From assembly GCF_001293165.1 (NCBI RefSeq), contig NZ_CP010552.1, forward strand, positions 434,001 to 498,000: a stretch of DNA of 64,000 nt. The letters are read 5' to 3'. Numbering within the stretch: position 1 is the first letter of the stretch; each line of letters begins with the position of its first letter. Source of the DNA: Candidatus Thioglobus autotrophicus (GTDB lineage Bacteria; Pseudomonadota; Gammaproteobacteria; PS1; Pseudothioglobaceae). Below the pieces are notes generated by a model that saw only the letters and a program-made list of their open reading frames with translations, made no database searches and was not told where the DNA came from. The translations under genes were made by a program, and so were the position numbers. Below are positions 1 to 64,000 of the stretch, one piece after another.

Positions 1-113
1 TTAGGTATGTATTTTTCTAGTGCTGCTATTCTAATATTTATATTGGATTTGGAAAGATAGCCTTCTAGAAATTCAAATCTTACAATATATTTTTTTATAA
101 ATTTTATAATCAT
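1..113 (-). CDS. Partial hypothetical protein, N-terminal 37 codons only
   Basis: An open frame begins with ATG at 113 and runs off the left edge of the window without a stop. It starts 5 bases after the stop of the sulfotransferase-like gene, and an AAGG lies about 10 bases upstream, so it looks like the next gene of the same operon. The visible part is basic and then leucine/isoleucine rich (MIIKFIKKYIVRFEFLEGYL at the start). I recognise no family in so short a fragment. Confidence 0.45.
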   Translation of the reverse strand, partial: MIIKFIKKYIVRFEFLEGYLSKSNINIRIAALEKYIP

Positions 114-118
114 TTTTT

Positions 119-1108
119 TTAAACCTTGTTGTATAAATATTCCTTTAAATGCCTTTCAATGAGCCTTAGCTCATCTTTATCCAAAAGTTCCTTATATATA
201 CCGATATTTTTGCTTGAAGCGACAGAGTCATAATTTGAGTATAAACCCTTGTCAATACTCAAAAAATCACATACTTCATCGGAAACAACACTATGTCTTT
301 CAACAAATTCTTCAAATCGAACTATTTTAATAAAATCACTATCTACAGATTCTATCCTTAACATCATTTCCTTATACCAGTCAATATATTCACTGACAGA
401 CCGAGCATTTTTATGCTTTTTTAACTCACAATACTGGTCTCTAGGATCTCTAACAACAAGAATAACCTTTCTATTAGGAAAATAATCAGTTGAATTGACT
501 GGATTCCAGCCAGATCCTGCCTGATTAAGTAAAGTGTACTTTTTATCATGAACTCCAAACATTTTCAAATGCAATTCACGAGTTTTTTCAACAAAATCTA
601 CTCCAATGGTGGGTAAATACTTATCTTTAGCATAGTCTTTATTTATTATTTTTAGACGGTTATATATTCTCTTAAAGAATGGCGCAGTAAACCATTCCCA
701 GTGGGAGTTATAGGGAAGCGAACTAACAACAAGACTATCAACATATAAGTCAATTAATTTATAATACGCATTGATATTATCCCCATACCCCATTCCAGGA
801 TTATATTTGGTGTGTTTACGACCTAGCTTATATGCTATTTTTTTAAATTTAACTATATTTAAATGCGCACTTGGATGACTAAAAAAAAATCCACATGATG
901 CATGAAGTGACATTATCCCGTATGGCACTTGAGGTAAAAGATATTCCTCTCCATTAAGCGGATCGTATGAGTCACTTCTACCAGATAAAAAATCATACAC
1001 TGCACCTGCGCCAGAGTAAAAAGTTCCTAAAGTTATTACGAATTTTGGAGGAAAATTTTCCTTATCACGCAAATTTAGAGTGAACTTTTTTTTTACAGAT
1101 TTAGACAT
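119..1108 (-). CDS. Sulfotransferase-like protein (P-loop, PAPS-dependent fold)
   Basis: 329 residues. Residues about 23-40 read FVITLGTFYSGAGAVYDFL, which fits the 5'-phosphosulfate-binding P-loop of sulfotransferases. Around residue 215-228 the segment KVILVVRDPRDQY matches the RDPRD 3'-phosphate-binding motif of the same superfamily. The family moves sulfate from PAPS to a hydroxyl or amino group; the acceptor here is unknown. Its start overlaps the end of the CMP-sugar synthetase gene by 8 bases, so a surface glycan is the likely acceptor. That acceptor is inferred from context only. There is no signal peptide, so a cytoplasmic enzyme is expected. Confidence 0.7.
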   Translation of the reverse strand: MSKSVKKKFTLNLRDKENFPPKFVITLGTFYSGAGAVYDFLSGRSDSYDPLNGEEYLLPQVPYGIMSLHASCGFFFSHPSAHLNIVKFKKIAYKLGRKHTKYNPGMGYGDNINAYYKLIDLYVDSLVVSSLPYNSHWEWFTAPFFKRIYNRLKIINKDYAKDKYLPTIGVDFVEKTRELHLKMFGVHDKKYTLLNQAGSGWNPVNSTDYFPNRKVILVVRDPRDQYCELKKHKNARSVSEYIDWYKEMMLRIESVDSDFIKIVRFEEFVERHSVVSDEVCDFLSIDKGLYSNYDSVASSKNIGIYKELLDKDELRLIERHLKEYLYNKV

Positions 1109-1838
1109 ATAAGTCTCTTGTTGTTTTTACTTCTCGGCAGCGATTAGACATTAGCATTTTTGCAATATTAAAATCAATCATTTCATCTATGTCTATAGAG
1201 CTCTCTCTATTCATTTTATAAGAGTAAATATTATCTTGTATAAAAAAAGTTTTTTCATTCAATATTCTTTCTATCTTACAGAGGTAGATGGCGCCATTTA
1301 ATCTGTAGTAACTTTCCAAATCTTGACTTCTGCTATTTAACACCTGATTATCCAAAAAATTTGACAAACTTCCACTAGATGGGATTGTATTACACCACAA
1401 CGGGCTATGATCTACATTACATACACTAACTATCGCATCACATTTTTTTTGCTGTAGCAACTCTATAGACTCATCTATATTTTTAACAGTTCGCAGTGGG
1501 GAAGTTGGTTGCAAAAGGACAACATAATCATACCGTTCATCAGCCTTTTGAAAAAATTCTATCGCGTGCAAAACAACACTGATTGAGCTTGCATGGTTTG
1601 AGGAAAATTTATCTGGCCGTATAAACGGTACTTTTGCACCGTATTTTTTAGCAACTGTTGAAATTTCATTATCATCTGTTGACACAACTACATTGTCAAT
1701 ATATTTTGATGCTAACGCCGCTTCGATTGTCCAAGAAATTAGTGGTTTTCCCGATAAATTAAGAATATTTTTCTTTGGTATACGCTCACTCCCACCTCTC
1801 GCAGGAATAATAGCTAAAACTTTTTTTTTGCCAATCAT
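1101..1838 (-). CDS. legF: CMP-legionaminic acid synthetase (acylneuraminate cytidylyltransferase family)
   Basis: 245 residues, the usual size for NeuA/LegF enzymes, which activate a nonulosonic acid with CTP and release pyrophosphate. The N-terminal nucleotide-binding motif IIPARGGSERIPKKN is at residues 10-24. LLQPTSPLR at about 108-116 and a late SIDID acidic motif (metal binding) are also typical. The gene overlaps ptmE by one base (TAATG) and closes the block of legionaminic acid genes. Legionaminic rather than sialic specificity is inferred from PtmE, LegB and LegC upstream. A second, divergent paralogue lies at 14177-14884. Confidence 0.85.
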   Translation of the reverse strand: MIGKKKVLAIIPARGGSERIPKKNILNLSGKPLISWTIEAALASKYIDNVVVSTDDNEISTVAKKYGAKVPFIRPDKFSSNHASSISVVLHAIEFFQKADERYDYVVLLQPTSPLRTVKNIDESIELLQQKKCDAIVSVCNVDHSPLWCNTIPSSGSLSNFLDNQVLNSRSQDLESYYRLNGAIYLCKIERILNEKTFFIQDNIYSYKMNRESSIDIDEMIDFNIAKMLMSNRCREVKTTRDLYV

Positions 1839-2887
1839 TATGAAAATTGACTCACATCTCTTTGTGCTTGGTCAAACTGTTCTATTTGCCCAATATCTAG
1901 CCAGTATTCATGGACAGGAAACATGTTAATTTTCCCAGAATCTCTTCTTTTTTGTTCCAATAACTGAGGCATATCTAAATAACTTTTCCCATCAACCATA
2001 TCAAGCATCGAAGGGTTTAATACATAAATACCTGCATTAACAAAAAAACGATGAATAGGCTTTTCTTCAATGGATATAACATACTTTCCGTTAGTTTCAA
2101 CCACTCCATAAGGCACCTGAAAATCATATTCTCGTACACACATTGTTACATCTTCGCCCTCTTGAAGATGAAATCTCAACAGCTCTTTAAAATCTATCTT
2201 AGTTAACAAATCTCCATTCATCATTAATATTGGCAGTCTTGGCAAGTTATCCGGCAATAATCCGAGACTACCGGCAGTACCCAGTGGTTCATCTTCATAA
2301 ATATATTTAATGCTTACATTCCAATCACTACCATCACCAAAATACTCTCGCACCATTTCAGCTTTGTAATGTGTTGAAATATAAAAATTATAAAATCCTG
2401 CATCAATAAACTGATTTATAATATTTTCAAGAATTGGTTTATTCCCTACTTTTAATAGTGGTTTGGGAGTGTTGTTAGTAAGTGGCGCCAATCTTTTTCC
2501 AAAACCTCCTGCCATCAAAAAAACTGGATTATTAAATTTTTTCTTCTCTATCAAGTGCTGTAACGTTTCTAGCCCAACAATCCTTCCATCGCTATCAACA
2601 ATAGGAATTTGCAACAAATCTAACTCTTTCATCTTTGCAAGGATATTGGACTTATCACCACCTGCTAATACCACTATTGGGTTTTTATGCATAATTTCAG
2701 TTAATAAGGTATTCATTGGAAGTTGGCTGATTAATCCACGACGAATATCACCATCTGTTATAGAGCCAATCAATCGCTCGTCATCATCCACAACCATCAC
2801 AATGCGTAACGATTCTTGGTTCAATATCTTAATGGCCACTTCCATTGTATCCTCCACTTTGAGGATTGTCTTTTTCCAATTATGCAT
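1838..2887 (-). CDS. ptmE: Glucosamine-1-phosphate guanylyltransferase, PtmE type (CBS pair plus nucleotidyltransferase)
   Basis: 349 residues in two parts. Residues 1 to about 115 form a CBS-domain pair (GSITDGDIRRGLI and later IVDSDGRIVGLETL). Residues about 120-349 form a sugar nucleotidyltransferase with MAGGFGKRLAPLT and the acidic MMNGDLL motif. In Campylobacter jejuni PtmE makes GDP-GlcN to open the GDP-linked route to legionaminic acid, and the CBS-plus-transferase layout matches it. Its position beside legF and upstream of the other leg genes supports that role. GDP specificity is inferred from the family and cannot be proved from sequence alone. Confidence 0.82.
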   Translation of the reverse strand: MHNWKKTILKVEDTMEVAIKILNQESLRIVMVVDDDERLIGSITDGDIRRGLISQLPMNTLLTEIMHKNPIVVLAGGDKSNILAKMKELDLLQIPIVDSDGRIVGLETLQHLIEKKKFNNPVFLMAGGFGKRLAPLTNNTPKPLLKVGNKPILENIINQFIDAGFYNFYISTHYKAEMVREYFGDGSDWNVSIKYIYEDEPLGTAGSLGLLPDNLPRLPILMMNGDLLTKIDFKELLRFHLQEGEDVTMCVREYDFQVPYGVVETNGKYVISIEEKPIHRFFVNAGIYVLNPSMLDMVDGKSYLDMPQLLEQKRRDSGKINMFPVHEYWLDIGQIEQFDQAQRDVSQFS

Positions 2888-2910
2888 AACTAATATCTAC
2901 GTAATATATT

Positions 2911-4125
2911 TTAATTTCCATTCCAAATAGGGTTTTTTAATTCCCATTTACCATTAACCTTATTCCATAAATGCGGAGATCTGAATTTTTCAATTGCGTC
3001 ATGATACTGTTGTATAGTAATATCCATATAATTACAACAATCCTGAATATATTGTTGCGGAAATTCTCCATCAAACCTTTTAATTAACGAAATTCCTTCG
3101 TCTCGAGTAATATCACCATTTCTAACTTCCTGCGCAGAATCATAAGTCGCTCTACCAATGCCAAATTTAATTGTTGTTGTATGATAATGCAGCCAGTCGA
3201 TTTTATCATCCAAAGAGCTATACTTGCTAAAACTCCCCTCTGTTCTATGATCATTTGGCATAAAGTTACTATTCTCAACCGAATAGTAATAAACATCTTG
3301 AGGGTGCCATTTTATATAGTAGCCTAAATAATGAACCTCAGTTCCCGTCTTTTCTATCTCATACGGACTCACTGGAAAATAAGCCTCAAGATCAGACAAT
3401 TTAAACCCAAAATCATCAATCAAGTCTTTTGCAGGAACGCCTCCCAATACCAAATCTTGTATACTTAATTCTGCGCTATAATATTTTTGATCTCTAGTGG
3501 GATTTTCATTATCTTCAATAGCATTACCATACTCAGCCTCATTCTCACCAAAAACAACCAATGGGATATCTAATAAAACTGATAATCTAGGGGCAAGATT
3601 TTTCTGGCCTAAAATAAAAGGCTGGAATGGATGTCCAAGATTTAGAAAGGAATTCTTTGTCAGAAATCGATGCAGTTTTTTATTTTGATTATAGGTGTAA
3701 TTAGCAAAACCAGCATCTAGCCATGCATCAAAATTTCTTCTACCAATATCAGTATATAAAGCAGGTGGCCAAGTAATTAGTATTGGATTCATATTGTACT
3801 TATACTTCAGAATATGGGCCGCTTGAACGCTATCCTTGCCGCCACTACCTGGCACCACGACATCATATCGACCATCATTGCGTCTAAATCGATTACACAA
3901 CTCTTCAAGTTCTTTGTGTCTATCTTTCCAATTTATAGACTTTTTCATCTCGGCATAACGACATGCATCACAAATCCCATCTTCACCAAAAGCTAAAGTC
4001 TTTTTCTTTTCTTTAGCTGTTTGTTTAAATTCAATAGTTGAAGATGGCCTCTGATTATTCATAGTGCACTTTTTGCAAAACTTCACTTCAAGTGGGAGGC
4101 CATATTTTCCAGTTAATTCTTTCAT
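2911..4125 (-). CDS. wbuX: N-acetyl sugar amidotransferase (WbuX/WbpG/PseA family)
   Basis: 404 residues. A PP-loop ATP-binding motif, VVPGSGGKDSVQAA, is at about residues 89-102. Two cysteine pairs (CKKCTMNN near residue 17 and ICDACRY near 52) look like a zinc site. Members of this family use ATP and ammonia delivered by dedicated HisH/HisF paralogues to convert an N-acetyl to an acetamidino group on a sugar. The hisH and hisF paralogues follow immediately in the same operon, so the trio is complete. The probable substrate is a legionaminic acid derivative. Pseudaminic acid is less likely because no pseB/pseC type genes are present. Confidence 0.85.
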   Translation of the reverse strand: MKELTGKYGLPLEVKFCKKCTMNNQRPSSTIEFKQTAKEKKKTLAFGEDGICDACRYAEMKKSINWKDRHKELEELCNRFRRNDGRYDVVVPGSGGKDSVQAAHILKYKYNMNPILITWPPALYTDIGRRNFDAWLDAGFANYTYNQNKKLHRFLTKNSFLNLGHPFQPFILGQKNLAPRLSVLLDIPLVVFGENEAEYGNAIEDNENPTRDQKYYSAELSIQDLVLGGVPAKDLIDDFGFKLSDLEAYFPVSPYEIEKTGTEVHYLGYYIKWHPQDVYYYSVENSNFMPNDHRTEGSFSKYSSLDDKIDWLHYHTTTIKFGIGRATYDSAQEVRNGDITRDEGISLIKRFDGEFPQQYIQDCCNYMDITIQQYHDAIEKFRSPHLWNKVNGKWELKNPIWNGN

Positions 4126-4147
4126 TTATACACCAACTATATTGCTC

Positions 4148-4744
4148 TTATAATTTAATAAAGTTTGATAATAACCTTATACCTGCTTCACGGCTTTTTT
4201 CTGGATGAAATTGAACTCCATAAATGCTTCCTTTATGTATTGCAGAAACAAAACTATGGTTATTGTATTTTGTTAATGCAGTAATATCAGTATAGTTAAC
4301 CATCTCATACGAGTGCATAAAATAAAACTCCTCATTCTCTACACCATCTAACAAAACATTAGGATTCTTTACATTAATCTTATTAAAGCCTACGTGTGGT
4401 ATTTTTCCATCACATAAGATCAGCTTTACTTCTGCACTTATCAAGCCCAAACCTTTGGTTTTGCCAAATTCAAACCCCAAGTCTGCCATTATTTGCATGC
4501 CAAGACAAATACCTAAGATTGGCTTACTAAATTCTTGTATGGGATTAATAAAATTATCATTCTCCAGTTCTTGCATGCCATCTTTAAAACTACCAACCCC
4601 TGGAATTATGAGCTTATCAACCAAACTAAAATCTGATGGTTTATTAATAACTAACGTATTACCGCCAGCCCTCTCAACAGCCTTTTTAATGCTGTGAATA
4701 TTGCCAGCAATTCCATAATTCACAATTCCAATTATGTTGCTCAC
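4148..4744 (-). CDS. hisH: Glutamine amidotransferase subunit, HisH paralogue of sugar amidotransferase system
   Basis: 198 residues, a class I glutamine amidotransferase. The nucleophilic cysteine is in ILGICLGMQIM near residue 79, and the His/Glu pair is in VQFHPEKS near residue 180. It releases ammonia from glutamine and passes it through the HisF-like partner. No other histidine biosynthesis gene is nearby and wbuX is adjacent, so this is the specialised paralogue (HisH2/WbuY type) and not the histidine enzyme. It shares a one-base overlap with hisF (position 4744), which suggests translational coupling. Confidence 0.87.
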   Translation of the reverse strand: MSNIIGIVNYGIAGNIHSIKKAVERAGGNTLVINKPSDFSLVDKLIIPGVGSFKDGMQELENDNFINPIQEFSKPILGICLGMQIMADLGFEFGKTKGLGLISAEVKLILCDGKIPHVGFNKINVKNPNVLLDGVENEEFYFMHSYEMVNYTDITALTKYNNHSFVSAIHKGSIYGVQFHPEKSREAGIRLLSNFIKL

Positions 4745-5493
4745 TATGACACCACCTCATTATTATTTAGATACTTTTTAATATCATGAATAGTTACCCT
4801 ATCATAGTGTAGCAAGCTTGCTATCGCCACACCACTAGGGTGCGCCACTTCAATCAATGCTTTAATGTCCTCTAAAGAGCCAGCGCCACTTGACACAACA
4901 ACGGGAATATTTACCAAGTTCACAACTTTTGACGCCAATTCAATATCAAAGCCTCTACACCTGCCATCTGTATCTACAGATTGCAATAAAACCTCACCAG
5001 CCCCTCTTTCCTCTATTTCTTTTACCCAATGTAACACATCTTTTTGGCCTTGAATACGACCACAGTCAGTATAGCACTCCCAATAATTCTCCCACTTTTT
5101 AGCCTCTATATTAACAACAATTGCCTGACTTCCAAATATTTTTGCAGCTTTGTCAATAATATCTGGATCCTTTTGAACGACATGTGTATTAATAACAACT
5201 TTATCTGCGCCCATATGGAGCATCTTGGAAAAATCATCAATGCTTTTAACGCCACCGCCAGCAGCAAACGGAATAAATAATTTATTTGCCACTTGCTCAA
5301 TTTCATTAAAAAGAATTTCACGTTGATATAAAGAAGAGACTATGTCAATATAAAACAACTCATCAGCCCCTTGATCATAATATTTCTTCGCTAATTCTGA
5401 TGGATTTCCCACCTTTCTAAGACCTTCAAAGTGAACTGGTTTAACCACATAGGGTGGCTTTACATCTAATTTTGCAATTATTCTAACTGTCAT
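4744..5493 (-). CDS. hisF: HisF-like cyclase-subunit paralogue of sugar amidotransferase system
   Basis: 249 residues with the HisF TIM-barrel pattern: RIIAKLDVKPPYVVK at the N-terminus, then AAGGGVKS and a late VVSSGAGS phosphate site. The first catalytic aspartate of HisF is kept (KLDVK, residue 9). The second (the Asp of AIDAK in true HisF) is glutamate here, in VVNIEAKKW near residue 128. That change fits a paralogue that mainly channels ammonia to WbuX and no longer needs full imidazole-glycerol-phosphate synthase chemistry. The substitution is visible; the loss of activity is inferred. Confidence 0.87.
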   Translation of the reverse strand: MTVRIIAKLDVKPPYVVKPVHFEGLRKVGNPSELAKKYYDQGADELFYIDIVSSLYQREILFNEIEQVANKLFIPFAAGGGVKSIDDFSKMLHMGADKVVINTHVVQKDPDIIDKAAKIFGSQAIVVNIEAKKWENYWECYTDCGRIQGQKDVLHWVKEIEERGAGEVLLQSVDTDGRCRGFDIELASKVVNLVNIPVVVSSGAGSLEDIKALIEVAHPSGVAIASLLHYDRVTIHDIKKYLNNNEVVS

Positions 5494-5524
5494 CTATTCA
5501 GCAACCTTAAATTAAGAGTATTTT

Positions 5525-6682
5525 TTATAAGTCATAAAAAGTTTTTTTAAGAATTCCATTCAAATCAAAATTTTTAATCACTTTTACAACCATTTTACTT
5601 GACCCCCCGTCTCCATAAAGATTTTTAGTGTTATCAACTATATTTTGAAAGTCTTCAGAATATGACTTATCAAATGCACTATCAATGCTCTCTTTCGTAG
5701 GCAGGCAACTTATAACGCTATCCGCTTTAATACGTCCTTTTTGTCTATCACCTATATCAATAGTTGCAATTTTAAAACTTGGCGCCTCAAGCAAGCCACT
5801 AGAACTATTACCCACAACAGCATCCATAAACTGCAAAGCGCTAAGATAATTCAACTGCCCCATTGATGCAAAGGCAATAGTATTATTGTGCTTAGCAACA
5901 TAGTTATCTATCATACTGTTTATAATCCTCCCATCAGTATCACTATTAGCTTTTGTAAATATTATTTTTGTATTTTTTAACTCACTAATGGAGTCTAATA
6001 ACGCTTGAAACTGAGTTCCTGACGTGGAGTTTTCAAGAGTAACTGGATGAAATGTAACCAATATATTTTTCTGACCAAGTTCAAAATTAATAATATTTAC
6101 AAAATCAGATTTAGACAATAATTGTAACTTATTAATATTATCAATCCCTAAGCCGCCCACATTAAAAACTCTGCTTGGACACTCCCCTAATTGAATAATT
6201 CTATTTCTATACTCATCGGTAGCAGCAAAGTGTAAATGGCTCATCTTGGTTATTGAATGTCTAATATATTCATCAAATGCACCCTCAGTAGCCTCCCCAC
6301 CATGTAAATGTGCTACAGGTATTTTTGCAATCATTGCCGCACTCACCGCCGAGAAGATCTCAAAACGGTCACCTAGAACCACCAACAAATCTGGACGTAA
6401 GTCGGCAAATGCTTTAGAACATTCAGTTATGCCTATTCCCATAGACTTGCTAATCGCCAATTTACTATCAGACAAAAGCGATATATCTACTTTTTTATCA
6501 ATCGAAAAACCGTCTTTTTCAATCTGTTGGTAAGTATTGCCAAATTCTTCAAACAAGTGCATGCCAGTTGCAATAATTTGCAAATCTAAAGCGGTATCGG
6601 CATCAATTTCCTTCATTAGCCAATAAAGCAATCCGTATTCCGCCCTTGTTCCAGTAACAACGCAGATTTTTCTTTTGGTCAT
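5525..6682 (-). CDS. legG: Hydrolysing NDP-sugar 2-epimerase of legionaminic acid pathway (NeuC/LegG)
   Basis: 385 residues, the typical size of NeuC/LegG enzymes. The N-terminal CVVTGTRAEYGLLYWLM matches the family signature; LVVLGDRFEIFSA and the C-terminal GNSSSGLLEAPSF (UDP/GDP phosphate binding) follow. The enzyme hydrolyses the nucleotide and inverts C2, here probably turning a GDP-linked 2,4-diacetamido sugar into free 2,4-diacetamido-2,4,6-trideoxymannose for LegI. It overlaps legI by 4 bases. Specificity for the diacetamido sugar is inferred from LegB, LegC and LegH next to it. Confidence 0.87.
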   Translation of the reverse strand: MTKRKICVVTGTRAEYGLLYWLMKEIDADTALDLQIIATGMHLFEEFGNTYQQIEKDGFSIDKKVDISLLSDSKLAISKSMGIGITECSKAFADLRPDLLVVLGDRFEIFSAVSAAMIAKIPVAHLHGGEATEGAFDEYIRHSITKMSHLHFAATDEYRNRIIQLGECPSRVFNVGGLGIDNINKLQLLSKSDFVNIINFELGQKNILVTFHPVTLENSTSGTQFQALLDSISELKNTKIIFTKANSDTDGRIINSMIDNYVAKHNNTIAFASMGQLNYLSALQFMDAVVGNSSSGLLEAPSFKIATIDIGDRQKGRIKADSVISCLPTKESIDSAFDKSYSEDFQNIVDNTKNLYGDGGSSKMVVKVIKNFDLNGILKKTFYDL

Positions 6683-7674
6683 ATTAACTCATCTGTATTG
6701 TAGTCTTTAGAGGCAACTGTTCCTATAACTTCATCCCATTGCATCGGACTAATGCCACTTCCTGGCCTTTTAGTGGCTATATTTCCATCTGTTAACAAAT
6801 CGCCTTTTTTAATATTCTGACTGGCAATAATAGATTTTCTTGCAATCTCGATGTTGGCACTCTCGCTTGATGATGGTTTCTTCTTGCTACTACCTAGCGC
6901 TTTTTCAATATTCCTAATAGCATTTACCATCGCTTTCAATTCTTTCGGCTCTAATGATGCTTTATGGTCTGGGCCATCCATTGTTTTGTCCAACGTAAAA
7001 TGCTTTTCTATACATGAGGCGCCCATTGCTACAGCGGCTATATCTACTTCTATACCTAATGTGTGATCACTGTAGCCAACATTGACGTCAAATTCCTTAT
7101 GTATTGTCAACATTGCATTGAGATTTACATCTTCCATTGGTGTTGGATACATTGTATTTGCGTGTAATACTGTTATATTTTCTTTTAATGATCCTGAATT
7201 AATCAAAACATTTAATGCACTTTCAACCTCTTTAAGGCTTGACATACCTGTTGATAGTACAATCTGTTTATTTAATGAGCCAACATGCCTCAAATATGGC
7301 AAATTGGTAATTTCACCACTAGCTATTTTGAAAATTTGCATTCCTAAATCACTCAAGAGATTGATACTATCATGATCAAATGGTGTAGATAAAAACATTA
7401 TGTCTTTCTCTTGGCAATAAGCAATCAATTCCTTATGGGTTTCCATATCAAGCTCAAGCTTTTTTAGCATATCAAACTGAGATTCTGACGCATTGGTAGT
7501 TTGCTTTTGATATTCAGCCTTCTGAGTGTTTTTAGCTACTAAATTTTCAGCCTTGAAAGATTGAAATTTAACAGCATTAGCCCCAGAATTGGCGGCTACA
7601 TCAATTAATTGCTTTGCCAAATCAACTGAACCATTATGGTTAACACCAGCTTCTGCAATAATAAATACACTCAT
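6679..7674 (-). CDS. legI: Legionaminic acid synthase (NeuB family, SAF domain)
   Basis: 331 residues. A NeuB TIM barrel fills about residues 1-255 (IAEAGVNHNGS at the start, NAVKFQSF, FKIASGEITN, GYSDHT, CIEKHFTLD). A C-terminal SAF/antifreeze-like domain follows at about 275-331 (ARKSIIASQNIKKGDLLT). It condenses the six-carbon sugar from LegG with phosphoenolpyruvate. It has no cupin extension, unlike the second NeuB-like gene at 16396-17937. It overlaps legG and legH by 4 bases each. Confidence 0.9.
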   Translation of the reverse strand: MSVFIIAEAGVNHNGSVDLAKQLIDVAANSGANAVKFQSFKAENLVAKNTQKAEYQKQTTNASESQFDMLKKLELDMETHKELIAYCQEKDIMFLSTPFDHDSINLLSDLGMQIFKIASGEITNLPYLRHVGSLNKQIVLSTGMSSLKEVESALNVLINSGSLKENITVLHANTMYPTPMEDVNLNAMLTIHKEFDVNVGYSDHTLGIEVDIAAVAMGASCIEKHFTLDKTMDGPDHKASLEPKELKAMVNAIRNIEKALGSSKKKPSSSESANIEIARKSIIASQNIKKGDLLTDGNIATKRPGSGISPMQWDEVIGTVASKDYNTDELI

Positions 7675-8249
7675 GTCACCAAACTCCCGGCCTTAATAAA
7701 GCTATTCTTACCTATTGTGATTGACTCTTTAGTTATCACACCACTACCAATAAAACATCCAGATTGCACTATAACACCGCCATTGATGGTTGCATTTGTA
7801 GAAATGTGGCAATGCTTAGATATTTGGCAATCATGCTCAATTAATACTTTCGAATTTATAATACAATTATTGCCTATTGTGGCGCTCGCATTAATTAATG
7901 CATTATGCATTATAACAACACCATTGCCAATAGAGGCATGCGAAGATACGTAAGCATTCGGAGAGGCAATGCTAGGTAGTATGAATCCAGCATCGACAGC
8001 TAAATCAAATAATTTTATTCTAAGTGATGGTGATTTAATTTGCCCAGTTGTTACTAGGGCATAATTATATTTCTTTACCAAAATAGGCAAGTCAGAATCA
8101 TTACCAATAATAGGATACCCAAGGACATTGGATCCTAAAAGTTCTGGCTTATCCACTATTCCTGCAATCTTAAATCGGCCCTCTCTCTCAATAACATCAA
8201 TAACAGATTTACAGTGCCCACCACCCCCAATTAAGATTATCTCTTTCAT
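7671..8249 (-). CDS. legH: Sugar O/N-acyltransferase, PglD/NeuD/LegH type (left-handed beta-helix)
   Basis: 192 residues. The N-terminal Rossmann-like PglD domain starts IILIGGGGHCKSVID. From about residue 95 there are hexapeptide repeats of the left-handed beta-helix (ASIGNGVVIMHNALINASATIG and onward, with isoleucine/valine every six residues). LegH acetylates the 4-amino group made by LegC with acetyl-CoA, and the position between legC and legI fits. The catalytic His is probably the one in LIEHDCQI near residue 138. A NeuD-type O-acetyltransferase is the alternative. Confidence 0.82.
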   Translation of the reverse strand: MKEIILIGGGGHCKSVIDVIEREGRFKIAGIVDKPELLGSNVLGYPIIGNDSDLPILVKKYNYALVTTGQIKSPSLRIKLFDLAVDAGFILPSIASPNAYVSSHASIGNGVVIMHNALINASATIGNNCIINSKVLIEHDCQISKHCHISTNATINGGVIVQSGCFIGSGVITKESITIGKNSFIKAGSLVT

Positions 8250-9388
8250 GGAATCATCACGCTACTAGGAATATTAACAACTCTTTCCTCTAGCCATTCT
8301 GAACTAGTTAAATCACCACATTGTGCACTTTCAAACATTGGCAACTTATTCATTAATGTCCAAATTGGGCGAGTCATCACACCCTGTGAATTGGTCTCAT
8401 TCAAAAAATCATCTCGCTGTTGTTTATTATTAAGAATGATTGAATTAAGCCAATAGTTTGACTTTCCGCCTTTTGGCTCATTAACAAATCTATAATTACT
8501 ATTATTAAAAAACTTTGCATATATAGTTGCTAATTCATGCTTTCTAAGCAAGAAACTATCAAGATTTTCTAATTGAGCAACCAATAAAGCAGCATTTAAA
8601 TTTGGCATACGATAATTGTAACCAATCATATCGTGTGTGTAATCCCATTTATGTGGAACTTTTGCAGTTGTGGTTAAATGCTTGGCTTTTTTTGCCAACT
8701 CTTCATCATCTGTAATAATGCAACCACCGCCGCCAGCGGTAATAATTTTATTGCCGTTAAAGCTCATTATGCCCATTTGACCATATGTGCCAGTGTGTTT
8801 ATTTTTATACATACTACCTAGGCTCTCGGCTGCATCTTCTATTAAAACAATATGATATTTATCACAAATATCTTTAATTTCATCTATTCTGCAAGGATGC
8901 CCAAATGTGTGCATAGGAATACACGCCTTAATAACCTTACCAGTTTTACTGTTAATGCATTGCTGATTTTTGATCAATGTAAAATTCTCAAGGAATTCTT
9001 TTAACGCTGACGGAGATAAACCCATCGTATCCTTATCAACATCAATAAATATTGGTAGTGCGCCACAATAATTAATTGCATTACAAGTGGCAATAAATGT
9101 AAGCGGTTGGGTAATTACTTCATCATTTTTCCTAACATTAGCAATCAGTAAAGCGACGTGCAGAGCAGATGTACCATTGCTAGTTGCTATAGCATATTTA
9201 GCCCCAGTATATTTAGCAATCTCTTCTTCAAACCTATCTACAAATCTACCTACAGATGATACAAATGTTGAGTCTATGCATTCACTTAAATACCTTTTCT
9301 CATTACCGATAAATTTTGGCTCATGTAAAGGTATAGGGCTGTTTGTTTGGTAGAGATTCTGAATAAAATCAATTACACTATCAAACAT
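8246..9388 (-). CDS. legC: PLP-dependent NDP-4-keto sugar aminotransferase (DegT/DnrJ/EryC1 family)
   Basis: 380 residues. The PLP lysine is in SFNGNKIITAGGGGC, near residue 212. IATSNGTSALHVA near residue 67 and LIEDAAESLGS near residue 187 are the cofactor phosphate and ring-binding motifs. It should transfer an amino group from glutamate to the 4-keto sugar made by LegB. It overlaps legB by 8 bases and legH by 4 bases, in pathway order legB-legC-legH-legI-legG. Confidence 0.87.
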   Translation of the reverse strand: MFDSVIDFIQNLYQTNSPIPLHEPKFIGNEKRYLSECIDSTFVSSVGRFVDRFEEEIAKYTGAKYAIATSNGTSALHVALLIANVRKNDEVITQPLTFIATCNAINYCGALPIFIDVDKDTMGLSPSALKEFLENFTLIKNQQCINSKTGKVIKACIPMHTFGHPCRIDEIKDICDKYHIVLIEDAAESLGSMYKNKHTGTYGQMGIMSFNGNKIITAGGGGCIITDDEELAKKAKHLTTTAKVPHKWDYTHDMIGYNYRMPNLNAALLVAQLENLDSFLLRKHELATIYAKFFNNSNYRFVNEPKGGKSNYWLNSIILNNKQQRDDFLNETNSQGVMTRPIWTLMNKLPMFESAQCGDLTSSEWLEERVVNIPSSVMIP

Positions 9389-10361
9389 TGTATATTTCTG
9401 ATTTATATTTCTTGAGATTATCTGATTTTAAAATCCAATCGATGGTCCTTTGTAAACCTTCCCTAATGCCAACTTGTGACTTAAACCCAGTTAATTTTTT
9501 TATTTTAGAGTTGTCACACAAAAGTCGGAAAACTTCTGATTTTTCTGGTCTAATGCGCTGACTATCTACAATAAATTTAACATCACTATCCATTAACTCT
9601 TTAATCATATTCAGTGTATCGCCAATACTAATTTCAAAATTAGAACCTATGTTAACTACTTGACCGATAGACTCATCACACTCTGCAAGGGCTATAAATC
9701 CACGACAAGTATCATCTACATAATTAAAATCTCTTGTTGGTGTTATATCGCCCAACTTAATTTTTGTTGCACCATTTGCAATCTGTGTAATTATTGTAGG
9801 AATAACTGCCCTAGCAGACTGCCTAGGACCATAAGTATTAAATGGCCTTGCAATAGTAACGGGTAGATTGAATGCATTATAAAAACTCATTGCCATTGCA
9901 TCAGCTGCAATTTTTGTTGCACTGTATGGAGACTGGGGCTGCATTGGATGTTCTTCATCAATTGGTGTATATTGTGCTGTGCCATATACTTCGCTAGTTG
10001 AGGTGTGTATCACTCGTATATTACCTTGTTCTTTTGCTGCTTGGCAGATATTTAATGTCCCCTTGATGTTTGTATCTACATAGCTATCTGGAGCAACATA
10101 AGAGTAAGGAATAGCTATCAAAGCCGCGAGATGAAAAATAATATCTACATTTTTGGTAATAAATTTACAATAATGAGGATCTCTTATGTCACCAGTTAGT
10201 ACTTCAACTTTATCCTTGCATTCAATATCCTCAATCCAGCCCCAATTATTAAAAGAATTATATTGAGAAAGTGCTTTGATTTTATAGCCTTTTTTTACAA
10301 GCAGCTCAACAAGTCGTGAGCCTATAAAGCCATCTGCCCCAGTAACAAGCGCTATTGACAT
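9381..10361 (-). CDS. legB: NDP-sugar 4,6-dehydratase of legionaminic acid pathway (SDR family)
   Basis: 326 residues, an extended short-chain dehydrogenase. The NAD-binding VTGADGFIGSRLVE is at the N-terminus. The catalytic pair is in SPYSATKIAADAM (YxxxK, near residue 145), preceded by STSEVYGTA. It removes water from the NDP-GlcNAc-type sugar to give the 4-keto-6-deoxy intermediate used by LegC. It is the first pathway gene of this block. The partner enzymes PtmA and PtmF known from Campylobacter are not seen in the window. Confidence 0.85.
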   Translation of the reverse strand: MSIALVTGADGFIGSRLVELLVKKGYKIKALSQYNSFNNWGWIEDIECKDKVEVLTGDIRDPHYCKFITKNVDIIFHLAALIAIPYSYVAPDSYVDTNIKGTLNICQAAKEQGNIRVIHTSTSEVYGTAQYTPIDEEHPMQPQSPYSATKIAADAMAMSFYNAFNLPVTIARPFNTYGPRQSARAVIPTIITQIANGATKIKLGDITPTRDFNYVDDTCRGFIALAECDESIGQVVNIGSNFEISIGDTLNMIKELMDSDVKFIVDSQRIRPEKSEVFRLLCDNSKIKKLTGFKSQVGIREGLQRTIDWILKSDNLKKYKSEIYNV

Positions 10362-10397
10362 AACATTACTCCAATAAATAAATAAATTTTACATAGT

Positions 10398-10437
10398 TAA
10401 ACTTTATTTACTAAATAATTTTAATAAATAAAGTTTA
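10398..10437. repeat. 13-bp perfect inverted repeat between SGNH gene and legB
   Basis: The arms TAAACTTTATTTA (10398-10410) and TAAATAAAGTTTA (10425-10437) pair perfectly around a 14-base loop. The right arm contains the stop codon of the upstream SGNH-type gene. In RNA this is an almost pure A-U stem and no clear U-tract follows, so it is at best a weak attenuator, RNA-processing or stability element. It lies in the only larger gap (73 bases) of the leg operon. Confidence 0.5.
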
Positions 10438-11490
10438 TAAATTCCTAAATGCCTTATCACCAATTAGCTGCGCTATCACACGATTAGCATCAGGGGAGAA
10501 ATGTCCGCCACCACTGGCTACATAAGCATCATCTATATCAATTTTCTTGTATAAATCCAATGTAAGGTCAATGAAAGATATATCAGAGAACTTTAATGAT
10601 GCCTTTTCGATAACATTTTGATATTGGAGTACTTGGCCGCTAATACGCTTTTTTGCAACACCTTTATCAGCAAGCAATACAAACATAGGGCTAAAATTAT
10701 ATTTACCGCTAAGATTGTTAAACCTATTCATTAAAGCATAAAACAATTCACTTTCATCAGCCCAAATTTGAAGGCTATAGTTTTGAGCTTTATTCCCAAA
10801 TATGTTAAAACGGTTATTTTTAAAGTACTGATAATTACCATCCCACTTAGTCAGTATTTTTTTCTGCCTGTACAAATATTTTATCTCACCCTTGTTTTTA
10901 ACAGGGTTGGGTAAAAAAGATAGCTTGCCATTATCGTCAATATATGCTCGCGGCTTTACCCCAAAAATATTTCCTTTTTCCAGCCAGTGTTTATAAATAC
11001 TAACAGTTCTGGCCATTGTTGCAACGCAAACAATAATACATACAAAACTAGTTCTATCATTTTCTATACATCTTTCCAAACGCAATAAAGACTGATCTAA
11101 GCCATAATTTCCAACACCATAATTAGCACAATAGGTGTCATAAGTGTCGCCGAGTTGCCATGCAATGGTTTCATTATCACAAACCTCTCTACTCATTGCA
11201 AAAGAGTCACCATAAATTGAAAAGGTATTATTTTTTGTATTTTTAGATCGCGACGTAATGCGTGATCCAATTTTATCAATTGTCCAGAAAGGGGGGTCGC
11301 CTTTCAACACCCCCTTAGACACAGAGTCTTTTTTTTGCATTCCTGGTTTTGGACACCAGCCCAACTCAGCATCCCAAGTAGAAAACCTAGTAAGTTTATT
11401 GGAAGATACCTTGGGAAAATATCTAATATACCTAATGCCTTTCATGATCTTTTTAAATTTAAAGATAATGCTATCTATTAATTTAGTCAT
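10435..11490 (-). CDS. SGNH/GDSL hydrolase-like protein, possible sugar O-acyl enzyme
   Basis: 351 residues, no signal peptide. The SGNH pattern can be read in TFSIYGDSFAMS (block I GDS, near residue 91), the glycine/asparagine motif ANYGVGNYGLDQ (near 117) and the C-terminal GGGHFSPDANRVIA with its histidine (near 335). Stand-alone SGNH proteins in polysaccharide clusters usually add or remove acetyl groups. Lying between the leg genes and two glycosyltransferase-like genes suggests a glycan substrate, but neither direction nor substrate can be set from sequence. Confidence 0.6.
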   Translation of the reverse strand: MTKLIDSIIFKFKKIMKGIRYIRYFPKVSSNKLTRFSTWDAELGWCPKPGMQKKDSVSKGVLKGDPPFWTIDKIGSRITSRSKNTKNNTFSIYGDSFAMSREVCDNETIAWQLGDTYDTYCANYGVGNYGLDQSLLRLERCIENDRTSFVCIIVCVATMARTVSIYKHWLEKGNIFGVKPRAYIDDNGKLSFLPNPVKNKGEIKYLYRQKKILTKWDGNYQYFKNNRFNIFGNKAQNYSLQIWADESELFYALMNRFNNLSGKYNFSPMFVLLADKGVAKKRISGQVLQYQNVIEKASLKFSDISFIDLTLDLYKKIDIDDAYVASGGGHFSPDANRVIAQLIGDKAFRNL

Positions 11491-12855
11491 TTAATCTGAA
11501 TTTATATTGTCACAATATATATAGAATGTATTTCTTCCTACTGGTACACAAGTTACGTTTCTTTTTAATATGCCATTTTCATGCATGCATGAAAAATAAT
11601 TAGTCAGCTCCAAGGTGTTATCAATAATAAATTTTTTCCTTAAAGAGTGTCTCTCGTGTTTTTTTACTTTATTAAAAATAAAGTAGTCTTTTAATTTCCT
11701 AGTACTTGTGTAAAAGAATTTATTGAATTGATACCTATTATTAGAAATCTCCACACTATTCAAGTCAAAAAAAGATTTTGTTTGTACAGCTTCTAGAGAG
11801 CTCACTATGTCATTTAATGGTATTTTATCAGCAAGATAACCATCAAGATTCATCATAGACGGGTGAAATTCTGCTGGTGAAAATATACCATCCAGCAACT
11901 CATCTACATTAAAGGCAACTTTTGCAATTTTATCCACACTATTTAGTTTATATTGTGAGACTGAATTTGGTGTATATGCAATAGTGTTTTTTTTCATAAA
12001 TACCGCCTCTAATCCTGTAGTGCAGCAGTTGTGTATAACAGCTTTACTTGCAAGGATCCATGGTGCAACATCATAATCAGAACTTACTATAATATTATTA
12101 TAATCAGAAAAATATTCTTGAATTTTATCTATAGACTCAGATGGGTGTGGCCGAAACACAACCTTAACACCTCTTAAGCTAATTTCTTTTGCGACTTTTA
12201 CAAATTCTTTAAATAAAAACTCAACTATTTTAAAATTCTCTTCATAAATCTTAGTGTTCTCGCTTTTTTCGAGAAAGCCTGTTATTGTAAACATTTGTTT
12301 CACATGCTTCCTGTTTGTATAATATGCAAAATTACTTGACATTAATACAAATTCACCTAAATCTCTCTTTATATCATCTGACAACTTATCATAATATCCA
12401 TAATATCTATTCTTCCATAAATGTAATCTAGGATTTCCAACTGCAATAAATTTATCTTTCAGCTTTGGGTGTAGATTTAGCAGGTGATCGGCTTGCTTAT
12501 CTCCCCATAAAAGATGCCTATCTGGAAGTTTGATGGCATCAGACGGCATATCTACGCCTATATACTCATCCAAACTTCCAACAAGAACCCCTTCTTCTTC
12601 CATATTTACTATTTTATAACCACTGCTTATAAGGTCACTGAGTATGGTTACACTATTAGACCTTGCGCTTTTCCTTACAATAGTTGCTCTAGGTATTATT
12701 TTTCCTATAGATTTTATAGTGGCCCTCTCACCAATAAAAACATGATTTCCTCTTTCTGCAAGGAGTGCAGCTACTGTTAAGCGGGAAAGCAATTCTCTTT
12801 TCTTTATCTCAACATCAAAATAGAATACTGGTCTTTCTTGATTTTTATCCATCAT
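11491..12855 (-). CDS. Surface carbohydrate biosynthesis protein, GT-B-like
   Basis: 454 residues. It resembles the family annotated as surface carbohydrate biosynthesis protein, found in LPS and capsule loci. Features I can see: FYFDVEIKKRELLSRLTVA at the start, the mid-protein AVGNPRLHLWKNRYY, VVFRPHPSE near residue 230 and a nucleotide-sugar-like site SKAVIHNCCTTGLEAVFM near residue 275. The layout fits a GT-B transferase in the CDP-glycerol/CMP-sugar transferase style. Because it travels with CMP-nonulosonate genes, a nonulosonosyltransferase role is possible but unproved. It ends one base before the SGNH gene start. Confidence 0.6.
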   Translation of the reverse strand: MMDKNQERPVFYFDVEIKKRELLSRLTVAALLAERGNHVFIGERATIKSIGKIIPRATIVRKSARSNSVTILSDLISSGYKIVNMEEEGVLVGSLDEYIGVDMPSDAIKLPDRHLLWGDKQADHLLNLHPKLKDKFIAVGNPRLHLWKNRYYGYYDKLSDDIKRDLGEFVLMSSNFAYYTNRKHVKQMFTITGFLEKSENTKIYEENFKIVEFLFKEFVKVAKEISLRGVKVVFRPHPSESIDKIQEYFSDYNNIIVSSDYDVAPWILASKAVIHNCCTTGLEAVFMKKNTIAYTPNSVSQYKLNSVDKIAKVAFNVDELLDGIFSPAEFHPSMMNLDGYLADKIPLNDIVSSLEAVQTKSFFDLNSVEISNNRYQFNKFFYTSTRKLKDYFIFNKVKKHERHSLRKKFIIDNTLELTNYFSCMHENGILKRNVTCVPVGRNTFYIYCDNINSD

Positions 12856-12872
12856 AATAAGTAGGCATATTG

Positions 12873-14171
12873 TTAAATATTGTCTTCAATTAACTTCATT
12901 GTTCTTTTCCCAGAATTTCCATCACTATTGCCAAGTACGTCATCTAATAGCTTTTTTTTGCTACTAGACAGGTACTTATTAAATTTATTTTTCTCCAGAA
13001 GATCTAAAACAATATCTCGGAACTCGCTTGAACTCCTAGGTAAATATGCAGAATCGCCTAGATAAAATACGTAATCCTTGAGAGAATCTGGGACTTCTGA
13101 AAATAACTCTGGAGAAACCACTTGACAGCCTGAAGCAATAGCTTCGAAGACTGCTGTAGTATTAAAGCCAACCACAACACTGGCATCCAATAAAAGATCA
13201 TGACCGGCACCTTCATAAACTATTTTAATATTAGATGGAATGTTATCTGACAACAAACCTACCTGCATATCAGAAAATCCAGTTTTCGTCTTGAAAAAAA
13301 ACTCCACATTTGGCACTTCATGTGCAATTTTAACTAAATTTTGCGTGACTTTTTTGGCTAGACTTTCAAAGTCTTTAGTGAAACCCTCTCTATTTTGTTT
13401 TTGAGTAATTCCAGCTGTGTTCTGTATCATGAAATAAACAAGTTTAGGTTTTACCGGGTTTTGTCGATCTAATCGCTGGTTATGACTCAGATCCATCCTT
13501 GAGCAACCAGTAACAACAATCTCGCTTTGACTACTTAAACCTGAACCTAGTATAGCGTCCTTACTAATCTTGTTGTACACACTAATACCATCTATATGAA
13601 ACTTTAAATGCCTTTCTTTTAGAGTTGCCACCCACAACTTCGCAGATTTCTCAGTCATTAAGCATTCTTTATGAAGTAAAATAAAATTAATTTTATTTAA
13701 TTTTGACGCTTCTGCTAATTCTTTTTCTGGATAATATGTTATATTAAATTCTATAAATGCATCCAAGCCAAATAATTTTTTAAACCAAAAAAGCACCTTG
13801 GACAAATGTTTTCTATAAAGTAGTTTTTTATTCTTTATGTTCGAAGTTGCGCTACGATAATCAGAATCAGAAACAAGGCCATCTAGATAAATGGTAAATA
13901 TATGCTTAACTAAAGATCTTGGAAAAAGATAATATGAGTAAGGCTTAATAGAGTTTTTCAGTGCATTTTCCACATCTTCATTCCCTCCAAGTCTGGATAA
14001 AATAATTACTTTTTTCCCTTTAAATTTATAACCTCCATTATGTCTTTTTCTCAGGGAAATCCTCCAAATAATAGCTGTCAGAATGTGCAAATTTTTTCTG
14101 GTGGAAAATTTAGATATATAATCTCTACATGTAATTAAAAAAGATTTCATTTTGAAATTTAATGAAAACAT
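12873..14171 (-). CDS. Putative GT-B glycosyltransferase of unknown acceptor
   Basis: 432 residues. No firm family match. The C-terminal half has the pattern of a GT-B donor domain: EFFFKTKTG, then LLLDASVVVGFNTTAVFEAIASGCQVVSPE around residues 320-355, similar in layout to capsule transferases of the Kdo/sialic acid type. A possible alternative start is the Met at residue 8. It sits 5 bases after the second CMP-sugar synthetase gene, so it is a reasonable candidate transferase for that sugar. This is inference from context and fold pattern only. Confidence 0.5.
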   Translation of the reverse strand: MFSLNFKMKSFLITCRDYISKFSTRKNLHILTAIIWRISLRKRHNGGYKFKGKKVIILSRLGGNEDVENALKNSIKPYSYYLFPRSLVKHIFTIYLDGLVSDSDYRSATSNIKNKKLLYRKHLSKVLFWFKKLFGLDAFIEFNITYYPEKELAEASKLNKINFILLHKECLMTEKSAKLWVATLKERHLKFHIDGISVYNKISKDAILGSGLSSQSEIVVTGCSRMDLSHNQRLDRQNPVKPKLVYFMIQNTAGITQKQNREGFTKDFESLAKKVTQNLVKIAHEVPNVEFFFKTKTGFSDMQVGLLSDNIPSNIKIVYEGAGHDLLLDASVVVGFNTTAVFEAIASGCQVVSPELFSEVPDSLKDYVFYLGDSAYLPRSSSEFRDIVLDLLEKNKFNKYLSSSKKKLLDDVLGNSDGNSGKRTMKLIEDNI

Positions 14172-14176
14172 TGTGC

Positions 14177-14884
14177 TTATTGGTGGCTCCTTTTAAGTAT
14201 GTAATCAGCAAAATCTAAATCAAATTCAGTATCTATATTAACAAAATCACCTACACAAATAAGTGCTCCACTGTTATTTCCCATTGTCAATTTATCAGTC
14301 AATAAGGTTTCTCTCTTTATAACATAAACAAAACCGTTACGACTATATACAGGCTCTAATTGTTGTCTAGCAATGATTTCTTTTCCATTTACATCATAAT
14401 AGTCAAGCTTTTTACCTGTAACTGTCAATTGTTTCAATGGGTGACACTTACTATCAGCTTCAGATACCGTCCATACAGAATCATAATTTTCATTAACAAG
14501 CATCTCTATAGAATCCACAATATGTTTTTTTGTTCTAAACGGTGATGTTGGTTGAAGCATAACCACTACATCATATTTTTTTTTATCCTGTCGCTCCATT
14601 TCTTTAAGAGCGTGCGTTAAAACTTGTAAGTCAGATACCCTGTCGCCAGATAACACCTCTGGCCGCCTAAATGGAGCATCGGCGCCACCCTTGATTGCCG
14701 CCTTTGCTATTTCCTCATTATCTGTCGAAACAACAACTCTATCTAAAAAATCTACAGACAATGCAACTCGAGAAGCTATTTCCACAATTGGTACATCGCC
14801 AAGTTTCTTTAAATTTTTAAGGGGTATGCCTTTACTACCCCCTCTCGCTGGGATAACAGTCAAAATATTTAAATTATTAATCAT
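14177..14884 (-). CDS. Second acylneuraminate cytidylyltransferase (CMP-nonulosonate synthetase)
   Basis: 235 residues, NeuA family: TVIPARGGSKGIPLKN at residues 9-24, VMLQPTSPFRTKKH near 108 and a late VNIDTEFDLDFA acidic motif. It is clearly different from LegF at 1101-1838, so it probably activates a different acid, the product of the NeuB-cupin synthase at 16396-17937. The start codon overlaps the stop of the (broken) methyltransferase frame as ATGA, which indicates translational coupling within the second module. Confidence 0.82.
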   Translation of the reverse strand: MINNLNILTVIPARGGSKGIPLKNLKKLGDVPIVEIASRVALSVDFLDRVVVSTDNEEIAKAAIKGGADAPFRRPEVLSGDRVSDLQVLTHALKEMERQDKKKYDVVVMLQPTSPFRTKKHIVDSIEMLVNENYDSVWTVSEADSKCHPLKQLTVTGKKLDYYDVNGKEIIARQQLEPVYSRNGFVYVIKRETLLTDKLTMGNNSGALICVGDFVNIDTEFDLDFADYILKRSHQ

Positions 14885-15771
14885 TCTTCTACCATTAATT
14901 CCATATATATATTGTCACTTTGTTTATTTTTTTCTAAAGAAGCTTTCCAAAATGCATCTTGCATATCGTCAATGCCTTCCATAGATAATTTCCCCTTTGG
15001 CTTTCCATCTCTCAACCAATATAGCATATTTGCCATGCCATATCTATGAATAAATCTAACGTTAGCAACTCTAAATCCAGCAAACTCTGCACATTTAACA
15101 AGGCTGTATTCATCAAAATACCATCAATGCTGCGTCCTATAAAAGAATTGATAAAATTTATCTTTTAACAAGGTTGTCAATACGTCATTTCGATTGGGTG
15201 TACTTATCAATAACCGGCCTCCAGGCCTGATTAATTCTTTTATTTGTTTGAGAAATTCTACTGGATTTTTAACATGTTCAATTACTTGAATAGAAAATCC
15301 ATAATCTATCGTTTCTTTCTCATTTTTTATAGCTTCAGACAAACTTGGGTAGACTTTATGGCCACGATTAGATAACAACTCTAAATACGGAGCACATGGC
15401 TCTATTCCTAGTTGATTAGAGCTTACATTTTTTAACATGTCTAACAAGCTTCCGGCACCACAACCCACGTCAAGAACATTTGCACCTCTTAAAGATTTTG
15501 GGAAAAAAGCTTCTAGGGTGTAATGCTGCATCTCATCTTGTTCAATAACTGACTGATCACCTTCTAGACTCTCCTTTAATTTCCTTCTGTACTGGCCAGT
15601 TTCATAAAATTCATCTGAAATGCAATCATCCTCTCTCAATCTTTGCACTTTACAACCAGTACATTCATAAATTATTGCAGAACTCTTACACCTTCCATAA
15701 GCTCCATCTCTTATGTCACCAGTATATATTTCGTTGAATTTTTCACCACAAATTTCACACACATTATTCAT
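14881..15771 (-). pseudogene. SAM-dependent methyltransferase interrupted by an in-frame TGA
   Basis: The frame from ATG 15771 gives 215 residues, then TGA at 15124-15126, then 80 more codons in the same frame to a TGA at 14881-14883, with no frameshift. The N-terminus has a zinc-like cysteine set (CEICGEKF, YECTGCKVQR). The SAM site VLDVGCGAGSLLDML is near residue 98, and RPGGRLLISTPNRND follows. The tail (WYFDEYSLVKCAEFAGFRV and onward) continues the methyltransferase C-terminus seen in this family. A usual arginine codon CGA changed to TGA at the stop would explain the sequence. The full frame would overlap the next gene as ATGA, which supports it being one original gene. A sequencing error or readthrough is possible. 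Confidence 0.75.
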
Positions 15772-16403
15772 AATTTAAGCTCTTTAATCAGTTTTTTGAG
15801 TGTACCTAATAAAACTTCAGGTCTACTATTAAATCTATTCCAATTTTCTCCTATCCCAATAAACTTACAGCCTATTGATAGTGCTGCTTTTTGATCTACC
15901 TCACTATCACCTATATATGCAACTTCTGATAAAGAATAATCACTCAAAAGAAGTATTGATTTCAAGTGATCTTTCTTACTGTCTGGAGACCCCATAACCC
16001 CATCAAATAATTCATTCCAGCCTCGCATATCTATAATTCTTTGGAGGGTATCTATGGGTGTAGCCGAACTCAAAAACACTTTAACTTTTCTTCTTTTTAA
16101 CTCTTTAAGGGTTTTTAACGCTCCAAGAATTTCAGGAGCATTATAAATTTTACGTTCACATATCTTTGTATACAAATCAGATAGGCATATTGCACTAATG
16201 GCAGACTTATGAGGTTTTTTAAGATTTCTAATTAAAGCATTAAAAACGCTATACCTATCACCAGAATCTGGCATAGAAAACAACTTGTCAAGTATTGAGT
16301 CTGCACCAATAATATCTTTAGTGACTTCGTAAAAAGCTCTTCTTTTTATTTCATTAGATTCAACTAACGTCCCGTCGAAGTCAAAAACAACACACTTAAT
16401 CAC
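15768..16403 (-). CDS. HAD-superfamily phosphatase, likely sugar phosphatase
   Basis: 211 residues. HAD motif I is VVFDFDGTLVE (residues 5-15) and motif II is VFLSSATP near residue 110. The lysine lies in the DSKKDHL region near 145, and motif IV is YIGDSEVDQKAA near 167. The helical cap lies between motifs I and II as in the phosphoglycolate/NanP-type class. It sits directly after the NeuB-cupin gene with an 8-base overlap. In KDN and animal sialic acid routes a HAD phosphatase removes the 9-phosphate after the synthase, so that role is plausible here, but it is inferred. Confidence 0.75.
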   Translation of the reverse strand: MIKCVVFDFDGTLVESNEIKRRAFYEVTKDIIGADSILDKLFSMPDSGDRYSVFNALIRNLKKPHKSAISAICLSDLYTKICERKIYNAPEILGALKTLKELKRRKVKVFLSSATPIDTLQRIIDMRGWNELFDGVMGSPDSKKDHLKSILLLSDYSLSEVAYIGDSEVDQKAALSIGCKFIGIGENWNRFNSRPEVLLGTLKKLIKELKL

Positions 16404-17937
16404 TTTTAACTAGTTCAAATCTACCCCAATTTTTCACTGCTGTCTTACGCTCACTTCGCTCAAGATCATTAATTTTTTTATCGTTATACACCGAATCATC
16501 ATTGTAATGTGTTGTTGAAACCTCTTCAACTATACAGCCATCTTTTGACCAAAATTCATGCCACACCCCTGGCTGAACTAATGCAGTTTCTCCAGGACTC
16601 ATCACTCTGTGGTGACCGTCTATTACACTTTCAAAAATGCCTGACAACACTTGAAATGTTTCTTCTTTGCGTTTATGAAAATGTGACGGATGCTTTTGCC
16701 CTGGAAGGACAAGAATTAATTTTTTACAATATTCACGGTTAATGCAATCAATAATCAATGCGCCCGTTTCTCTAAAATTTTCAGCACCGTAATGATGTGA
16801 AAATTCAACACCAAATTCACTATTAAGCACTATCGAAGCTTCATTTAACATGGCCTTAAATTCATGTATTGATTTTTTCAGGGCTCTGTTTTTTACATTT
16901 TTTGTAATTGTAATACTGTCTGGAAATATTGGCTCGTTAGTCTTGAACGATTTATTAATCACAACCCCTCCGTCAATCCAAGATTCACTAGATATTTGAC
17001 CGGGAACAAATGGCATTGCAAAATACACATCACTAATATCTAACAAAGAGCCCTCTTTTAAGCCTTTCTTTGCAAACACGCCTCTTTGCAGTCCTTCCAA
17101 TGACTTCTTTTCTATATCAGTGGTAGGCTTCTCTACGTCTTTTGTGTTTAACCCGCATAAAGCTTCTGCATATCTATATGCTTTAAACCAGATATCTAAT
17201 TGTTGTGGAGTAGACGAATATAAATTTAATTTGATATCGTCAGTCTCATATCCAACATGCCTTTCAAACATCTGAGCACCTTTGGCCATTGCAATTTGAA
17301 CAGGGGCAATTTCATCTTGATTTTCATGTGTAGACCAGCCAATGGTGTGGTTTTGATATCTATCTTTTAATGTGTCAATATGATTTAAATGGAAATCTTT
17401 AGTAGGTATTGGGTAAATTGAAACACAGTGCATCAATGCAAGCTCGTTGCCACGATGATCAAAGAAGCTTACAATATCATCAATATCACCTATAGCTAAG
17501 CCACCAGTAGATGCGATAATTGGCAGCATCGCCTGTGAAATTTCTTCTAATAAAGGCCAATCTTTAGCGGAACAACTAGCTACCTTAATAATATCAAATC
17601 CCATTTCTGAAATTATTGGAACTGATTCATTATCAAATGGCGTACACATAGTTAACATTTTTTCGTCTTTGACTGCATCAAATAATACACGCCATTCTTC
17701 TAACTTTAGCTGAGTTGAAAGAAATCTTGGAATATGAATATTATCACTACCTTCTACATGCTCTGGATGAATAAAAGTATCGTATTGACGAAACTGAAAC
17801 TTGATTGCTGCACGTATATTGTGTTTTCGAACCATTTTTCCACACTCTTTAATAATCTTTAGGCCATGCTCAACACTGCCCTGGTGATTATTTGCCAAAT
17901 CTAAAACAAACAGATTGTTAAAATCAAAACTACTCAT
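16396..17937 (-). CDS. NeuB-family nonulosonate synthase fused to a C-terminal cupin
   Basis: 513 residues, far longer than ordinary NeuB (about 330-350). Residues about 1-260 form the NeuB barrel (LDLANNHQGSVEHGL, AAIKFQFRQYD, IKVASCSAKDW, IGWSTHENQ, MFERHVG). Residues about 285-345 resemble the SAF domain (QRGVFAKKGLKEGSLL). Residues about 400-490 form a cupin with metal ligands in HPSHFHKRKEETF and GVWHEFW. It should join phosphoenolpyruvate to a six-carbon sugar. The cupin may bind, isomerise or position the sugar. No matching 2-epimerase gene is in this module, so the substrate may be a hexose or hexose phosphate. Confidence 0.82.
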   Translation of the reverse strand: MSSFDFNNLFVLDLANNHQGSVEHGLKIIKECGKMVRKHNIRAAIKFQFRQYDTFIHPEHVEGSDNIHIPRFLSTQLKLEEWRVLFDAVKDEKMLTMCTPFDNESVPIISEMGFDIIKVASCSAKDWPLLEEISQAMLPIIASTGGLAIGDIDDIVSFFDHRGNELALMHCVSIYPIPTKDFHLNHIDTLKDRYQNHTIGWSTHENQDEIAPVQIAMAKGAQMFERHVGYETDDIKLNLYSSTPQQLDIWFKAYRYAEALCGLNTKDVEKPTTDIEKKSLEGLQRGVFAKKGLKEGSLLDISDVYFAMPFVPGQISSESWIDGGVVINKSFKTNEPIFPDSITITKNVKNRALKKSIHEFKAMLNEASIVLNSEFGVEFSHHYGAENFRETGALIIDCINREYCKKLILVLPGQKHPSHFHKRKEETFQVLSGIFESVIDGHHRVMSPGETALVQPGVWHEFWSKDGCIVEEVSTTHYNDDSVYNDKKINDLERSERKTAVKNWGRFELVKSD

Positions 17938-17960
17938 TACTTCCCCTTCTAAATGATTAA

Positions 17961-19064
17961 TTATTTCAATAATGTAAGAGCTTCTATTTTATAGCCTTTG
18001 CTATAATCAATAGCTACAGGGCAACTATTCTGCTCTGACATATGTGCTGCAGATATAACCAGCATTGTATCAAGTCCACGCTCTAAGGATATTGGGGAAT
18101 CCTTACTATTTCCTTCTTTTAATGCTATTTCTATGTGTTGCATTTCTTGAAAAAAATCATCCGCCCTTGTTTTGGTAATTTCAGTTGTTGACTTCTCACC
18201 ATCGTTTGAAGATACAATAACCGTATCAGTTCCTGGCTTATTACCACAATGCCACTCTACATACCCGTCGCTACACTGTGCACGAGCCCATTTTCTAGTT
18301 GGCTGAGTTACAACATCCTGAACCACTCTACCAATTACACCTTTTTCTGTGCGAAATTGCAATAAACATATGCTGTCATAATTCACCACACCATCTTTCA
18401 CGTATTCCATATTTGCGGATACTTCTACAATCCTGCCTATATCAGATTGTTGCGCAAAACTTTGCCAAAGGTTGATTGCGTGAGAATGTTCGCCACAAGC
18501 TCCGCCACCTTTTTCCCAATATCCAAGATATGTATCTGCAGGTCCATCTAACCAAGGATGAGCGGCAAATATTCCGCCCCAATACTCACGAAACTCAACA
18601 TCTAATGTTTGAACATTTCCTACTTCTTTATTCTCTAACAAACTTGACATTTTAATTGCTGATTTACTAATAGCATGATCGTACCCAACAAAAACTGAGC
18701 AATTTGCTGCTTTTGCCTCATCAAATAACTCTTGTGCCCCTTGTAAATCTGGTGAACATAGTGGCTTCTCCACCAAAACAACCTTTGCTCCTTCTTTAAC
18801 TGCAGATCTGGCTAGCTCCATATGACTATCTGGGGGTGTTCCAATAATGATAAAATCATAAACACCCCTTGGAACCTCATCAAGATTATAAAGACCTATT
18901 TGGTCATCCCATTTTCCATATCTCGCAGGATAAATGTCATTTTTTGTTCTCTCTAAGGCATCTGGATCAATATCGCATATATCAACATTCCACCCCATAC
19001 GTCTTGATGCCTGAGCTAAGTGATTTCCAATTGATCCTGCACCATATATTTTTATATTTTTCAT
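17961..19064 (-). CDS. Gfo/Idh/MocA-family NAD(P)-dependent sugar oxidoreductase
   Basis: 367 residues. The Rossmann motif IYGAGSIGNHLAQA is at residues 5-18, the EKPL active-site motif (VVLVEKPLCSPD) near residue 97, and a GGGACGEHSHAINLW segment near residue 190 holds the likely catalytic histidine. The family oxidises or reduces sugar hydroxyls or keto groups in free or nucleotide-linked sugars. It is the first gene of the long operon, 23 bases upstream of the NeuB-cupin gene. It may prepare or modify that enzyme's substrate or product. Substrate unknown. Confidence 0.78.
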   Translation of the reverse strand: MKNIKIYGAGSIGNHLAQASRRMGWNVDICDIDPDALERTKNDIYPARYGKWDDQIGLYNLDEVPRGVYDFIIIGTPPDSHMELARSAVKEGAKVVLVEKPLCSPDLQGAQELFDEAKAANCSVFVGYDHAISKSAIKMSSLLENKEVGNVQTLDVEFREYWGGIFAAHPWLDGPADTYLGYWEKGGGACGEHSHAINLWQSFAQQSDIGRIVEVSANMEYVKDGVVNYDSICLLQFRTEKGVIGRVVQDVVTQPTRKWARAQCSDGYVEWHCGNKPGTDTVIVSSNDGEKSTTEITKTRADDFFQEMQHIEIALKEGNSKDSPISLERGLDTMLVISAAHMSEQNSCPVAIDYSKGYKIEALTLLK

Positions 19065-19380
19065 TATTATATTTACCTTTTAATTAGTATTCTCACTACT
19101 TAGAGCAAAAAAAATTAAGTTTCAACCCTTTTGCTTTAGAAATTAATATCATTATAAGCCCTATTTCTTAAGTGTTAAGTTAAGTTTATTTAATATAAAA
19201 TACCTACCAACCTTTATAGCTACCGCACCAAACAATATGGCTGATTAATTGAAAAATATTTAATTTAATATAGAGGGATGAATTTTATATTATTTTCAAT
19301 ACAGCACCAATGAAACCAAGAAAACTAATAACATCGATCGCCACGTCATTAATTCTAATTTTATATAAAATGCATTAAGT
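19065..19380. other. 316-bp divergent intergenic region with two tiny open frames
   Basis: AT-rich spacer between the minus-strand nonulosonate operon and the plus-strand heptose genes. It holds a promoter for the minus operon (19151-19178). On the plus strand there are two nested mini-frames. One, 11 codons at 19278-19313, is preceded by GAGGG. It overlaps as ATGA a 22-codon frame at 19310-19378 (MKPRKLITSIATSLILIL then YKMH), which ends 2 bases before gmhB. They could be leader peptides, a decayed signal-peptide gene or chance. A TATAAA at 19364-19369 could be a -10 for gmhB but no good -35 is visible. Confidence 0.4.
19151..19178 (-). promoter_or_regulatory. Predicted sigma-70-type promoter of the nonulosonate operon
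   Basis: On the minus strand TTAACA (19178-19173) is followed by a 16-base spacer and a perfect TATAAT (19156-19151). Transcription would start near 19144, giving a leader of about 80 bases before the oxidoreductase ATG at 19064. It is the best promoter match upstream of a gene set that runs without a large gap to the left edge of the window. Confidence 0.55.
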
Positions 19381-19914
19381 ATGGTCAAAAATAATCCAAG
19401 AGTACTATTTTTAGATCGCGATGGCGTGATCAACAAAGAGGTTGGCTATCTTTATAAAAGTGAGGATTTTGAATTTATTGATGGCGTATTTACGGCGTGT
19501 AGGTATTTTCAAGCGCAGGGATATAAACTAATCATCGTTACCAACCAATCGGGCATTGCTAGAGGCTATTACCAGAAAGAGGACTTTCATAAATTAACTC
19601 AGTGGATGTTGGTGCAGTTTGGCAATCAAGGTATTGATATATTGGATGTATTTTTCTGCCCGCATGGTCCAGAATCAGATTGTACATGTCGAAAACCAAA
19701 GCCTGGAATGCTGCTAGAAGCGCGTGATAAATTTAATATTGACATGGAAAATTCTTGGATGGTTGGTGATAAAGAGGCGGATATCAGTGCTGCCAATGCA
19801 GCTGGCATTAGTAGCACTATTTTGGTTAAAAGTGGCCATCAAGTTGATGAAGTAAACTCTAGTGCAAAATTTATATTAAAATCCATTAAAGACAGCATTC
19901 AAATTATCACTTAA
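19381..19914 (+). CDS. gmhB: D-glycero-beta-D-manno-heptose-1,7-bisphosphate 7-phosphatase
   Basis: 177 residues, HAD superfamily. Motif I is VLFLDRDGVINKE at residues 8-20 and motif II is IIVTNQSGIARG near 58. The zinc cysteines in CPHGPESDCTCRKPKPG near 95-111 are typical of GmhB, and motif IV is MVGDKEADISAA near 130. It removes the C7 phosphate in ADP-heptose synthesis. It is first of the plus-strand heptose genes, 4 bases before hldD. No strong ribosome-binding site is visible ahead of the ATG. Confidence 0.9.
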   Translation: MVKNNPRVLFLDRDGVINKEVGYLYKSEDFEFIDGVFTACRYFQAQGYKLIIVTNQSGIARGYYQKEDFHKLTQWMLVQFGNQGIDILDVFFCPHGPESDCTCRKPKPGMLLEARDKFNIDMENSWMVGDKEADISAANAAGISSTILVKSGHQVDEVNSSAKFILKSIKDSIQIIT

Positions 19915-19918
19915 ACCT

Positions 19919-20923
19919 ATGACATATAGCAATACAGATTTCAATAATAAAACCATTTTAATTACCGGCGGAGCAGGTTTTATTGGTAGCAATTTAGCTT
20001 TTTATTTCCAAGATAATTATCCTGATTCACGTGTTGTGGTGTTTGATTGCTTTAGAAGTGAAGTGACCTTTGCAAATGGTAACTTACAAAGTTTTGGTCA
20101 TTATAAAAATCTCATCGATTTTACTGGCGATGTAGTCTGTGGCAATATTAATAGTAAGCCTGATTTAGCGCTACTGGATGATTACAAATTTGATTACATG
20201 TTCCATCAGGCAGCAATTTCAGACACGCGTGTGTATGATCAAGAAATTGTCATGCAAACCAATGTTAACTCATTTTATGACTTGCTTAATAAAGCAAAAA
20301 ATGATGATGCTGTCATGGTGTATGCAAGCTCTGCTGCCACTTATGGTAGCCTCCCATCGCCGCAAACTGTTGGCATAGAGAATCCTGAAAACCCTTATGG
20401 ATTTAGTAAATATATGATGGATCAAATTGCCTATCGCTATAGTCGTGAAAATCCTGATATGACTATTGTTGGCTTAAAGTTTTTCAATGTTTATGGACCA
20501 CGCGAATATTACAAGGCAAAAACCTCTTCAATGGTGATTCAACTTGGACATCAAATCTTAGATGGAAAAGCGCCAAAATTATTCGAAGGCTCAGATCAAA
20601 TATTACGAGATTTTATTAATATTGAAGACGTCATACAAGCTAATATCAAAGCCTGCAACCCTAAGCAAAATGGCACTTATAACGTCGGCACCAGCAACCC
20701 TAGGAGTTTTCAAGATATTGCTGATATCTTACAACACGAACTGGGTACAGATTTGGGTACAGACTACATACCCAACCCATATGACGGTTATCAAATGCAC
20801 ACGCAAGCTGACATTAGCACGACACAAACCAACTTAGGTTTTGAACCAGTAGTTTCTCTAGAGGTAGGTATTAAAGCTTATATTCCTGATATTAAGCGTT
20901 TGCATGGAACGGATATTTCATAA
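19919..20923 (+). CDS. hldD: ADP-L-glycero-D-manno-heptose 6-epimerase
   Basis: 334 residues, an extended SDR enzyme. [16 protein letters not shown] lies near residue 13, the serine/threonine motif ASSAATYG near 139, and YxxxK in NPYGFSKYMMDQ near 160. Early residues VVFDCFRSEVTFANGN match the HldD pattern for ADP-heptose. It converts ADP-D-glycero-D-manno-heptose to the L-glycero form used by heptosyltransferases. hldE lies 580 bases downstream, separated by a toxin-antitoxin pair. Confidence 0.9.
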   Translation: MTYSNTDFNNKTILITGGAGFIGSNLAFYFQDNYPDSRVVVFDCFRSEVTFANGNLQSFGHYKNLIDFTGDVVCGNINSKPDLALLDDYKFDYMFHQAAISDTRVYDQEIVMQTNVNSFYDLLNKAKNDDAVMVYASSAATYGSLPSPQTVGIENPENPYGFSKYMMDQIAYRYSRENPDMTIVGLKFFNVYGPREYYKAKTSSMVIQLGHQILDGKAPKLFEGSDQILRDFINIEDVIQANIKACNPKQNGTYNVGTSNPRSFQDIADILQHELGTDLGTDYIPNPYDGYQMHTQADISTTQTNLGFEPVVSLEVGIKAYIPDIKRLHGTDIS

Positions 20924-20928
20924 AATAT

Positions 20929-20968
20929 TTGCTTTAGTCATAAAGTGATAGTATAGTATCACTTTATG
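20929..20968 (+). promoter_or_regulatory. Toxin-antitoxin promoter inside a 12-bp palindromic operator
   Basis: A -35 TTGCTT (20929-20934), a 17-base spacer and a -10 TATAGT (20952-20957) form a good promoter. A perfect inverted repeat, CATAAAGTGATA (20939-20950) and TATCACTTTATG (20957-20968) with a 6-base spacer, covers the -10 and ends exactly on the antitoxin ATG. Such a site fits autorepression by the antitoxin or complex. The predicted start (about 20963) would leave only a few bases before the ATG, so the message may be leaderless. Confidence 0.65.
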
Positions 20969-21223
20969 AAAATAGAATTAGTTACCACACTTAAACGACA
21001 GGCAACCAAGATACTCTCTGATCTGCATGCTTCTAAAGAGCCTGTACTGATCACTGAGCACGGGGTTCCTTCAGCTTATTTAATTGATGTTGATGATTAT
21101 GAGCTAACAAAAAGGCGCATAGAAATTCTTGAAGGTATTGCTCGTGGCGAAACCGCAATTCTTGAAAGGCAACTGTACTCACAAGAAGAGGTTGAAGAAA
21201 AAATGGAAAAATGGCTAAAGTAA
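20966..21223 (+). CDS. Phd/YefM-type antitoxin
   Basis: 85 residues. The N-terminus KIELVTTLKRQATKILSDL and the following EPVLITEHGVPSAYLIDVDD match the Phd/YefM DNA-binding fold; the acidic C-terminal part (EEVEEKMEKW) would wrap the toxin. It should neutralise the RelE/ParE-like toxin encoded next and repress its own promoter at 20929-20968. It overlaps the toxin gene by 13 bases. It interrupts the heptose gene set between hldD and hldE. Confidence 0.85.
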   Translation: MKIELVTTLKRQATKILSDLHASKEPVLITEHGVPSAYLIDVDDYELTKRRIEILEGIARGETAILERQLYSQEEVEEKMEKWLK

Positions 21224-21510
21224 TTTGGACTGAATCCGCCCTATCAGAACTCAATTTTATTGTTCAATATATTTCCCTAGATAAGCCTAGTGCCGCAAAT
21301 AAATTAATTAAAAAAATTCTAAGCGCAACCAAACAGCTCGAATTATTTCCAGAATTAGGGCGAACGCCATCAGAAATTAGCCATCTAAATTATTTGGAAA
21401 TCATTGTCAATCCTTGTCGAATCTTTTATCGAATAGATGATAATAAAGTCTATATTGTTTATATAATGAGAGGCAAACAAGATTTAAAAAAATACCTTCT
21501 AAATGGTTAA
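21211..21510 (+). CDS. RelE/ParE-family toxin
   Basis: 99 residues. KVIWTESALSELNFIVQYI at the N-terminus, the FPELGRTPSE loop near residue 50 and the C-terminal PCRIFYRIDDNKVYIVYIMR strand pattern are typical of the RelE/ParE superfamily. ParE-like members poison gyrase and RelE-like members cut mRNA on the ribosome; which applies here is not clear. Its stop overlaps the first possible hldE start, so translation into hldE could be coupled. Confidence 0.82.
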   Translation: MAKVIWTESALSELNFIVQYISLDKPSAANKLIKKILSATKQLELFPELGRTPSEISHLNYLEIIVNPCRIFYRIDDNKVYIVYIMRGKQDLKKYLLNG

Positions 21511-22939
21511 TATGCTAAATTTACAAAACAAAACACCTAAACTATTAGTCATTGGCGATCTAATGATTGATCATTACTTATGGGGTTCGTGCGAGAGAAT
21601 TTCACCCGAAGCGCCCGTACAGGTTGTAAATGTTAAAAGCGAGAGTGTGGTTCTTGGTGGTGCTGGCAACGTCATTAAAAACCTTAATGCGCTAGGCGCA
21701 CAAGTTGATGTGATTAGCGTGGTTGGTGGCTGTGAAATCTCTGACGAACTTAAAGCATTACTTACTGACATTAAAGTTAGTAGTCAATATTTAATCACTC
21801 AAAAAGATCGCATTACCAGCAAAAAAAGCCGGATTATTGCCGCGCAACAGCAAGTCGTACGCTACGATAGAGAAAGTACTGATGAAATTAGCAGTGAATC
21901 ACAAAAACAGATTTTAGCGTCTTTTAAAGACATTATTTCTAATTATGACTGCATTTTATTGTCAGATTATGGAAAAGGTGTATTAACGTTTGAACTCACT
22001 CAAGCCTTAATTACGCTTGCTAATAAAAATGGCAAAAAAGTATTAATCGACCCAAAAGGTTTGGATTATTCAAAATACAAAGGTGCTTATTTACTCACAC
22101 CAAACAAAAAAGAAGCTAGTGAGGCCACTAATATTAATATTGTTGATGATGAAGGTCTAACTCAAGCAATCACTCAACTAAAAGACGAGTGCGACTTAGA
22201 TGTTTCGTTAATAACCCTTAGTGAAGATGGTGTAGCAATTTATGACGATAATCTACGCACCCACCCAACCGTAGCTAGAGAAGTGTTTGATGTCACGGGT
22301 GCGGGCGATACTGTACTTGCTTCATTGGGTTTTGCCTTAGCTTGTGATGTTGGTATTGATGATGCTGTCAAGTTTTCCAACCTTGCCGCTGGTGTTGTTG
22401 TGGGTAAAATTGGTAGCGCTACAGCCACTTTAAATGAAATCATTGAATACGAATCAAGTTTGAATAAATCCACTAGCGACGAGCACATTAAAACGCTTGA
22501 TGAAATCACCCTATTAAGTAAAGAATTAAAAGCCAGAGATAAAAAAATTATCTTTACTAATGGCTGTTTTGACATCCTACACGCTGGCCATGTACGCTAC
22601 TTAGAAACTGCCAAAAGTTATGGTGATATCCTAATATTAGGGCTTAATTCTGACAGATCCGTCACTGCACTAAAAGGGGAAAATCGCCCCATTAACGTGC
22701 AATTAGACAGAGCCTATATATTAGCAGCGCTTGAGGCAGTTGATTATGTCGTAGTGTTTAATGAAGACACGCCGTATGATTTAATAAAAGCCATAAAACC
22801 ACATACTTTAGTAAAAGGCGGAGACTACGAAGGAAAGCAAGTAATTGGCCAAGATATCGCTGATGAGCTGAAACTGGTACAGTTTGTTGATGGCAAAAGC
22901 ACCACCAAAACCATTGAGAAAATCCAACAAGGAAATTAA
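21503..22939 (+). CDS. hldE: Bifunctional heptose 7-phosphate kinase / heptose 1-phosphate adenylyltransferase
   Basis: 478 residues, standard for HldE. The ribokinase-type half occupies about residues 1-315 ([35 protein letters not shown]). The nucleotidyltransferase half occupies about 340-478 with the HxGH motif in [16 protein letters not shown]. It phosphorylates heptose-7-phosphate at C1 and, after GmhB, adds AMP. ATG at 21503 overlaps the toxin gene by 8 bases and an in-frame ATG at 21512 is an equally good start; neither has a clear Shine-Dalgarno site. Confidence 0.92.
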
Positions 22940-22940
22940 A

Positions 22941-23510
22941 ATGAAAACCGTTATCGAATTTGAATTTAATGAGCATTTAAAAACAGCTCAGGCAACTCTA
23001 GAATACATCGCCGCTCCGCTAGAAATTGCAGCTAATTTATGCATTGATAGCCTTAATCATGGTGGAAAAATTTTAATCTTTGGTAATGGTGGTAGTGCAG
23101 CCGATGCTCAACATATTGCTGCAGAACTGGTTGGACGATATAAAGTTGAACGAAAAGGTTTACCAGCTATTGCTCTGACCACTGACACTTCAGCACTAAC
23201 ATCAATCGGTAACGACTATGGCTATAAACACGTATTTGATCGCCAAGTTGAAGCGCTTGCTAATAAAGGTGATGTGGTTATTGGCATTAGCACTGGCGGC
23301 AGTAGTGGCAATGTGATTAGCGCACTAACACTTGCAAAAGAACTAGGATGCAAAACCATTGGCTTTAGTGGCCGAGATGGCGGCGAAATGAATACTGTTT
23401 GCGATATCAACTTAGTCGTTCCTGCTGTGGATACTCCGCGCATTCAAGAAATGCACATTGTTATCGGGCATACCATTTGCCATTTAATTGATCTAGAATT
23501 TAGTCGTTGA
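22941..23510 (+). CDS. gmhA: Sedoheptulose 7-phosphate isomerase
   Basis: 189 residues from the ATG at 22941, chosen because AAGGAAA lies just upstream and the protein then begins like GmhA. A longer frame from 22884 would overlap hldE. It has a SIS domain with [23 protein letters not shown] near residue 40 and [15 protein letters not shown] near 112. It starts the ADP-heptose route from sedoheptulose 7-phosphate. With gmhB, hldD and hldE it completes the pathway within 4.1 kb. Confidence 0.92.
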
Positions 23511-23520
23511 AGGCTTTCCT

Positions 23521-24453
23521 TTAGAGGGACTTAACCGAATCTAACACGTCTACTGCTTTAATGAGATTCATACAATTATGATGTCCTAATGGGCAAGTAC
23601 GCTTCATACAGGGCTGACAATCTAAATTTTTCTTTACAATTAAACTTTTTTCATTCATCCATTGCGATGTTTCATCGTCTTTAGTCGGGCCAAAAATCGC
23701 CACCGTTGGCACTTCAAAAGCCGCCGCTACATGCATCGGGCCACTATCCCCCGTGATAAATAAATCAAGATGTGAAATGTGATTAATTAACTCTGGAATA
23801 GTGGTTTTTCCTGCTAAATTTTGATAATTTTTAACACTTTTTTCAAGCAATAATTTTTCGATATCCATGACAATGTCCACTTCATCCTCCCCACCAAAAA
23901 TAACAATATCATATTGCCCAGACAGCTCACTAGCCACTTTTGCAAACTCTTCAGGGTGCCAACGCTTGGCACTACCGTATGATGCACCAGGATTAATGCC
24001 GAGTATCGGCAATGATGAATTGTTAATGCTTAATTTTAAATTATCCGCATGTAAAACTAATTTACCGGCAGGAAAATTAGACTTTAAGCTGTCATTGATA
24101 AAATCGTTATATTTTTCTACTTGATGGCGGTATTGATACTTGTTTTTATCGAATTGATACTTGTTTTTAGCTGATATTAAAAATTTCAGAAATTTTGTAC
24201 GCAGTGAACTTCTAAACGAAAAAAATGCATCAAATTCACCTAATTCCCTTGTAATTTTGTACAAAACCCCGTATTTCTTATCTAAAACCACTGTTTTAAA
24301 CACTTTTTGATGATTTTTCATCGCTTCAATCGCTACAAAAGAGCCAATAAAGGTAATTTTTACGTCATTGTCAAAATTTACGATATTTTCGATCGCCGGC
24401 GTTGCCATAACGCAATCACCTAGCCAAGTTGGCAGCTCAATTAGTATTTTCAT
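23521..24453 (-). CDS. waaF: ADP-heptose:LPS heptosyltransferase II-like (GT9)
   Basis: 310 residues. The N-terminal ILIELPTWLGDCVMATPAI, the GINPGASYGSAKRWHPEEFA donor-site segment near residue 173 and TGDSGPMHVAAAF near 235 are classic for WaaF. The C-terminal CMKRTCPLGHHNCM is also typical. It adds a heptose to the inner core. It is convergent with gmhA. Residues about 95-108 contain a duplicated KNKYQ heptad encoded by a 21-base repeat (24132-24169). It overlaps the next gene by one base. Confidence 0.85.
   Translation of the reverse strand: MKILIELPTWLGDCVMATPAIENIVNFDNDVKITFIGSFVAIEAMKNHQKVFKTVVLDKKYGVLYKITRELGEFDAFFSFRSSLRTKFLKFLISAKNKYQFDKNKYQYRHQVEKYNDFINDSLKSNFPAGKLVLHADNLKLSINNSSLPILGINPGASYGSAKRWHPEEFAKVASELSGQYDIVIFGGEDEVDIVMDIEKLLLEKSVKNYQNLAGKTTIPELINHISHLDLFITGDSGPMHVAAAFEVPTVAIFGPTKDDETSQWMNEKSLIVKKNLDCQPCMKRTCPLGHHNCMNLIKAVDVLDSVKSL
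24132..24169. repeat. In-frame 21-bp tandem repeat inside waaF
   Basis: A 17-base word (ATTGATACTTGTTTTTA) occurs at 24132-24148 and again at 24153-24169, a period of 21 bases or seven codons. In the minus-strand protein this gives KNKYQFD followed by KNKYQY. The copies are identical over 17 bases, so the duplication is probably recent. Confidence 0.7.
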
Positions 24454-25313
24454 TACTCGATTAATTTATAATGTTTTTTACCCAGATCCAATCCAAATAG
24501 CTTTTCAAGCTTGAGTGATAATCTGTGTTTTTTTTGCTTGCTGGTTAATTTATAATCAGGATTGGCTTGAAATATACCTTTTTCTTTAGGTAACCAATCT
24601 TGCATTATGGCAGGATGAGTGCCGTTAAATTCATTAATAATTTTTTGATCTATTTGAGAATAATCTATTTTTACAGGTTTAGACCCCCAATATTTATTCA
24701 CCTTTTGGCTTTTTAGGTTCATTTGCTCTTCACTACGAACCCAGCCATAATGATAACAACATGCACCCGTGTGTTTTGCTTTTGGATATCTACCATTTTT
24801 ATTGCTATCTAGCACCAGCCAAAATAAACCATCTGGCGCATATGACCTGACCGAATTTTTAATAATTCTAGCTTCTGACCGGTACCATCCAGGAGAGTTA
24901 AGGCAGCTGTTGGCATTGCCATAAAAATGATAAAAATCAAAGACTAGCGCTTCCACTTCGGGATTATCTACATGTGTTTGCATTGACGCTCTGATTTTAT
25001 CTAAATCATCTTCATGATAAACTTCATCGCCTTCAATATAAAATGCCCAATCCCCTGTACAATTAAACTGAGCAATCATCTTCTGCTGACCATAAACATA
25101 ACCACGATCATGCATATTGTCATTCCATATTGACTGAATGATACGAATTTTTGGATTTTTTATTGATTGTATAAGTGCTAAAGTATCGTCCTCACTGTCA
25201 CCAACATTGATGACAAATTCATCAACAATTGAAAGGATAGATTGAATAGATTGAATAAAAGGATAGCCTAATATTTGTCCATTTTTGATAAAAGTAAAAG
25301 CACTGACTTTCAT
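24453..25313 (-). CDS. Glycosyltransferase family 2-like protein
   Basis: 286 residues. GT-A start VSAFTFIKNGQILGYPFI, the acidic DSEDDT loop near residue 40 and the metal-binding-type motif FYIEGDEVYHEDDL near residue 92 point to a GT2-type transferase. A conserved-looking NSPGWYRSEARIIKN segment follows near 140. It lies between waaF and the carbamoyltransferase and shares one base with waaF, so an LPS core sugar is the likely acceptor. The sugar donor is unknown. Confidence 0.72.
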   Translation of the reverse strand: MKVSAFTFIKNGQILGYPFIQSIQSILSIVDEFVINVGDSEDDTLALIQSIKNPKIRIIQSIWNDNMHDRGYVYGQQKMIAQFNCTGDWAFYIEGDEVYHEDDLDKIRASMQTHVDNPEVEALVFDFYHFYGNANSCLNSPGWYRSEARIIKNSVRSYAPDGLFWLVLDSNKNGRYPKAKHTGACCYHYGWVRSEEQMNLKSQKVNKYWGSKPVKIDYSQIDQKIINEFNGTHPAIMQDWLPKEKGIFQANPDYKLTSKQKKHRLSLKLEKLFGLDLGKKHYKLIE

Positions 25314-25317
25314 AATT

Positions 25318-27141
25318 TTATTTGCGTGTTACCCGATAACCCTCAATGAATAGTTCATCGATATTGCAATCAATAAAATCAACTACTGCATCATTAGGGG
25401 TTCTTACGATTGTTCTGCCATGTAAATTGAAAGAGGTATTAAGACTAACACCATAGCCGGTAATATTTTTAAGCTCTTTGAGATATCGATAATAGTTAGG
25501 ATTGTCCTGCTCTTCTACAAATTGAGGTCTGGCTGTACCATCCACATGCACTGCACAAGGCAAATTCTTAATATGATCTTCTTTCATTCTAAAGGCAATG
25601 GCCATATGCTTATGAGGAAAACTCTGCTTAAATAACCTTTCTCGCTCCTCTTCTAGAATTGAAGGACAAAATGGCTGATAAGAGGGACGACGTTTAACTG
25701 TTGAGTTAATTCTTTGTCTAGTGTCTTCCATCATGGGGTTGCCAATAATAGAACGATTTCCTAGCGCCCTGGGGCCGAACTCCATCTTGCCGTGAAATAA
25801 AGAGCAGATCTTGCCTTCAGCAACAGATTTTGCAGCCTCTTCCGGCCAATTGCTCTCTAAATCTTCAACAATTATATTATCAAAACTATCGAGCGCTAAT
25901 TTGACCTGCTTGCGAGAGTACTCATCTCCAAAAAATGGCATTATATGATTTTTTAGCCAATCAAGATTTTCACCCAAATCCAATGCTGTTAAAATTGCAC
26001 TACCTATTGCTAGGCCATCATCACCCATGGCAGGCATTACATAAATATTTTTAAAATTAGTTCTTTCATAAATATTTAAGCTCATAATGATATTAGCAGC
26101 AACGCCGCCAGAAAGACATAAATTTTGAACTGGATATTGGCTATAAGTTACATTTAAATATTCAACAACTGTATCTTCAAGATAGGTTTGTATTACTGCA
26201 CAAAAATTTTCATCGCCAATTTTATTACGCTGATCCTTAAGCCAATCTAATGTATAAAATGGAATTATTTTTTCCTTATCATACTTAATGCTTAAGCTAC
26301 TTTTATCAATTTTAGTGATGCCTTTTAGTTGTGCTAGTAATACCTTATCAGCCTTACCAAAGGCTGCTAAGGCTTCAACTTTACCCTCGTCACTATTTGG
26401 CCTTAAATCCATTGCTTTGGTAAAATAATTGTATAACCTGCCAATAGACAAAAACCAATCATCCTTACCTAAAAAATCTGCTGTAGATTTTCCAATTAGC
26501 TTATATTCTTTACCATTAGTAAATAAAAACATTTTACTAAAGTAGCCATCCCCTTGACCATCTAGGGTGAGTGCTATTGCTTTTTTTCCATTAAAACTTG
26601 ATAAATAATATGAAGGAATGGCATGACATAAATGGTGGTCATAAAAGAACACTTCTTTAGGGTTAATATTATGTTTTGAAAAATTATCTTTTATATATCT
26701 GGTAAATGCTAATTTATTTGTTTTTGGCGTCTCTTTAACCAACGCCCTTTTGTATTTTGCGGTGTAATATGACTTAACTGCTGAAAAATTGGTAAATAAT
26801 GCCTTAAAAATTAGACGATTTTTCTCTTTTCTTGATATAGATAAATCTTTAATAAATTTAGGTTGAATAATTGACCTGATAGATTTTTCAATGTCCTTAT
26901 TGTAGGTCATTTTTTCTCTTAGCTCACCATCATGGCCTTTATCTTCAAAATCACTATAAGAGTGCGCAACATAATCTACATTATGAAACTGATATTTTTC
27001 CAGTATAGGAGTGATATCCATATTATCATGCTTGATTCTGGTAACCCTCTCTGTACTCATGGCAAAAATACTTTTCTTCTGGGTATCTAATGCGCACAAT
27101 GCGCTATCATGCCCACAATATTTAGTTCCAATAATTACCAT
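25318..27141 (-). CDS. NodU/CmcH-family carbamoyltransferase
   Basis: 607 residues, usual for the family. The N-terminal Kae1/YgjD-like ATP-binding domain includes GTKYCGHDSALCALD at residues 5-19, FYDHHLCHAIPSYYLS near 175 (metal-binding His pair) and LTLDGQGDG near 202. The C-terminal part has FGPRALGNRSIIGNP near 470 and SLNTSFNLHGRTIV near 568. It transfers a carbamoyl group from carbamoyl phosphate to a sugar hydroxyl. In Pseudomonas an LPS core heptose is carbamoylated by such an enzyme. Placement beside waaF and three GT9 genes fits a heptose target, by inference. Confidence 0.82.
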   Translation of the reverse strand: MVIIGTKYCGHDSALCALDTQKKSIFAMSTERVTRIKHDNMDITPILEKYQFHNVDYVAHSYSDFEDKGHDGELREKMTYNKDIEKSIRSIIQPKFIKDLSISRKEKNRLIFKALFTNFSAVKSYYTAKYKRALVKETPKTNKLAFTRYIKDNFSKHNINPKEVFFYDHHLCHAIPSYYLSSFNGKKAIALTLDGQGDGYFSKMFLFTNGKEYKLIGKSTADFLGKDDWFLSIGRLYNYFTKAMDLRPNSDEGKVEALAAFGKADKVLLAQLKGITKIDKSSLSIKYDKEKIIPFYTLDWLKDQRNKIGDENFCAVIQTYLEDTVVEYLNVTYSQYPVQNLCLSGGVAANIIMSLNIYERTNFKNIYVMPAMGDDGLAIGSAILTALDLGENLDWLKNHIMPFFGDEYSRKQVKLALDSFDNIIVEDLESNWPEEAAKSVAEGKICSLFHGKMEFGPRALGNRSIIGNPMMEDTRQRINSTVKRRPSYQPFCPSILEEERERLFKQSFPHKHMAIAFRMKEDHIKNLPCAVHVDGTARPQFVEEQDNPNYYRYLKELKNITGYGVSLNTSFNLHGRTIVRTPNDAVVDFIDCNIDELFIEGYRVTRK

Positions 27142-28211
27142 TATTCAATCTCTTTAATCAACTCTAAACTACTTTGAACAACATCATACACACTGTAGCC
27201 TTGTATGGTCTCTTTATCATTAGAAAATACCGACTTGTTTAACAATGATTTTGGCGCCCACAACCTGTAATTATTCTTATTTGCAGTGTAGATTGAAACA
27301 GACGGAATATTGAAAGCAGATGCGATATGAATTATCGAGGTATCGGGAGATATAACTAAATCTAGCTCTGAGATAAGGGCTGATACCTCAAGTATTGAAA
27401 AATATGATGACACTACATAATTAAGCCCCATATATTTTATTAATTTTTCTATCTTTCCTTCATCACCTGGTTTGGAGAGGATAATTATCAAAATCTTTGC
27501 ATTCTTTTGATAAATTCCTTGACATATAGCCCTTAAATTATCAGGGTTAATTTCTCCATTGTGACTATAGCCCTCTAAATTAATGCCAATTTTTATTTTT
27601 TCAGAAGATGTATTTTTAATGAAATTTTTGGCAATGCCCCTTTGATTATCACTAAGAAAAATATCATATTTAGATGATTTCGATTTTAAATTAAAAACAC
27701 CCAGAGTTTCTAGACATATATCACTCCAATGATCTTTTTTATTTTCTTTAGTATAAAAATCATACACCTTTAGCTTTTCTGCATCAACATTGTATCTGCC
27801 ATACTTCTTGAAAACTGACGCAACAAGTTTAGGTTTGATAATTTTGGTAATAAGTATAGCGCGAGTAACTACTTTTGCTTCAAATTCAAAACATACATCG
27901 AATTTACGCTTTCGTAATTTAAATAAAACTGGAAGGAGCTTTAACCAATTATTGGTATAAGTGTATATATTGTCAATATAAGGGTTATTACTCAATATGG
28001 CCTTATTAACACTACTTGCTAATACAGAAATACTAATATGGGGATAAGATTTTTTCAACTCTCTAAATACTGGCGTACAAACCACCATATCTCCAATTTT
28101 GTCGTACTTTAAAAAGATTACACTATCAATTCCATTTGCATCAATAACAGAAATCTGACTTCTGACTAAAGATGTTAAAAAAATACCTTTTATAGTTTTA
28201 ATTAACGACAT
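27141..28211 (-). CDS. GT9 glycosyltransferase (heptosyltransferase family), tandem paralogue 1
   Basis: 356 residues. VIFLKYDKIGDMVVCTPVF near residue 33 and ISPDTSIIHIASAFNIPSV near 290 are the GT9 N- and C-domain signatures. It shares the unusual YDxIGDMVVxTPVFRELK block and the C-terminal YxVxDVV motif with the next two genes, so all three are tandem duplicates; this copy is the most diverged. The donor is probably ADP-heptose, but other GT9 donors cannot be excluded. It overlaps the carbamoyltransferase start by one base. Confidence 0.78.
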   Translation of the reverse strand: MSLIKTIKGIFLTSLVRSQISVIDANGIDSVIFLKYDKIGDMVVCTPVFRELKKSYPHISISVLASSVNKAILSNNPYIDNIYTYTNNWLKLLPVLFKLRKRKFDVCFEFEAKVVTRAILITKIIKPKLVASVFKKYGRYNVDAEKLKVYDFYTKENKKDHWSDICLETLGVFNLKSKSSKYDIFLSDNQRGIAKNFIKNTSSEKIKIGINLEGYSHNGEINPDNLRAICQGIYQKNAKILIIILSKPGDEGKIEKLIKYMGLNYVVSSYFSILEVSALISELDLVISPDTSIIHIASAFNIPSVSIYTANKNNYRLWAPKSLLNKSVFSNDKETIQGYSVYDVVQSSLELIKEIE

Positions 28212-28219
28212 GAATAAAA

Positions 28220-29299
28220 TTAATGCTCAACTTTTTTTAGCATGTCTAAACCAAACCTAACAACATCAGCAACACTATAATCATATAATCCGTGTTTACT
28301 TTTAGCAAAAACTGTTCTATTTAAGGTTGATGTAGGTCTCCATAGCCTGTAGCTATCAGGATTATTCTCATGTATGGATACTACTGGCTTGTCAAATGCC
28401 GATGCAATATGAACAATTGATGTATCAGGTGTAATAATTAGGTCTAGTTGCTGTATTAATGCGGAGACATCAAGAATTGTATTTGTTTTGTAGCTTTCGA
28501 TAACATAATCAAGATTCATATCAATTACTTGATCGCTAATAGCGTGTGAATTTTCAGGTGTAGATAGAATGATGATTTGAATATTCTCATTGCCCTTATA
28601 AAGGCCTTCGCAAATCTCCTTTAATTTATCAAATTTTATTCTTTTATCAACTATAGCACCTTCAACATTAATACCAATTATTTTTTTATTATGAAAACCT
28701 TTTAAAAAATTTATTGCACATTGCTCTTTCTCTCTGGTAAGAAATAATTCATATTTTTTTGACTTCGCCGAAACTCCTAATGGAGATAGCACCGACAACC
28801 AAATATCTCTAAAATGCGCACTCTTTGGCCTTTCAGTGTAAAAATCATACAATGTTAGCTCGTTACCCTTGACGCCATACCTTCCATCTTTTTTTACAGA
28901 AATTATTGCTTTTGGTTTGATAATTTTTAATCGTATTATGGCATGTGGCACTACAGAATGATCAAATTCTACACAGACATCAAAATTTTTCATTCTCAAT
29001 TTTAACAAAGTAAAAAGATCACTAAATAAATTATTTTTATAGTTGGTTTCTATCACATCAATATGGGGGTTATTGACTAAAACACCCTTATTAATTTTGC
29101 TAGCCAATACTGTAATAGTTACATTGGGATTCGCAAGTTTTAGCTCTCTAAAGACAGGAGTAGTTACAACCATATCTCCAATTCGATCATAACGAAAGAA
29201 TAGAATTGTTTTTGCCTGCTTAATATCAAAACTAGCTGGACTCTTCCTTGTTAGCAGTCTTAATAGATAGGCTTTAAAAGGTTTTTTACTCGTTGCCAT
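28220..29299 (-). CDS. GT9 glycosyltransferase (heptosyltransferase family), tandem paralogue 2
   Basis: 359 residues. It starts ATSKKPFKAYLLRLLTRK, then ILFFRYDRIGDMVVTTPVF near residue 31, and ends with LIITPDTSIVHIASAF near 290 and a DSYRLWRPTSTLNRTVF block almost identical to that of its neighbour at 29303. It lies 8 bases from paralogue 1 and 3 bases from paralogue 3. Function as for the family: transfer of heptose or a related sugar to the LPS core. Acceptor order among the three is unknown. Confidence 0.78.
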   Translation of the reverse strand: MATSKKPFKAYLLRLLTRKSPASFDIKQAKTILFFRYDRIGDMVVTTPVFRELKLANPNVTITVLASKINKGVLVNNPHIDVIETNYKNNLFSDLFTLLKLRMKNFDVCVEFDHSVVPHAIIRLKIIKPKAIISVKKDGRYGVKGNELTLYDFYTERPKSAHFRDIWLSVLSPLGVSAKSKKYELFLTREKEQCAINFLKGFHNKKIIGINVEGAIVDKRIKFDKLKEICEGLYKGNENIQIIILSTPENSHAISDQVIDMNLDYVIESYKTNTILDVSALIQQLDLIITPDTSIVHIASAFDKPVVSIHENNPDSYRLWRPTSTLNRTVFAKSKHGLYDYSVADVVRFGLDMLKKVEH

Positions 29300-29302
29300 A
29301 AA

Positions 29303-30376
29303 TTAGTCTTTAATTTTGGTTATCATCTCTAAACTAGCTCTTACAATCTCATCGACACTATAGTCAAATAATCCATGCTCGCTCTTGGAAAATACTGTTT
29401 TATTCATAGTTGAAGTTGGCTTCCAGAGTCTATAGCTGTCTAAATTATTTTCATGTATTGTTACTAATGGCTTATTAAAAGCAGATGCAATATGAACAAT
29501 TGATGTGTCGGGTGTAATAATTAGGTCTAGTTTCTGTATTAATGCAGAAACATCCAATATAGAAAAATAAGATGGGATGACAAAATCAAGCCCTAATTCG
29601 ACTAATAAATGATCAATTTTTTGCTTTTGATTGGGTAAGGCTAATATGATAATTTTGATATTCTGGTAACCTTTATGTATTCCCTTGCAAATTTGCCTTA
29701 GTTCTTTTAGTTGGATTTGTTTTTCCTGAAAAGAACCCTCCAAATTTATGCCTATTTTTAATTCTTTATCAAAATGAGAAAGAAATCCTTGGGCCTTTTC
29801 TCTTTCATGTTTACTTAGAAATAAATCATATTTTTCAGAAACTGGATTAATACCAAAGAAAGTCAGAGTTTGAAGCCATATTTTTCCAAAATTATCTTTT
29901 TTATTTTTTAACGTATGAAATTTATAAAGCTCTAATTCACTGCCTCTTGTGCCATACCTACCATCTTTATGTATAGAAAGAACCACTTTTGGATTTATTA
30001 TCCTAAGTCTAAGAATAGAATGATAGACAACCGAATGTTCAAGCTCAATACAAACGTCGAATTTCTTTCTCCTTAAAAAGAATAGCATTTTTAAATCGTT
30101 AATGAGATTATCTTTATTATTAATGAAAATATCTTTAATATATGGATTGTATCTAATCACGCCTTGGTTAGCATTGCTCGCTATAACTGAGATATCGATG
30201 TTGGGATATGCTAACTTTAATTCTCTAAAGATGGGTGTAGTTACAAGCATATCACCAATTCTATCATACTTTAGAATAAGCACTTTCTTCACCTTGCTAA
30301 GATCGAGAGGTTTGTTATTTTTTTTAGTTAGTAACTTTAAAAGGCGAGCTTTAAATCGTTTTTCTTTGTGTGGCAT
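29303..30376 (-). CDS. GT9 glycosyltransferase (heptosyltransferase family), tandem paralogue 3
   Basis: I place the start at ATG 30376 (357 residues). The resulting N-terminus (MPHKEKRFKARLLKLLTKK) aligns with paralogue 2, while the longer frame from 30439 would take its first 14 codons from the end of the inserted IS element. GT9 signatures are VLILKYDRIGDMLVTTPIF and LIITPDTSIVHIASAF. The IS now sits 22 bases upstream of this start, separating the gene from the GT2 gene that preceded it, and may have changed its transcription. Confidence 0.76.
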   Translation of the reverse strand: MPHKEKRFKARLLKLLTKKNNKPLDLSKVKKVLILKYDRIGDMLVTTPIFRELKLAYPNIDISVIASNANQGVIRYNPYIKDIFINNKDNLINDLKMLFFLRRKKFDVCIELEHSVVYHSILRLRIINPKVVLSIHKDGRYGTRGSELELYKFHTLKNKKDNFGKIWLQTLTFFGINPVSEKYDLFLSKHEREKAQGFLSHFDKELKIGINLEGSFQEKQIQLKELRQICKGIHKGYQNIKIIILALPNQKQKIDHLLVELGLDFVIPSYFSILDVSALIQKLDLIITPDTSIVHIASAFNKPLVTIHENNLDSYRLWKPTSTMNKTVFSKSEHGLFDYSVDEIVRASLEMITKIKD

Positions 30377-30398
30377 ATGGATACAATGATTTATTTTT

Positions 30399-31138
30399 GG
30401 GTCATGACAACTTAAGCGACTCTTTTCTAAACATTCCAAGCAAAACTTTATAAATATTTTGCTTGCGATTATTAAATCTAAATTCGCATTCTTTTAAGTG
30501 TAAATTAAACATACTTTTATCCATTCCTTTAAACTTTACCAATCTATTTTTAGCATAACCCCAGAATGATTCAATTCCATTAATATGTGAATTACCTCTG
30601 GCAAATTCATTCTTACTATGATGCACTCTAAAGTGCTTCTTATAATCAAAATCTACAAGCCCATTATACCCGCGCCATCCATCTGAATGAATAACGCTAT
30701 CAATACTAGTCTTACCCTTGATAATCCTTTGCAGGGTGGCGCTACTACAGTCTGGAACTATTTCAGTGTACACTTGATCGCCACGTTTCAATAAACCAAA
30801 TACTATTGTTTTACCCCTGGCACCACGGCCGCGTTTTCCGCGGACGCGCCGTGCGCCAAAATAACTTTCGTCAACTTCAATCTGACCCACTAAAGGATCA
30901 GATTGAAGCAAAGATAACTCTAAAATTCTAAGTCTAATAGCAGTTAAATATTTGTTAATTGTTTGCCTGCTTAAACTTGTTAAATGAGAGATTTGAGTTG
31001 CACTCGAATCCTCAGAAAACAACAAAATTATTTGCCTAAATTTGGCCTCTGAAATACGTGAACGAATCACATACTTGTTTTTTACTTTCATGACGGTACT
31101 TTAACAGGTTTTTAAACATGCTTAAGTTGTCATGACCC
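30399..31138 (-). mobile_element. Intact IS1595-family insertion sequence, 740 bp
   Basis: Perfect 19-bp terminal inverted repeats: GGGTCATGACAACTTAAGC at 30399-30417 and its complement at 31120-31138. The element is flanked by an identical 8-bp target duplication, TTATTTTT (30391-30398 and 31139-31146), the size expected for IS1595 elements. One transposase gene fills it; its stop codon lies inside the left repeat. The first base of the stop codon of the gene at 31146 is the last base of the right duplication, so the stop was kept. Exact repeats suggest recent transposition. Confidence 0.93.
30402..31091 (-). CDS. IS1595-family (ISXO2-like) transposase
   Basis: 229 residues. A helix-turn-helix (SATQISHLTSLSRQTINKYL) spans residues about 31-50. 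The DDE-type catalytic domain has IEVDESYFGARRVRGKRGRG (first Asp near residue 74), VIHSDGWRGYN (second Asp near 138) and HINGIESFWGYAK (Glu/Asn region near 174). The N-terminal zinc ribbon found in many IS1595 transposases is not seen, so this is the short form. The frame is intact from end to end, so the element may be active. Confidence 0.93.
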   Translation of the reverse strand: MKVKNKYVIRSRISEAKFRQIILLFSEDSSATQISHLTSLSRQTINKYLTAIRLRILELSLLQSDPLVGQIEVDESYFGARRVRGKRGRGARGKTIVFGLLKRGDQVYTEIVPDCSSATLQRIIKGKTSIDSVIHSDGWRGYNGLVDFDYKKHFRVHHSKNEFARGNSHINGIESFWGYAKNRLVKFKGMDKSMFNLHLKECEFRFNNRKQNIYKVLLGMFRKESLKLS

Positions 31139-31145
31139 TTATTTT

Positions 31146-31937
31146 TTAATCTTTTAAATATTTATTAATGCCATCATCGCACCAATTCAATCGATTGGCA
31201 ATACTATATTGTAATATAGCATCATTACCATGTAGGCTCCCCCTAGAGCTTTCATGATGAAACAAATGGTATTGAATGGCCTTAAAACGTAATGTTTTAC
31301 GAAAAACTCCATAATTAAATAATCTCACAACAAATTCACTGTCTTCTCTACCCCAGCCTTCAAAATTTTCATTAAATCCATTAACTGAAATGCAATCACT
31401 CTTAAAGAAAGACATGTTGCATGTCTTTATACCTTTAAGATGTGTTTTTTTAGAAGAGAAAATTCTAGATAATTGATTAGAATACAAGCTGTTCTTTTGA
31501 TTTTTAAGTCCATTATCAAGAAAATAAAAATAGGTTGTTTGATTATTTATCGCCAAATCAGTTCTTTCTTTTGTCAATAAAGATCGCTTACCCTGGATGA
31601 GATATCCTTTTTGCGCATGCTCGAGATGATCTGCAACAAAATGAGTATGGAGCACCATATCGCCATCAATCAACACTATATATTCTTGTGTTGAAGTGGC
31701 AATGGCCTTATTTCTAGATTTTGCAGCCCTAAAACCCTTGTCTTCTTGCCAAGAATGCTGAATATTTAAAATATTTTTACTCTGAAAATTATCAATAATA
31801 GCTTGAGTTTTATCATCACTACCGTCATCAGCAATAATAACTTCTGCAGGTAATACAGTTTGTCGTTCCACACTTAATAATACTAATTCGAGTGCTTTGG
31901 GGCGATTGTATGTCGTTATTATCAAACTGCATTTCAT
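31146..31937 (-). CDS. Family 2 glycosyltransferase
   Basis: 263 residues. CSLIITTYNRPKALELVL opens the protein, ADDGSDDKTQAII (near residue 36) and VLIDGDMVLH (DxD-like, near 92) are donor/metal motifs, and EGWGREDSEFVVRL near residue 195 matches the C-terminal acceptor motif of galactosyltransferase-like GT2 enzymes. Its stop codon touches the IS target duplication. Before the IS arrived it would have been 22 bases upstream of the GT9 gene at 29303. Acceptor unknown. Confidence 0.82.
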   Translation of the reverse strand: MKCSLIITTYNRPKALELVLLSVERQTVLPAEVIIADDGSDDKTQAIIDNFQSKNILNIQHSWQEDKGFRAAKSRNKAIATSTQEYIVLIDGDMVLHTHFVADHLEHAQKGYLIQGKRSLLTKERTDLAINNQTTYFYFLDNGLKNQKNSLYSNQLSRIFSSKKTHLKGIKTCNMSFFKSDCISVNGFNENFEGWGREDSEFVVRLFNYGVFRKTLRFKAIQYHLFHHESSRGSLHGNDAILQYSIANRLNWCDDGINKYLKD

Positions 31938-32005
31938 TTATTACATGCCTTATGGATCAAGAATTTAGGTAACATTTAACCACAATTAAACACCAAAAAA
32001 AATGC

Positions 32006-32800
32006 ATGTATAAAATATCTGCCTATATTATTACTTACAATGAAATTGATAAAATCACTGACTGTATTAACAGTGTTTTATGGGTAGATGAAATTATTGT
32101 TATTGATTCTCATAGTACTGATGGTACCACTGAAATAGCTGAAAAATTGGGGTGCAAAGTCATTCATATTCCATTTGAAGGGTATGGGAAACTTAGAAAT
32201 GAGGCAATTAAACACTGCTCAGGCGAATGGATTCTAAGCTTGGACTCTGATGAGAGGTGCACAACAGAGTTTCGTGACGAGGTCATGCATATCACGGAAA
32301 ATAGCAACTATGATATTTACAAAGTGCCTAGAAAGAATTACTTTATGGGTCGGTGGATAAGACACTCCGGTTGGTACCCCAACTTTAGACAACCACAACT
32401 CTTTCGCAATGGAAAAATGTCTTACACTTTGGATCCTGTCCATGAAGGGTATGTTAAAAATAGTAACAAAGATGTTCAAACTACTAGAAGCTTTATCTGG
32501 CAGTTCCCCTTCAAGAACACCGAAGAAATTATGCATAAAGCCAATCGATATTCAACATTAGGCGCAAGAAAATTAAATTCAAAAGGTACTGTAGGTAGCG
32601 TTAATAAGGCTTTCTTTCACGGTCTCTGGGCTTTTATAAAGCACTATATTTTTAAATTTGGATTCTTAGATGGCGGTGCAGGGTTTGTTATTGCCTTTGG
32701 TAATTTTGAAGGAACTTTTTACCGATATCTTAAACTGTCAGAAATACAATTCAAATGGGAAAAACCTCCAACAATAAATCCTATTAACAAGGCTAGTTAG
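32006..32800 (+). CDS. Family 2 glycosyltransferase, WaaE/KdtX type
   Basis: 264 residues. ISAYIITYNEIDKITDCIN and VLWVDEIIVIDSHSTDGT at the start, ILSLDSDER near residue 77 and the RWIRHSGWYPNFRQPQLF motif near 113 match WaaE/KdtX LPS core beta-glucosyltransferases. The C-terminus has a hydrophobic FIKHYIFKFGFLDGGAGFV stretch that may associate with the membrane. It is alone on the plus strand and overlaps the convergent gene at 32797 by 4 bases. A paralogue lies at 46847-47548. Confidence 0.8.
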   Translation: MYKISAYIITYNEIDKITDCINSVLWVDEIIVIDSHSTDGTTEIAEKLGCKVIHIPFEGYGKLRNEAIKHCSGEWILSLDSDERCTTEFRDEVMHITENSNYDIYKVPRKNYFMGRWIRHSGWYPNFRQPQLFRNGKMSYTLDPVHEGYVKNSNKDVQTTRSFIWQFPFKNTEEIMHKANRYSTLGARKLNSKGTVGSVNKAFFHGLWAFIKHYIFKFGFLDGGAGFVIAFGNFEGTFYRYLKLSEIQFKWEKPPTINPINKAS

Positions 32801-33873
32801 ATGTTTAGGAATTTATAGGCATTATCATATTGAGTTAGAATACTTTCAACTGAAATTTTCTTAACATCTAACTCGTCAAAATTTGAGAAAGCAACGACAG
32901 AATGTGTCAATTGCATTTCAGGTGTCAATCTGGCAAACAAAGGTATGATAGGCGTACCTACGGCGTTAGCTGCATGCATCAATCCCCCATCACAGCACAA
33001 TAACACCTGGGAATCTTTAATAACACTTGCTGTTTGTACAAATGTTAATTGGTTTACCATATTGACAATATTTTTTTTGCCGTGTGCACTTATCAACTCG
33101 TTAGCAATTTCCATAGCATTACTTGATCCAACCAAGGCAATGTTAAGTGCGCTTGACCTTGCAAATAACCCATCAATTACATCAGACCATTTGTCGTAGG
33201 TTCGATAATCCCACTCACCGCCTAATGCAATAGCAATATACTTATTTAGAGATTGAAATACAGGTGTAGCGACAGCATCTTTTGAAAAGTTCATTGTTGC
33301 TCTGGCAGTTGAATTTATTTCAGTTTCTGACTCCGAATACCCTAATAATTGATTCATTCGATGAAAACTAAATAAAGCCCTATTCACCTCTGGACCATTG
33401 TAATATCCATACATACCGACAAAAGGTGTCTTCGGTTGCACTTCTGATTTGATTTTCATACTCTTAGTACTGTATGAATCAATAATCACCAAATCATATT
33501 GATGATCTTTCAATTGATTTATGTTCGTTACAACTTTTGAAAAAATGTGATCTTGTTGATAAATATGTGCATTTTTAATGTCTGTAAATAAAACAACCTT
33601 TTTGTCGCTTAACATCGCCCTACTAGAAAGGTCCATAAGACTATCCCCAAGGCTTGGGGCTGATTTATTGATCCACAAAATTCGATGATGCCGCTGATAA
33701 ATTTGATCAACTTCTAAATTATTTTGCCCCTTAAGCAAGAGGTACAAATAACGCTTAACAAACTTAATGTAACGCTTAACGATAGATGTATTTTTAATAA
33801 ATTCTGTCGTATAGCTTGGAATATCATATCGAAAAGGGAAAGTGTATGTCCGCTTAAAACTAGAGAGTTTCAT
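32797..33873 (-). CDS. GT9-like glycosyltransferase, divergent
   Basis: 358 residues. The N-terminal 55 residues are a basic extension with aromatic residues. The core starts ILWINKSAPSLGDSLMDLS near residue 68, which replaces the usual GDxxxxTP block. LLCCDGGLMHAANAVGTPI near residue 290 is the GT9 C-domain motif, so the family assignment is moderate. It overlaps the next GT9 gene by 14 bases. Probable role in the LPS core; donor unknown. Confidence 0.65.
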   Translation of the reverse strand: MKLSSFKRTYTFPFRYDIPSYTTEFIKNTSIVKRYIKFVKRYLYLLLKGQNNLEVDQIYQRHHRILWINKSAPSLGDSLMDLSSRAMLSDKKVVLFTDIKNAHIYQQDHIFSKVVTNINQLKDHQYDLVIIDSYSTKSMKIKSEVQPKTPFVGMYGYYNGPEVNRALFSFHRMNQLLGYSESETEINSTARATMNFSKDAVATPVFQSLNKYIAIALGGEWDYRTYDKWSDVIDGLFARSSALNIALVGSSNAMEIANELISAHGKKNIVNMVNQLTFVQTASVIKDSQVLLCCDGGLMHAANAVGTPIIPLFARLTPEMQLTHSVVAFSNFDELDVKKISVESILTQYDNAYKFLNI

Positions 33874-34972
33874 GCCATTTTCTTATTTGTTCAAATACAA
33901 TCTTAGGGTTGATTTTATCGAGACATTCACTATGTCCGTGCTTGTCATCACAACCAGCATTGCCACATGCTACACAAGGCATATTAGCTTGAAATATGGT
34001 GATATTCCCATAAGTTTGTATTGGTGTATCTCGGCTTGTTGCTTTGCGTAATTGATTACACCAAGGTGACCACATTCTTAAATTTGTAGGGCCAAATATA
34101 GAAAACACAGATTTGTCTTGAGCGGCCGATATATGCATGTTTAAAGTATCTACACCAATATAACCACTCGATAAGTCACTTAATGCCATGTATTCTTCTA
34201 TTGTGGTCTCTCCAATAAAATCATAAATATTATTCAAAAGGGGTAGGGTTTTTTTGATTTTATTATCAATTTTGCTTTTACCTCCGGTTATCACAATGGG
34301 GGTATTTAGATTATTTAATAAAGCCAATAATTGGTTGCGTAAATCAACAGGATAAACTTTATACTCGTATTGCGCTGATGGATGGAATATTAAAAAATGA
34401 CGAATATTTCTTAATGCTAATTTTTCTTTAACGATCTTTCCCGATAAATTGCTATATTTTATTGGGATAACCGTTTTATTATGCCTAATTCCTAATAGTT
34501 GCAACGGTTTTAAATTATTGATTAAGATATGATCACTCAAATTAAAAAAATAAAATTGGCTTAATAATCGCCTCTTCCACCAAGATTTACCATTATCAGG
34601 CTCAATAGCACTAATAGAATGCTTGGCAAATAATAGTGCGTACAGAACACTCCTGTCACTAGCTGTTAAGTTGATACTTATATCATATTTATTAAATAAT
34701 TTAGAAATCAACTTTCTTTCCTGCCTCCATCTATTCTCTTGTTTTTGACGGTATGAAAAGGTGTGTATTTGACGGATATTGGCAATAGTTTTTGCAATTG
34801 GCAATGTGTCATCATTCACCAATAAATCAATTTCAGAATTTTTATAATGTTGATAAAGTGATTGTATTAGAGTATTGCTGAGGAACACATCCCCATTAGA
34901 TCGCTGAATAATAACTAGAATTTTTTTACTTTCTTGCAAAATCTTTATACAAGAATGAACTAAAAAATACAA
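33860..34972 (-). CDS. GT9 heptosyltransferase-like protein
   Basis: 370 residues. ILVIIQRSNGDVFLSNTLI near residue 18, SGYIGVDTLNMHISAAQDK near 265 and SIFGPTNLRMWSPWC identify a GT9 enzyme. The C-terminal CVACGNAGCDDKHGHSECL resembles the cysteine tail of WaaQ-type heptosyltransferases. The ATG at 34972 overlaps the ligase gene by 47 bases; a TTG at 34939 would reduce this to 14 bases and may be the true start. The family normally uses ADP-heptose. Confidence 0.74.
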   Translation of the reverse strand: MYFLVHSCIKILQESKKILVIIQRSNGDVFLSNTLIQSLYQHYKNSEIDLLVNDDTLPIAKTIANIRQIHTFSYRQKQENRWRQERKLISKLFNKYDISINLTASDRSVLYALLFAKHSISAIEPDNGKSWWKRRLLSQFYFFNLSDHILINNLKPLQLLGIRHNKTVIPIKYSNLSGKIVKEKLALRNIRHFLIFHPSAQYEYKVYPVDLRNQLLALLNNLNTPIVITGGKSKIDNKIKKTLPLLNNIYDFIGETTIEEYMALSDLSSGYIGVDTLNMHISAAQDKSVFSIFGPTNLRMWSPWCNQLRKATSRDTPIQTYGNITIFQANMPCVACGNAGCDDKHGHSECLDKINPKIVFEQIRKWHETL

Positions 34973-36167
34973 ATAAAAATGTTGTAAAGTGGCCTAGGAG
35001 GTAAGAGTCACTCAACATAATTACTAAAAAAAGTATCGGTAAAGCAATACCTGTGTTCTTTAAAAAAGTAGATTTATTTTCTTTAGCAAATTGCACCTGG
35101 AAATAAAAAATAGACAAGAGACTTATCAGGCCCAATACGCCTAATTGCGTTAATACGAGTATATACATATTATGTGGATTCACCGTATCTAAAGAATTGG
35201 GTGTATTAAGGGCTTTAACTTTTTTATACTCATTAGGAAAATCTCCAGTACCAATGCCAATCAAAGGATTCTCTTTAAATATCTCCCAAGAGTTCATGGC
35301 AAATACAAATCTATCACCAATAGAGGACCTAGATCCACTCCACAAGTCGGGATTTAGGGCCTCTTTAACAGCCTGATCAGTCCTTTGTTGAAAAATCTCG
35401 CTTGTCTGATAAGCAGAAAATAAAATACTAGCCACAACCACAGTTGAAACAACTAGAGCTAAGAGTTTTTTCTGATAATATTGAAAAAATAACAAAATAA
35501 TCATTACAAAAAATACAACTTGTCCTGCACGACCGCCAGTAATAAACATATTAATACTCATAGTAATAGCAAAAAAAGAGTATATAAACCTGGCCATACT
35601 ATTAATACTAGTGTTGAAAAATACTTCATGTAACAACAGGTAAATTGCAAATGCCAAAAATGGATTATAAGAAATATGACTCATGAAAGGGGTTGGATTT
35701 AGAACGCTAGCTGTTTTAAAAGGGTCAATAACCTCAAACCAAATTAGATAGGATGTTATTTCTGAAATTGTCATGGCTAGTAAAAAGGCTGACACATAAT
35801 ACTTAATGTATTCTTTTTTTGTAACTGTCAATAAGATTGGAAGAAAAATGAAAAAATCTATCATTTTCTTAACAATATGTAAACCCCATTTAATATCCTC
35901 AGTCCACAATAGTCCAGCAACATGTAAAAAAAAGAAAATAATTGATGCAACTAAAACTTTATTTGACCGGATTTTATTAAGCTTATTTTTATAATCACCT
36001 GAAAAAAGCCACAACAGGACAATACTCACCATCATCAAATTGCCGCCAGCCACCGTTAATGGCAATAAAAAAGCCAAAGCGATCAGTAAATATTGATACA
36101 CTTGATCAATGCGGAAAGTATTTGAATTCATAGTAGTCAATTGATTACAAATAATAAAGTATACCAA
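34926..36167 (-). CDS. waaL: O-antigen ligase/polymerase family membrane protein (WaaL-like)
   Basis: 413 residues with about ten to twelve hydrophobic segments, starting with YLLIALAFLLPLTVAGGNL. A large loop near residues 280-335 holds IGIGTGDFPNEYKKV and the NPHNMYILVLTQLG motif, whose HN is typical of Wzy_C/O-antigen ligase proteins. It would join undecaprenol-linked glycan to the lipid A core at the periplasmic face. A Wzy polymerase is the alternative, since sequence alone separates them poorly. The Met at residue 13 is another possible start. It is embedded among core transferases, which favours ligase. Confidence 0.75.
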   Translation of the reverse strand: MVYFIICNQLTTMNSNTFRIDQVYQYLLIALAFLLPLTVAGGNLMMVSIVLLWLFSGDYKNKLNKIRSNKVLVASIIFFFLHVAGLLWTEDIKWGLHIVKKMIDFFIFLPILLTVTKKEYIKYYVSAFLLAMTISEITSYLIWFEVIDPFKTASVLNPTPFMSHISYNPFLAFAIYLLLHEVFFNTSINSMARFIYSFFAITMSINMFITGGRAGQVVFFVMIILLFFQYYQKKLLALVVSTVVVASILFSAYQTSEIFQQRTDQAVKEALNPDLWSGSRSSIGDRFVFAMNSWEIFKENPLIGIGTGDFPNEYKKVKALNTPNSLDTVNPHNMYILVLTQLGVLGLISLLSIFYFQVQFAKENKSTFLKNTGIALPILFLVIMLSDSYLLGHFTTFLFVFFSSFLYKDFARK

Positions 36168-36185
36168 TGCTTATACTGCATAGTG

Positions 36186-37244
36186 CTAAAACTCTCCTTC
36201 CAAATAAACTTTATTTATTACCTTAAGAGTCTTGGATAAATTTTTATCAACAGAAAACTCTTTAGACTTTCTAATATTGTTATTCTTTTCCTTTTCTAAT
36301 AATTCTGGATCTAAAAATAATTTTTCAATACTTTTAACAATAGAAAAGTCATTGGAGGTTTCCATAATCCGATTTTTACTTAAAACTTCAGAAGCACCGT
36401 TTTGTTTAGTGGTAAATACTACATTGCCAAAACTCATGGCCTCAAGTATGACATTCGAAAATGGCTCATAGTGCGTAGGTAGAATAAAAATATCACTTAT
36501 AGAATAAAAATCATCAACATCATCTCTAGCACCGGTAAATATTATTTTATCTTCTATACCTAATTGCTTAGATAGGGCGTAATAATGGCGCATATTTTTT
36601 TCTTTGCCAATTACAAAAGCCATCAAATCTAAATGTTTAAGATTATGCACAATTTGAAGGAATTCTTCTACGCCTTTGCGCTTAAATCCGCTACCGACAT
36701 ATAACAAAAAATGCTGGTTTTTATTAATTTTAAACTCTTTAGATAACTTACGAAATGCCTGGATTGAATCCATGTCTTTATAATTAATGCCATTATAGAT
36801 CACATCAATTTTATTTGGATCGATAGCATAGATATCGACAATTTCTTTTTTTATCATCTTGGAATTTGCAATAATTCTTTTAGCATTACTAAAGCATTGT
36901 TTTTCTATAAAAAGATATATTGGATGTAAGAGATTTAGCCTTGATTTATTTTGAGTCTTTAAAAATACCTTATGAACGCCATCACCAGCGCGATATATAT
37001 CTGGACAAGTAATCCTTTCCAAGGAAAAGTAAAACTTACTATCTCTAAACAAACAAACTTGTAAATTAAATAAAATGACCCTTAACCATGACGGCAGAAA
37101 TTTAGGAAATATAGAATTAATAATTTCATGATTAATATTTTTCTTGGTCAATAACTCAGATAATCGATGCAAGTAATTCTCAGCACCTCCATGCTTAGTT
37201 TTGTTTGCTCGTACAAAAAATATAGTGTTTACAGTTTTTTTCAT
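36186..37244 (-). CDS. Family 4 glycosyltransferase, WaaG-like
   Basis: 352 residues. The segment FSLERITCPDIYRAGDGVHK near residue 90 is characteristic of WaaG-type LPS glucosyltransferase I. The donor domain has LLYVGSGFKRKGVEEFL near 180, FTGARDDVDDFY near 237 and the E-x7-E site LPTHYEPFSNVILEAMSFG near 255. WaaG puts the first outer-core hexose on heptose II. It overlaps the next minus-strand gene by 4 bases and lies just upstream of the ligase gene. Confidence 0.8.
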   Translation of the reverse strand: MKKTVNTIFFVRANKTKHGGAENYLHRLSELLTKKNINHEIINSIFPKFLPSWLRVILFNLQVCLFRDSKFYFSLERITCPDIYRAGDGVHKVFLKTQNKSRLNLLHPIYLFIEKQCFSNAKRIIANSKMIKKEIVDIYAIDPNKIDVIYNGINYKDMDSIQAFRKLSKEFKINKNQHFLLYVGSGFKRKGVEEFLQIVHNLKHLDLMAFVIGKEKNMRHYYALSKQLGIEDKIIFTGARDDVDDFYSISDIFILPTHYEPFSNVILEAMSFGNVVFTTKQNGASEVLSKNRIMETSNDFSIVKSIEKLFLDPELLEKEKNNNIRKSKEFSVDKNLSKTLKVINKVYLEGEF

Positions 37245-38173
37245 GAATTGAACTTATTCTGAATTGCTTTACGACTTATAACAAAATCATCCCAAGAATC
37301 TCCTTTTTCTATTTTATTAAATAATGTCGTAACATAGTCCTTCTTTAACTTTGAATTGTCATTATGCCCAACACTTCCAATATGATACCAGCTATCATCG
37401 AGCACCATTAAATCCTCCACTACACCGACACCTGGAATGTTGATGCTTACCTGGGACGCCGATGAGAAATTCATGTTTCTATCATCATACCCATGATACA
37501 AAGAATCATAGTTACCGCCACCAGTATCTAATCCGTTTGCAAAATCATACATAAAATATAAATTTGATTTTTTAATTTTTGTGTAGTTATACATGCAATA
37601 GCCTGCCCATAAATACCATGCATCTGGGTTTTTCCTTTGTAATCCTTCTCTATGCCAGCCATAAAAATCTTGATCTTTAATTGCATTCAAGAGGCTAAAA
37701 CCTTTTATCGGAATTAGATCATGGTCAATAAATGCGAAAATATTTGGTTTAATAGCTTTAACTACATTCTCATACACCCACTGCATAGCCAGCGAATGAG
37801 ATCTGTTTACATGTAATGTTTTATTTTTAGGTAATGAAAAATATAATGCGTTCAAATCATGGCAAACGCTCTTTATTTTATTCTTTTTAGATTGGTCCCT
37901 AGAATTATCAAAAATAATAATTGTAGCATCCTTTATATTTTCCTTTGATATTTTCAACTGCCATTCGATTACCCAAGGCTGCTCAAATGCAATAATCAAT
38001 ATGATATTTTTTCCAGAAAGGTGCTTACATTTTTTTAAAAAAGAATCAAGATTTTTACCTTTTTTAGCAACATATAAAGTAGTAACAAAATAATTCCTAA
38101 TATATTTAATCAAGTACTTAATTGGTTCCAATTTAACCCAGCTAATGAATTGATATGAACTAAGTTTTCTCAT
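37241..38173 (-). CDS. Putative GT-A-type glycosyltransferase, family not recognised
   Basis: 310 residues. I do not recognise a named family. A Rossmann-like start (IILIIAFEQPWVIEWQLKI near residue 55), DATIIIFDNSRDQ near 82 and FAFIDHDLIPI near 145 (acidic, DxD-like) suggest a GT-A fold. An aromatic GWHREGLQRKNPDAWYLWAG segment near 172 may form an acceptor site. It is the first gene of a minus-strand run ending at 32797 and overlaps the WaaG-like gene by 4 bases, so it probably acts on the LPS core. Confidence 0.5.
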   Translation of the reverse strand: MRKLSSYQFISWVKLEPIKYLIKYIRNYFVTTLYVAKKGKNLDSFLKKCKHLSGKNIILIIAFEQPWVIEWQLKISKENIKDATIIIFDNSRDQSKKNKIKSVCHDLNALYFSLPKNKTLHVNRSHSLAMQWVYENVVKAIKPNIFAFIDHDLIPIKGFSLLNAIKDQDFYGWHREGLQRKNPDAWYLWAGYCMYNYTKIKKSNLYFMYDFANGLDTGGGNYDSLYHGYDDRNMNFSSASQVSINIPGVGVVEDLMVLDDSWYHIGSVGHNDNSKLKKDYVTTLFNKIEKGDSWDDFVISRKAIQNKFNS

Positions 38174-38210
38174 TATTAATGCCTTGAATTTATTGAGTAA
38201 ATTTTAACTG

Positions 38211-38238
38211 TTTGCTTGTAATAAAATAATGTTTAAAA
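38211..38238 (+). promoter_or_regulatory. Predicted promoter for the plus-strand GT9 gene
   Basis: TTGCTT (38211-38216), a 16-base spacer and TAAAAT (38233-38238) lie in the 97-base divergent gap ahead of the TTG-started GT9 gene. The -35 hexamer equals the one in the toxin-antitoxin promoter. The match is moderate and the region is very AT-rich, so chance is possible. Confidence 0.38.
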
Positions 38239-38270
38239 TAAAAAAATAACAAACTAACAAAAGGATACTC

Positions 38271-39257
38271 TTGTCAATAAAAAAAATTTTAATATTACGT
38301 CGCAATGGTTTTGGCGACCTTATTGTGACATTACCTATGATTCAAAGTCTAAAAAATAAATACCCTGAGGCAAAAATTACATTAGTAGGTAGTTTCAGAG
38401 GTAAAAAACTCATTCCTTATATTGACACTATTGATGTTTTTTTTATAATACCAAAAGGCAATAAATACATACAAACCCTAAAAGTCTGCTTATCACTACG
38501 CAAGGAAGGGTTTGATTTGGCTTTTTCTGCAAAAGCAGCCCCTCAAAAATTAATGAATCTTGCATTATGGCTAACAGGTGCAAAAAAACGTATTGCCTAT
38601 ACAGATAATCATTGGAGTAGCATTTTAATTAATAGCCCTAGACTATATAAACGTAATAAAAATCAACACAATGCATTAAGTATTCTAAAAATAATTAGCC
38701 CTAAATTTAAAGAAATACCAAATAATATTTATCCGCGGATAAACGCCAAGCAAAATTCAATAACAAACTTTAAAGATAAGGTTAATCTAATTTTAGAGCC
38801 CAATTGTTTTAATCTTTTTATATCAATCAGCAACAATAGGAAAACTTCCATACTTACAAATGACAATCTCTGTCAAATTCTAAATAGATTACACAAACAA
38901 CATAACAATTTACACATTATTATTTTTTATATACACGACGACATTTACCAGGCCCAAGAGTTAAAAAAATTACTGAACTCTACCTCTGAGATAGTTACCA
39001 ACCAGGGTATGGGGCATTTCTTGTGCCTATTGGATATGGTTGATGCATTATTTATTGGAGATGGCGGCTTAATGCATCTAGCTGCGGCACTTAATAAAAA
39101 TCAATTAGTTTTGTTTGCAAAAACCCCTGTTGAAGAATGGGGGCCAATAAGCAATAAGGCAAAATTATTAATGGATAATAATGACATTAACAATATCCCT
39201 AAAGACGTTATTAATAAAGAGCTAAATCTAATAATGAACAGAACTATTAATACTTAA
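38271..39257 (+). CDS. GT9 glycosyltransferase with a TTG start
   Basis: 328 residues. The start is TTG at 38271, supported by an AAAGGA ribosome-binding site about 6 bases upstream and by the GT9 motif ILILRRNGFGDLIVTLPMI immediately after it. GDGGLMHLAAALNKNQLV near residue 265 is the C-domain motif. It is the only GT9 gene here on the plus strand, and its stop overlaps the convergent GT9 gene at 39254 by 4 bases. Donor and acceptor unknown, probably LPS core heptose. Confidence 0.76.
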   Translation: MSIKKILILRRNGFGDLIVTLPMIQSLKNKYPEAKITLVGSFRGKKLIPYIDTIDVFFIIPKGNKYIQTLKVCLSLRKEGFDLAFSAKAAPQKLMNLALWLTGAKKRIAYTDNHWSSILINSPRLYKRNKNQHNALSILKIISPKFKEIPNNIYPRINAKQNSITNFKDKVNLILEPNCFNLFISISNNRKTSILTNDNLCQILNRLHKQHNNLHIIIFYIHDDIYQAQELKKLLNSTSEIVTNQGMGHFLCLLDMVDALFIGDGGLMHLAAALNKNQLVLFAKTPVEEWGPISNKAKLLMDNNDINNIPKDVINKELNLIMNRTINT

Positions 39258-40291
39258 GTGTTGATTAATTTAATAACTGAATTTACAGCTTGATCTATAG
39301 ATATATCTTTTACTCTGTAACTTTTTGCCTGAAGTAATTTATATTTAACTCCCCACGGATACCAATGCTGAATATCGACATCTCCAAAAAAACAGACGAT
39401 AGGCTTTTGGAGTGCTGCTGAAATATGCATCGCACCTCCATCAGGAGTTACAACGTAATCACATAAGGACAAACCATCTATGAGTTCCTGCAGTGTATTT
39501 GACTCTCTCCAGGTTTCTGGATATAGGCTAACAGGTAGATTTTTGCATAACTTGATGAGCTCTATGGCATTTTCGTCATCTCCAGGGTGTTTTGGATTAT
39601 CTCTAGAGCCGGGAGACCAGAAAATTAAAAAAGTAAATTTTTGATTCTTACTTAATTCTTTAATAAGCTTAAAAAAATTTTTAAGCGGCCAGCGTTGACT
39701 TTCTTTTCTGGTACTTATATTAATTCCAATCACTCTTCTAGAGTCATCTATATCTTGAATATTAATATTATCACTTGGATATAGCTGCATGGGTGGAATT
39801 ATGCCATGTACGCCTACTTGTTTAAACAAGTTAAATACACGCTCAACTTCATGACTGTTTTTATTTTCAACATCTAAAGCAATATCTTCTTTCTTGGCAC
39901 CCTTCTTATTGTTTAAATAACCAATAATAGATTTTGGTTTGCATAGCTTTGCCAACCTCCAGTCCCTAACTCTTTCACTTGCAGAGGCAATGATTACATA
40001 ATCAAATTTTGATCTACGTAGGCGTAAGATCATTTTAAATTTTTTAAGAAATATTAAAAATAATGATACGTGACTTTCTTTATGTTTTGCTTTTGTGTAA
40101 ACCTCTATCTTGTTAATATCTGGATTGTTTGCTATTACATTGCGATTGTAGCTATTAACCAATAGTGTTACATTGCAACCTGGATATGTGTTTTTTAACG
40201 CTCTAATTGAAGGTGTGACGCATAATAGATCGCCGATATTATCACGGCGAATAATCAATATTTTTGAGGGGGTGATTTGTGTTGAAATCAA
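39254..40291 (-). CDS. GT9 glycosyltransferase (heptosyltransferase family)
   Basis: 345 residues. ILIIRRDNIGDLLCVTPSI near residue 11, GINISTRKESQRWPLKNFF near 187 and VTPDGGAMHISAALQKPIV near 275 are GT9 signatures. NNPDINKIEVYTKAKH resembles the equivalent stretch of the tandem trio at 27141-30376. A decayed IS relic lies in the 150 bases upstream of its start, so its original promoter may have been altered. Confidence 0.78.
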   Translation of the reverse strand: MISTQITPSKILIIRRDNIGDLLCVTPSIRALKNTYPGCNVTLLVNSYNRNVIANNPDINKIEVYTKAKHKESHVSLFLIFLKKFKMILRLRRSKFDYVIIASASERVRDWRLAKLCKPKSIIGYLNNKKGAKKEDIALDVENKNSHEVERVFNLFKQVGVHGIIPPMQLYPSDNINIQDIDDSRRVIGINISTRKESQRWPLKNFFKLIKELSKNQKFTFLIFWSPGSRDNPKHPGDDENAIELIKLCKNLPVSLYPETWRESNTLQELIDGLSLCDYVVTPDGGAMHISAALQKPIVCFFGDVDIQHWYPWGVKYKLLQAKSYRVKDISIDQAVNSVIKLINT

Positions 40292-40338
40292 AGCTTACTC
40301 ATAAGACTAAGATGCTGATAAATAGAATAGGATTATAG

Positions 40339-40402
40339 CAACTTAAGCGGATCTTTTCTAAAAATTCTAAGCAAAATTTTCTAATCTATTTTTAATGTAA
40401 CC
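40339..40402 (-). mobile_element. Remnant of an IS1595-family element with internal deletion
   Basis: The stretch CAACTTAAGCGGATCTTTTC and onward is nearly identical to the left end of the intact element (30408 to about 30457). It then jumps to AATCTATTTTTAATGTAACC, matching 30539-30560, which implies loss of about 80 bases inside the end and of everything beyond. No matching right end is found nearby. It marks an older insertion of the same or a close IS. Confidence 0.75.
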
Positions 40403-40443
40403 AATTGACTTATACATAAAAATTTTCAGTGTGGATTTTTATA

Positions 40444-41526
40444 TCATGACATAGAATCATAAGCACTTCCATCTTTAGCTAAAGACTCATAAAGTGCTAT
40501 TGTAGAGTTAACATCGTATATTGATAAATCGACACAATCCAAATTTGGCGGATCTTTAAGGCACTTTGATATTTTGGTTGCTAATTTTTCAACATCGCCA
40601 ACTGGAGTTAGGCATTGTGGCAATTGGGAAAGTATTTCTGCTGGTCCAGATGGGCAGTCTGTGCTCACAACTGGAGTGTTGCATTCAAGTGCTTCAACAA
40701 TAACATTCCCAAAACCCTCCTGATCCGAACTTAATACTAGTAAATTAGCATGTGAAATCCATGGATATGGATTTTTTTTAAACCCAGCAATAGTTACACT
40801 AGCGGTTAACCCCCTATCATCAATCATTCTTTGCAATTCATTATTAAAGGATGTAAGAAGGATTAACGAATATTGTGCATCAACTAACTGCCATGCATCT
40901 AGCAAAATATCATGTCGTTTTTGATGATTAAACCTGCCTACATGAATAACATAAGGCTTATTAGGAATACTAGAATCTTTTTGTTCTGAGGCAAGGTGAA
41001 TGTCTTTAAAATTAAATGGATTATATATTCTTATAATCTTGCTTGTAATGCCAATACCCCTCAAATCGTTAATCATTCTGTCAGATATGGCTATCAACGG
41101 TTTTTTGTTATATATTTTTAAATATCTTTTTAATCGTCTTTTTGCTTTCTGAGGACTTCTGATAGATAAAGTATCAATCTCTGCACCAAGAGTGTTATCT
41201 ATACGGCACCAATGATTTTTTAGATTAGCAAGACAAGCCACCTCGTTAGAAAAAGACAAAGCAGAGATAATAAGGTCGGTATCATTTGACCGAGCAATGT
41301 ATTTCTTAAGGTGAAACGCCATAATGCGCTTACCTAACCATCCTCTTGTTAATTTTTCCGTTAGAACTGTTACTTTGATACCCTCATGAATTTCATATTC
41401 AATTAAATCTTCAAATATGATAAGCTCTGCTTCATGCCCGCGTTCAACTAAAGATTCTGCCAAAATGAGCAAAACCTTTTCCGCCCCTCCTCCTGATAAA
41501 TTGGTGATTACAAATTTAAATTTCAT
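40444..41526 (-). CDS. Family 4 glycosyltransferase
   Basis: Start taken as ATG 41526 (360 residues), since KFKFVITNLSGGGAEKVLL is the usual GT4 opening and this avoids a 26-base overlap with the upstream gene from ATG 41568. The donor domain has VIHVGRFNHQKRHDILLDAW near residue 195 and the E-x7-E motif SSDQEGFGNVIVEALECNT near 268. A retaining hexosyl or acetamidohexosyl transfer is likely. The acceptor is unknown. It is the last gene of the long minus-strand run that starts at waaC. Confidence 0.82.
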   Translation of the reverse strand: MKFKFVITNLSGGGAEKVLLILAESLVERGHEAELIIFEDLIEYEIHEGIKVTVLTEKLTRGWLGKRIMAFHLKKYIARSNDTDLIISALSFSNEVACLANLKNHWCRIDNTLGAEIDTLSIRSPQKAKRRLKRYLKIYNKKPLIAISDRMINDLRGIGITSKIIRIYNPFNFKDIHLASEQKDSSIPNKPYVIHVGRFNHQKRHDILLDAWQLVDAQYSLILLTSFNNELQRMIDDRGLTASVTIAGFKKNPYPWISHANLLVLSSDQEGFGNVIVEALECNTPVVSTDCPSGPAEILSQLPQCLTPVGDVEKLATKISKCLKDPPNLDCVDLSIYDVNSTIALYESLAKDGSAYDSMS

Positions 41527-41542
41527 TCTAAAAATTTTATGA

Positions 41543-42619
41543 TTAAATCGATTTTTTAAAGGCCTCAAACACTTCTTTCGGAGTAATTTGCCACATACAT
41601 TTCTGGTATATACATTGTCTATCTAAGCAAGGGTTGCACGTCTTTGGTTTTTGTATATATTGGTGGTTAACAGCTGAATCCCTAGGCTTGCTACCGCTCT
41701 CTAAACCAGTTACAGAAATCGTAATGGTTGGTGTTTTTAAAGCCGCAGCTATATGCAAAGGTCCAGTATCTGGTGTAATCAGTACGGCCAACTTGTCAAT
41801 TAAAGCTGCCGCACCACAAATATCAAACTTTCCCGCTAAATTTAAGACTCTTTTGTTATTTATGCTTTTTTCAAGGGAATCTGTCAATTTTACCTCTGCT
41901 GGAGATCCGGTTAAGATAATATTAATATTCTCTTTATGAGTCAAAATTAGGCTGGCCAATTTACTCCAATTCTCCTCAAACCACATTCGATTTCTTGTTG
42001 TTGCGCCAACTTGGAGGCCGACATAAATAATATCATCTTGAATAACTTTTACAACATCTTGATACCAACTCTCTGCTGGGAATAGCTCCATATTAAAATT
42101 AACACTATCAATGCCAATATACTTTAATTGTTTTAATTGGTTTTCAATTGCATATTCACCGGCAACTCTTGGGGTTGTTTTATTAAAATGCAAGTGTTTA
42201 AATTCGTTAGCATTGTTGGGTATTTTAATAATATACTTACTACCGATTAAATATGCCATAGGAGTGGCTTGTGGTTCATTAGAATGTAAAATAAAAGTTA
42301 GATTAATTTTACAATTTTTAAGCTTAACAATTGTCTGAAGAAAATTTCTCCATTTCCCTCTATATAAAATAACATCGTCAATAAAAGGGTTTGTTTTAAA
42401 CAACTGATAATTATTTGGATTTAAAAGTGCGGTAATTTTTACATGTGGATATTGCTCTTTAATTAACCGAAGAGCCGGGGTGGCAAATAAAGTGTCACCA
42501 ATAGCAGTATTTGACATGATTAGAATATTGTCTATCTTTTTAATATCAATCTCTTTTTTTGAGACGCTCTTTCCCTTTAGAAACCAACGAAAAAACAACC
42601 TTGGTAGATCTATCTTCAT
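41543..42619 (-). CDS. GT9 heptosyltransferase-like protein
   Basis: 358 residues. ILIMSNTAIGDTLFATPAL near residue 32, VGLQVGATTRNRMWFEENW near 200 and ITPDTGPLHIAAALKTPTI near 285 are GT9 motifs. The tail CNPCLDRQCIYQKCM carries four cysteines as in WaaF/WaaQ-type enzymes. About 30 basic residues precede the core. It follows manC by 21 bases. Probable role: adding a heptose or other sugar in the LPS core. Confidence 0.77.
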   Translation of the reverse strand: MKIDLPRLFFRWFLKGKSVSKKEIDIKKIDNILIMSNTAIGDTLFATPALRLIKEQYPHVKITALLNPNNYQLFKTNPFIDDVILYRGKWRNFLQTIVKLKNCKINLTFILHSNEPQATPMAYLIGSKYIIKIPNNANEFKHLHFNKTTPRVAGEYAIENQLKQLKYIGIDSVNFNMELFPAESWYQDVVKVIQDDIIYVGLQVGATTRNRMWFEENWSKLASLILTHKENINIILTGSPAEVKLTDSLEKSINNKRVLNLAGKFDICGAAALIDKLAVLITPDTGPLHIAAALKTPTITISVTGLESGSKPRDSAVNHQYIQKPKTCNPCLDRQCIYQKCMWQITPKEVFEAFKKSI

Positions 42620-42640
42620 AATAAAATATGCACGCCTAAA

Positions 42641-44047
42641 CTATGCTCGCTCATAGTCATCATCAATACGAATAATATCATCCTCACCTAAATAACTACC
42701 TGTTTGTATTTCAATAATTTCTAACGGTGTGTCTTCAATATTTTCTAGACGATGCACTTTACCAAGAGAAATATAAGTAGACTGATTTTCAATTAGTTGG
42801 AAAGTTTTTTCTCCACAAGTCACTTGAGCCTTGCCTTTTACAACTACCCAGTGTTCTGAACGGTGGTTATGCTTTTGTAGAGACAACTTTTGACCTGGAT
42901 TAACCAGAATTCGCTTCACTTGAAAGCCCTCACCACGATCAATTGAATCATAATAACCCCAAGGCCTAAAGATTTTTCTATGTTGGTCGGACTCTAATCG
43001 GCCACTTTTTTTGATTTTCTCAACGATATTTTTAACATCTTGTGCATGCTCTTTATTAGTTACCAAAACTGCATCTTGTGTATCCACTACAATCAAATCA
43101 GACAATCCTATTACAGACACCAAACGATTAGATGTACTATGAACGTATGTATCGCTTACTTTATCCAAGATAACATCACCTACAACCAAGTTATCATCAT
43201 TATCCTTAACTTGAGAATCCCACAACGCTGTCCAAGACCCTACATCGTTCCAATTAGCATCTAAAATAACCATAGATGCGTTTTTAGTTTTTTCCATTAC
43301 GGCATAGTCAATCGACTGACTTGGGCATTTTAAAAACTCTTGTTCATTCAACCTAATAAAATCCAAGTCATAGAATTCTGTTTGGCATGACTTTTGGCAT
43401 GCACTAAGAATTTCTGGCTCATATTTTTCTAGCTCACTTAAATATACTGATGCTTTAAACATGAACATGCCACTATTCCAAAAATACCCTCCAGAATCAA
43501 CATATTTTTTTGCAGTTTTATAGTCTGGTTTTTCTACAAATTCATCAATATCATAATAATTCTTATTTTTAGAAATGTTAGCTTTAATATAGCCATATCC
43601 TGTTTCAATTTTATTAGGTGCAATACCAAATGTTACCAACTTATTTTGTTCCGCCTGTTTTGTCGCAAGCGCAATTGCTTGATGAAATTTATCCATATCT
43701 TGAATTAAATGATCTGCTGATAATACTAACAAAATAGCGTCTTCACTTTCTTTAATAGACTTAAGTGCAGCTAATGCAATTGCTGGCGCAGTATTCCTAC
43801 CAACAGGTTCCAAAATAATATTTTTAGGCTCCTTATTAATTTTACGAAGCTGCTCAGCTGCCAAAAACCTATGTTCCTCATTGCAAATTATAAGCGGATT
43901 TTCGATAGATTCTGGCAGCCTAAGAACTGCTTCTTGAAATAATGTAGTCTTACCCATTAATTCAATAAACTGCTTAGGATGCAATTTTCTTGACAAAGGC
44001 CAGAGTCTCGTACCACTTCCACCTGAAAGTATGACTGGGATAATCAT
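42641..44047 (-). CDS. manC: Mannose-1-phosphate guanylyltransferase / mannose-6-phosphate isomerase (type II)
   Basis: 468 residues. The GDP-mannose pyrophosphorylase domain is at residues 1-350 (VILSGGSGTRLWPLSRK, LHPKQFIEL, ILEPVGRNTAPAIALAA near 80, FVEKPD near 170). The cupin-like mannose-6-phosphate isomerase domain is at about 355-468 (FRPWGYYDSID, QKLSLQKHNHRSEHWVVV). It makes GDP-mannose from fructose 6-phosphate together with a phosphomannomutase. No manB/algC-like gene and no GDP-mannose dehydratase is in the window, so those steps must be encoded elsewhere. Confidence 0.92.
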   Translation of the reverse strand: MIIPVILSGGSGTRLWPLSRKLHPKQFIELMGKTTLFQEAVLRLPESIENPLIICNEEHRFLAAEQLRKINKEPKNIILEPVGRNTAPAIALAALKSIKESEDAILLVLSADHLIQDMDKFHQAIALATKQAEQNKLVTFGIAPNKIETGYGYIKANISKNKNYYDIDEFVEKPDYKTAKKYVDSGGYFWNSGMFMFKASVYLSELEKYEPEILSACQKSCQTEFYDLDFIRLNEQEFLKCPSQSIDYAVMEKTKNASMVILDANWNDVGSWTALWDSQVKDNDDNLVVGDVILDKVSDTYVHSTSNRLVSVIGLSDLIVVDTQDAVLVTNKEHAQDVKNIVEKIKKSGRLESDQHRKIFRPWGYYDSIDRGEGFQVKRILVNPGQKLSLQKHNHRSEHWVVVKGKAQVTCGEKTFQLIENQSTYISLGKVHRLENIEDTPLEIIEIQTGSYLGEDDIIRIDDDYERA

Positions 44048-44053
44048 ATAAAA

Positions 44054-44668
44054 TTATTTTAATAAGCCAGAAAGGTAAGGATTCATTCTTGGATCGTTAT
44101 ACATTTTAAACTGTCGATATATGCGATAAAACCCTTGCCCCTGTGAACAGCCATCAAGAACCTGATTAAGGCAAAATAGTAAATCATCTCTTTGAATGAT
44201 AAGGCGATTCTGCTTATCTTTTGCCTCTTTCTTTTGTGTTACATCTATATCAGCTCTATTTGCCTGAATACCCATATGCAAAACTTTAAGGCTGACTATT
44301 GAAAGTCGGTCAATAATAGAGCCCGCTGTTTCACTATTAAACCATGCAGACTCTGAAACTTTGACGCCCTTTAATCGATCAAGAATATTTTCATCAATTT
44401 CCTCAATTGCATCATTTCTTTTTTGATTATATCCATCGATATTGCGCTTATTTAAGGCAATATCACTATCACTCACATTAATACGCCTTGCTTTATCTTC
44501 CTCGTCCCATAGCTGGCAGTTGTATTGGTGATTTTTTTCAAGCCAAAACCAGATACTATTTTCTTCATGAGAAACAGGGCTTTTATTTGGCCACAGGTCG
44601 CTTTGATGACAAAGGTCGTGATAATCAGAAACCTTTCTGCCGTCAATATCAATAAATAAATCTTTCAC
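44054..44668 (-). CDS. DUF4254 family protein
   Basis: 204 residues, soluble and alpha-helical. It resembles the DUF4254 family, known only as a companion of LPS glycosyltransferases. Visible features: SIWFWLEKNHQYNCQLWDEE near residue 43, TAGSIIDRLSIVSLKVLHM near 115 and FCLNQVLDGCSQGQGF near 170. It lies 6 bases upstream of manC and 21 bases after a GT4 gene. No enzyme activity can be read from the sequence. Confidence 0.7.
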   Translation of the reverse strand: MKDLFIDIDGRKVSDYHDLCHQSDLWPNKSPVSHEENSIWFWLEKNHQYNCQLWDEEDKARRINVSDSDIALNKRNIDGYNQKRNDAIEEIDENILDRLKGVKVSESAWFNSETAGSIIDRLSIVSLKVLHMGIQANRADIDVTQKKEAKDKQNRLIIQRDDLLFCLNQVLDGCSQGQGFYRIYRQFKMYNDPRMNPYLSGLLK

Positions 44669-44689
44669 AGTAAATACTCCAATATTTTA

Positions 44690-45784
44690 TTAGTGTTGAA
44701 TTAATAGCTTATTATAGATATCAACTATTTTTTTAGACATCAAATCAAGAGAAAATTTTTCATCTATCAGTGGCCCAGTCACATTGATTTTATCATTATC
44801 TATATAATTCGATACCCCTTTTACTAACTCCAAACTAGAATTTACACCAACCAACTGAAAATTATTATTATTTAACAAGTCTTTTGTACTGCCACTACTA
44901 GTTGCAACAACAAATTTTTTCATAAACAAGGCTTGCATAACAGACTGAGGCACCCCTTCCTTAGAGTCTGAACTTAGAACAAAAATATCTATTGCTGACA
45001 ATAATTCAGGAACATGCTCTATATATCCAAGCATAACAACATTATTAGACAAATTGTAATCTAAAATTAACTTATTAATTTTTTCTTTACCTGGTCCATC
45101 ACCAGCAATCAAAAACTTTAATTTCTTATCTGGATATTTATTTATCAATTGTTTGGCCATTTCAATAAATAAATCATGCCTCTTAAATTGCCTTAATACT
45201 GCAACAATACCTATTATAATCTCAGATTTTTTCAGATGAAATTGTTCACGACACTTACTCCTGTTATACTTTTTTGGGTAAAAAAGATTAGTGTCAATTC
45301 CAGTTGGAATAGACTCGATCAATTCTGGCTTGATGCGATTGTATTTAATCATATCAGTCTTTACACTTTCTCCAGTTGTAAAAATATAATCAGCCAATTC
45401 ATTTATAAAATTAGTACGTGAAGATCGGATACGATTAGAAAGATGCCTAGTTCGTATAAATTTAACACCTGATGATTTTGCTGCTAAGCCGCCAACCCAA
45501 GTATCTTTACCGCTATGAGTATTAACAATATTGATACCATACTCTTTAACAATTTTTCTAATTTTAAACAAAGTTTTGAGATCAGCATTACCTTTAAAAG
45601 GCATAGAAAAAACTTTAATATTATGTTCAATAGCTTTGTGTTTAATCATAGCATGCTCTCTGCATGCAAGGAAAACATCAACACCTAATTTTCGAACAGC
45701 GATCATTTCATTGATTATGCGAATTTCTTGGCCACCCCAGCCATCTGACCATTCAGTATGTAAGACTTTAACTGTTTTTTTCAC
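44690..45784 (-). CDS. Family 4 glycosyltransferase
   Basis: 364 residues. VLHTEWSDGWGGQEIRIIN at the start, the IGIVAVLRQFKRHDLFIEMA donor-domain opening near residue 195, FLIAGDGPGKEKINKLI near 225 and VLSSDSKEGVPQSVMQALF (E-x7-Q variant) near 275 place it in GT4. Such GWGGQE starts are seen in LPS core transferases. It overlaps the WaaQ-like GT9 gene by 17 bases. Acceptor unknown. Confidence 0.82.
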   Translation of the reverse strand: MKKTVKVLHTEWSDGWGGQEIRIINEMIAVRKLGVDVFLACREHAMIKHKAIEHNIKVFSMPFKGNADLKTLFKIRKIVKEYGINIVNTHSGKDTWVGGLAAKSSGVKFIRTRHLSNRIRSSRTNFINELADYIFTTGESVKTDMIKYNRIKPELIESIPTGIDTNLFYPKKYNRSKCREQFHLKKSEIIIGIVAVLRQFKRHDLFIEMAKQLINKYPDKKLKFLIAGDGPGKEKINKLILDYNLSNNVVMLGYIEHVPELLSAIDIFVLSSDSKEGVPQSVMQALFMKKFVVATSSGSTKDLLNNNNFQLVGVNSSLELVKGVSNYIDNDKINVTGPLIDEKFSLDLMSKKIVDIYNKLLIQH

Positions 45785-46850
45785 CCATCATCTCCTGAAT
45801 ATTTTCCTTAATTATATCGACATCTAAATTCATTAAACAGTCGCTAACTTTAGTACCATTACATCCATCCTTTCCACAAGGCTGACACTTTCTACTTTCA
45901 GAAAAAACCCTGTGCTTACCCATTATCTGAAAGCCATTATTTTGAGTGTAAGAAGATTGTGTCATATTATTATCCCAAGGGCCCCAATGATTGGCACCGC
46001 TTGGACCAAAAAAAGCTAACACAGGTGTATTATTGGCAGCACTAATATGCATGATTGCAGTATCGACACCAATAAATAATTTGGCTTTCTTATTGAGCGC
46101 TGCTGTTTGCTTTAAGGATAATTCGCCAGACAGATTAATCGGATTAGATTTGCATAGTTTTACAATATTATGAACCTTACCCAACTCAACTTTGTCAGGA
46201 GCAGCAGTAATAACCACTTTAGTACTTAGCTCCATTTCACAAAAATCAATAATTTTTGCCATTATTTGGTCTGCGATACATTTAAATAGCCAGCGTGATA
46301 CTGGATGTATATGTACAAATTTCTTAATGTTATTTAATTTTATGTCTACTATATCTTTATCACTGTCACTCCAAAAAATATGAACTTTTTTATTAACTAT
46401 AGGGATATTAAGTACTTTTAATGGATCCAGGTTAGCTTCAAGTGTATGTCTAAACATTTGCTTTGGTAAATGGTAAGTATATGCTTTTCTAGATAGCCAG
46501 CCTTTTTTTTTATATCCAATACGTATTTTTGCTCCACTAAACCATGAAATATAACTACCTCGGTCGCCTTCGGTTAAATTTACCACAACATCATATTTTC
46601 TCTGTCTAAAAGAAAGATAAAAATTAATCTCACTAAATATTCTTTGAATTAAAGAAAGTGATTTTATTGAAGCCCTATCATAAGTAACTATATTATGTAT
46701 ATTATGATTTAAAGTAAGCATATCCTCCGAACCTTTGTTTATAGCAACATCTATTTCAATATTAGCATTGTTTAGTTTTAAATTTGAAATAAGTGGCTCC
46801 ACCAGTAACACATCACCAATATTTCTAAATTTAAGAATTAAAATTTTCAT
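45768..46850 (-). CDS. waaQ: Heptosyltransferase III-like protein (WaaQ type, GT9)
   Basis: 360 residues. It begins ILILKFRNIGDVLLVEPLI as WaaQ does, has NLTEGDRGSYISWFSGA near residue 112, the HIHPVSRWLFKCI site near 190 and FIGVDTAIMHISAANNTPV near 268. The tail SRKCQPCGKDGCNGTKVSDC is the WaaQ-type cysteine motif. WaaQ adds a branching heptose III to heptose II. It overlaps neighbours by 17 bases and 4 bases. Which of the several GT9 genes is the true WaaQ is not certain. Confidence 0.75.
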   Translation of the reverse strand: MKILILKFRNIGDVLLVEPLISNLKLNNANIEIDVAINKGSEDMLTLNHNIHNIVTYDRASIKSLSLIQRIFSEINFYLSFRQRKYDVVVNLTEGDRGSYISWFSGAKIRIGYKKKGWLSRKAYTYHLPKQMFRHTLEANLDPLKVLNIPIVNKKVHIFWSDSDKDIVDIKLNNIKKFVHIHPVSRWLFKCIADQIMAKIIDFCEMELSTKVVITAAPDKVELGKVHNIVKLCKSNPINLSGELSLKQTAALNKKAKLFIGVDTAIMHISAANNTPVLAFFGPSGANHWGPWDNNMTQSSYTQNNGFQIMGKHRVFSESRKCQPCGKDGCNGTKVSDCLMNLDVDIIKENIQEMMGEKNS

Positions 46851-47548
46851 TTAAAATACTTCCAAAAGGTATACTTCGCATACACCTTAGAAATAATAAA
46901 GCCACGCCAACCTTCAATAAAGCCTAGTCTAAAGAAGTAAATGTTTATAAAAGTCCATATAGGTGAAATAAATGCCTTAATTAAATTCTTATTTTTTCGA
47001 CTTAATGTGGCATATTTTCTTTGCTTGTTGGTAAATTCACTAACCGTATCAAATGCTAAATGAAGCATATGATTTTTTAATTTTTCAGTCGTGCCTTTAA
47101 TGTTCACACTTTCGTGCACAGTGTCGTTGCTAAACTTGCCTTTTTGCCTGTTAAAAAGACGAATACTATAATCTGGATATAGGCCACAGTGATGGATATA
47201 TTTTCCAAAAAATTTATTCAATCTAGCAACATAATAACCATCTGACAAGGGATTCTGCAGTGTGGTTAAAATTTCTGCCTGAAGCTTAGAGGTAATTCTC
47301 TCATCAGCATCTAGAACAAATACCCAGTCATTGCTTGCCAATCCTACGGCTTTGTTTTTTTGCATGCCATATCCAAGCCAATCCTGATGCAATACCTTAG
47401 CCCCAAGCTCTTCTGAGATTGTGCAAGTATTATCTATTGAACCACTATCTAAAACCAGCACCTCGTTAGCAAATGAGGCTGATTTCAACGCATCTGCAAT
47501 AAAACTTTCTTCATTTTTAGTAATAACCACAATACTCAATTTATTCAT
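46847..47548 (-). CDS. Family 2 glycosyltransferase, WaaE/KdtX type
   Basis: Start taken as ATG 47548 (233 residues), giving the usual KLSIVVITKNEESFIADAL opening; the longer frame from 47572 overlaps rmlD by 32 bases. ANEVLVLDSGSIDNTCTI near residue 28, WVFVLDADERITS near 77 and YIHHCGLYPDYSIRLF near 112 match WaaE/KdtX beta-glucosyltransferases, like the gene at 32006. A C-terminal hydrophobic stretch (FINIYFFRLGFIEGWRGFI) may touch the membrane. Confidence 0.82.
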   Translation of the reverse strand: MNKLSIVVITKNEESFIADALKSASFANEVLVLDSGSIDNTCTISEELGAKVLHQDWLGYGMQKNKAVGLASNDWVFVLDADERITSKLQAEILTTLQNPLSDGYYVARLNKFFGKYIHHCGLYPDYSIRLFNRQKGKFSNDTVHESVNIKGTTEKLKNHMLHLAFDTVSEFTNKQRKYATLSRKNKNLIKAFISPIWTFINIYFFRLGFIEGWRGFIISKVYAKYTFWKYFK

Positions 47549-48416
47549 TTTCAATTGCGTCCAAACATGCATGTAAAGAATCGAGCCAAAACGGTACTGC
47601 TATCTTAAACTGTCTTTGAATCTTATGATGATCTAATACGCTATATTTAGGTCTTTGCACCTTACTACCCCACTCTTTCTCTTTTATTGGAACAGTCTTG
47701 CAACTTATCTTTTTATACTCAAATATACTTTTTGCAAAATCATACCAACTACATGAGCCCTTGACAGAATAATGATAAATTTCTGAATTAAAATTCATTT
47801 TAATTTTCTTACTTAAAATAATATGTAATAACACTTTAGCGACATCTACAGTATATGTGGGGGAGCCAATTTGATCACTTATTACCTTGACACCCTTTCC
47901 TTCTTTGCCAATTCTAAGCATTGTATTGACAAAGTTATTATCATACTCAGAATAAAGCCAACTAACCCTTATGATTATTGCATTTACTGGCATAATTTCT
48001 TTTATAGCTTGTTCTCCAGATAACTTACTCTTACCATAAACATTGATAGGGTTAGGAATGTCTGTTTCTATATAAGGCCTTTTACTTGTTCCATCAAACA
48101 CATAATCAGTTGACAAATGAATTAGTTTAATTTGCTTCTTTCGTGCAATTGTCGCTAATTGTTTAACTGCATAATAATTAACTTTCTTTGTTAAATCTAA
48201 GTCTTCTTCAGCTTTATCTACTTGGGTATAAGCAGCACAATTAACAATGACATCAAAACTATTGTTATTAAAGTAACTATCAATACTATCATTATCACTT
48301 AAATCTAACTCTTGCCTGCCAGTAAAAAAAAACTTATGCTTTTGCTTGGTTTGATTAACAACTTTATTAATAGACTTACCTAATTGCCCATTCTTACCAG
48401 TAACTAATATTCTCAT
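47541..48416 (-). CDS. rmlD: dTDP-4-dehydrorhamnose reductase
   Basis: 291 residues. ILVTGKNGQLGKSINKVV at the N-terminus, AAYTQVDKAEEDLDLTKKVN near residue 62, STDYVFDGTSKRPY near 103 and VYGKSKLSGEQA (YxxxK) near 128 are RmlD signatures. It makes dTDP-L-rhamnose, the last step of the pathway. It ends the rmlB-rmlA-rmlC-rmlD block; this order differs from the common rmlBDAC. Its stop overlaps the next ATG by 8 bases. Confidence 0.92.
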   Translation of the reverse strand: MRILVTGKNGQLGKSINKVVNQTKQKHKFFFTGRQELDLSDNDSIDSYFNNNSFDVIVNCAAYTQVDKAEEDLDLTKKVNYYAVKQLATIARKKQIKLIHLSTDYVFDGTSKRPYIETDIPNPINVYGKSKLSGEQAIKEIMPVNAIIIRVSWLYSEYDNNFVNTMLRIGKEGKGVKVISDQIGSPTYTVDVAKVLLHIILSKKIKMNFNSEIYHYSVKGSCSWYDFAKSIFEYKKISCKTVPIKEKEWGSKVQRPKYSVLDHHKIQRQFKIAVPFWLDSLHACLDAIENE

Positions 48417-48425
48417 GGTTGTTAG

Positions 48426-48980
48426 CTATTTAAACAACTCTTTAGTATTTACTAAAGTTGGATGGACTTTATCCTTATCTGATAACTGCAAAAATTCGAG
48501 TGGCAATCGCCAATCAATGGCTAGATCACTATCATTAAAAGCAATTCCTTGATCATGCTCTGGTGCATAGTAATTATCCACCTTATAAGTAAACGTAGCG
48601 CTATCGCTTAGTACAACAAATCCATGGGCAAAGCCATGCGGCACAAATAATTGATGTTTGTTTTTTGAAGTGAGCTCTACAGCGACATGCTGGCCAAAAG
48701 TAGAGCTAGATTCTCTAATATCAACCACTACGTCCAGCACACTACCCTTGATAACCCTAACTAGCTTCGCTTGAGCGCAAGGTGGCAGCTGATAATGAAG
48801 TCCTCTTAATACGCCTTTAGTTGATTTGGATTCATTGTCTTGAATAAAGTTAACTTTGTAGCCTAGAACTTTTTCAAATAAATCTTGCCTAAAGGTTTCT
48901 ACAAAATAACCCCGATCATCGCCGTGCACAGTTGGCTTAATAAGTATTACCTCAGGGATTGATTGAGGTGTGAATTTCAA
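48426..48980 (-). CDS. rmlC: dTDP-4-dehydrorhamnose 3,5-epimerase
   Basis: 184 residues, a cupin-fold epimerase of the usual length. [16 protein letters not shown] near residue 20, [12 protein letters not shown] (catalytic His) near 57, [12 protein letters not shown] near 83 and [16 protein letters not shown] near 112 are family motifs. It inverts C3 and C5 of the 4-keto sugar. It overlaps rmlA by 4 bases, as expected for a coupled operon. Confidence 0.93.
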
Positions 48981-49858
48981 ACGACCTCCTTTGCACGTCT
49001 AAGTAAGTATTGTCCGTATTGATTTTTGTCTAAAGGCTGCGCTAGTTTTATAAGTTGCTCTTTATTAATATAACCTTGCTCAAAGGCTATTTCTTCAATA
49101 CAAGCTACTTTTAGTCCTTGTCTTTTTTCAATGGTTTCAATAAAAGTTGAAGCTTCAAGTAGACTTTCATGGGTGCCAGTATCTAACCAGGCATAGCCTC
49201 TACCCATCAGTTCGACCGTTAAGCGCTCTTCACTTAAATACATTTGATTAACGGTAGTAATCTCTAGCTCACCTCTGTCAGATGGTATAACTTCAACAGC
49301 TTTTTTAACCACATCATTTGGATAGAAGTATAAACCTGTAACTGCATAGTTGCCTTTAGGGTTGATAGGCTTCTCTTCAATACTAAGCGCTTTGCCAGTG
49401 CTATCAAAATCAACCACCCCATAACGCTCAGGATCGTTCACGTGATAACCAAATACAGTCGCCATGCTTTTATCTTTTGCATTTGATACGGCATTAGCCA
49501 GAATACCAGTCATGCCGTGGCCGTAGTAGATGTTGTCACCCAAAATTAAACAAACATCGTCATTGCCAATAAAATCCTTACCTAAGGTAAATGCCTGAGC
49601 TAGGCCATCAGGAGACGGTTGTACAATATACTCAAATTTCATACCAATATCAGATCCATCACCAAGAAGCTGCTCAAATCTTGGTAGATCTTCAGGAGTT
49701 GAAATAACAAGTACCTCTTGAATGCTAGAAAGCATTAAAATCGATAATGGATAATAAATCATCGGTTTATCGTAGATTGGCATTAGCTGTTTTGACACAG
49801 CCTTAGTAAGGGGATAGAGGCGTGTACCTGAGCCACCTGCTAGAATTATTCCTTTCAT
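48977..49858 (-). CDS. rmlA: Glucose-1-phosphate thymidylyltransferase
   Basis: 293 residues. [19 protein letters not shown] at residues 3-21, [16 protein letters not shown] next, ILGDNIYYG (metal-binding Asp) near 107 and the late [15 protein letters not shown] near 222 are full RmlA signatures. It makes dTDP-glucose from glucose 1-phosphate and dTTP and is normally feedback-inhibited by dTDP-rhamnose. It overlaps rmlB by 4 bases. Confidence 0.94.
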
Positions 49859-50922
49859 GTTTTGATCACTCCCAACCTTTCCCCTTGATAGCTTCCATCC
49901 TTAACTCGATCACACCAAACAGTATTTTCTAAATACCACTGCACAGTTTTTCTAATGCCTGTTGCAAATGTTTCATCAGGCGTCCAATTTAATTCATTAG
50001 CAATTTTGGTGGCATCAATTGCATATCTTACATCGTGTCCTGCTCTATCACCGACATAGATAATAAGTTGTTCGTATTTAGTAATACCATTAAGCTTACT
50101 TGGCACTAGCTCATCTAAAATACTACAAACAGTTTCTACAACCTCAATATTTTGAAGTTCATTGTGTCCACCAATATTGTATGTCTCGCTAATTTTACCT
50201 GTAAGCGCTACATGTAGCAGTGCTCTTGCATGGTCGTCAACATAGAGCCAATCGCGTATTTGTTTACCGTTGCCATAGATTGGCAAACCTTTACCTTCTA
50301 GCGCATTAAGAATAATGAGCGGAATAAGTTTCTCAGGAAATTGATAAGGGCCGTAATTGTTAGAACAATTGGTAATCAATGTTGGGAATTTAAAAGTGCG
50401 TTGCCATGCGCGTACTAAATGATCAGAGCTTGCTTTTGCAGCAGAGTAAGGTGAGCTTGGTGCATAAGATGTCTCTTCAGTAAATAAATCATCTGTACCT
50501 TCTAAATCACCATAGACCTCGTCAGTGGATACATGGTGAAATCTAAAATATTTTTTTTTATTGCCTTCTAAGTTATTCCAATAATCCCTAGCTTCTTCGA
50601 GTAATACGTAGGTTCCAACAATATTAGTTTGAATAAACTCACCAGGGCCATCAATTGATCGGTCAACATGTGACTCTGCTGCAAGATGCATAACAATATC
50701 AGGCTGATGTTTGCTAAATACACGTCTTATTTCAGCAGCGTCACAAATATCTACTTGTTCAAATGCATATCTTGGATCATTTTCAATAGAGACTAAAGAC
50801 TCTAAATTTCCTGCATAAGTAAGCTTGTCAACATTAACAACACTATGGTTAGTATTGTTAATAATGTGACGAATTACCGCAGAACCAATAAATCCTGCGC
50901 CGCCGGTGATTAGTAGTTTCAT
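49855..50922 (-). CDS. rmlB: dTDP-glucose 4,6-dehydratase
   Basis: 355 residues. [17 protein letters not shown] is at the N-terminus and [14 protein letters not shown] lies near residue 83. The catalytic STDEVYGDL lies near 132 and [14 protein letters not shown] (YxxxK) near 167; [18 protein letters not shown] follows. It makes dTDP-4-keto-6-deoxyglucose. It overlaps the upstream TviC-type epimerase gene by 4 bases, so rhamnose and uronate precursor genes appear to be co-transcribed. Confidence 0.94.
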
Positions 50923-51962
50923 TGCGATAAGCTATCCACATACCAATCCATCGCTTCATCCATTCCTTCGGATATCATATATTTTGGCTGATAATCTAAT
51001 AATGCTTGTGCTTTGTCTATATTAGCCTGAGAATGCCTAACATCCCCCGCTCTAAAGTCTCTATAAATTGGCTCTTTATTTTTTAGCCCCTCTATTCGCT
51101 GAATAAGTCTTTCTTCTATCATTTGATAAAGCTTATTAAGACTTATTCTGTCATTCAGAGCTACGTTGTATACTTGGTCAGTAGCCTTATTATTATCAGT
51201 AGTTGCTGCCAATAAATTCATTTGCACCGTATTATCAATATAACAAAAATCTCTACTGGTTTCTCCGTCGCCATTGATAAACACATCTTCCTTATTTAAG
51301 ATAGCTGCTACCCATTTTGGTATAACGGCTGCATAAGCACCATTAGGATCTTGCCTTTTACCAAAGATATTGAAGTATCTAAGGCCAATAGTCTTAAAAC
51401 CATATGTTTTTGCAAAGACTTGAGCGTAAAGCTCATTAACTAATTTAGTGACTGCATAAGGACTCAAAGGATTGCCAATTTTATCTTCCACTTTTGGCAG
51501 ATCCGGATGATCACCATAGGTGGAGCTTGACGCTGCATAGACAAAACGCTTTACTTTTGCATCTTTGCTGGCAACTAGCATATTTAAAAAGCCGTCAATG
51601 TTTGCTCTGTTGGTGTTAATCGGATCTTCGATTGACCTGGGGACTGATCCTAAAGCCGCTTGATGCAACACATAATCAACGCCAATACAGGATTTTTTGC
51701 AATTTTCTAATTCTCTAATATCACCATTGATAAAGTTAAAATTACTGTTTAAGTTTTTACCAGTAGTCTTATTAGCATCTTCAATGGCTTGATCGATATT
51801 GTGCTGATGACCAGTGTCAAAGTTATCTAACCCTACTACTTTTTGATTAAGGATAAGTAGTTTCTCTAAAAGATTGGAGCCAATAAAGCCAGCAACGCCA
51901 GTAATTAGCCAAGTACTTTGGTTGTCTTTTAAGTGTTTTTGTAATTCTTCATATTTAGTCAT
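50919..51962 (-). CDS. tviC: UDP-N-acetylglucosamine 4-epimerase (WbpP/TviC type)
   Basis: 347 residues. [19 protein letters not shown] near residue 18, the [15 protein letters not shown] loop near 44, [13 protein letters not shown] near 103, and [15 protein letters not shown] (YxxxK) near 166 match the WbpP/TviC group, which interconverts UDP-GlcNAc and UDP-GalNAc or their uronic acids. It pairs with the TviB-type dehydrogenase just upstream. The start codon lies in the second copy of a 26-bp tandem duplication (51951-52002), so a duplicated start signal precedes it. Confidence 0.88.
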
Positions 51963-52002
51963 TTATAGTCTTCCATATATTTAGTCATTTATAGTCTTCC
52001 AT
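51951..52002. repeat. 26-bp perfect tandem duplication covering a stop/start junction
   Basis: Positions 51951-51976 and 51977-52002 are identical. The unit carries the end of tviB (GGAAGACTATAA) and the start of tviC (ATGACTAAATAT). The upstream copy therefore creates a 9-codon mini-cistron (51988-51959, peptide MTKYMEDYK) whose TGA overlaps the true tviC ATG as ATGA. The original junction would have been TAAATG, and is now spread over 26 more bases. Confidence 0.9.
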
Positions 52003-53257
52003 CCACTTCATTAGCATCTAGCAAGTATTTAATATCATAAAGCACATGATTACCCTTACCAAAGGCTTTTATTTGCTCTAATGATAACTCTTTAAATTCA
52101 TCATGTGCAACTGCCAACAATATTGCATCATATTTACCCTCTACCGGTTGATCGATTGGCTTAATACCATATTCATGTACAGCTTCATCCTTATCAGCCC
52201 ATGGATCATACACATCCACATTGCAATTAAACCCTTCGAACTCTTCAACTAAATCTACTACACGAGTATTACGAAGATCGGGGCAGTTTTCTTTAAAGGT
52301 TAAACCCATAATTAGAATATTTGCATCTACAATATGGATGCGCTTTTTAGTCATAAGTTTTGATACTTGATCAGCAACATAAGAGCCCATATTGTCATTT
52401 AGTCTACGACCTGCAAGAATCATCTCTGGATTGTAACCCACTTCAATAGCCTTGTGGGTTAGGTAGTATGGATCGACACCGATACAGTGCCCTCCAACTA
52501 AGCCTGGGCGAAATGGCAAAAAGTTCCACTTTGTGCCTGCGGCCTCTAGAACTGCTTCAGTATCAATGTCTAATTTGTTAAAGATAAGCGCTAATTCATT
52601 AATAAGAGCAATATTCACATCACGCTGGGTGTTTTCAATCACCTTGGCGGCTTCTGCTACTTTGATGCTGCTAGCTTTATGTGTGCCCGCAATAATGATC
52701 TCTTGGTACAGTTCATCAACTTGAATGGCGATTTCAGGTGTAGAGCCTGCGGTAACTTTTTTAATAGTGGTCACCCTATGCTCTTTATCTCCCGGATTGA
52801 TACGTTCTGGTGAATAACCGCAGTAGAAATCTTGATTAAATTTTAAGCCTGATTGTTTTTCAAGTATTGGCACGCAAATTTCCTCAGTGGCACCTGGATA
52901 AACGGTTGATTCGTAAATTACAATGTCGCCTATTTTAAGGATTTTACCTACTGATTCACTAGATTTCTCTAAAGGAGTTAGATCAGGTCTTTTGTGTTTG
53001 TCAATTGGTGTGGGCACAGTAACAATGTAAATACCGAAATCTTTAATATCATCAAGATTGCTTGTGTAACTAAGCTGATCTGCTTCTTTAAGCTCTTGTG
53101 CTGTTGTCTCAAGAGTTACATCTATGCCATCTTTAAGCTCGTTAATTCTATTTTGATTAATATCAAAACCAATAACTTTACGTTTTTTGCCAAATTCTAC
53201 TGCAAGTGGCAGCCCTACGTACCCAAGACCTATTAGCGCTATTTTTTTATTATTCAT
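51989..53257 (-). CDS. tviB: UDP-N-acetylhexosamine 6-dehydrogenase (WbpO/TviB type)
   Basis: 422 residues. [19 protein letters not shown] at the N-terminus (NAD site), [17 protein letters not shown] near residue 84, [13 protein letters not shown] near 152, and [17 protein letters not shown] near 260 with the catalytic cysteine are the UDP-sugar dehydrogenase signatures of the TviB/WbpO group. It oxidises UDP-GlcNAc or UDP-GalNAc to the uronic acid in two NAD-dependent steps. Linked to tviC, it suggests a GalNAcA-type residue in the glycan. Confidence 0.88.
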
Positions 53258-53262
53258 GCTTC

Positions 53263-54273
53263 CTATTTAATATTATTATATTGCTTATACCAAGCCGCAA
53301 AATTCTCCACACCCTGTTTAACGCTCATGCTCGGTTTGTAGCCAAATTCCTCTACCAAGTCATCAACATCAGCATAAGTATCAGGTACATCTCCAGGTTG
53401 GAGTGGTAATAATTCTTTTTCTGCAGTTCTACCGAGTGAGGTTTCTAATGCTTCGATGTAATCCATCAACTCTACTGGATTGTTATTACCGATATTATAA
53501 ACTCTGTATGGAGCACTAGAGGTGGCAGGATCTGGGTTATTACTATCCCAGTTAGGGTTTATTGGTGCCGGCCTGTCAAGCACTCTAATAATACCTTCAA
53601 CAATATCATCAATGTAAGTAAAGTCTCTTCTATGCTTGCCGTAGTTAAACACTGTAATGGGCTCATCATTCATAATAGCTCTGGTGAACTTCTGTAATGC
53701 CATGTCAGGTCTATCGTATGGGCCGTAAACGGTAAAGAATCTTAGTCCTGTTGTTGGTAGATCATAAAGGTGTGAGTAAGTATGAGCCATTAGCTCGTTA
53801 GCTTTTTTAGTGGCTGCATATAAGCTAACTGGATGATTAACAGCGTCATGCGTTGAGAATGGCTGTTTGGTATTTAGTCCATAAGTAGAGCTTGATGAAG
53901 CATACACAAGGTGCCCTACCTTGCTATGCCTACAACCTTCTAAGATATGGGCAAAGCCTACTAAGTTAGTATCAATATAAGCTAGAGGATTCTCAATAGA
54001 ATATCGAACACCTGCTTGCGCTGCTAGATTAACCACACCTTCAAATTGATGGTCTTTAAATAGCTTAGCCATGGCTTCGCGATCTTCAAGATTCATTCTA
54101 ATGTGAGTATAGTTTGGATGATCAGCATGCCTAGCAAGACGCGCTTCTTTTAGAGCAGGATCGTAATAGTCATTATGATTATCAATACCAATAACGGTAT
54201 CACCTCTATCAAGTAATCTAATTGAGAGTGCTGAACCGATAAAACCTGCCGAACCTGTTACTAATACTTTCAT
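53263..54273 (-). CDS. UDP-glucuronate 4-epimerase
   Basis: 336 residues. [19 protein letters not shown] opens the protein, [18 protein letters not shown] near residue 34 is the characteristic UDP-GlcA epimerase loop, [13 protein letters not shown] lies near 85 and [20 protein letters not shown] (YxxxK) near 150. It interconverts UDP-glucuronate and UDP-galacturonate. Its substrate is made by Ugd, encoded 44 bases upstream. Five bases separate it from tviB. Confidence 0.9.
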
Positions 54274-54317
54274 ATAATAATTCTTATTTTTAATGTGTTG
54301 TGTTGTTGTTTATTTAA

Positions 54318-55493
54318 CTAGTCTGAGTTAAATAAATCTCTTGTATAAACCTTAGCTTTAACATCTTGTAATTCACCCACCATTCTATTAGCAACAATCA
54401 CATCACTGATTTGTTTAAAGTCTTCTAAATTATCAATAATCTTTGAATGGAAGAACTCATTCTCATCTTGTTCCGATAGTACTGGCTCATAAATAACCAC
54501 TTCAATACCTTTGGCTTTAATGCGTTTCATGATACCTTGAATGGAAGACGCTCTAAAGTTATCAGAACCTGTCTTCATGATTAGTCTATGAACGCCAACA
54601 ACCTTCGGTTGTTTGGCAATGATAGAATCTGCGATAAAGTCTTTACGCATCGCATTAGCATCCACAATAGCACTTATTAAAGCATTCGGTACATCTGCAT
54701 AATTGGCTTTGAGTTGTTTAGTGTCTTTGGGTAAGCAGTAGCCACCATAGCCGAATGATGGGTTGTTGTAGTGTGATCCAATTCTTGGATCAAGGCCCAC
54801 ACCTTCAATAATTTGTTTTGAGTTTAGATTGTGCGTTTCTGCGTATGAATCAAGCTCATTAAAGTATGACACGCGCATAGCTAAATAAGTATTACTAAAA
54901 AGCTTAACCGCTTCTGCTTCAGTAGAATTTGTAAATAAGACATCTATATCTTCTTTAATAGCGCCTTCTTGTAAAAGATCTGCAAATGCCTTAGCCCTGT
55001 CTGATATCTCACCGACAATAATGCGTGATGGGTATAGGTTGTCATGAAGAGCAGAGCCTTCTCTTAAAAACTCTGGTGAGAAAATGATGTTATCGATATT
55101 AAACTTATTTTTAATGCTTTGTGTGTAGCCAACCGGTACGGTTGACTTAATAACCATCACTGCACTAGGATTGATATTGATAACATCTTGAATAACCGCT
55201 TCTACGGATGAAGTATTAAAGTAGTTGTTAGTGGTGTCGTAATCAGTAGGTGTGGCAATGATAACAAAATCAGCATCTTTATAAGCCAATTCTTTGTCTA
55301 GTGTGGCAGTAAAGTTAAGGCTTTTATTAGCTAAGAAATCTTCAATCTCAGCATCAACGATTGGGGAGATTTTGTTGTTAAGTTGCTCTATCTTCTCAGG
55401 GATGATATCAAGCGCAATTACTTCATGATGTTGAGATAAAAGCATGGCGTTGGAAAGGCCTACGTAGCCAGTACCGGCTATAGCTATTTTCAT
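54318..55493 (-). CDS. ugd: UDP-glucose 6-dehydrogenase
   Basis: 391 residues, close to the 388 of the enterobacterial enzyme. [19 protein letters not shown] at the N-terminus, [20 protein letters not shown] near residue 80, [20 protein letters not shown] near 140, and [18 protein letters not shown] near 250 with the catalytic cysteine identify it. It oxidises UDP-glucose to UDP-glucuronate. It overlaps waaC by 4 bases, so core heptose transfer and uronate supply are linked in one operon. Confidence 0.93.
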
Positions 55494-56494
55494 GGTTTGT
55501 CCTTTAATAATTCTTTAGTTATTTTAACAATATCACTCACTTTGATCGTTTTAATTGAAAAATCATTCTTGTCAATCTTATAAGGATTGACTTTAGATTC
55601 AGACTCAAGGATGTGATTAATGTTAGTTGTATAAGTATTACGATAACCGGGTGTTGAGCCAAATAGCGTAATAGACGGAACATTGAGTGCCCAAGCCATA
55701 TGAGTTGGCCCGGTATCGCCGCCAATTACTAGATCCATTTTTTCGATAAATACTTTTAACTCATCTAGCGTTAATTTATCTGCAATCTGGACTGCTGGCG
55801 CAATTTTCTGAATTTGTTGCGCCATATTTTTTTCTGATTCATTGCCCCATAGCACAATAAAATTAGCATCCAATTCTTGCGCAATTTGTGCATATTGCTC
55901 TACTGGATAAATTTTAGATTTGAAAGATGCGCCAGGGATTAATGCAATGTTAGGCTTATTATCAGAAATCACACTAGGTAATATTTTGCTATTAGAAAAC
56001 AAAAATAGCTTCTTATTTAAAATTTCATCGTGTGAAATTGTTATATCTAACGCGCTGGAAATCAGGCCTATATTACGCATTATAATATTTTCATCATAAT
56101 CTATATTGTAAGTATCGGTATAAAACCAAGCAGCAAATGACTCGCGTAAGGAATTCTTATCAAAACCAAAGGTTTTATCTGATGGGGTTATGCGAGATAC
56201 AAGTGCAGATTTAATCAATCCTTGTAAATCAATAACCAGATCGTACCTTGGTAATTTTCTAAGTTTTTTAAATTCTGAGAATAAGAGTTTGAATGATTTT
56301 TTGTGCTTAGCTTGCTTAATATTAACCGTGTGGATATTATCAATATCAGGATTATTTATTAGGATATCTTTGAAACCCTCTTCAACAATCCAGTCAATAC
56401 TTGAGTCAGGCAAATGGCGCTTGATAAATTGCAACGCGACCATGGCGTGGATAATATCCCCTAAGGCAGAAAGTTTAACGATTGCAATTCTCAT
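55490..56494 (-). CDS. waaC: ADP-heptose:LPS heptosyltransferase I
   Basis: Start taken as ATG 56494 (334 residues) so that the protein opens [19 protein letters not shown], as WaaC does; the frame from 56524 adds ten residues that do not fit. [10 protein letters not shown] near residue 40, [16 protein letters not shown] near 92, [19 protein letters not shown] near 185 and [20 protein letters not shown] near 255 are WaaC motifs. It adds the first heptose to Kdo. It heads the long minus-strand run down to 40444. Confidence 0.88.
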
Positions 56495-56545
56495 AAAACA
56501 GATTTTACTACGACCTTCGCTCAATATATCAGTATGAGTGTTTAA

Positions 56546-56554
56546 TGATATAAT
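56546..56554 (+). promoter_or_regulatory. Extended -10 promoter element ahead of glnS
   Basis: TGATATAAT carries a perfect -10 hexamer (56549-56554) with the TG extension; no good -35 is needed for such promoters and none is seen. The predicted start near 56561 leaves about 22 bases before the glnS ATG at 56583. Confidence 0.5.
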
Positions 56555-56582
56555 TCTCGCATTATTTTTTTACCCATGATTT

Positions 56583-58253
56583 ATGAGCGAAAATACACCA
56601 ACTGATAAGCCTGTTAACTTTATTCGTCATCAGATTAATGATGATCTGGATTCTGGCTTACATTCATCTATTCAAACGCGCTTTCCGCCTGAGCCAAATG
56701 GCTATTTACATATTGGCCATGCAAAATCTATTTGTTTAAATTTTGGCCTAGCTCAAGATTACAACGGTAAGTGTAACTTGCGTTTTGATGATACAAATCC
56801 TGCGAAAGAGGATATAGAGTTTGTAGAATCGATCAAGGCTGATGTAGCATGGCTGGGTTTTGAATGGGATGGTGAAATTCAATACAGCTCTAATTATTTC
56901 CCAAAATTTTATGAGTATGCACGTGAACTGATTAATAAAGGCTTGGCGTATGTATGTTTTTTAAATGCTGAAGAAACACGTGAGTATCGCGGCACCTTAA
57001 AAGAAGCTGGCAAAGATAGTCCGTATCGTGAAACTTCTGTTGAAGAAAACTTAGCGTTACTTGCTAAAATGAAAGACGGCAAATTCTCCGAGGGCGAATG
57101 TGTGCTGCGCGCCAAGATTGATATGGCCAGCTCGTTTATGTGCATGCGTGATCCAGCGCTATATCGCATTCGCTTTGATAAGCATCATCAAACGGGCAAT
57201 GAATGGCGTATTTATCCGATGTATGATTTTGCACACTGTATTTCTGATGCAATTGAAAATGTCACCCACTCTTTATGCACATTAGAGTTTCAAAATAATC
57301 GACATTTGTACGATTGGATTCTTGAGCATTTAGATGATTTTGACAAACCTAATCGACCGCATCAGTATGAGTTTTCAAGGCTTAATCTTGAATACACAGT
57401 TATGTCAAAGCGCAAGCTTCAACAATTAGTAGAAGATAATCTTGTTACTGGTTGGGATGATCCACGCATGCCGACAATTTCAGGATTGCGTAGGCGCGGT
57501 TATACGCCGGCCAGTATTCGTGATTTTGTCGACCGTATTGGTATTTCTAAAGTTGATAGTATGACCGACATGAAAATCTTGGAAGATGCGCTACGTGACG
57601 ATCTTAATACAGTTGCACCGCGAACCATGGGCGTCATTGATCCGATACGTGTGATTATTGAGAATTACCCTGAAGATCAAATAGAAACTCTACAAGCGCC
57701 TATTCATCCTCAAAATGAATCCATGGGCAAGCGTGAAATATTTTTCTCACGTGAGTTATTTATTGACAGAGCTGATTTTGAAGAAGTTGCACCTAACAAA
57801 AAATTCAAACGCCTAGCTATCGATAAAGAAGTACGCCTGCGTAATGCATATGTCATTAATGCTACTACTTTTGACACAGATTTTGATGGCAATATTACAA
57901 CAGTGTATGCCACTTATGATGCAGATACATTGGGTAAAAATCCTGCTGATGGTCGAAAAATCAAAGGGGTTATTCATTTTGTAGAAGCTACTAAAGCTTT
58001 AAAAGCTGAATTTAGACTATATGATCGTCTATTTACACTTGAAAATCCGGGCAAAAATGATCATTTTGAGCAGTTAATTAACCCTGACTCACTTGTGAGT
58101 ACCTATGGTGTTATTGAGCCTAGTATGGCTAATGCTGAGCCGGAAGTGGCTTATCAGTTTGAACGTGAAGGATATTTTTGTCGTGATAATCAATCACCTG
58201 ACGAAATCGTATTTAATAAGACGGTCAGTTTGCGGGATACTTGGAATAGTTAA
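56583..58253 (+). CDS. glnS: Glutaminyl-tRNA synthetase
   Basis: 556 residues, the size of the E. coli enzyme (554). The class I HIGH motif is in [17 protein letters not shown] near residue 34 and the KMSKS equivalent is [11 protein letters not shown] near 269. The beta-barrel anticodon-binding domains follow from about residue 340. It charges tRNA-Gln with glutamine in the cytoplasm. It marks the border between the glycan region and housekeeping genes, and is convergent with the PIN toxin gene (1 base apart). Confidence 0.96.
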
Positions 58254-58254
58254 A

Positions 58255-58635
58255 CTACAAAAGCTTTAAGTCGTTAGCTGTATATTGTTTAAACTTAGAA
58301 TCATCACTAATTAATGAATAGTTTTTACTGATTGTTTGGGCGATTATCATTCTATCAAATGGGTCTTTATGGTGTAATGGGAGTTTAGATAACTGCAAAG
58401 CATCTTTTGAATCGAAAGGCATAACCTGTAAACCCATTGTATTAGCAGCCTGCTCAATATCAAAATCTACTTTTAATTTTCCAATGGAAGATTTAATAAT
58501 AAGCTCCACCATGCTCATCGAACTTAAGTAAATATTATTATCTGTATTTTCTAGATATTGTAGATAGTTTTTGTCTATTTTAGATGGGCCATTTAAAAGC
58601 CATAGAAAAATATGTGTATCAATAATGATATTCAT
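58255..58635 (-). CDS. VapC-type PIN-domain toxin
   Basis: 126 residues. PIN acidic residues can be placed in IIDTHIFLWLLNG (Asp near residue 6), MVELIIKSSIGKL (Glu near 43) and LPLHHKDPFDRMIIAQ (Asp near 90-93), with ISDDSKFKQY near 110. It is probably a ribonuclease held inactive by the antitoxin encoded 2 bases upstream. It lies against the 3' end of glnS on the opposite strand. Confidence 0.85.
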   Translation of the reverse strand: MNIIIDTHIFLWLLNGPSKIDKNYLQYLENTDNNIYLSSMSMVELIIKSSIGKLKVDFDIEQAANTMGLQVMPFDSKDALQLSKLPLHHKDPFDRMIIAQTISKNYSLISDDSKFKQYTANDLKLL

Positions 58636-58637
58636 AA

Positions 58638-58877
58638 TTAAACACCATAAAACAGCTCGTCAACTTCTTGTGAATCATCGTTAAAGCCTTTGGGAATGTT
58701 TATTTTTCCCTGCATTTGACCAAAAACTCGTTGCTCAGTATTTTCTTTATAAGGCACAATTTTAGCAACTTTTTTGTGACGCTTACCATACTCGATAATA
58801 AATTCTTCTCCAGAAGAAACTCGTTTTAAAATATCAGAAAAATTTGTTTTAAATTGTCCTACTTGCACAGTTTGCAT
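58638..58877 (-). CDS. Phd/YefM-type antitoxin partner of the PIN toxin
   Basis: 79 residues. TVQVGQFKTNFSDILKRVSS and EEFIIEYGKRHKKVAKIVPY show the Phd/YefM DNA-binding domain; the rest (FNDDSQEVDELFYG) is the acidic toxin-binding tail. It is expected to bind the palindrome at its own promoter (58920-58934). It forms an operon with the PIN gene and does not share obvious close similarity with the antitoxin at 20966. Confidence 0.83.
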   Translation of the reverse strand: MQTVQVGQFKTNFSDILKRVSSGEEFIIEYGKRHKKVAKIVPYKENTEQRVFGQMQGKINIPKGFNDDSQEVDELFYGV

Positions 58878-58906
58878 TATGAGCCTCTATCTATAAATAT
58901 GATTTA

Positions 58907-58934
58907 ATTGTAACACAACTTGTCAAGTTGACAA
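58907..58934 (-). promoter_or_regulatory. Promoter with palindromic operator for the PIN toxin-antitoxin pair
   Basis: On the minus strand, -35 TTGTCA (58934-58929), a 16-base spacer and -10 TACAAT (58912-58907). The palindrome TTGTCAA-G-TTGACAA (plus strand, 58920-58934) covers the -35, a typical place for an autoregulatory operator. The leader to the antitoxin ATG at 58877 would be about 23 bases. Confidence 0.58.
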
Positions 58935-58947
58935 ATAAATATAAGAT

Positions 58948-59688
58948 CTATAAATTATCAAGCCATTGGGAAACGGTATCAATCTCATTGTATTTAGTTA
59001 AATCAATCTGCAGTGGAGTGACAGACACGTAGTTATTATCAATAGCGTGAAAATCAGTGCCTACACCATTATCTGCTTCCTTGCCATTTTCACCAATCCA
59101 ATATAAAGAAGCATCGTCTTTATCTTGAGTGCTTTTTTCTGACATGTGGCGCTTGCCCAAGCGAGTGGTTTGAAACCCTTGAATATCCTCATATGCCACA
59201 TCTGGAATATTCACATTGAGCACAGTATCGTGTGAAAGTTGTGAGATGTGGATTTTGTTGATGACTTGTTGAGCAACTTTTCCTGCTGTTTCAAAATTCT
59301 TCCCTTCCCAGCTAGCAAGCGAAACGGCCACAGAAGGCAAGCCTAAAAATCGCCCTTCTATAGCACCGGCAACCGTGCCTGAATAGATTACATCATCGCC
59401 TAAATTAGGCCCGAAGTTAATCCCGGTTACCACTAAGTCAAACTTATCTTCTAAAAATCCACACAAAGCTAAATGCACACAATCACTTGGTGTAGCATCA
59501 ATACTGTAGGTATTTGCATTGATCTTGATTGGTTTTAAAGGTTTATCAAGCGTCAGAGAGCTACTAGCCGCCGATTTATTTTCACTCGGCGCTACCACCA
59601 CTACCTGATGATCTATGGATAAATATTTGGTTAAGACTTGTATGCCTTGCGCTAAGTAACCATCATCATTGCTAATGAGAATTCTCAT
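58948..59688 (-). CDS. surE: 5'/3'-nucleotidase SurE
   Basis: 246 residues. RILISNDDGYLAQGIQVL at the N-terminus carries the paired metal-binding aspartates, APSENKSAASSSLTLD follows near residue 35, and GINFGPNLGDDVIYSGTVA near 88 is the second metal site. SurE removes phosphate from nucleoside monophosphates and from short polyphosphate. It overlaps clpA by 4 bases. Often surE lies with pcm, which is not here. Confidence 0.94.
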   Translation of the reverse strand: MRILISNDDGYLAQGIQVLTKYLSIDHQVVVVAPSENKSAASSSLTLDKPLKPIKINANTYSIDATPSDCVHLALCGFLEDKFDLVVTGINFGPNLGDDVIYSGTVAGAIEGRFLGLPSVAVSLASWEGKNFETAGKVAQQVINKIHISQLSHDTVLNVNIPDVAYEDIQGFQTTRLGKRHMSEKSTQDKDDASLYWIGENGKEADNGVGTDFHAIDNNYVSVTPLQIDLTKYNEIDTVSQWLDNL

Positions 59689-61907
59689 TTTGAAATATTG
59701 AGTATAACTTTATCTTGTTTAATGCCCACTTTAACTGTGCCGCCATTTACTAGCTTACCAAATAGCAGTTCATCTGCTAACGGTTTTCGAATCTCTTTCT
59801 CAATCAAGCGCGCCATTGGGCGAGCGCCCATTTGCGCATCATAGCCATTAATCGCAAACCATTTTCTCGCTGCATCAGAGATGATGAGCGAAACACCTTT
59901 ATCTTCCAGAGTAGACTCCAGCTCAAATAAGAACTTGTTCACCACATATACAATAGTTTCTTTATTGAGTGAATTGAAATAAATCACCTCAGACAGGCGA
60001 TTTCTAAATTCTGGAGTAAAAGTCTTTTTCAACTCACCTTCATAATCTAGCGCATGGTCCTGCTCACTAAAACCAATTGATGCGCGTTGGACACTGTGTG
60101 CACCAACGTTTGATGTCATCACCAAAATAACATTTCTAAAATCAATTTCTCGGCCGTTGGCATCGGTCATTTTGCCGTTATCCATGACTTGCAATAGAAT
60201 ATTAAATAAATCTGGATGGGCTTTCTCTACCTCATCTAGTAGTAAAACTGCATACGGGTTGGAATTGACTGCTTCTGTTAATAATCCACCTTCATCGTAA
60301 CCCACATAGCCTGGAGGAGAGCCGATAAGCTTAGAAATAGAGTGACGTTCCATATATTCACTCATATCAAAACGCAGAAGCTTAACGCCCATAATGCGCG
60401 CCAGTTGCTTACAAATCTCAGTTTTACCCACGCCAGTTGGGCCGGCAAACAAAAATGAACCCATGGTTTTATCTTCTTGAGATAAGCCTGAGCGTGCCAA
60501 CTTGATAGCTGTAGAAAGACTATCCACAGCAGTGTCTTGGCCAAATACACCCAGCTTTAATTCAGCGGCTAAATTTTTAAGTAGTGATTTATCATCATTA
60601 TTCACTTGACGCGATGGAATACGCGCAAGCTTAGCAACAATATTTTCAATATCACTGACACCAATATTAATTTTGCGCTTAGATTTAGGCTGAATTTGTT
60701 GCAAAGCACCTACTTCATCAATCACATCAATGGCTTTATCCGGCAAGCGACGATCATTCATGTAACGATGTGATAGCTCCACTGCTGACTCTAGCGCTGC
60801 GGTTGAATATTTTACTTTGTGATGATCTTGGTAATATTTTTTCAATCCATGCAAAATCTTAACCGTATCTGTTACTGACGGCTCCTCAATATCGATTTTC
60901 TGAAAGCGACGTGTCAATGCATGGTCTTTTTCAAAAACTTTACGAAATTCTTCAATCGTAGTGGAGCCCATACATCTAAGAGAACCATCTGCCAAAGCGG
61001 GCTTAAGCAAATTAGAAGCATCTAACGACCCACCCGAAACACTACCCGCACCAATCATTGTGTGGATTTCATCAATAAACAAAATCCCGTGAGGGATTTT
61101 TTCTAAATCTGTTAGAACAGCTTTTAAACGCTTTTCAAAATCACCTCGATATTTGGTACCGGCAATCAAAACACCAATGTCCAGCGAATAAATACTCGCC
61201 TCTTTCAAGACTTCTGGCACTTTTCCATCTACAATTTTTTTGGCAATACCTTCGGCAATGGCCGTTTTTCCAACGCCTGCTTGACCAACAAACAATGGGT
61301 TATTCTTACGACGACGAGATAATACTTGCACCGTGCGCAATACCTCTTCTTCTCTACCAAGTAGCGGGTCAATCTTGCCAGCTCTGGCTTTTTCACACAA
61401 GTTAACGGTGTAGGTTTCAAGCGAAGTTTTTTTAGGTTTTTTGGCTTCAGTTTCGATTGTCGTACTGTCTTCAAGCGCTTCAGGCTCGTGATTGGCAATA
61501 CCCTCCATCACCTCTAGGCGAGAAATATTATTCAGCTTGAGCAAATACACGGCGTGAGACTCTTTCTCAGACAAAATACTCACCAATACATTCATAGCAT
61601 AAACGGTATTTTTTTGAGCTGATTGCGCCTGATAAACACTACGCTGCAAGACTCTTTGGAAGCCCACTGTTGGCACAATATCAAGTTCAGAATCTTGTGC
61701 AATGAGTGGCGTATGCGAATCAATATACTCCTCTAGTTCCTCTCGAATCTCATCGATATTAACACGTTTATTGCGCAAAAAAGTAACCACCTCATCAATG
61801 TTAAGTAGAGCAAGCAATAGATGCTCCACAGTAACAAACTCTAGGCGGTTATTGCGCGCCTGAGTCATGATAAAGTTAATCTCTTGTTGTAGTCCTGATT
61901 CAATCAT
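59685..61907 (-). CDS. clpA: ATP-dependent Clp protease ATP-binding subunit ClpA
   Basis: 740 residues. The N-terminal Clp repeat domain (residues 1-140) starts ESGLQQEINFIMTQARNNRL. AAA module 1 has FVGQAGVGKTAIAEGIAKK near 203 and GILFIDEIHTMIGAGSVSGG near 275. Module 2 has FAGPTGVGKTEICKQLARI near 483 and AVLLLDEVEKAHPD near 545. It unfolds substrates for ClpP. The adaptor gene clpS lies 17 bases upstream, the normal arrangement. No ClpB-type middle coiled coil is present. Confidence 0.96.
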   Translation of the reverse strand: MIESGLQQEINFIMTQARNNRLEFVTVEHLLLALLNIDEVVTFLRNKRVNIDEIREELEEYIDSHTPLIAQDSELDIVPTVGFQRVLQRSVYQAQSAQKNTVYAMNVLVSILSEKESHAVYLLKLNNISRLEVMEGIANHEPEALEDSTTIETEAKKPKKTSLETYTVNLCEKARAGKIDPLLGREEEVLRTVQVLSRRRKNNPLFVGQAGVGKTAIAEGIAKKIVDGKVPEVLKEASIYSLDIGVLIAGTKYRGDFEKRLKAVLTDLEKIPHGILFIDEIHTMIGAGSVSGGSLDASNLLKPALADGSLRCMGSTTIEEFRKVFEKDHALTRRFQKIDIEEPSVTDTVKILHGLKKYYQDHHKVKYSTAALESAVELSHRYMNDRRLPDKAIDVIDEVGALQQIQPKSKRKINIGVSDIENIVAKLARIPSRQVNNDDKSLLKNLAAELKLGVFGQDTAVDSLSTAIKLARSGLSQEDKTMGSFLFAGPTGVGKTEICKQLARIMGVKLLRFDMSEYMERHSISKLIGSPPGYVGYDEGGLLTEAVNSNPYAVLLLDEVEKAHPDLFNILLQVMDNGKMTDANGREIDFRNVILVMTSNVGAHSVQRASIGFSEQDHALDYEGELKKTFTPEFRNRLSEVIYFNSLNKETIVYVVNKFLFELESTLEDKGVSLIISDAARKWFAINGYDAQMGARPMARLIEKEIRKPLADELLFGKLVNGGTVKVGIKQDKVILNISK

Positions 61908-61924
61908 AGTATCTCTATTATAAA

Positions 61925-62224
61925 TTAGTCGCTGAGTTCACGCAAAACACATATCAATGGTTGCTCGTTATTTCTGGAAAAATCTGTCACTTGGGTTACT
62001 TTTGTTTGGGCAATATCATGCGAATAGGTGCCACATACTCCCTCACCATCCATATGAATTTTAAGCATAATCGCATTGGCCGCCTCTTCATCTTTGGAGA
62101 AAAATCGCATCAATACTACCACCACAAACTCCATGGCTGTATAGTCATCATTGAGTAGCAAAACTTGAAACCTTTTGGGTTTTTTTAGTTTTGGCTTGGC
62201 AATTTGAGTTTTTAATTCTTCCAT
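61925..62224 (-). CDS. clpS: ClpA adaptor protein ClpS
   Basis: Start placed at ATG 62224 (99 residues, typical size); the longer frame from 62359 lies inside lptG and gives a non-homologous N-terminus. The core has [18 protein letters not shown] near residue 18, where the DD and later residues bind N-degrons, [19 protein letters not shown] near 40 and [17 protein letters not shown] near 62. It delivers N-end-rule substrates to ClpA. Its ATG lies at the end of lptG. Confidence 0.93.
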
Positions 62225-62225
62225 A

Positions 62226-63314
62226 TTATTGAGCTGATTTTCTTTTAAGCAAGATAAAGGCAAAGACCAAAACAATGAGCGTTGGTATCGATGCAACCAA
62301 GAAATGATTGTAATCAAATCGAAGCGATAATACCCCGCCAATTCTTGAGAATAATTCAAAAAATAAACTCAGCATTAATCCCAGAAAAATCTTCTTACCA
62401 AGTGAAGCGTCACGCAATGAGCCAAAAATAAACAACATTGAAAACACAATCATCGCCATCAAAGTAAAGGGCTTAACCAAACGTTGATACAGCTCAACTT
62501 CAAATGCGTCTACCGCTAGGCCGTTTTTCGCTAAAAAACTAATTTGGTTAACCAAGTTCCAGCTGGATAAATCACGAGGCTCTTTACGCAAACTGCCAAC
62601 AAACTCCTGATCAAATGCAACAGGAAGCTTGTATTGACTGAGCTTCTCAGCTTCAAATTGATAAAACTGATTTTTATTTTTACGATGAATTTTATAAAAA
62701 TTAACACTATCTAGTGTTAAGTTCTGGCCATCAAATAGTGCATTATCAGCTTGGCCAACTGAGGCCAATGTTTTATTATTTTCAAGATTAACCAGCATAA
62801 CATCAGCAAATGATCGCCCATCAAAGTTTTTACCAACATGAATAATTGAGTTTTTATCTTTCACCCAAAATCCTTGTTGATTTTTAGCTTGAATATTATG
62901 TCCCAAGGCTTGCGCTCGAGAGTTTTTTGCAGTTTGACTGGCGATCGGCGCAATTAACTCGCCCACCAGTATTGCTATCACCACAAACACGAGCGCTGTT
63001 TTAAGGACAACTTTAGTGATATTCATAATTGAAACACCCGAACCTCTGACAATAATCAGTTGTGACGTTGCCGCTAAATGGCCCAATGCCAATAGCGATC
63101 CCAATAAAATAACCACAGAAGAATGTCCAGAAATAACCTCTGGCAATTTCAAAAAAATATAGATCATCGCCTCAGTAGAGCTGTAGTTTGCTTGGCCAAT
63201 CTCATTGACCTCGTTTAAAAAACCAAAGAATGAGTAAACACCTAGCCAAATCAGCATAACTGCCAGCGTGTAAAAAGCCATGGTTTTAATAATGTAGCGG
63301 TCTAAAATTTTCAT
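62226..63314 (-). CDS. lptG: LPS export ABC transporter permease LptG
   Basis: 362 residues. [19 protein letters not shown] is the first membrane segment, with others near residues 60, 105, 275, 305 and 335, and a large periplasmic beta-jellyroll domain at about 135-255 ([19 protein letters not shown]). It works with LptF and LptB to pull LPS from the inner membrane toward LptC. No lptF is next to it here. It diverges from guaA with 45 bases between starts. Confidence 0.9.
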
Positions 63315-63359
63315 TAAAATACTAGGTTCTTCTAGGTTTAATTAAACAATGGCACTATT

Positions 63360-64000
63360 ATGACAAATATTCACAGCGATAGAATCCTTATTCTTGATTT
63401 TGGTTCTCAATATACGCAACTCATTGCCCGTCGCGTACGAGAAATTGGCGTGTATTGTGAATTATTCCCCTACGATGTAGATGTGGCTTTTATCAAGGAT
63501 TTCAATCCTAAGGGTATTATTTTATCCGGCGGTCCTGATACAGTAACCACCGACGACTCTGCTAGAGCACCACAAATCGTATTTGATTTAGATGTGCCTA
63601 TACTGGGTATTTGCTACGGTATGCAAACTATGGCCATGCAGCTCGGTGGTCAAGCTACATCAGCTAATAAACACGAATACGGTTTTGCCCAAATTCGTGC
63701 ACGCAACCATTCTCCACTATTAAGTGATATCACCGATGATGTGAATGACCAAGGCCACAGCTTACTTGACGTGTGGATGAGTCATGGTATCGAAGTAACA
63801 AAATTGCCAGAGGGCTTCGAGCGCATTGCTAATACCGATAATTGCGCCATTGCTGGCTTTGCCAATACGAGTAAAAATTATTACGGATTACAATTCCACC
63901 CAGAAGTGACTCATACCAAGCAAGGGAAGCGTATTTTAGAGCGCTTTGTGGCTGACATTTGCCAATGCGAAAAACAGTGGACCACTGAAAATATCATCAC
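63360..64000 (+). CDS. guaA: GMP synthase, glutamine-hydrolysing, N-terminal part (cut by window edge)
   Basis: The frame opens at ATG 63360 with [20 protein letters not shown] and continues without a stop to the window end (213 codons). The amidotransferase catalytic cysteine is in [15 protein letters not shown] near residue 86, and the His/Glu pair in [14 protein letters not shown] near 178. The synthetase half lies beyond the window. It converts XMP to GMP using glutamine. Confidence 0.94.

Follow-up and report, generated by a model that had tools for sequence, protein, structure and literature searches.

A five-gene module in a long minus-strand gene run

The stretch of DNA analyzed here (the window) comprises 64,000 nucleotides of Candidatus Thioglobus autotrophicus and harbors at 14177-19064 five minus-strand genes encoding a Gfo/Idh oxidoreductase, a NeuB-SAF-cupin fusion, a HAD phosphatase, a methyltransferase and a CMP-sugar synthetase (Table 1). 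Gene positions and Pfam matches agree with the families given in an initial annotation of this DNA. The genes had also been called coupled, and indeed they are separated by only +23, -8, -4 and -4 bases and are therefore tightly coupled. As annotated, the phosphatase gene comes straight after the synthase gene, which it overlaps, and in one locus from elsewhere (L074) a triple fusion carries the HAD domain on the same chain as NeuB-cupin. The methyltransferase is broken, as had been noticed: one in-frame TGA, located at 15124-15126, interrupts it. Beyond this codon the frame stays open as far as 14881-14883, where it reaches a stop, and the encoded part still aligns to homologues. A frameshift was considered for this gene and rejected, the break being one in-frame TGA.

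The module had furthermore been described as separate from the legionaminic set and as devoid of a hydrolyzing 2-epimerase. The module itself indeed contains no 2-epimerase. However, it is not set apart from the legionaminic genes: it is part of one run of 19 minus-strand genes, extending from 19064 to 119 with every gap at most 73 bases, and LegB, LegC, NeuD, NeuB and NeuC (10361-5525) are members of the same run, with three genes between them and the module; the 2-epimerase NeuC (5525-6682) hence lies further down. The module on its own has the gene content of KDN biosynthesis, namely a synthase, a phosphatase and a CMP synthetase without a 2-epimerase.

Table 1. Features of the module and of the genes that follow it
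Feature	Coordinates	Strand	Basis
Gfo/Idh/MocA oxidoreductase, first module gene	17961-19064	-	Pfam PF01408 2.5e-12, PF22725 4.8e-07
NeuB-type synthase + SAF + D-lyxose/D-mannose-isomerase-type cupin, 513 aa	16396-17937	-	Pfam NeuB E 9.1e-39, Cupin_2 7.1e-12, Lyx_isomer 1e-10
NeuB barrel + SAF domain, residues 1-345	16903-17937	-	Nearest solved structure 3g8r
Isomerase-type cupin tail, residues 346-513	16396-16902	-	Cupin-only model, structural matches, conservation, residue alignment
HAD-family phosphatase, GTG start	15768-16403	-	Pfam HAD_2; 8-base overlap with fusion gene
SAM methyltransferase, one in-frame TGA	14881-15771 (open part 15124-15771)	-	Pfam Methyltransf_23
CMP-ulosonic-acid synthetase, NeuA/PseF type	14177-14884	-	Pfam CTP_transf_3
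Candidate glycosyltransferase, 5 bases past synthetase	12873-14171	-	Weak TIGR04396 match, 42.2 bits (cutoff 125)
Candidate glycosyltransferase, surface carbohydrate biosynthesis protein	11491-12855	-	TIGR04396, 229.7 bits (cutoff 125)

The NeuB part lacks the arginine that positions the N-acetyl group

The fusion matched PF03102 (NeuB) with 133.8 bits (cutoff, 22.1). Conservation was analyzed on 86 fusion rows, of which 84 are distinct. K46, H204 and H227, which we take to be the PEP/metal residues of the NeuB barrel (a lysine and two histidines), are kept in 86/86 rows and are common to the Leg NeuB of the window. The barrel is followed by a SAF (antifreeze-like) domain, model residues up to 343-344 aligning to full-length 3g8r and 4ipj. 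The NeuB-SAF model superimposes on 3g8r, the Chromobacterium violaceum "SpsE," with a Z score of 39.7, an rmsd of 1.4 over 335 residues and 39% identity; unlike the fusion, this solved chain of 350 residues has no cupin.

Arg314 of the meningococcal enzyme is described as positioning the N-acetyl group (PMC6795526). The changed residues of the R314A and R314K chains (4ipi and 4ipj) fall on residue 308 of the fusion, the Arg314 equivalent. This residue is Met in 64, Phe in 13 and Ile in 9 of the 86 fusions and is Arg in none, whereas the window's own Leg NeuB, which is 24% identical to the fusion, has an arginine there. R50 and R71 are invariant (86/86). Additionally, the fusion reached 117.8 of the 399.65 bits of the NeuB_NnaB equivalog and 106.7 of the 340.25 bits of PseI. 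It is thus related to the Leg, Pse and Neu5Ac synthases (NeuB, LegI, PseI) by family and by barrel residues, but differs from these synthases of N-acylated nonulosonates in lacking the arginine and in falling far below both cutoffs. This is in good agreement with the earlier proposals of a second ulosonic-acid module centered on a NeuB-cupin synthase and of a chemistry closer to KDN-type than to Neu5Ac-type synthesis, the former being the better fit.

The cupin tail is related to D-lyxose isomerases

Structure prediction of 16396-17937, which had been suggested as a check, gave a confident model (mean pLDDT, 93.2; 94.2 for the cupin alone). The structures closest to the cupin-only model were D-lyxose isomerases (Z, 16.8 to 19.2), ahead of L-ribose isomerases (14.5 to 15.4), archaeal cupin phosphomannose isomerases (12.5 to 12.9) and the other cupins among the matches listed (at most 12.3). 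A quercetin dioxygenase led the profile search by E value, but over 46 to 52 residues only, and a generic or quercetinase-like cupin was rejected because D-lyxose isomerases come clearly first in the structural ranking. Furthermore, Pfam Lyx_isomer matched the fusion with 41.6 bits (gathering cutoff, 20.8) and was found at an E value of 0.001 or better in 52/52 fusion members scanned.

The active-site residues listed for the Thermofilum D-lyxose isomerase in PMC8378251 include K62, H75, H77, K86, E88, H143 and E156. These align to K406, H419, H421, K424, E426, H460 and E472 of the fusion, all of them kept in 86/86 rows except H419 (85/86). Seven of the eight listed residues, covering the Mn ligands and the catalytic Lys/Glu, are hence aligned and conserved, and the eighth, D163, aligns only near N479-D481. 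The predicted Mn site of the tail consists of H419, H421, E426 and H460.

The D-lyxose ketol-isomerases YdaE (2y0o), TsLI (7nzo-7nzq) and Z5688 (3kmh, 3mpb) share with the tail the fold over most of its length and the seven active-site residues. Unlike the tail, they are stand-alone proteins assayed on free sugars, as were the lyxose isomerases characterized in PMC8378251, and they are only 23 to 27% identical to it in the structural alignments. Since the NCBIfam equivalog NF051472 (D-lyxose isomerase) gave 29.5 of 350 bits, the tail is filed as a distant relative of D-lyxose isomerase and not as a D-lyxose isomerase; it may work like one. The assignment of the cupin to the D-lyxose/D-mannose isomerase type is new in this analysis. 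In the initial annotation, the cupin stood for an added step. It need not be a tailoring step, as a tail of this type would most simply supply the substrate.

Partner enzymes of the fusion

The Gfo/Idh protein forms a subfamily of its own, with E99-K100-P101 and a GGGA.GEHSH motif, in which E192-H193-S194-H195 is invariant (30/30). Its best match among solved chains scored only 39.3 bits. In a comparison with solved structures, glucose-fructose oxidoreductase came first but was tied with many others. D8, D10, T115, K143, D166 and D170 are conserved in the HAD phosphatase. The CMP synthetase scored 132 bits with PseF, under the cutoff of 205.7, and at most 54.2 bits with Kdo cytidylyltransferase (KdsB-type) models. 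Because it resembles NeuA/PseF rather than KdsB, the type of synthetase favors a product with nine carbons.

Conservation of the module in other genomes

The 80 nearest fusions are distributed over 12 named phyla. Carriers of the fusion include Niveispirillum irakense DSM 11586 and Thalassospira sp. HF15, which may be culturable. In their loci, a Gfo/Idh relative (at least 40% identity, same strand, within 6.5 kb of the fusion) was present in 74/80 cases and lay directly upstream of the fusion in 63/73. A CMP synthetase was found near 57 and a HAD gene near 52 of the 80 fusions, and relatives of the TIGR04396 glycosyltransferase (11491-12855) near 18. The HAD and methyltransferase matches are mostly below 40% identity, which 2/80 and 6/80 reach, respectively. 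Both are common families. Since related sets of genes turn up in phyla distant from one another, the module is more than a chance arrangement.

Other arrangements were also seen. Two loci of one Bacteroidota genome (L079 and L081) have CMP synthetase, fusion and HAD, a minimal KDN-like set in which no Gfo/Idh relative was found; their synthetase is nearer to the window's other NeuA. In another locus (L086), neither a Gfo/Idh nor a HAD match was detected near the fusion; its active-site residues are unchanged, and the gene immediately preceding it is a NeuC. The neighbors had been expected to be conserved together. This is the case in the loci of the 80 nearest fusions but not in other branches, where the fusion occurs in another setting: in less selected samples, 4 of 15 full-length fusions had the Gfo/Idh cassette and 8 of 15 adjoined a thiamine-diphosphate enzyme. 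Outside the cassette, residue 419 is Gln in 9/11 full-length fusions, indicating that the complete metal site goes with the cassette. No match was found on plasmids (tblastn, 1e-30), a single-sequence scan of genome contigs confirmed 0/7 stretches, and the analysis turned up no fusion member whose product is known. In the NeuB tree, the outgroup branch was too long for rooting, and two cupin-free rows sat on a branch of 2.5.

A proposed self-feeding pathway to a KDN-type sugar

On balance, we consider it somewhat probable that the module encodes a self-feeding CMP-ulosonic-acid pathway built around a bifunctional isomerase-NeuB enzyme, with a KDN-type product. The domain identities, the preserved active-site residues and the gene linkage are observed in this branch; the reactions, their order, the phosphorylated substrate and the product are what we infer. 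The cupin tail, Mn dependent in its relatives, would act on a ketose phosphate, in the simplest case fructose-6-phosphate, and yield the aldose phosphate (mannose-6-phosphate). The NeuB moiety of this polypeptide would condense the latter with phosphoenolpyruvate to a KDN-type 3-deoxy-nonulosonate 9-phosphate (KDN-9-P). The HAD enzyme would then remove the phosphate to give KDN, and the synthetase would form CMP-KDN, from which the glycosyltransferases encoded next would transfer the sugar. The Gfo/Idh protein, and the methyltransferase where intact, would modify either the sugar or a precursor of it, giving KDN or a KDN derivative as the end product. Depending on the Gfo/Idh step, the product may be a derivative or a stereoisomer of KDN. 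It speaks against this reading that Gfo/Idh is the most constant neighbor though plain KDN needs none. Further points against it are the assays of lyxose isomerases on free sugars, the position of D163, the NeuC beside the L086 fusion, the low share of the cassette in the less selected samples, the mostly low identity of the HAD and methyltransferase matches, and the Neu5Ac reported for Serratia. We also considered that the tail makes up for a genome without a mannose-6-phosphate isomerase. This was rejected: the type I phosphomannose isomerase is absent from the genome, but a type II phosphomannose isomerase/guanylyltransferase is encoded at 42641-44047, and mannose-6-phosphate would therefore be available without the tail, which does not favor our reading.

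The constancy of the oxidoreductase, its place as first gene of the operon and the distance of its subfamily from solved chains would fit with a remodeling of the hexose phosphate by Gfo/Idh and cupin (oxidation to a keto sugar, enolization or epimerization, reduction). NeuB would then receive an aldose other than mannose-6-phosphate and make a new KDN stereoisomer or keto form. Kanosamine synthesis offers a parallel, as there a Gfo/Idh enzyme acting on a hexose 6-phosphate (NtdC) works beside a HAD phosphatase (NtdB). However, L079 and L081 keep fusion and HAD without a Gfo/Idh match, and the synthase is therefore not strictly dependent on Gfo/Idh; we regard such remodeling as unlikely. A pentose could also be the substrate, the tail turning D-xylulose-5-phosphate into D-lyxose-5-phosphate and NeuB extending it to an eight-carbon 3-deoxy-octulosonate, an isomer of Kdo. 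Indeed, the isomerase family is named for D-lyxose, and less than 2% activity on mannose is reported for the Thermofilum enzyme, but other lyxose isomerases are described as accepting mannose, the pocket of the B. subtilis enzyme being more open (PMC8378251). As the synthetase is also more NeuA/PseF-like than KdsB-like, we find this route quite improbable.

It is equally hard to credit that the tail is a sugar sensor or a structural part and that NeuB makes an ordinary N-acylated nonulosonate from precursors of the Leg set. The Leg genes do lie in the same run, non-enzymes are included in the cupin superfamily according to PMC8378251, and Gln replaces the first metal His in most fusions outside the cassette. 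Yet the fusions of this branch retain the metal and acid/base residues, no fusion has the N-acetyl-placing arginine, and relatives of LegC, NeuC and NeuB2 were found near the fusion in just 4, 3 and 3 of 80 loci.

Coming back to the self-feeding KDN-type pathway, it can be extended, although this is doubtful. One chain, with HAD also fused in one lineage, would make its own aldose and extend it with PEP, and Gfo/Idh would lead to a new ulosonic acid (a KDN stereoisomer, keto-KDN or another tailored form) by a widespread and apparently undescribed route. A new 3-deoxy ulosonic acid had also been suggested in the initial annotation and would hinge on the oxidoreductase. A sister branch marked by the thiamine-diphosphate enzyme, with RfbF-RfbG-RfbH in some loci, may use the synthase for long 2-keto acids that serve as donors in making branched-chain sugars. 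Neither a NeuB/N-acetylneuraminate synthase with a cupin nor a lyxose isomerase with a sialic acid synthase was found in the open-license literature. The present reading turns the annotation "NeuB with a cupin" into a testable two-reaction enzyme and provides a candidate marker by which KDN-type sugars might be traced in the genomes of at least 12 named phyla, many of the carriers being uncultured bacteria detected in metagenomes. Should the step of the oxidoreductase be confirmed, the nonulosonic acids could gain a new member.

Comparison with known KDN systems

The KDN route of Bacteroides thetaiotaomicron reportedly relies on a synthase, a HAD phosphatase and a cytidylyltransferase, without a 2-epimerase, and in this it is like the module. 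Its enzymes are said to be separate, with neither an isomerase tail nor Gfo/Idh, and its phosphatase is said to be a small capless HAD, whereas the HAD of the module matches HAD_2/PGP-like models. Another isomerase domain, COG1082, has a fold that differs from the cupin. The NeuB of Serratia marcescens KL1/KL2 is described as having an extra isomerase domain and as needed for a KDN-containing capsule (PMC9000132). Like the module, this system pairs a NeuA-type synthetase with a NeuB-family synthase that carries a sugar-phosphate isomerase domain; in Serratia, the sialic-acid signal as well as the capsule depend on this NeuB. Unlike in the module, the extra domain is COG1082 and not a cupin, and the passages describing it mention neither Gfo/Idh nor HAD and ascribe no role to the isomerase domain. 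The same source reports Neu5Ac as well as KDN in Serratia strains, and the loss in the neuB mutant was measured by a general sialic-acid assay (PMC9000132). A NeuB protein with an isomerase domain has a precedent in Serratia.

Gene organization

The five-gene module assigned by the initial annotation was confirmed at its coordinates by Pfam and NCBIfam matches, and its intergenic gaps of +23, -8, -4 and -4 bases correspond to tight packing. The annotation had set it apart from the legionaminic (Leg) set, but it heads a 19-gene minus-strand run, ending at 119, that also contains the Leg set. The window (bases 434001-498000) belongs to a genome consisting of a single contig of 1.51 Mb. Beyond the TGA of the methyltransferase, alignment to homologues continues. 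The two candidate glycosyltransferases directly following the CMP synthetase are possibly ulosonic-acid transferases. A third NeuB-family match elsewhere in the genome raises the possibility of a third ulosonic acid in this cell.

Features and loci (window positions unless a locus or genome is named)
Feature	Position	Strand	Remarks
Module	14177-19064	minus	Gfo/Idh oxidoreductase, NeuB-SAF-cupin fusion, HAD phosphatase, methyltransferase, CMP-sugar synthetase
Fusion	16396-17937	minus	513 residues
Methyltransferase	14881-15771	minus	one frame, single in-frame TGA, otherwise intact
Candidate glycosyltransferases	11491-12855, 12873-14171		TIGR04396 / BFO_1060 type
LegB, Leg set		minus	510.5 bits, cut-off 475
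LegC, Leg set		minus	565.7 bits, cut-off 420
NeuB, Leg set		minus	509.7 bits, cut-off 399.65
NeuC, Leg set		minus	482.8 bits, cut-off 235.9
Transposase-like gene	30402-31091		looks IS-type by its translation; glycosyltransferase region
Third NeuB-family match	G000:C1:414574-415488		window's own genome, outside window; 26% identity, E 2.5e-9
Triple fusion NeuB-cupin-HAD	L074:7962-10244		Gemmatimonadales genome; natural, one 760-residue chain
NeuC-type 2-epimerase and fusion	L086:6840-9524		epimerase directly upstream
Second-setting fusions	L092 (7209-13775), L093, L117, L119-L123		adjoining thiamine-diphosphate enzyme, acetolactate synthase family

The tail resembles D-lyxose isomerases

Residues 1-345 of the fusion form a NeuB barrel and SAF domain, with Chromobacterium violaceum 3g8r as the closest structure (Z 39.7, rmsd 1.4 over 335 residues), and residues 346-513 a cupin. 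AlphaFold modelled both the whole chain and the isolated tail with high confidence (mean pLDDT 93.2 and 94.2, respectively). Of 999 chains aligned to the tail, the 50 best entries had D-lyxose isomerases first (Z 16.8-19.2) and L-ribose isomerases second (14.5-15.4); archaeal cupin phosphomannose isomerases reached 12.5-12.9 and the other entries among these 50 at most 12.3. Foldseek placed D-lyxose isomerases at ranks 1-10, and Pfam Lyx_isomer was found in 52/52 tails scanned. The tail scored below the cut-off of the NCBIfam equivalog for D-lyxose/D-mannose isomerase (29.5 of 350), and the relation to these enzymes is thus distant. Judged by the models, the tail can now be identified as a distantly related cupin of the D-lyxose isomerase type.

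We aligned the tail to the solved chain of the Thermofilum D-lyxose isomerase. In the part of PMC8378251 available, its sugar-binding residues are K62, H75, H77, K86, E88, H143, E156 and D163, with Mn held by H75, H77, E88 and H143. With that numbering matched by spacing, the first seven align to K406, H419, H421, K424, E426, H460 and E472, and D163 falls near N479-D481, of which D481 is invariant. In 86 fusion rows (the 80 best of at least 527 relatives, the window and 5 from other genomes; 84 distinct), six of the seven were invariant and H419 was present in 85. The tail thus has the residues that an isomerase needs.

In the NeuB part, residue 308 corresponds to Arg314 of meningococcal NeuB, because the residues altered in the R314A and R314K chains fall at this position; this arginine places the N-acetyl group of ManNAc, according to the portion of PMC6795526 at hand. 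Residue 308 is Met in 64, Phe in 13 and Ile in 9 of the 86 rows; in the Leg NeuB of the window, Arg occupies the matching position. R50 and R71 are invariant in these rows, and we infer that they bind a substrate phosphate.

Conservation of the neighbours

In a GTDB-based collection of 84,980 species genomes, a profile scan confirmed at least 527 relatives. The best 80 were all full-length fusions with 49-65% identity in the best segment; by record title they fall into 12 named phyla, with two of the 80 unassigned. On the same strand and within 6.5 kb of these 80 fusions, a Gfo/Idh relative (at least 40% identity) occurred in 74 loci, making it the most constant partner, and the CMP synthetase (same threshold) in 57. 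HAD matches of any identity occurred in 52 (only 2 reaching 40%) and methyltransferase matches in 27 (only 6 reaching 40%). Gfo/Idh lay directly upstream in 63/73 loci with enough upstream DNA, and HAD directly downstream in 43/70; after thinning to 58 sequences below 80% identity, the figures were 43/52 and 28/54. The control genes of the Leg set were rare near these 80 fusions (NeuC 3, LegC 4, NeuB2 3, PtmG 2), with LegB, a common dehydratase fold, in 19 by weak matches and 2 at 40% identity. As the 80 loci are the nearest relatives, the Gfo/Idh-HAD-CMP linkage holds for this branch, where joint conservation of the neighbours proved strong. Within the family to which the window's genome belongs, 3/83 genomes carry the fusion. 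L086 is an exception, as it showed neither Gfo/Idh nor HAD matches in its neighbourhood, and may mark another product.

A KDN-type pathway is most likely

NeuB enzymes act on an aldose with a free aldehyde, and enzymes of the tail's type make aldoses (mannose or lyxose) from ketoses. The simplest chain is most likely one in which the tail would convert fructose-6-P to mannose-6-P, the NeuB part would turn this into KDN-9-P, the HAD phosphatase would release KDN and the CMP synthetase would yield CMP-KDN. A phosphorylated product is suggested by the phosphatase, whose gene comes after that of the synthase and which is fused to the synthase in one lineage. The CMP synthetase is of the NeuA/PseF type, which favours nine carbons; its closest solved chains are CMP-Neu5Ac synthetases.

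Against this self-feeding KDN route, the genome encodes another mannose-6-P isomerase, L086 pairs NeuC with a fusion bearing the same active-site residues, and our search found no member of the fusion family with a known product. The lyxose isomerases of PMC8378251 were, in the part available, assayed on free sugars.

A parallel comes from Serratia marcescens, as described in the accessible portion of PMC9000132. Its capsular NeuB carries a different sugar-phosphate isomerase domain, and neuB mutants have a 4-fold lower sialic-acid signal and lose the capsule. KDN occurs in the capsule and is gone upon deletion of the variable capsule region; Neu5Ac is also reported in these strains, so this NeuB is not necessarily specific for KDN. 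In our reading, rather than that of the source portion, the occurrence of two unrelated isomerase domains on NeuB proteins would be consistent with a shared role in local aldose supply.

Plain KDN synthesis needs no Gfo/Idh enzyme. The Gfo/Idh protein reached no cut-off of the curated equivalog models, and no close relative was found among solved structures. Oxidation or epimerisation of either the precursor or the product may be its role, and a new sugar could arise at this step. The second ulosonic-acid module proposed around a NeuB-cupin protein is sound as an observation and strongly conserved in its branch; it is most likely a KDN-type variant of the NeuB-type nonulosonate pathway, and not a categorically new system.

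A second setting of the fusion

In less selected samples, each including the window's own genome, 6 of 369 class genomes had a match (4/6 full-length), as did 13 of 398 phylum genomes (12/13 full-length). We compared 15 full-length fusions, 14 from these samples and one from the family search (G007), excluding the window's own; G023 (L005), whose contig is 3.8 kb long and has HAD immediately after the fusion, stood outside this count. The Gfo/Idh cassette accompanied 4/15, three of them on contigs also among the best 80, whereas 8/15 adjoined a thiamine-diphosphate enzyme and 3/15 had neither. The first metal His was Gln in 9/11 fusions without the cassette, including 6/8 of the second setting; the single Gln among the 86 rows is itself one of these nine. 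Given this split, the fusion has two or more settings, and a complete metal site accompanies the Gfo/Idh-HAD-CMP cassette. L115, L116 and L118, from one genus, all have Gln, and neither the cassette nor the thiamine-diphosphate enzyme was found nearby.

The cupin-free relatives L096, L097 and L124 also adjoin a thiamine-diphosphate enzyme. Of the CDP-3,6-dideoxy sugar genes RfbF, RfbG and RfbH, five of the eight second-setting loci contain RfbH, and three of these five RfbF and RfbG as well. A possible role of the synthase in the second setting is to provide a 2-keto acid from which a branched-chain sugar is made.
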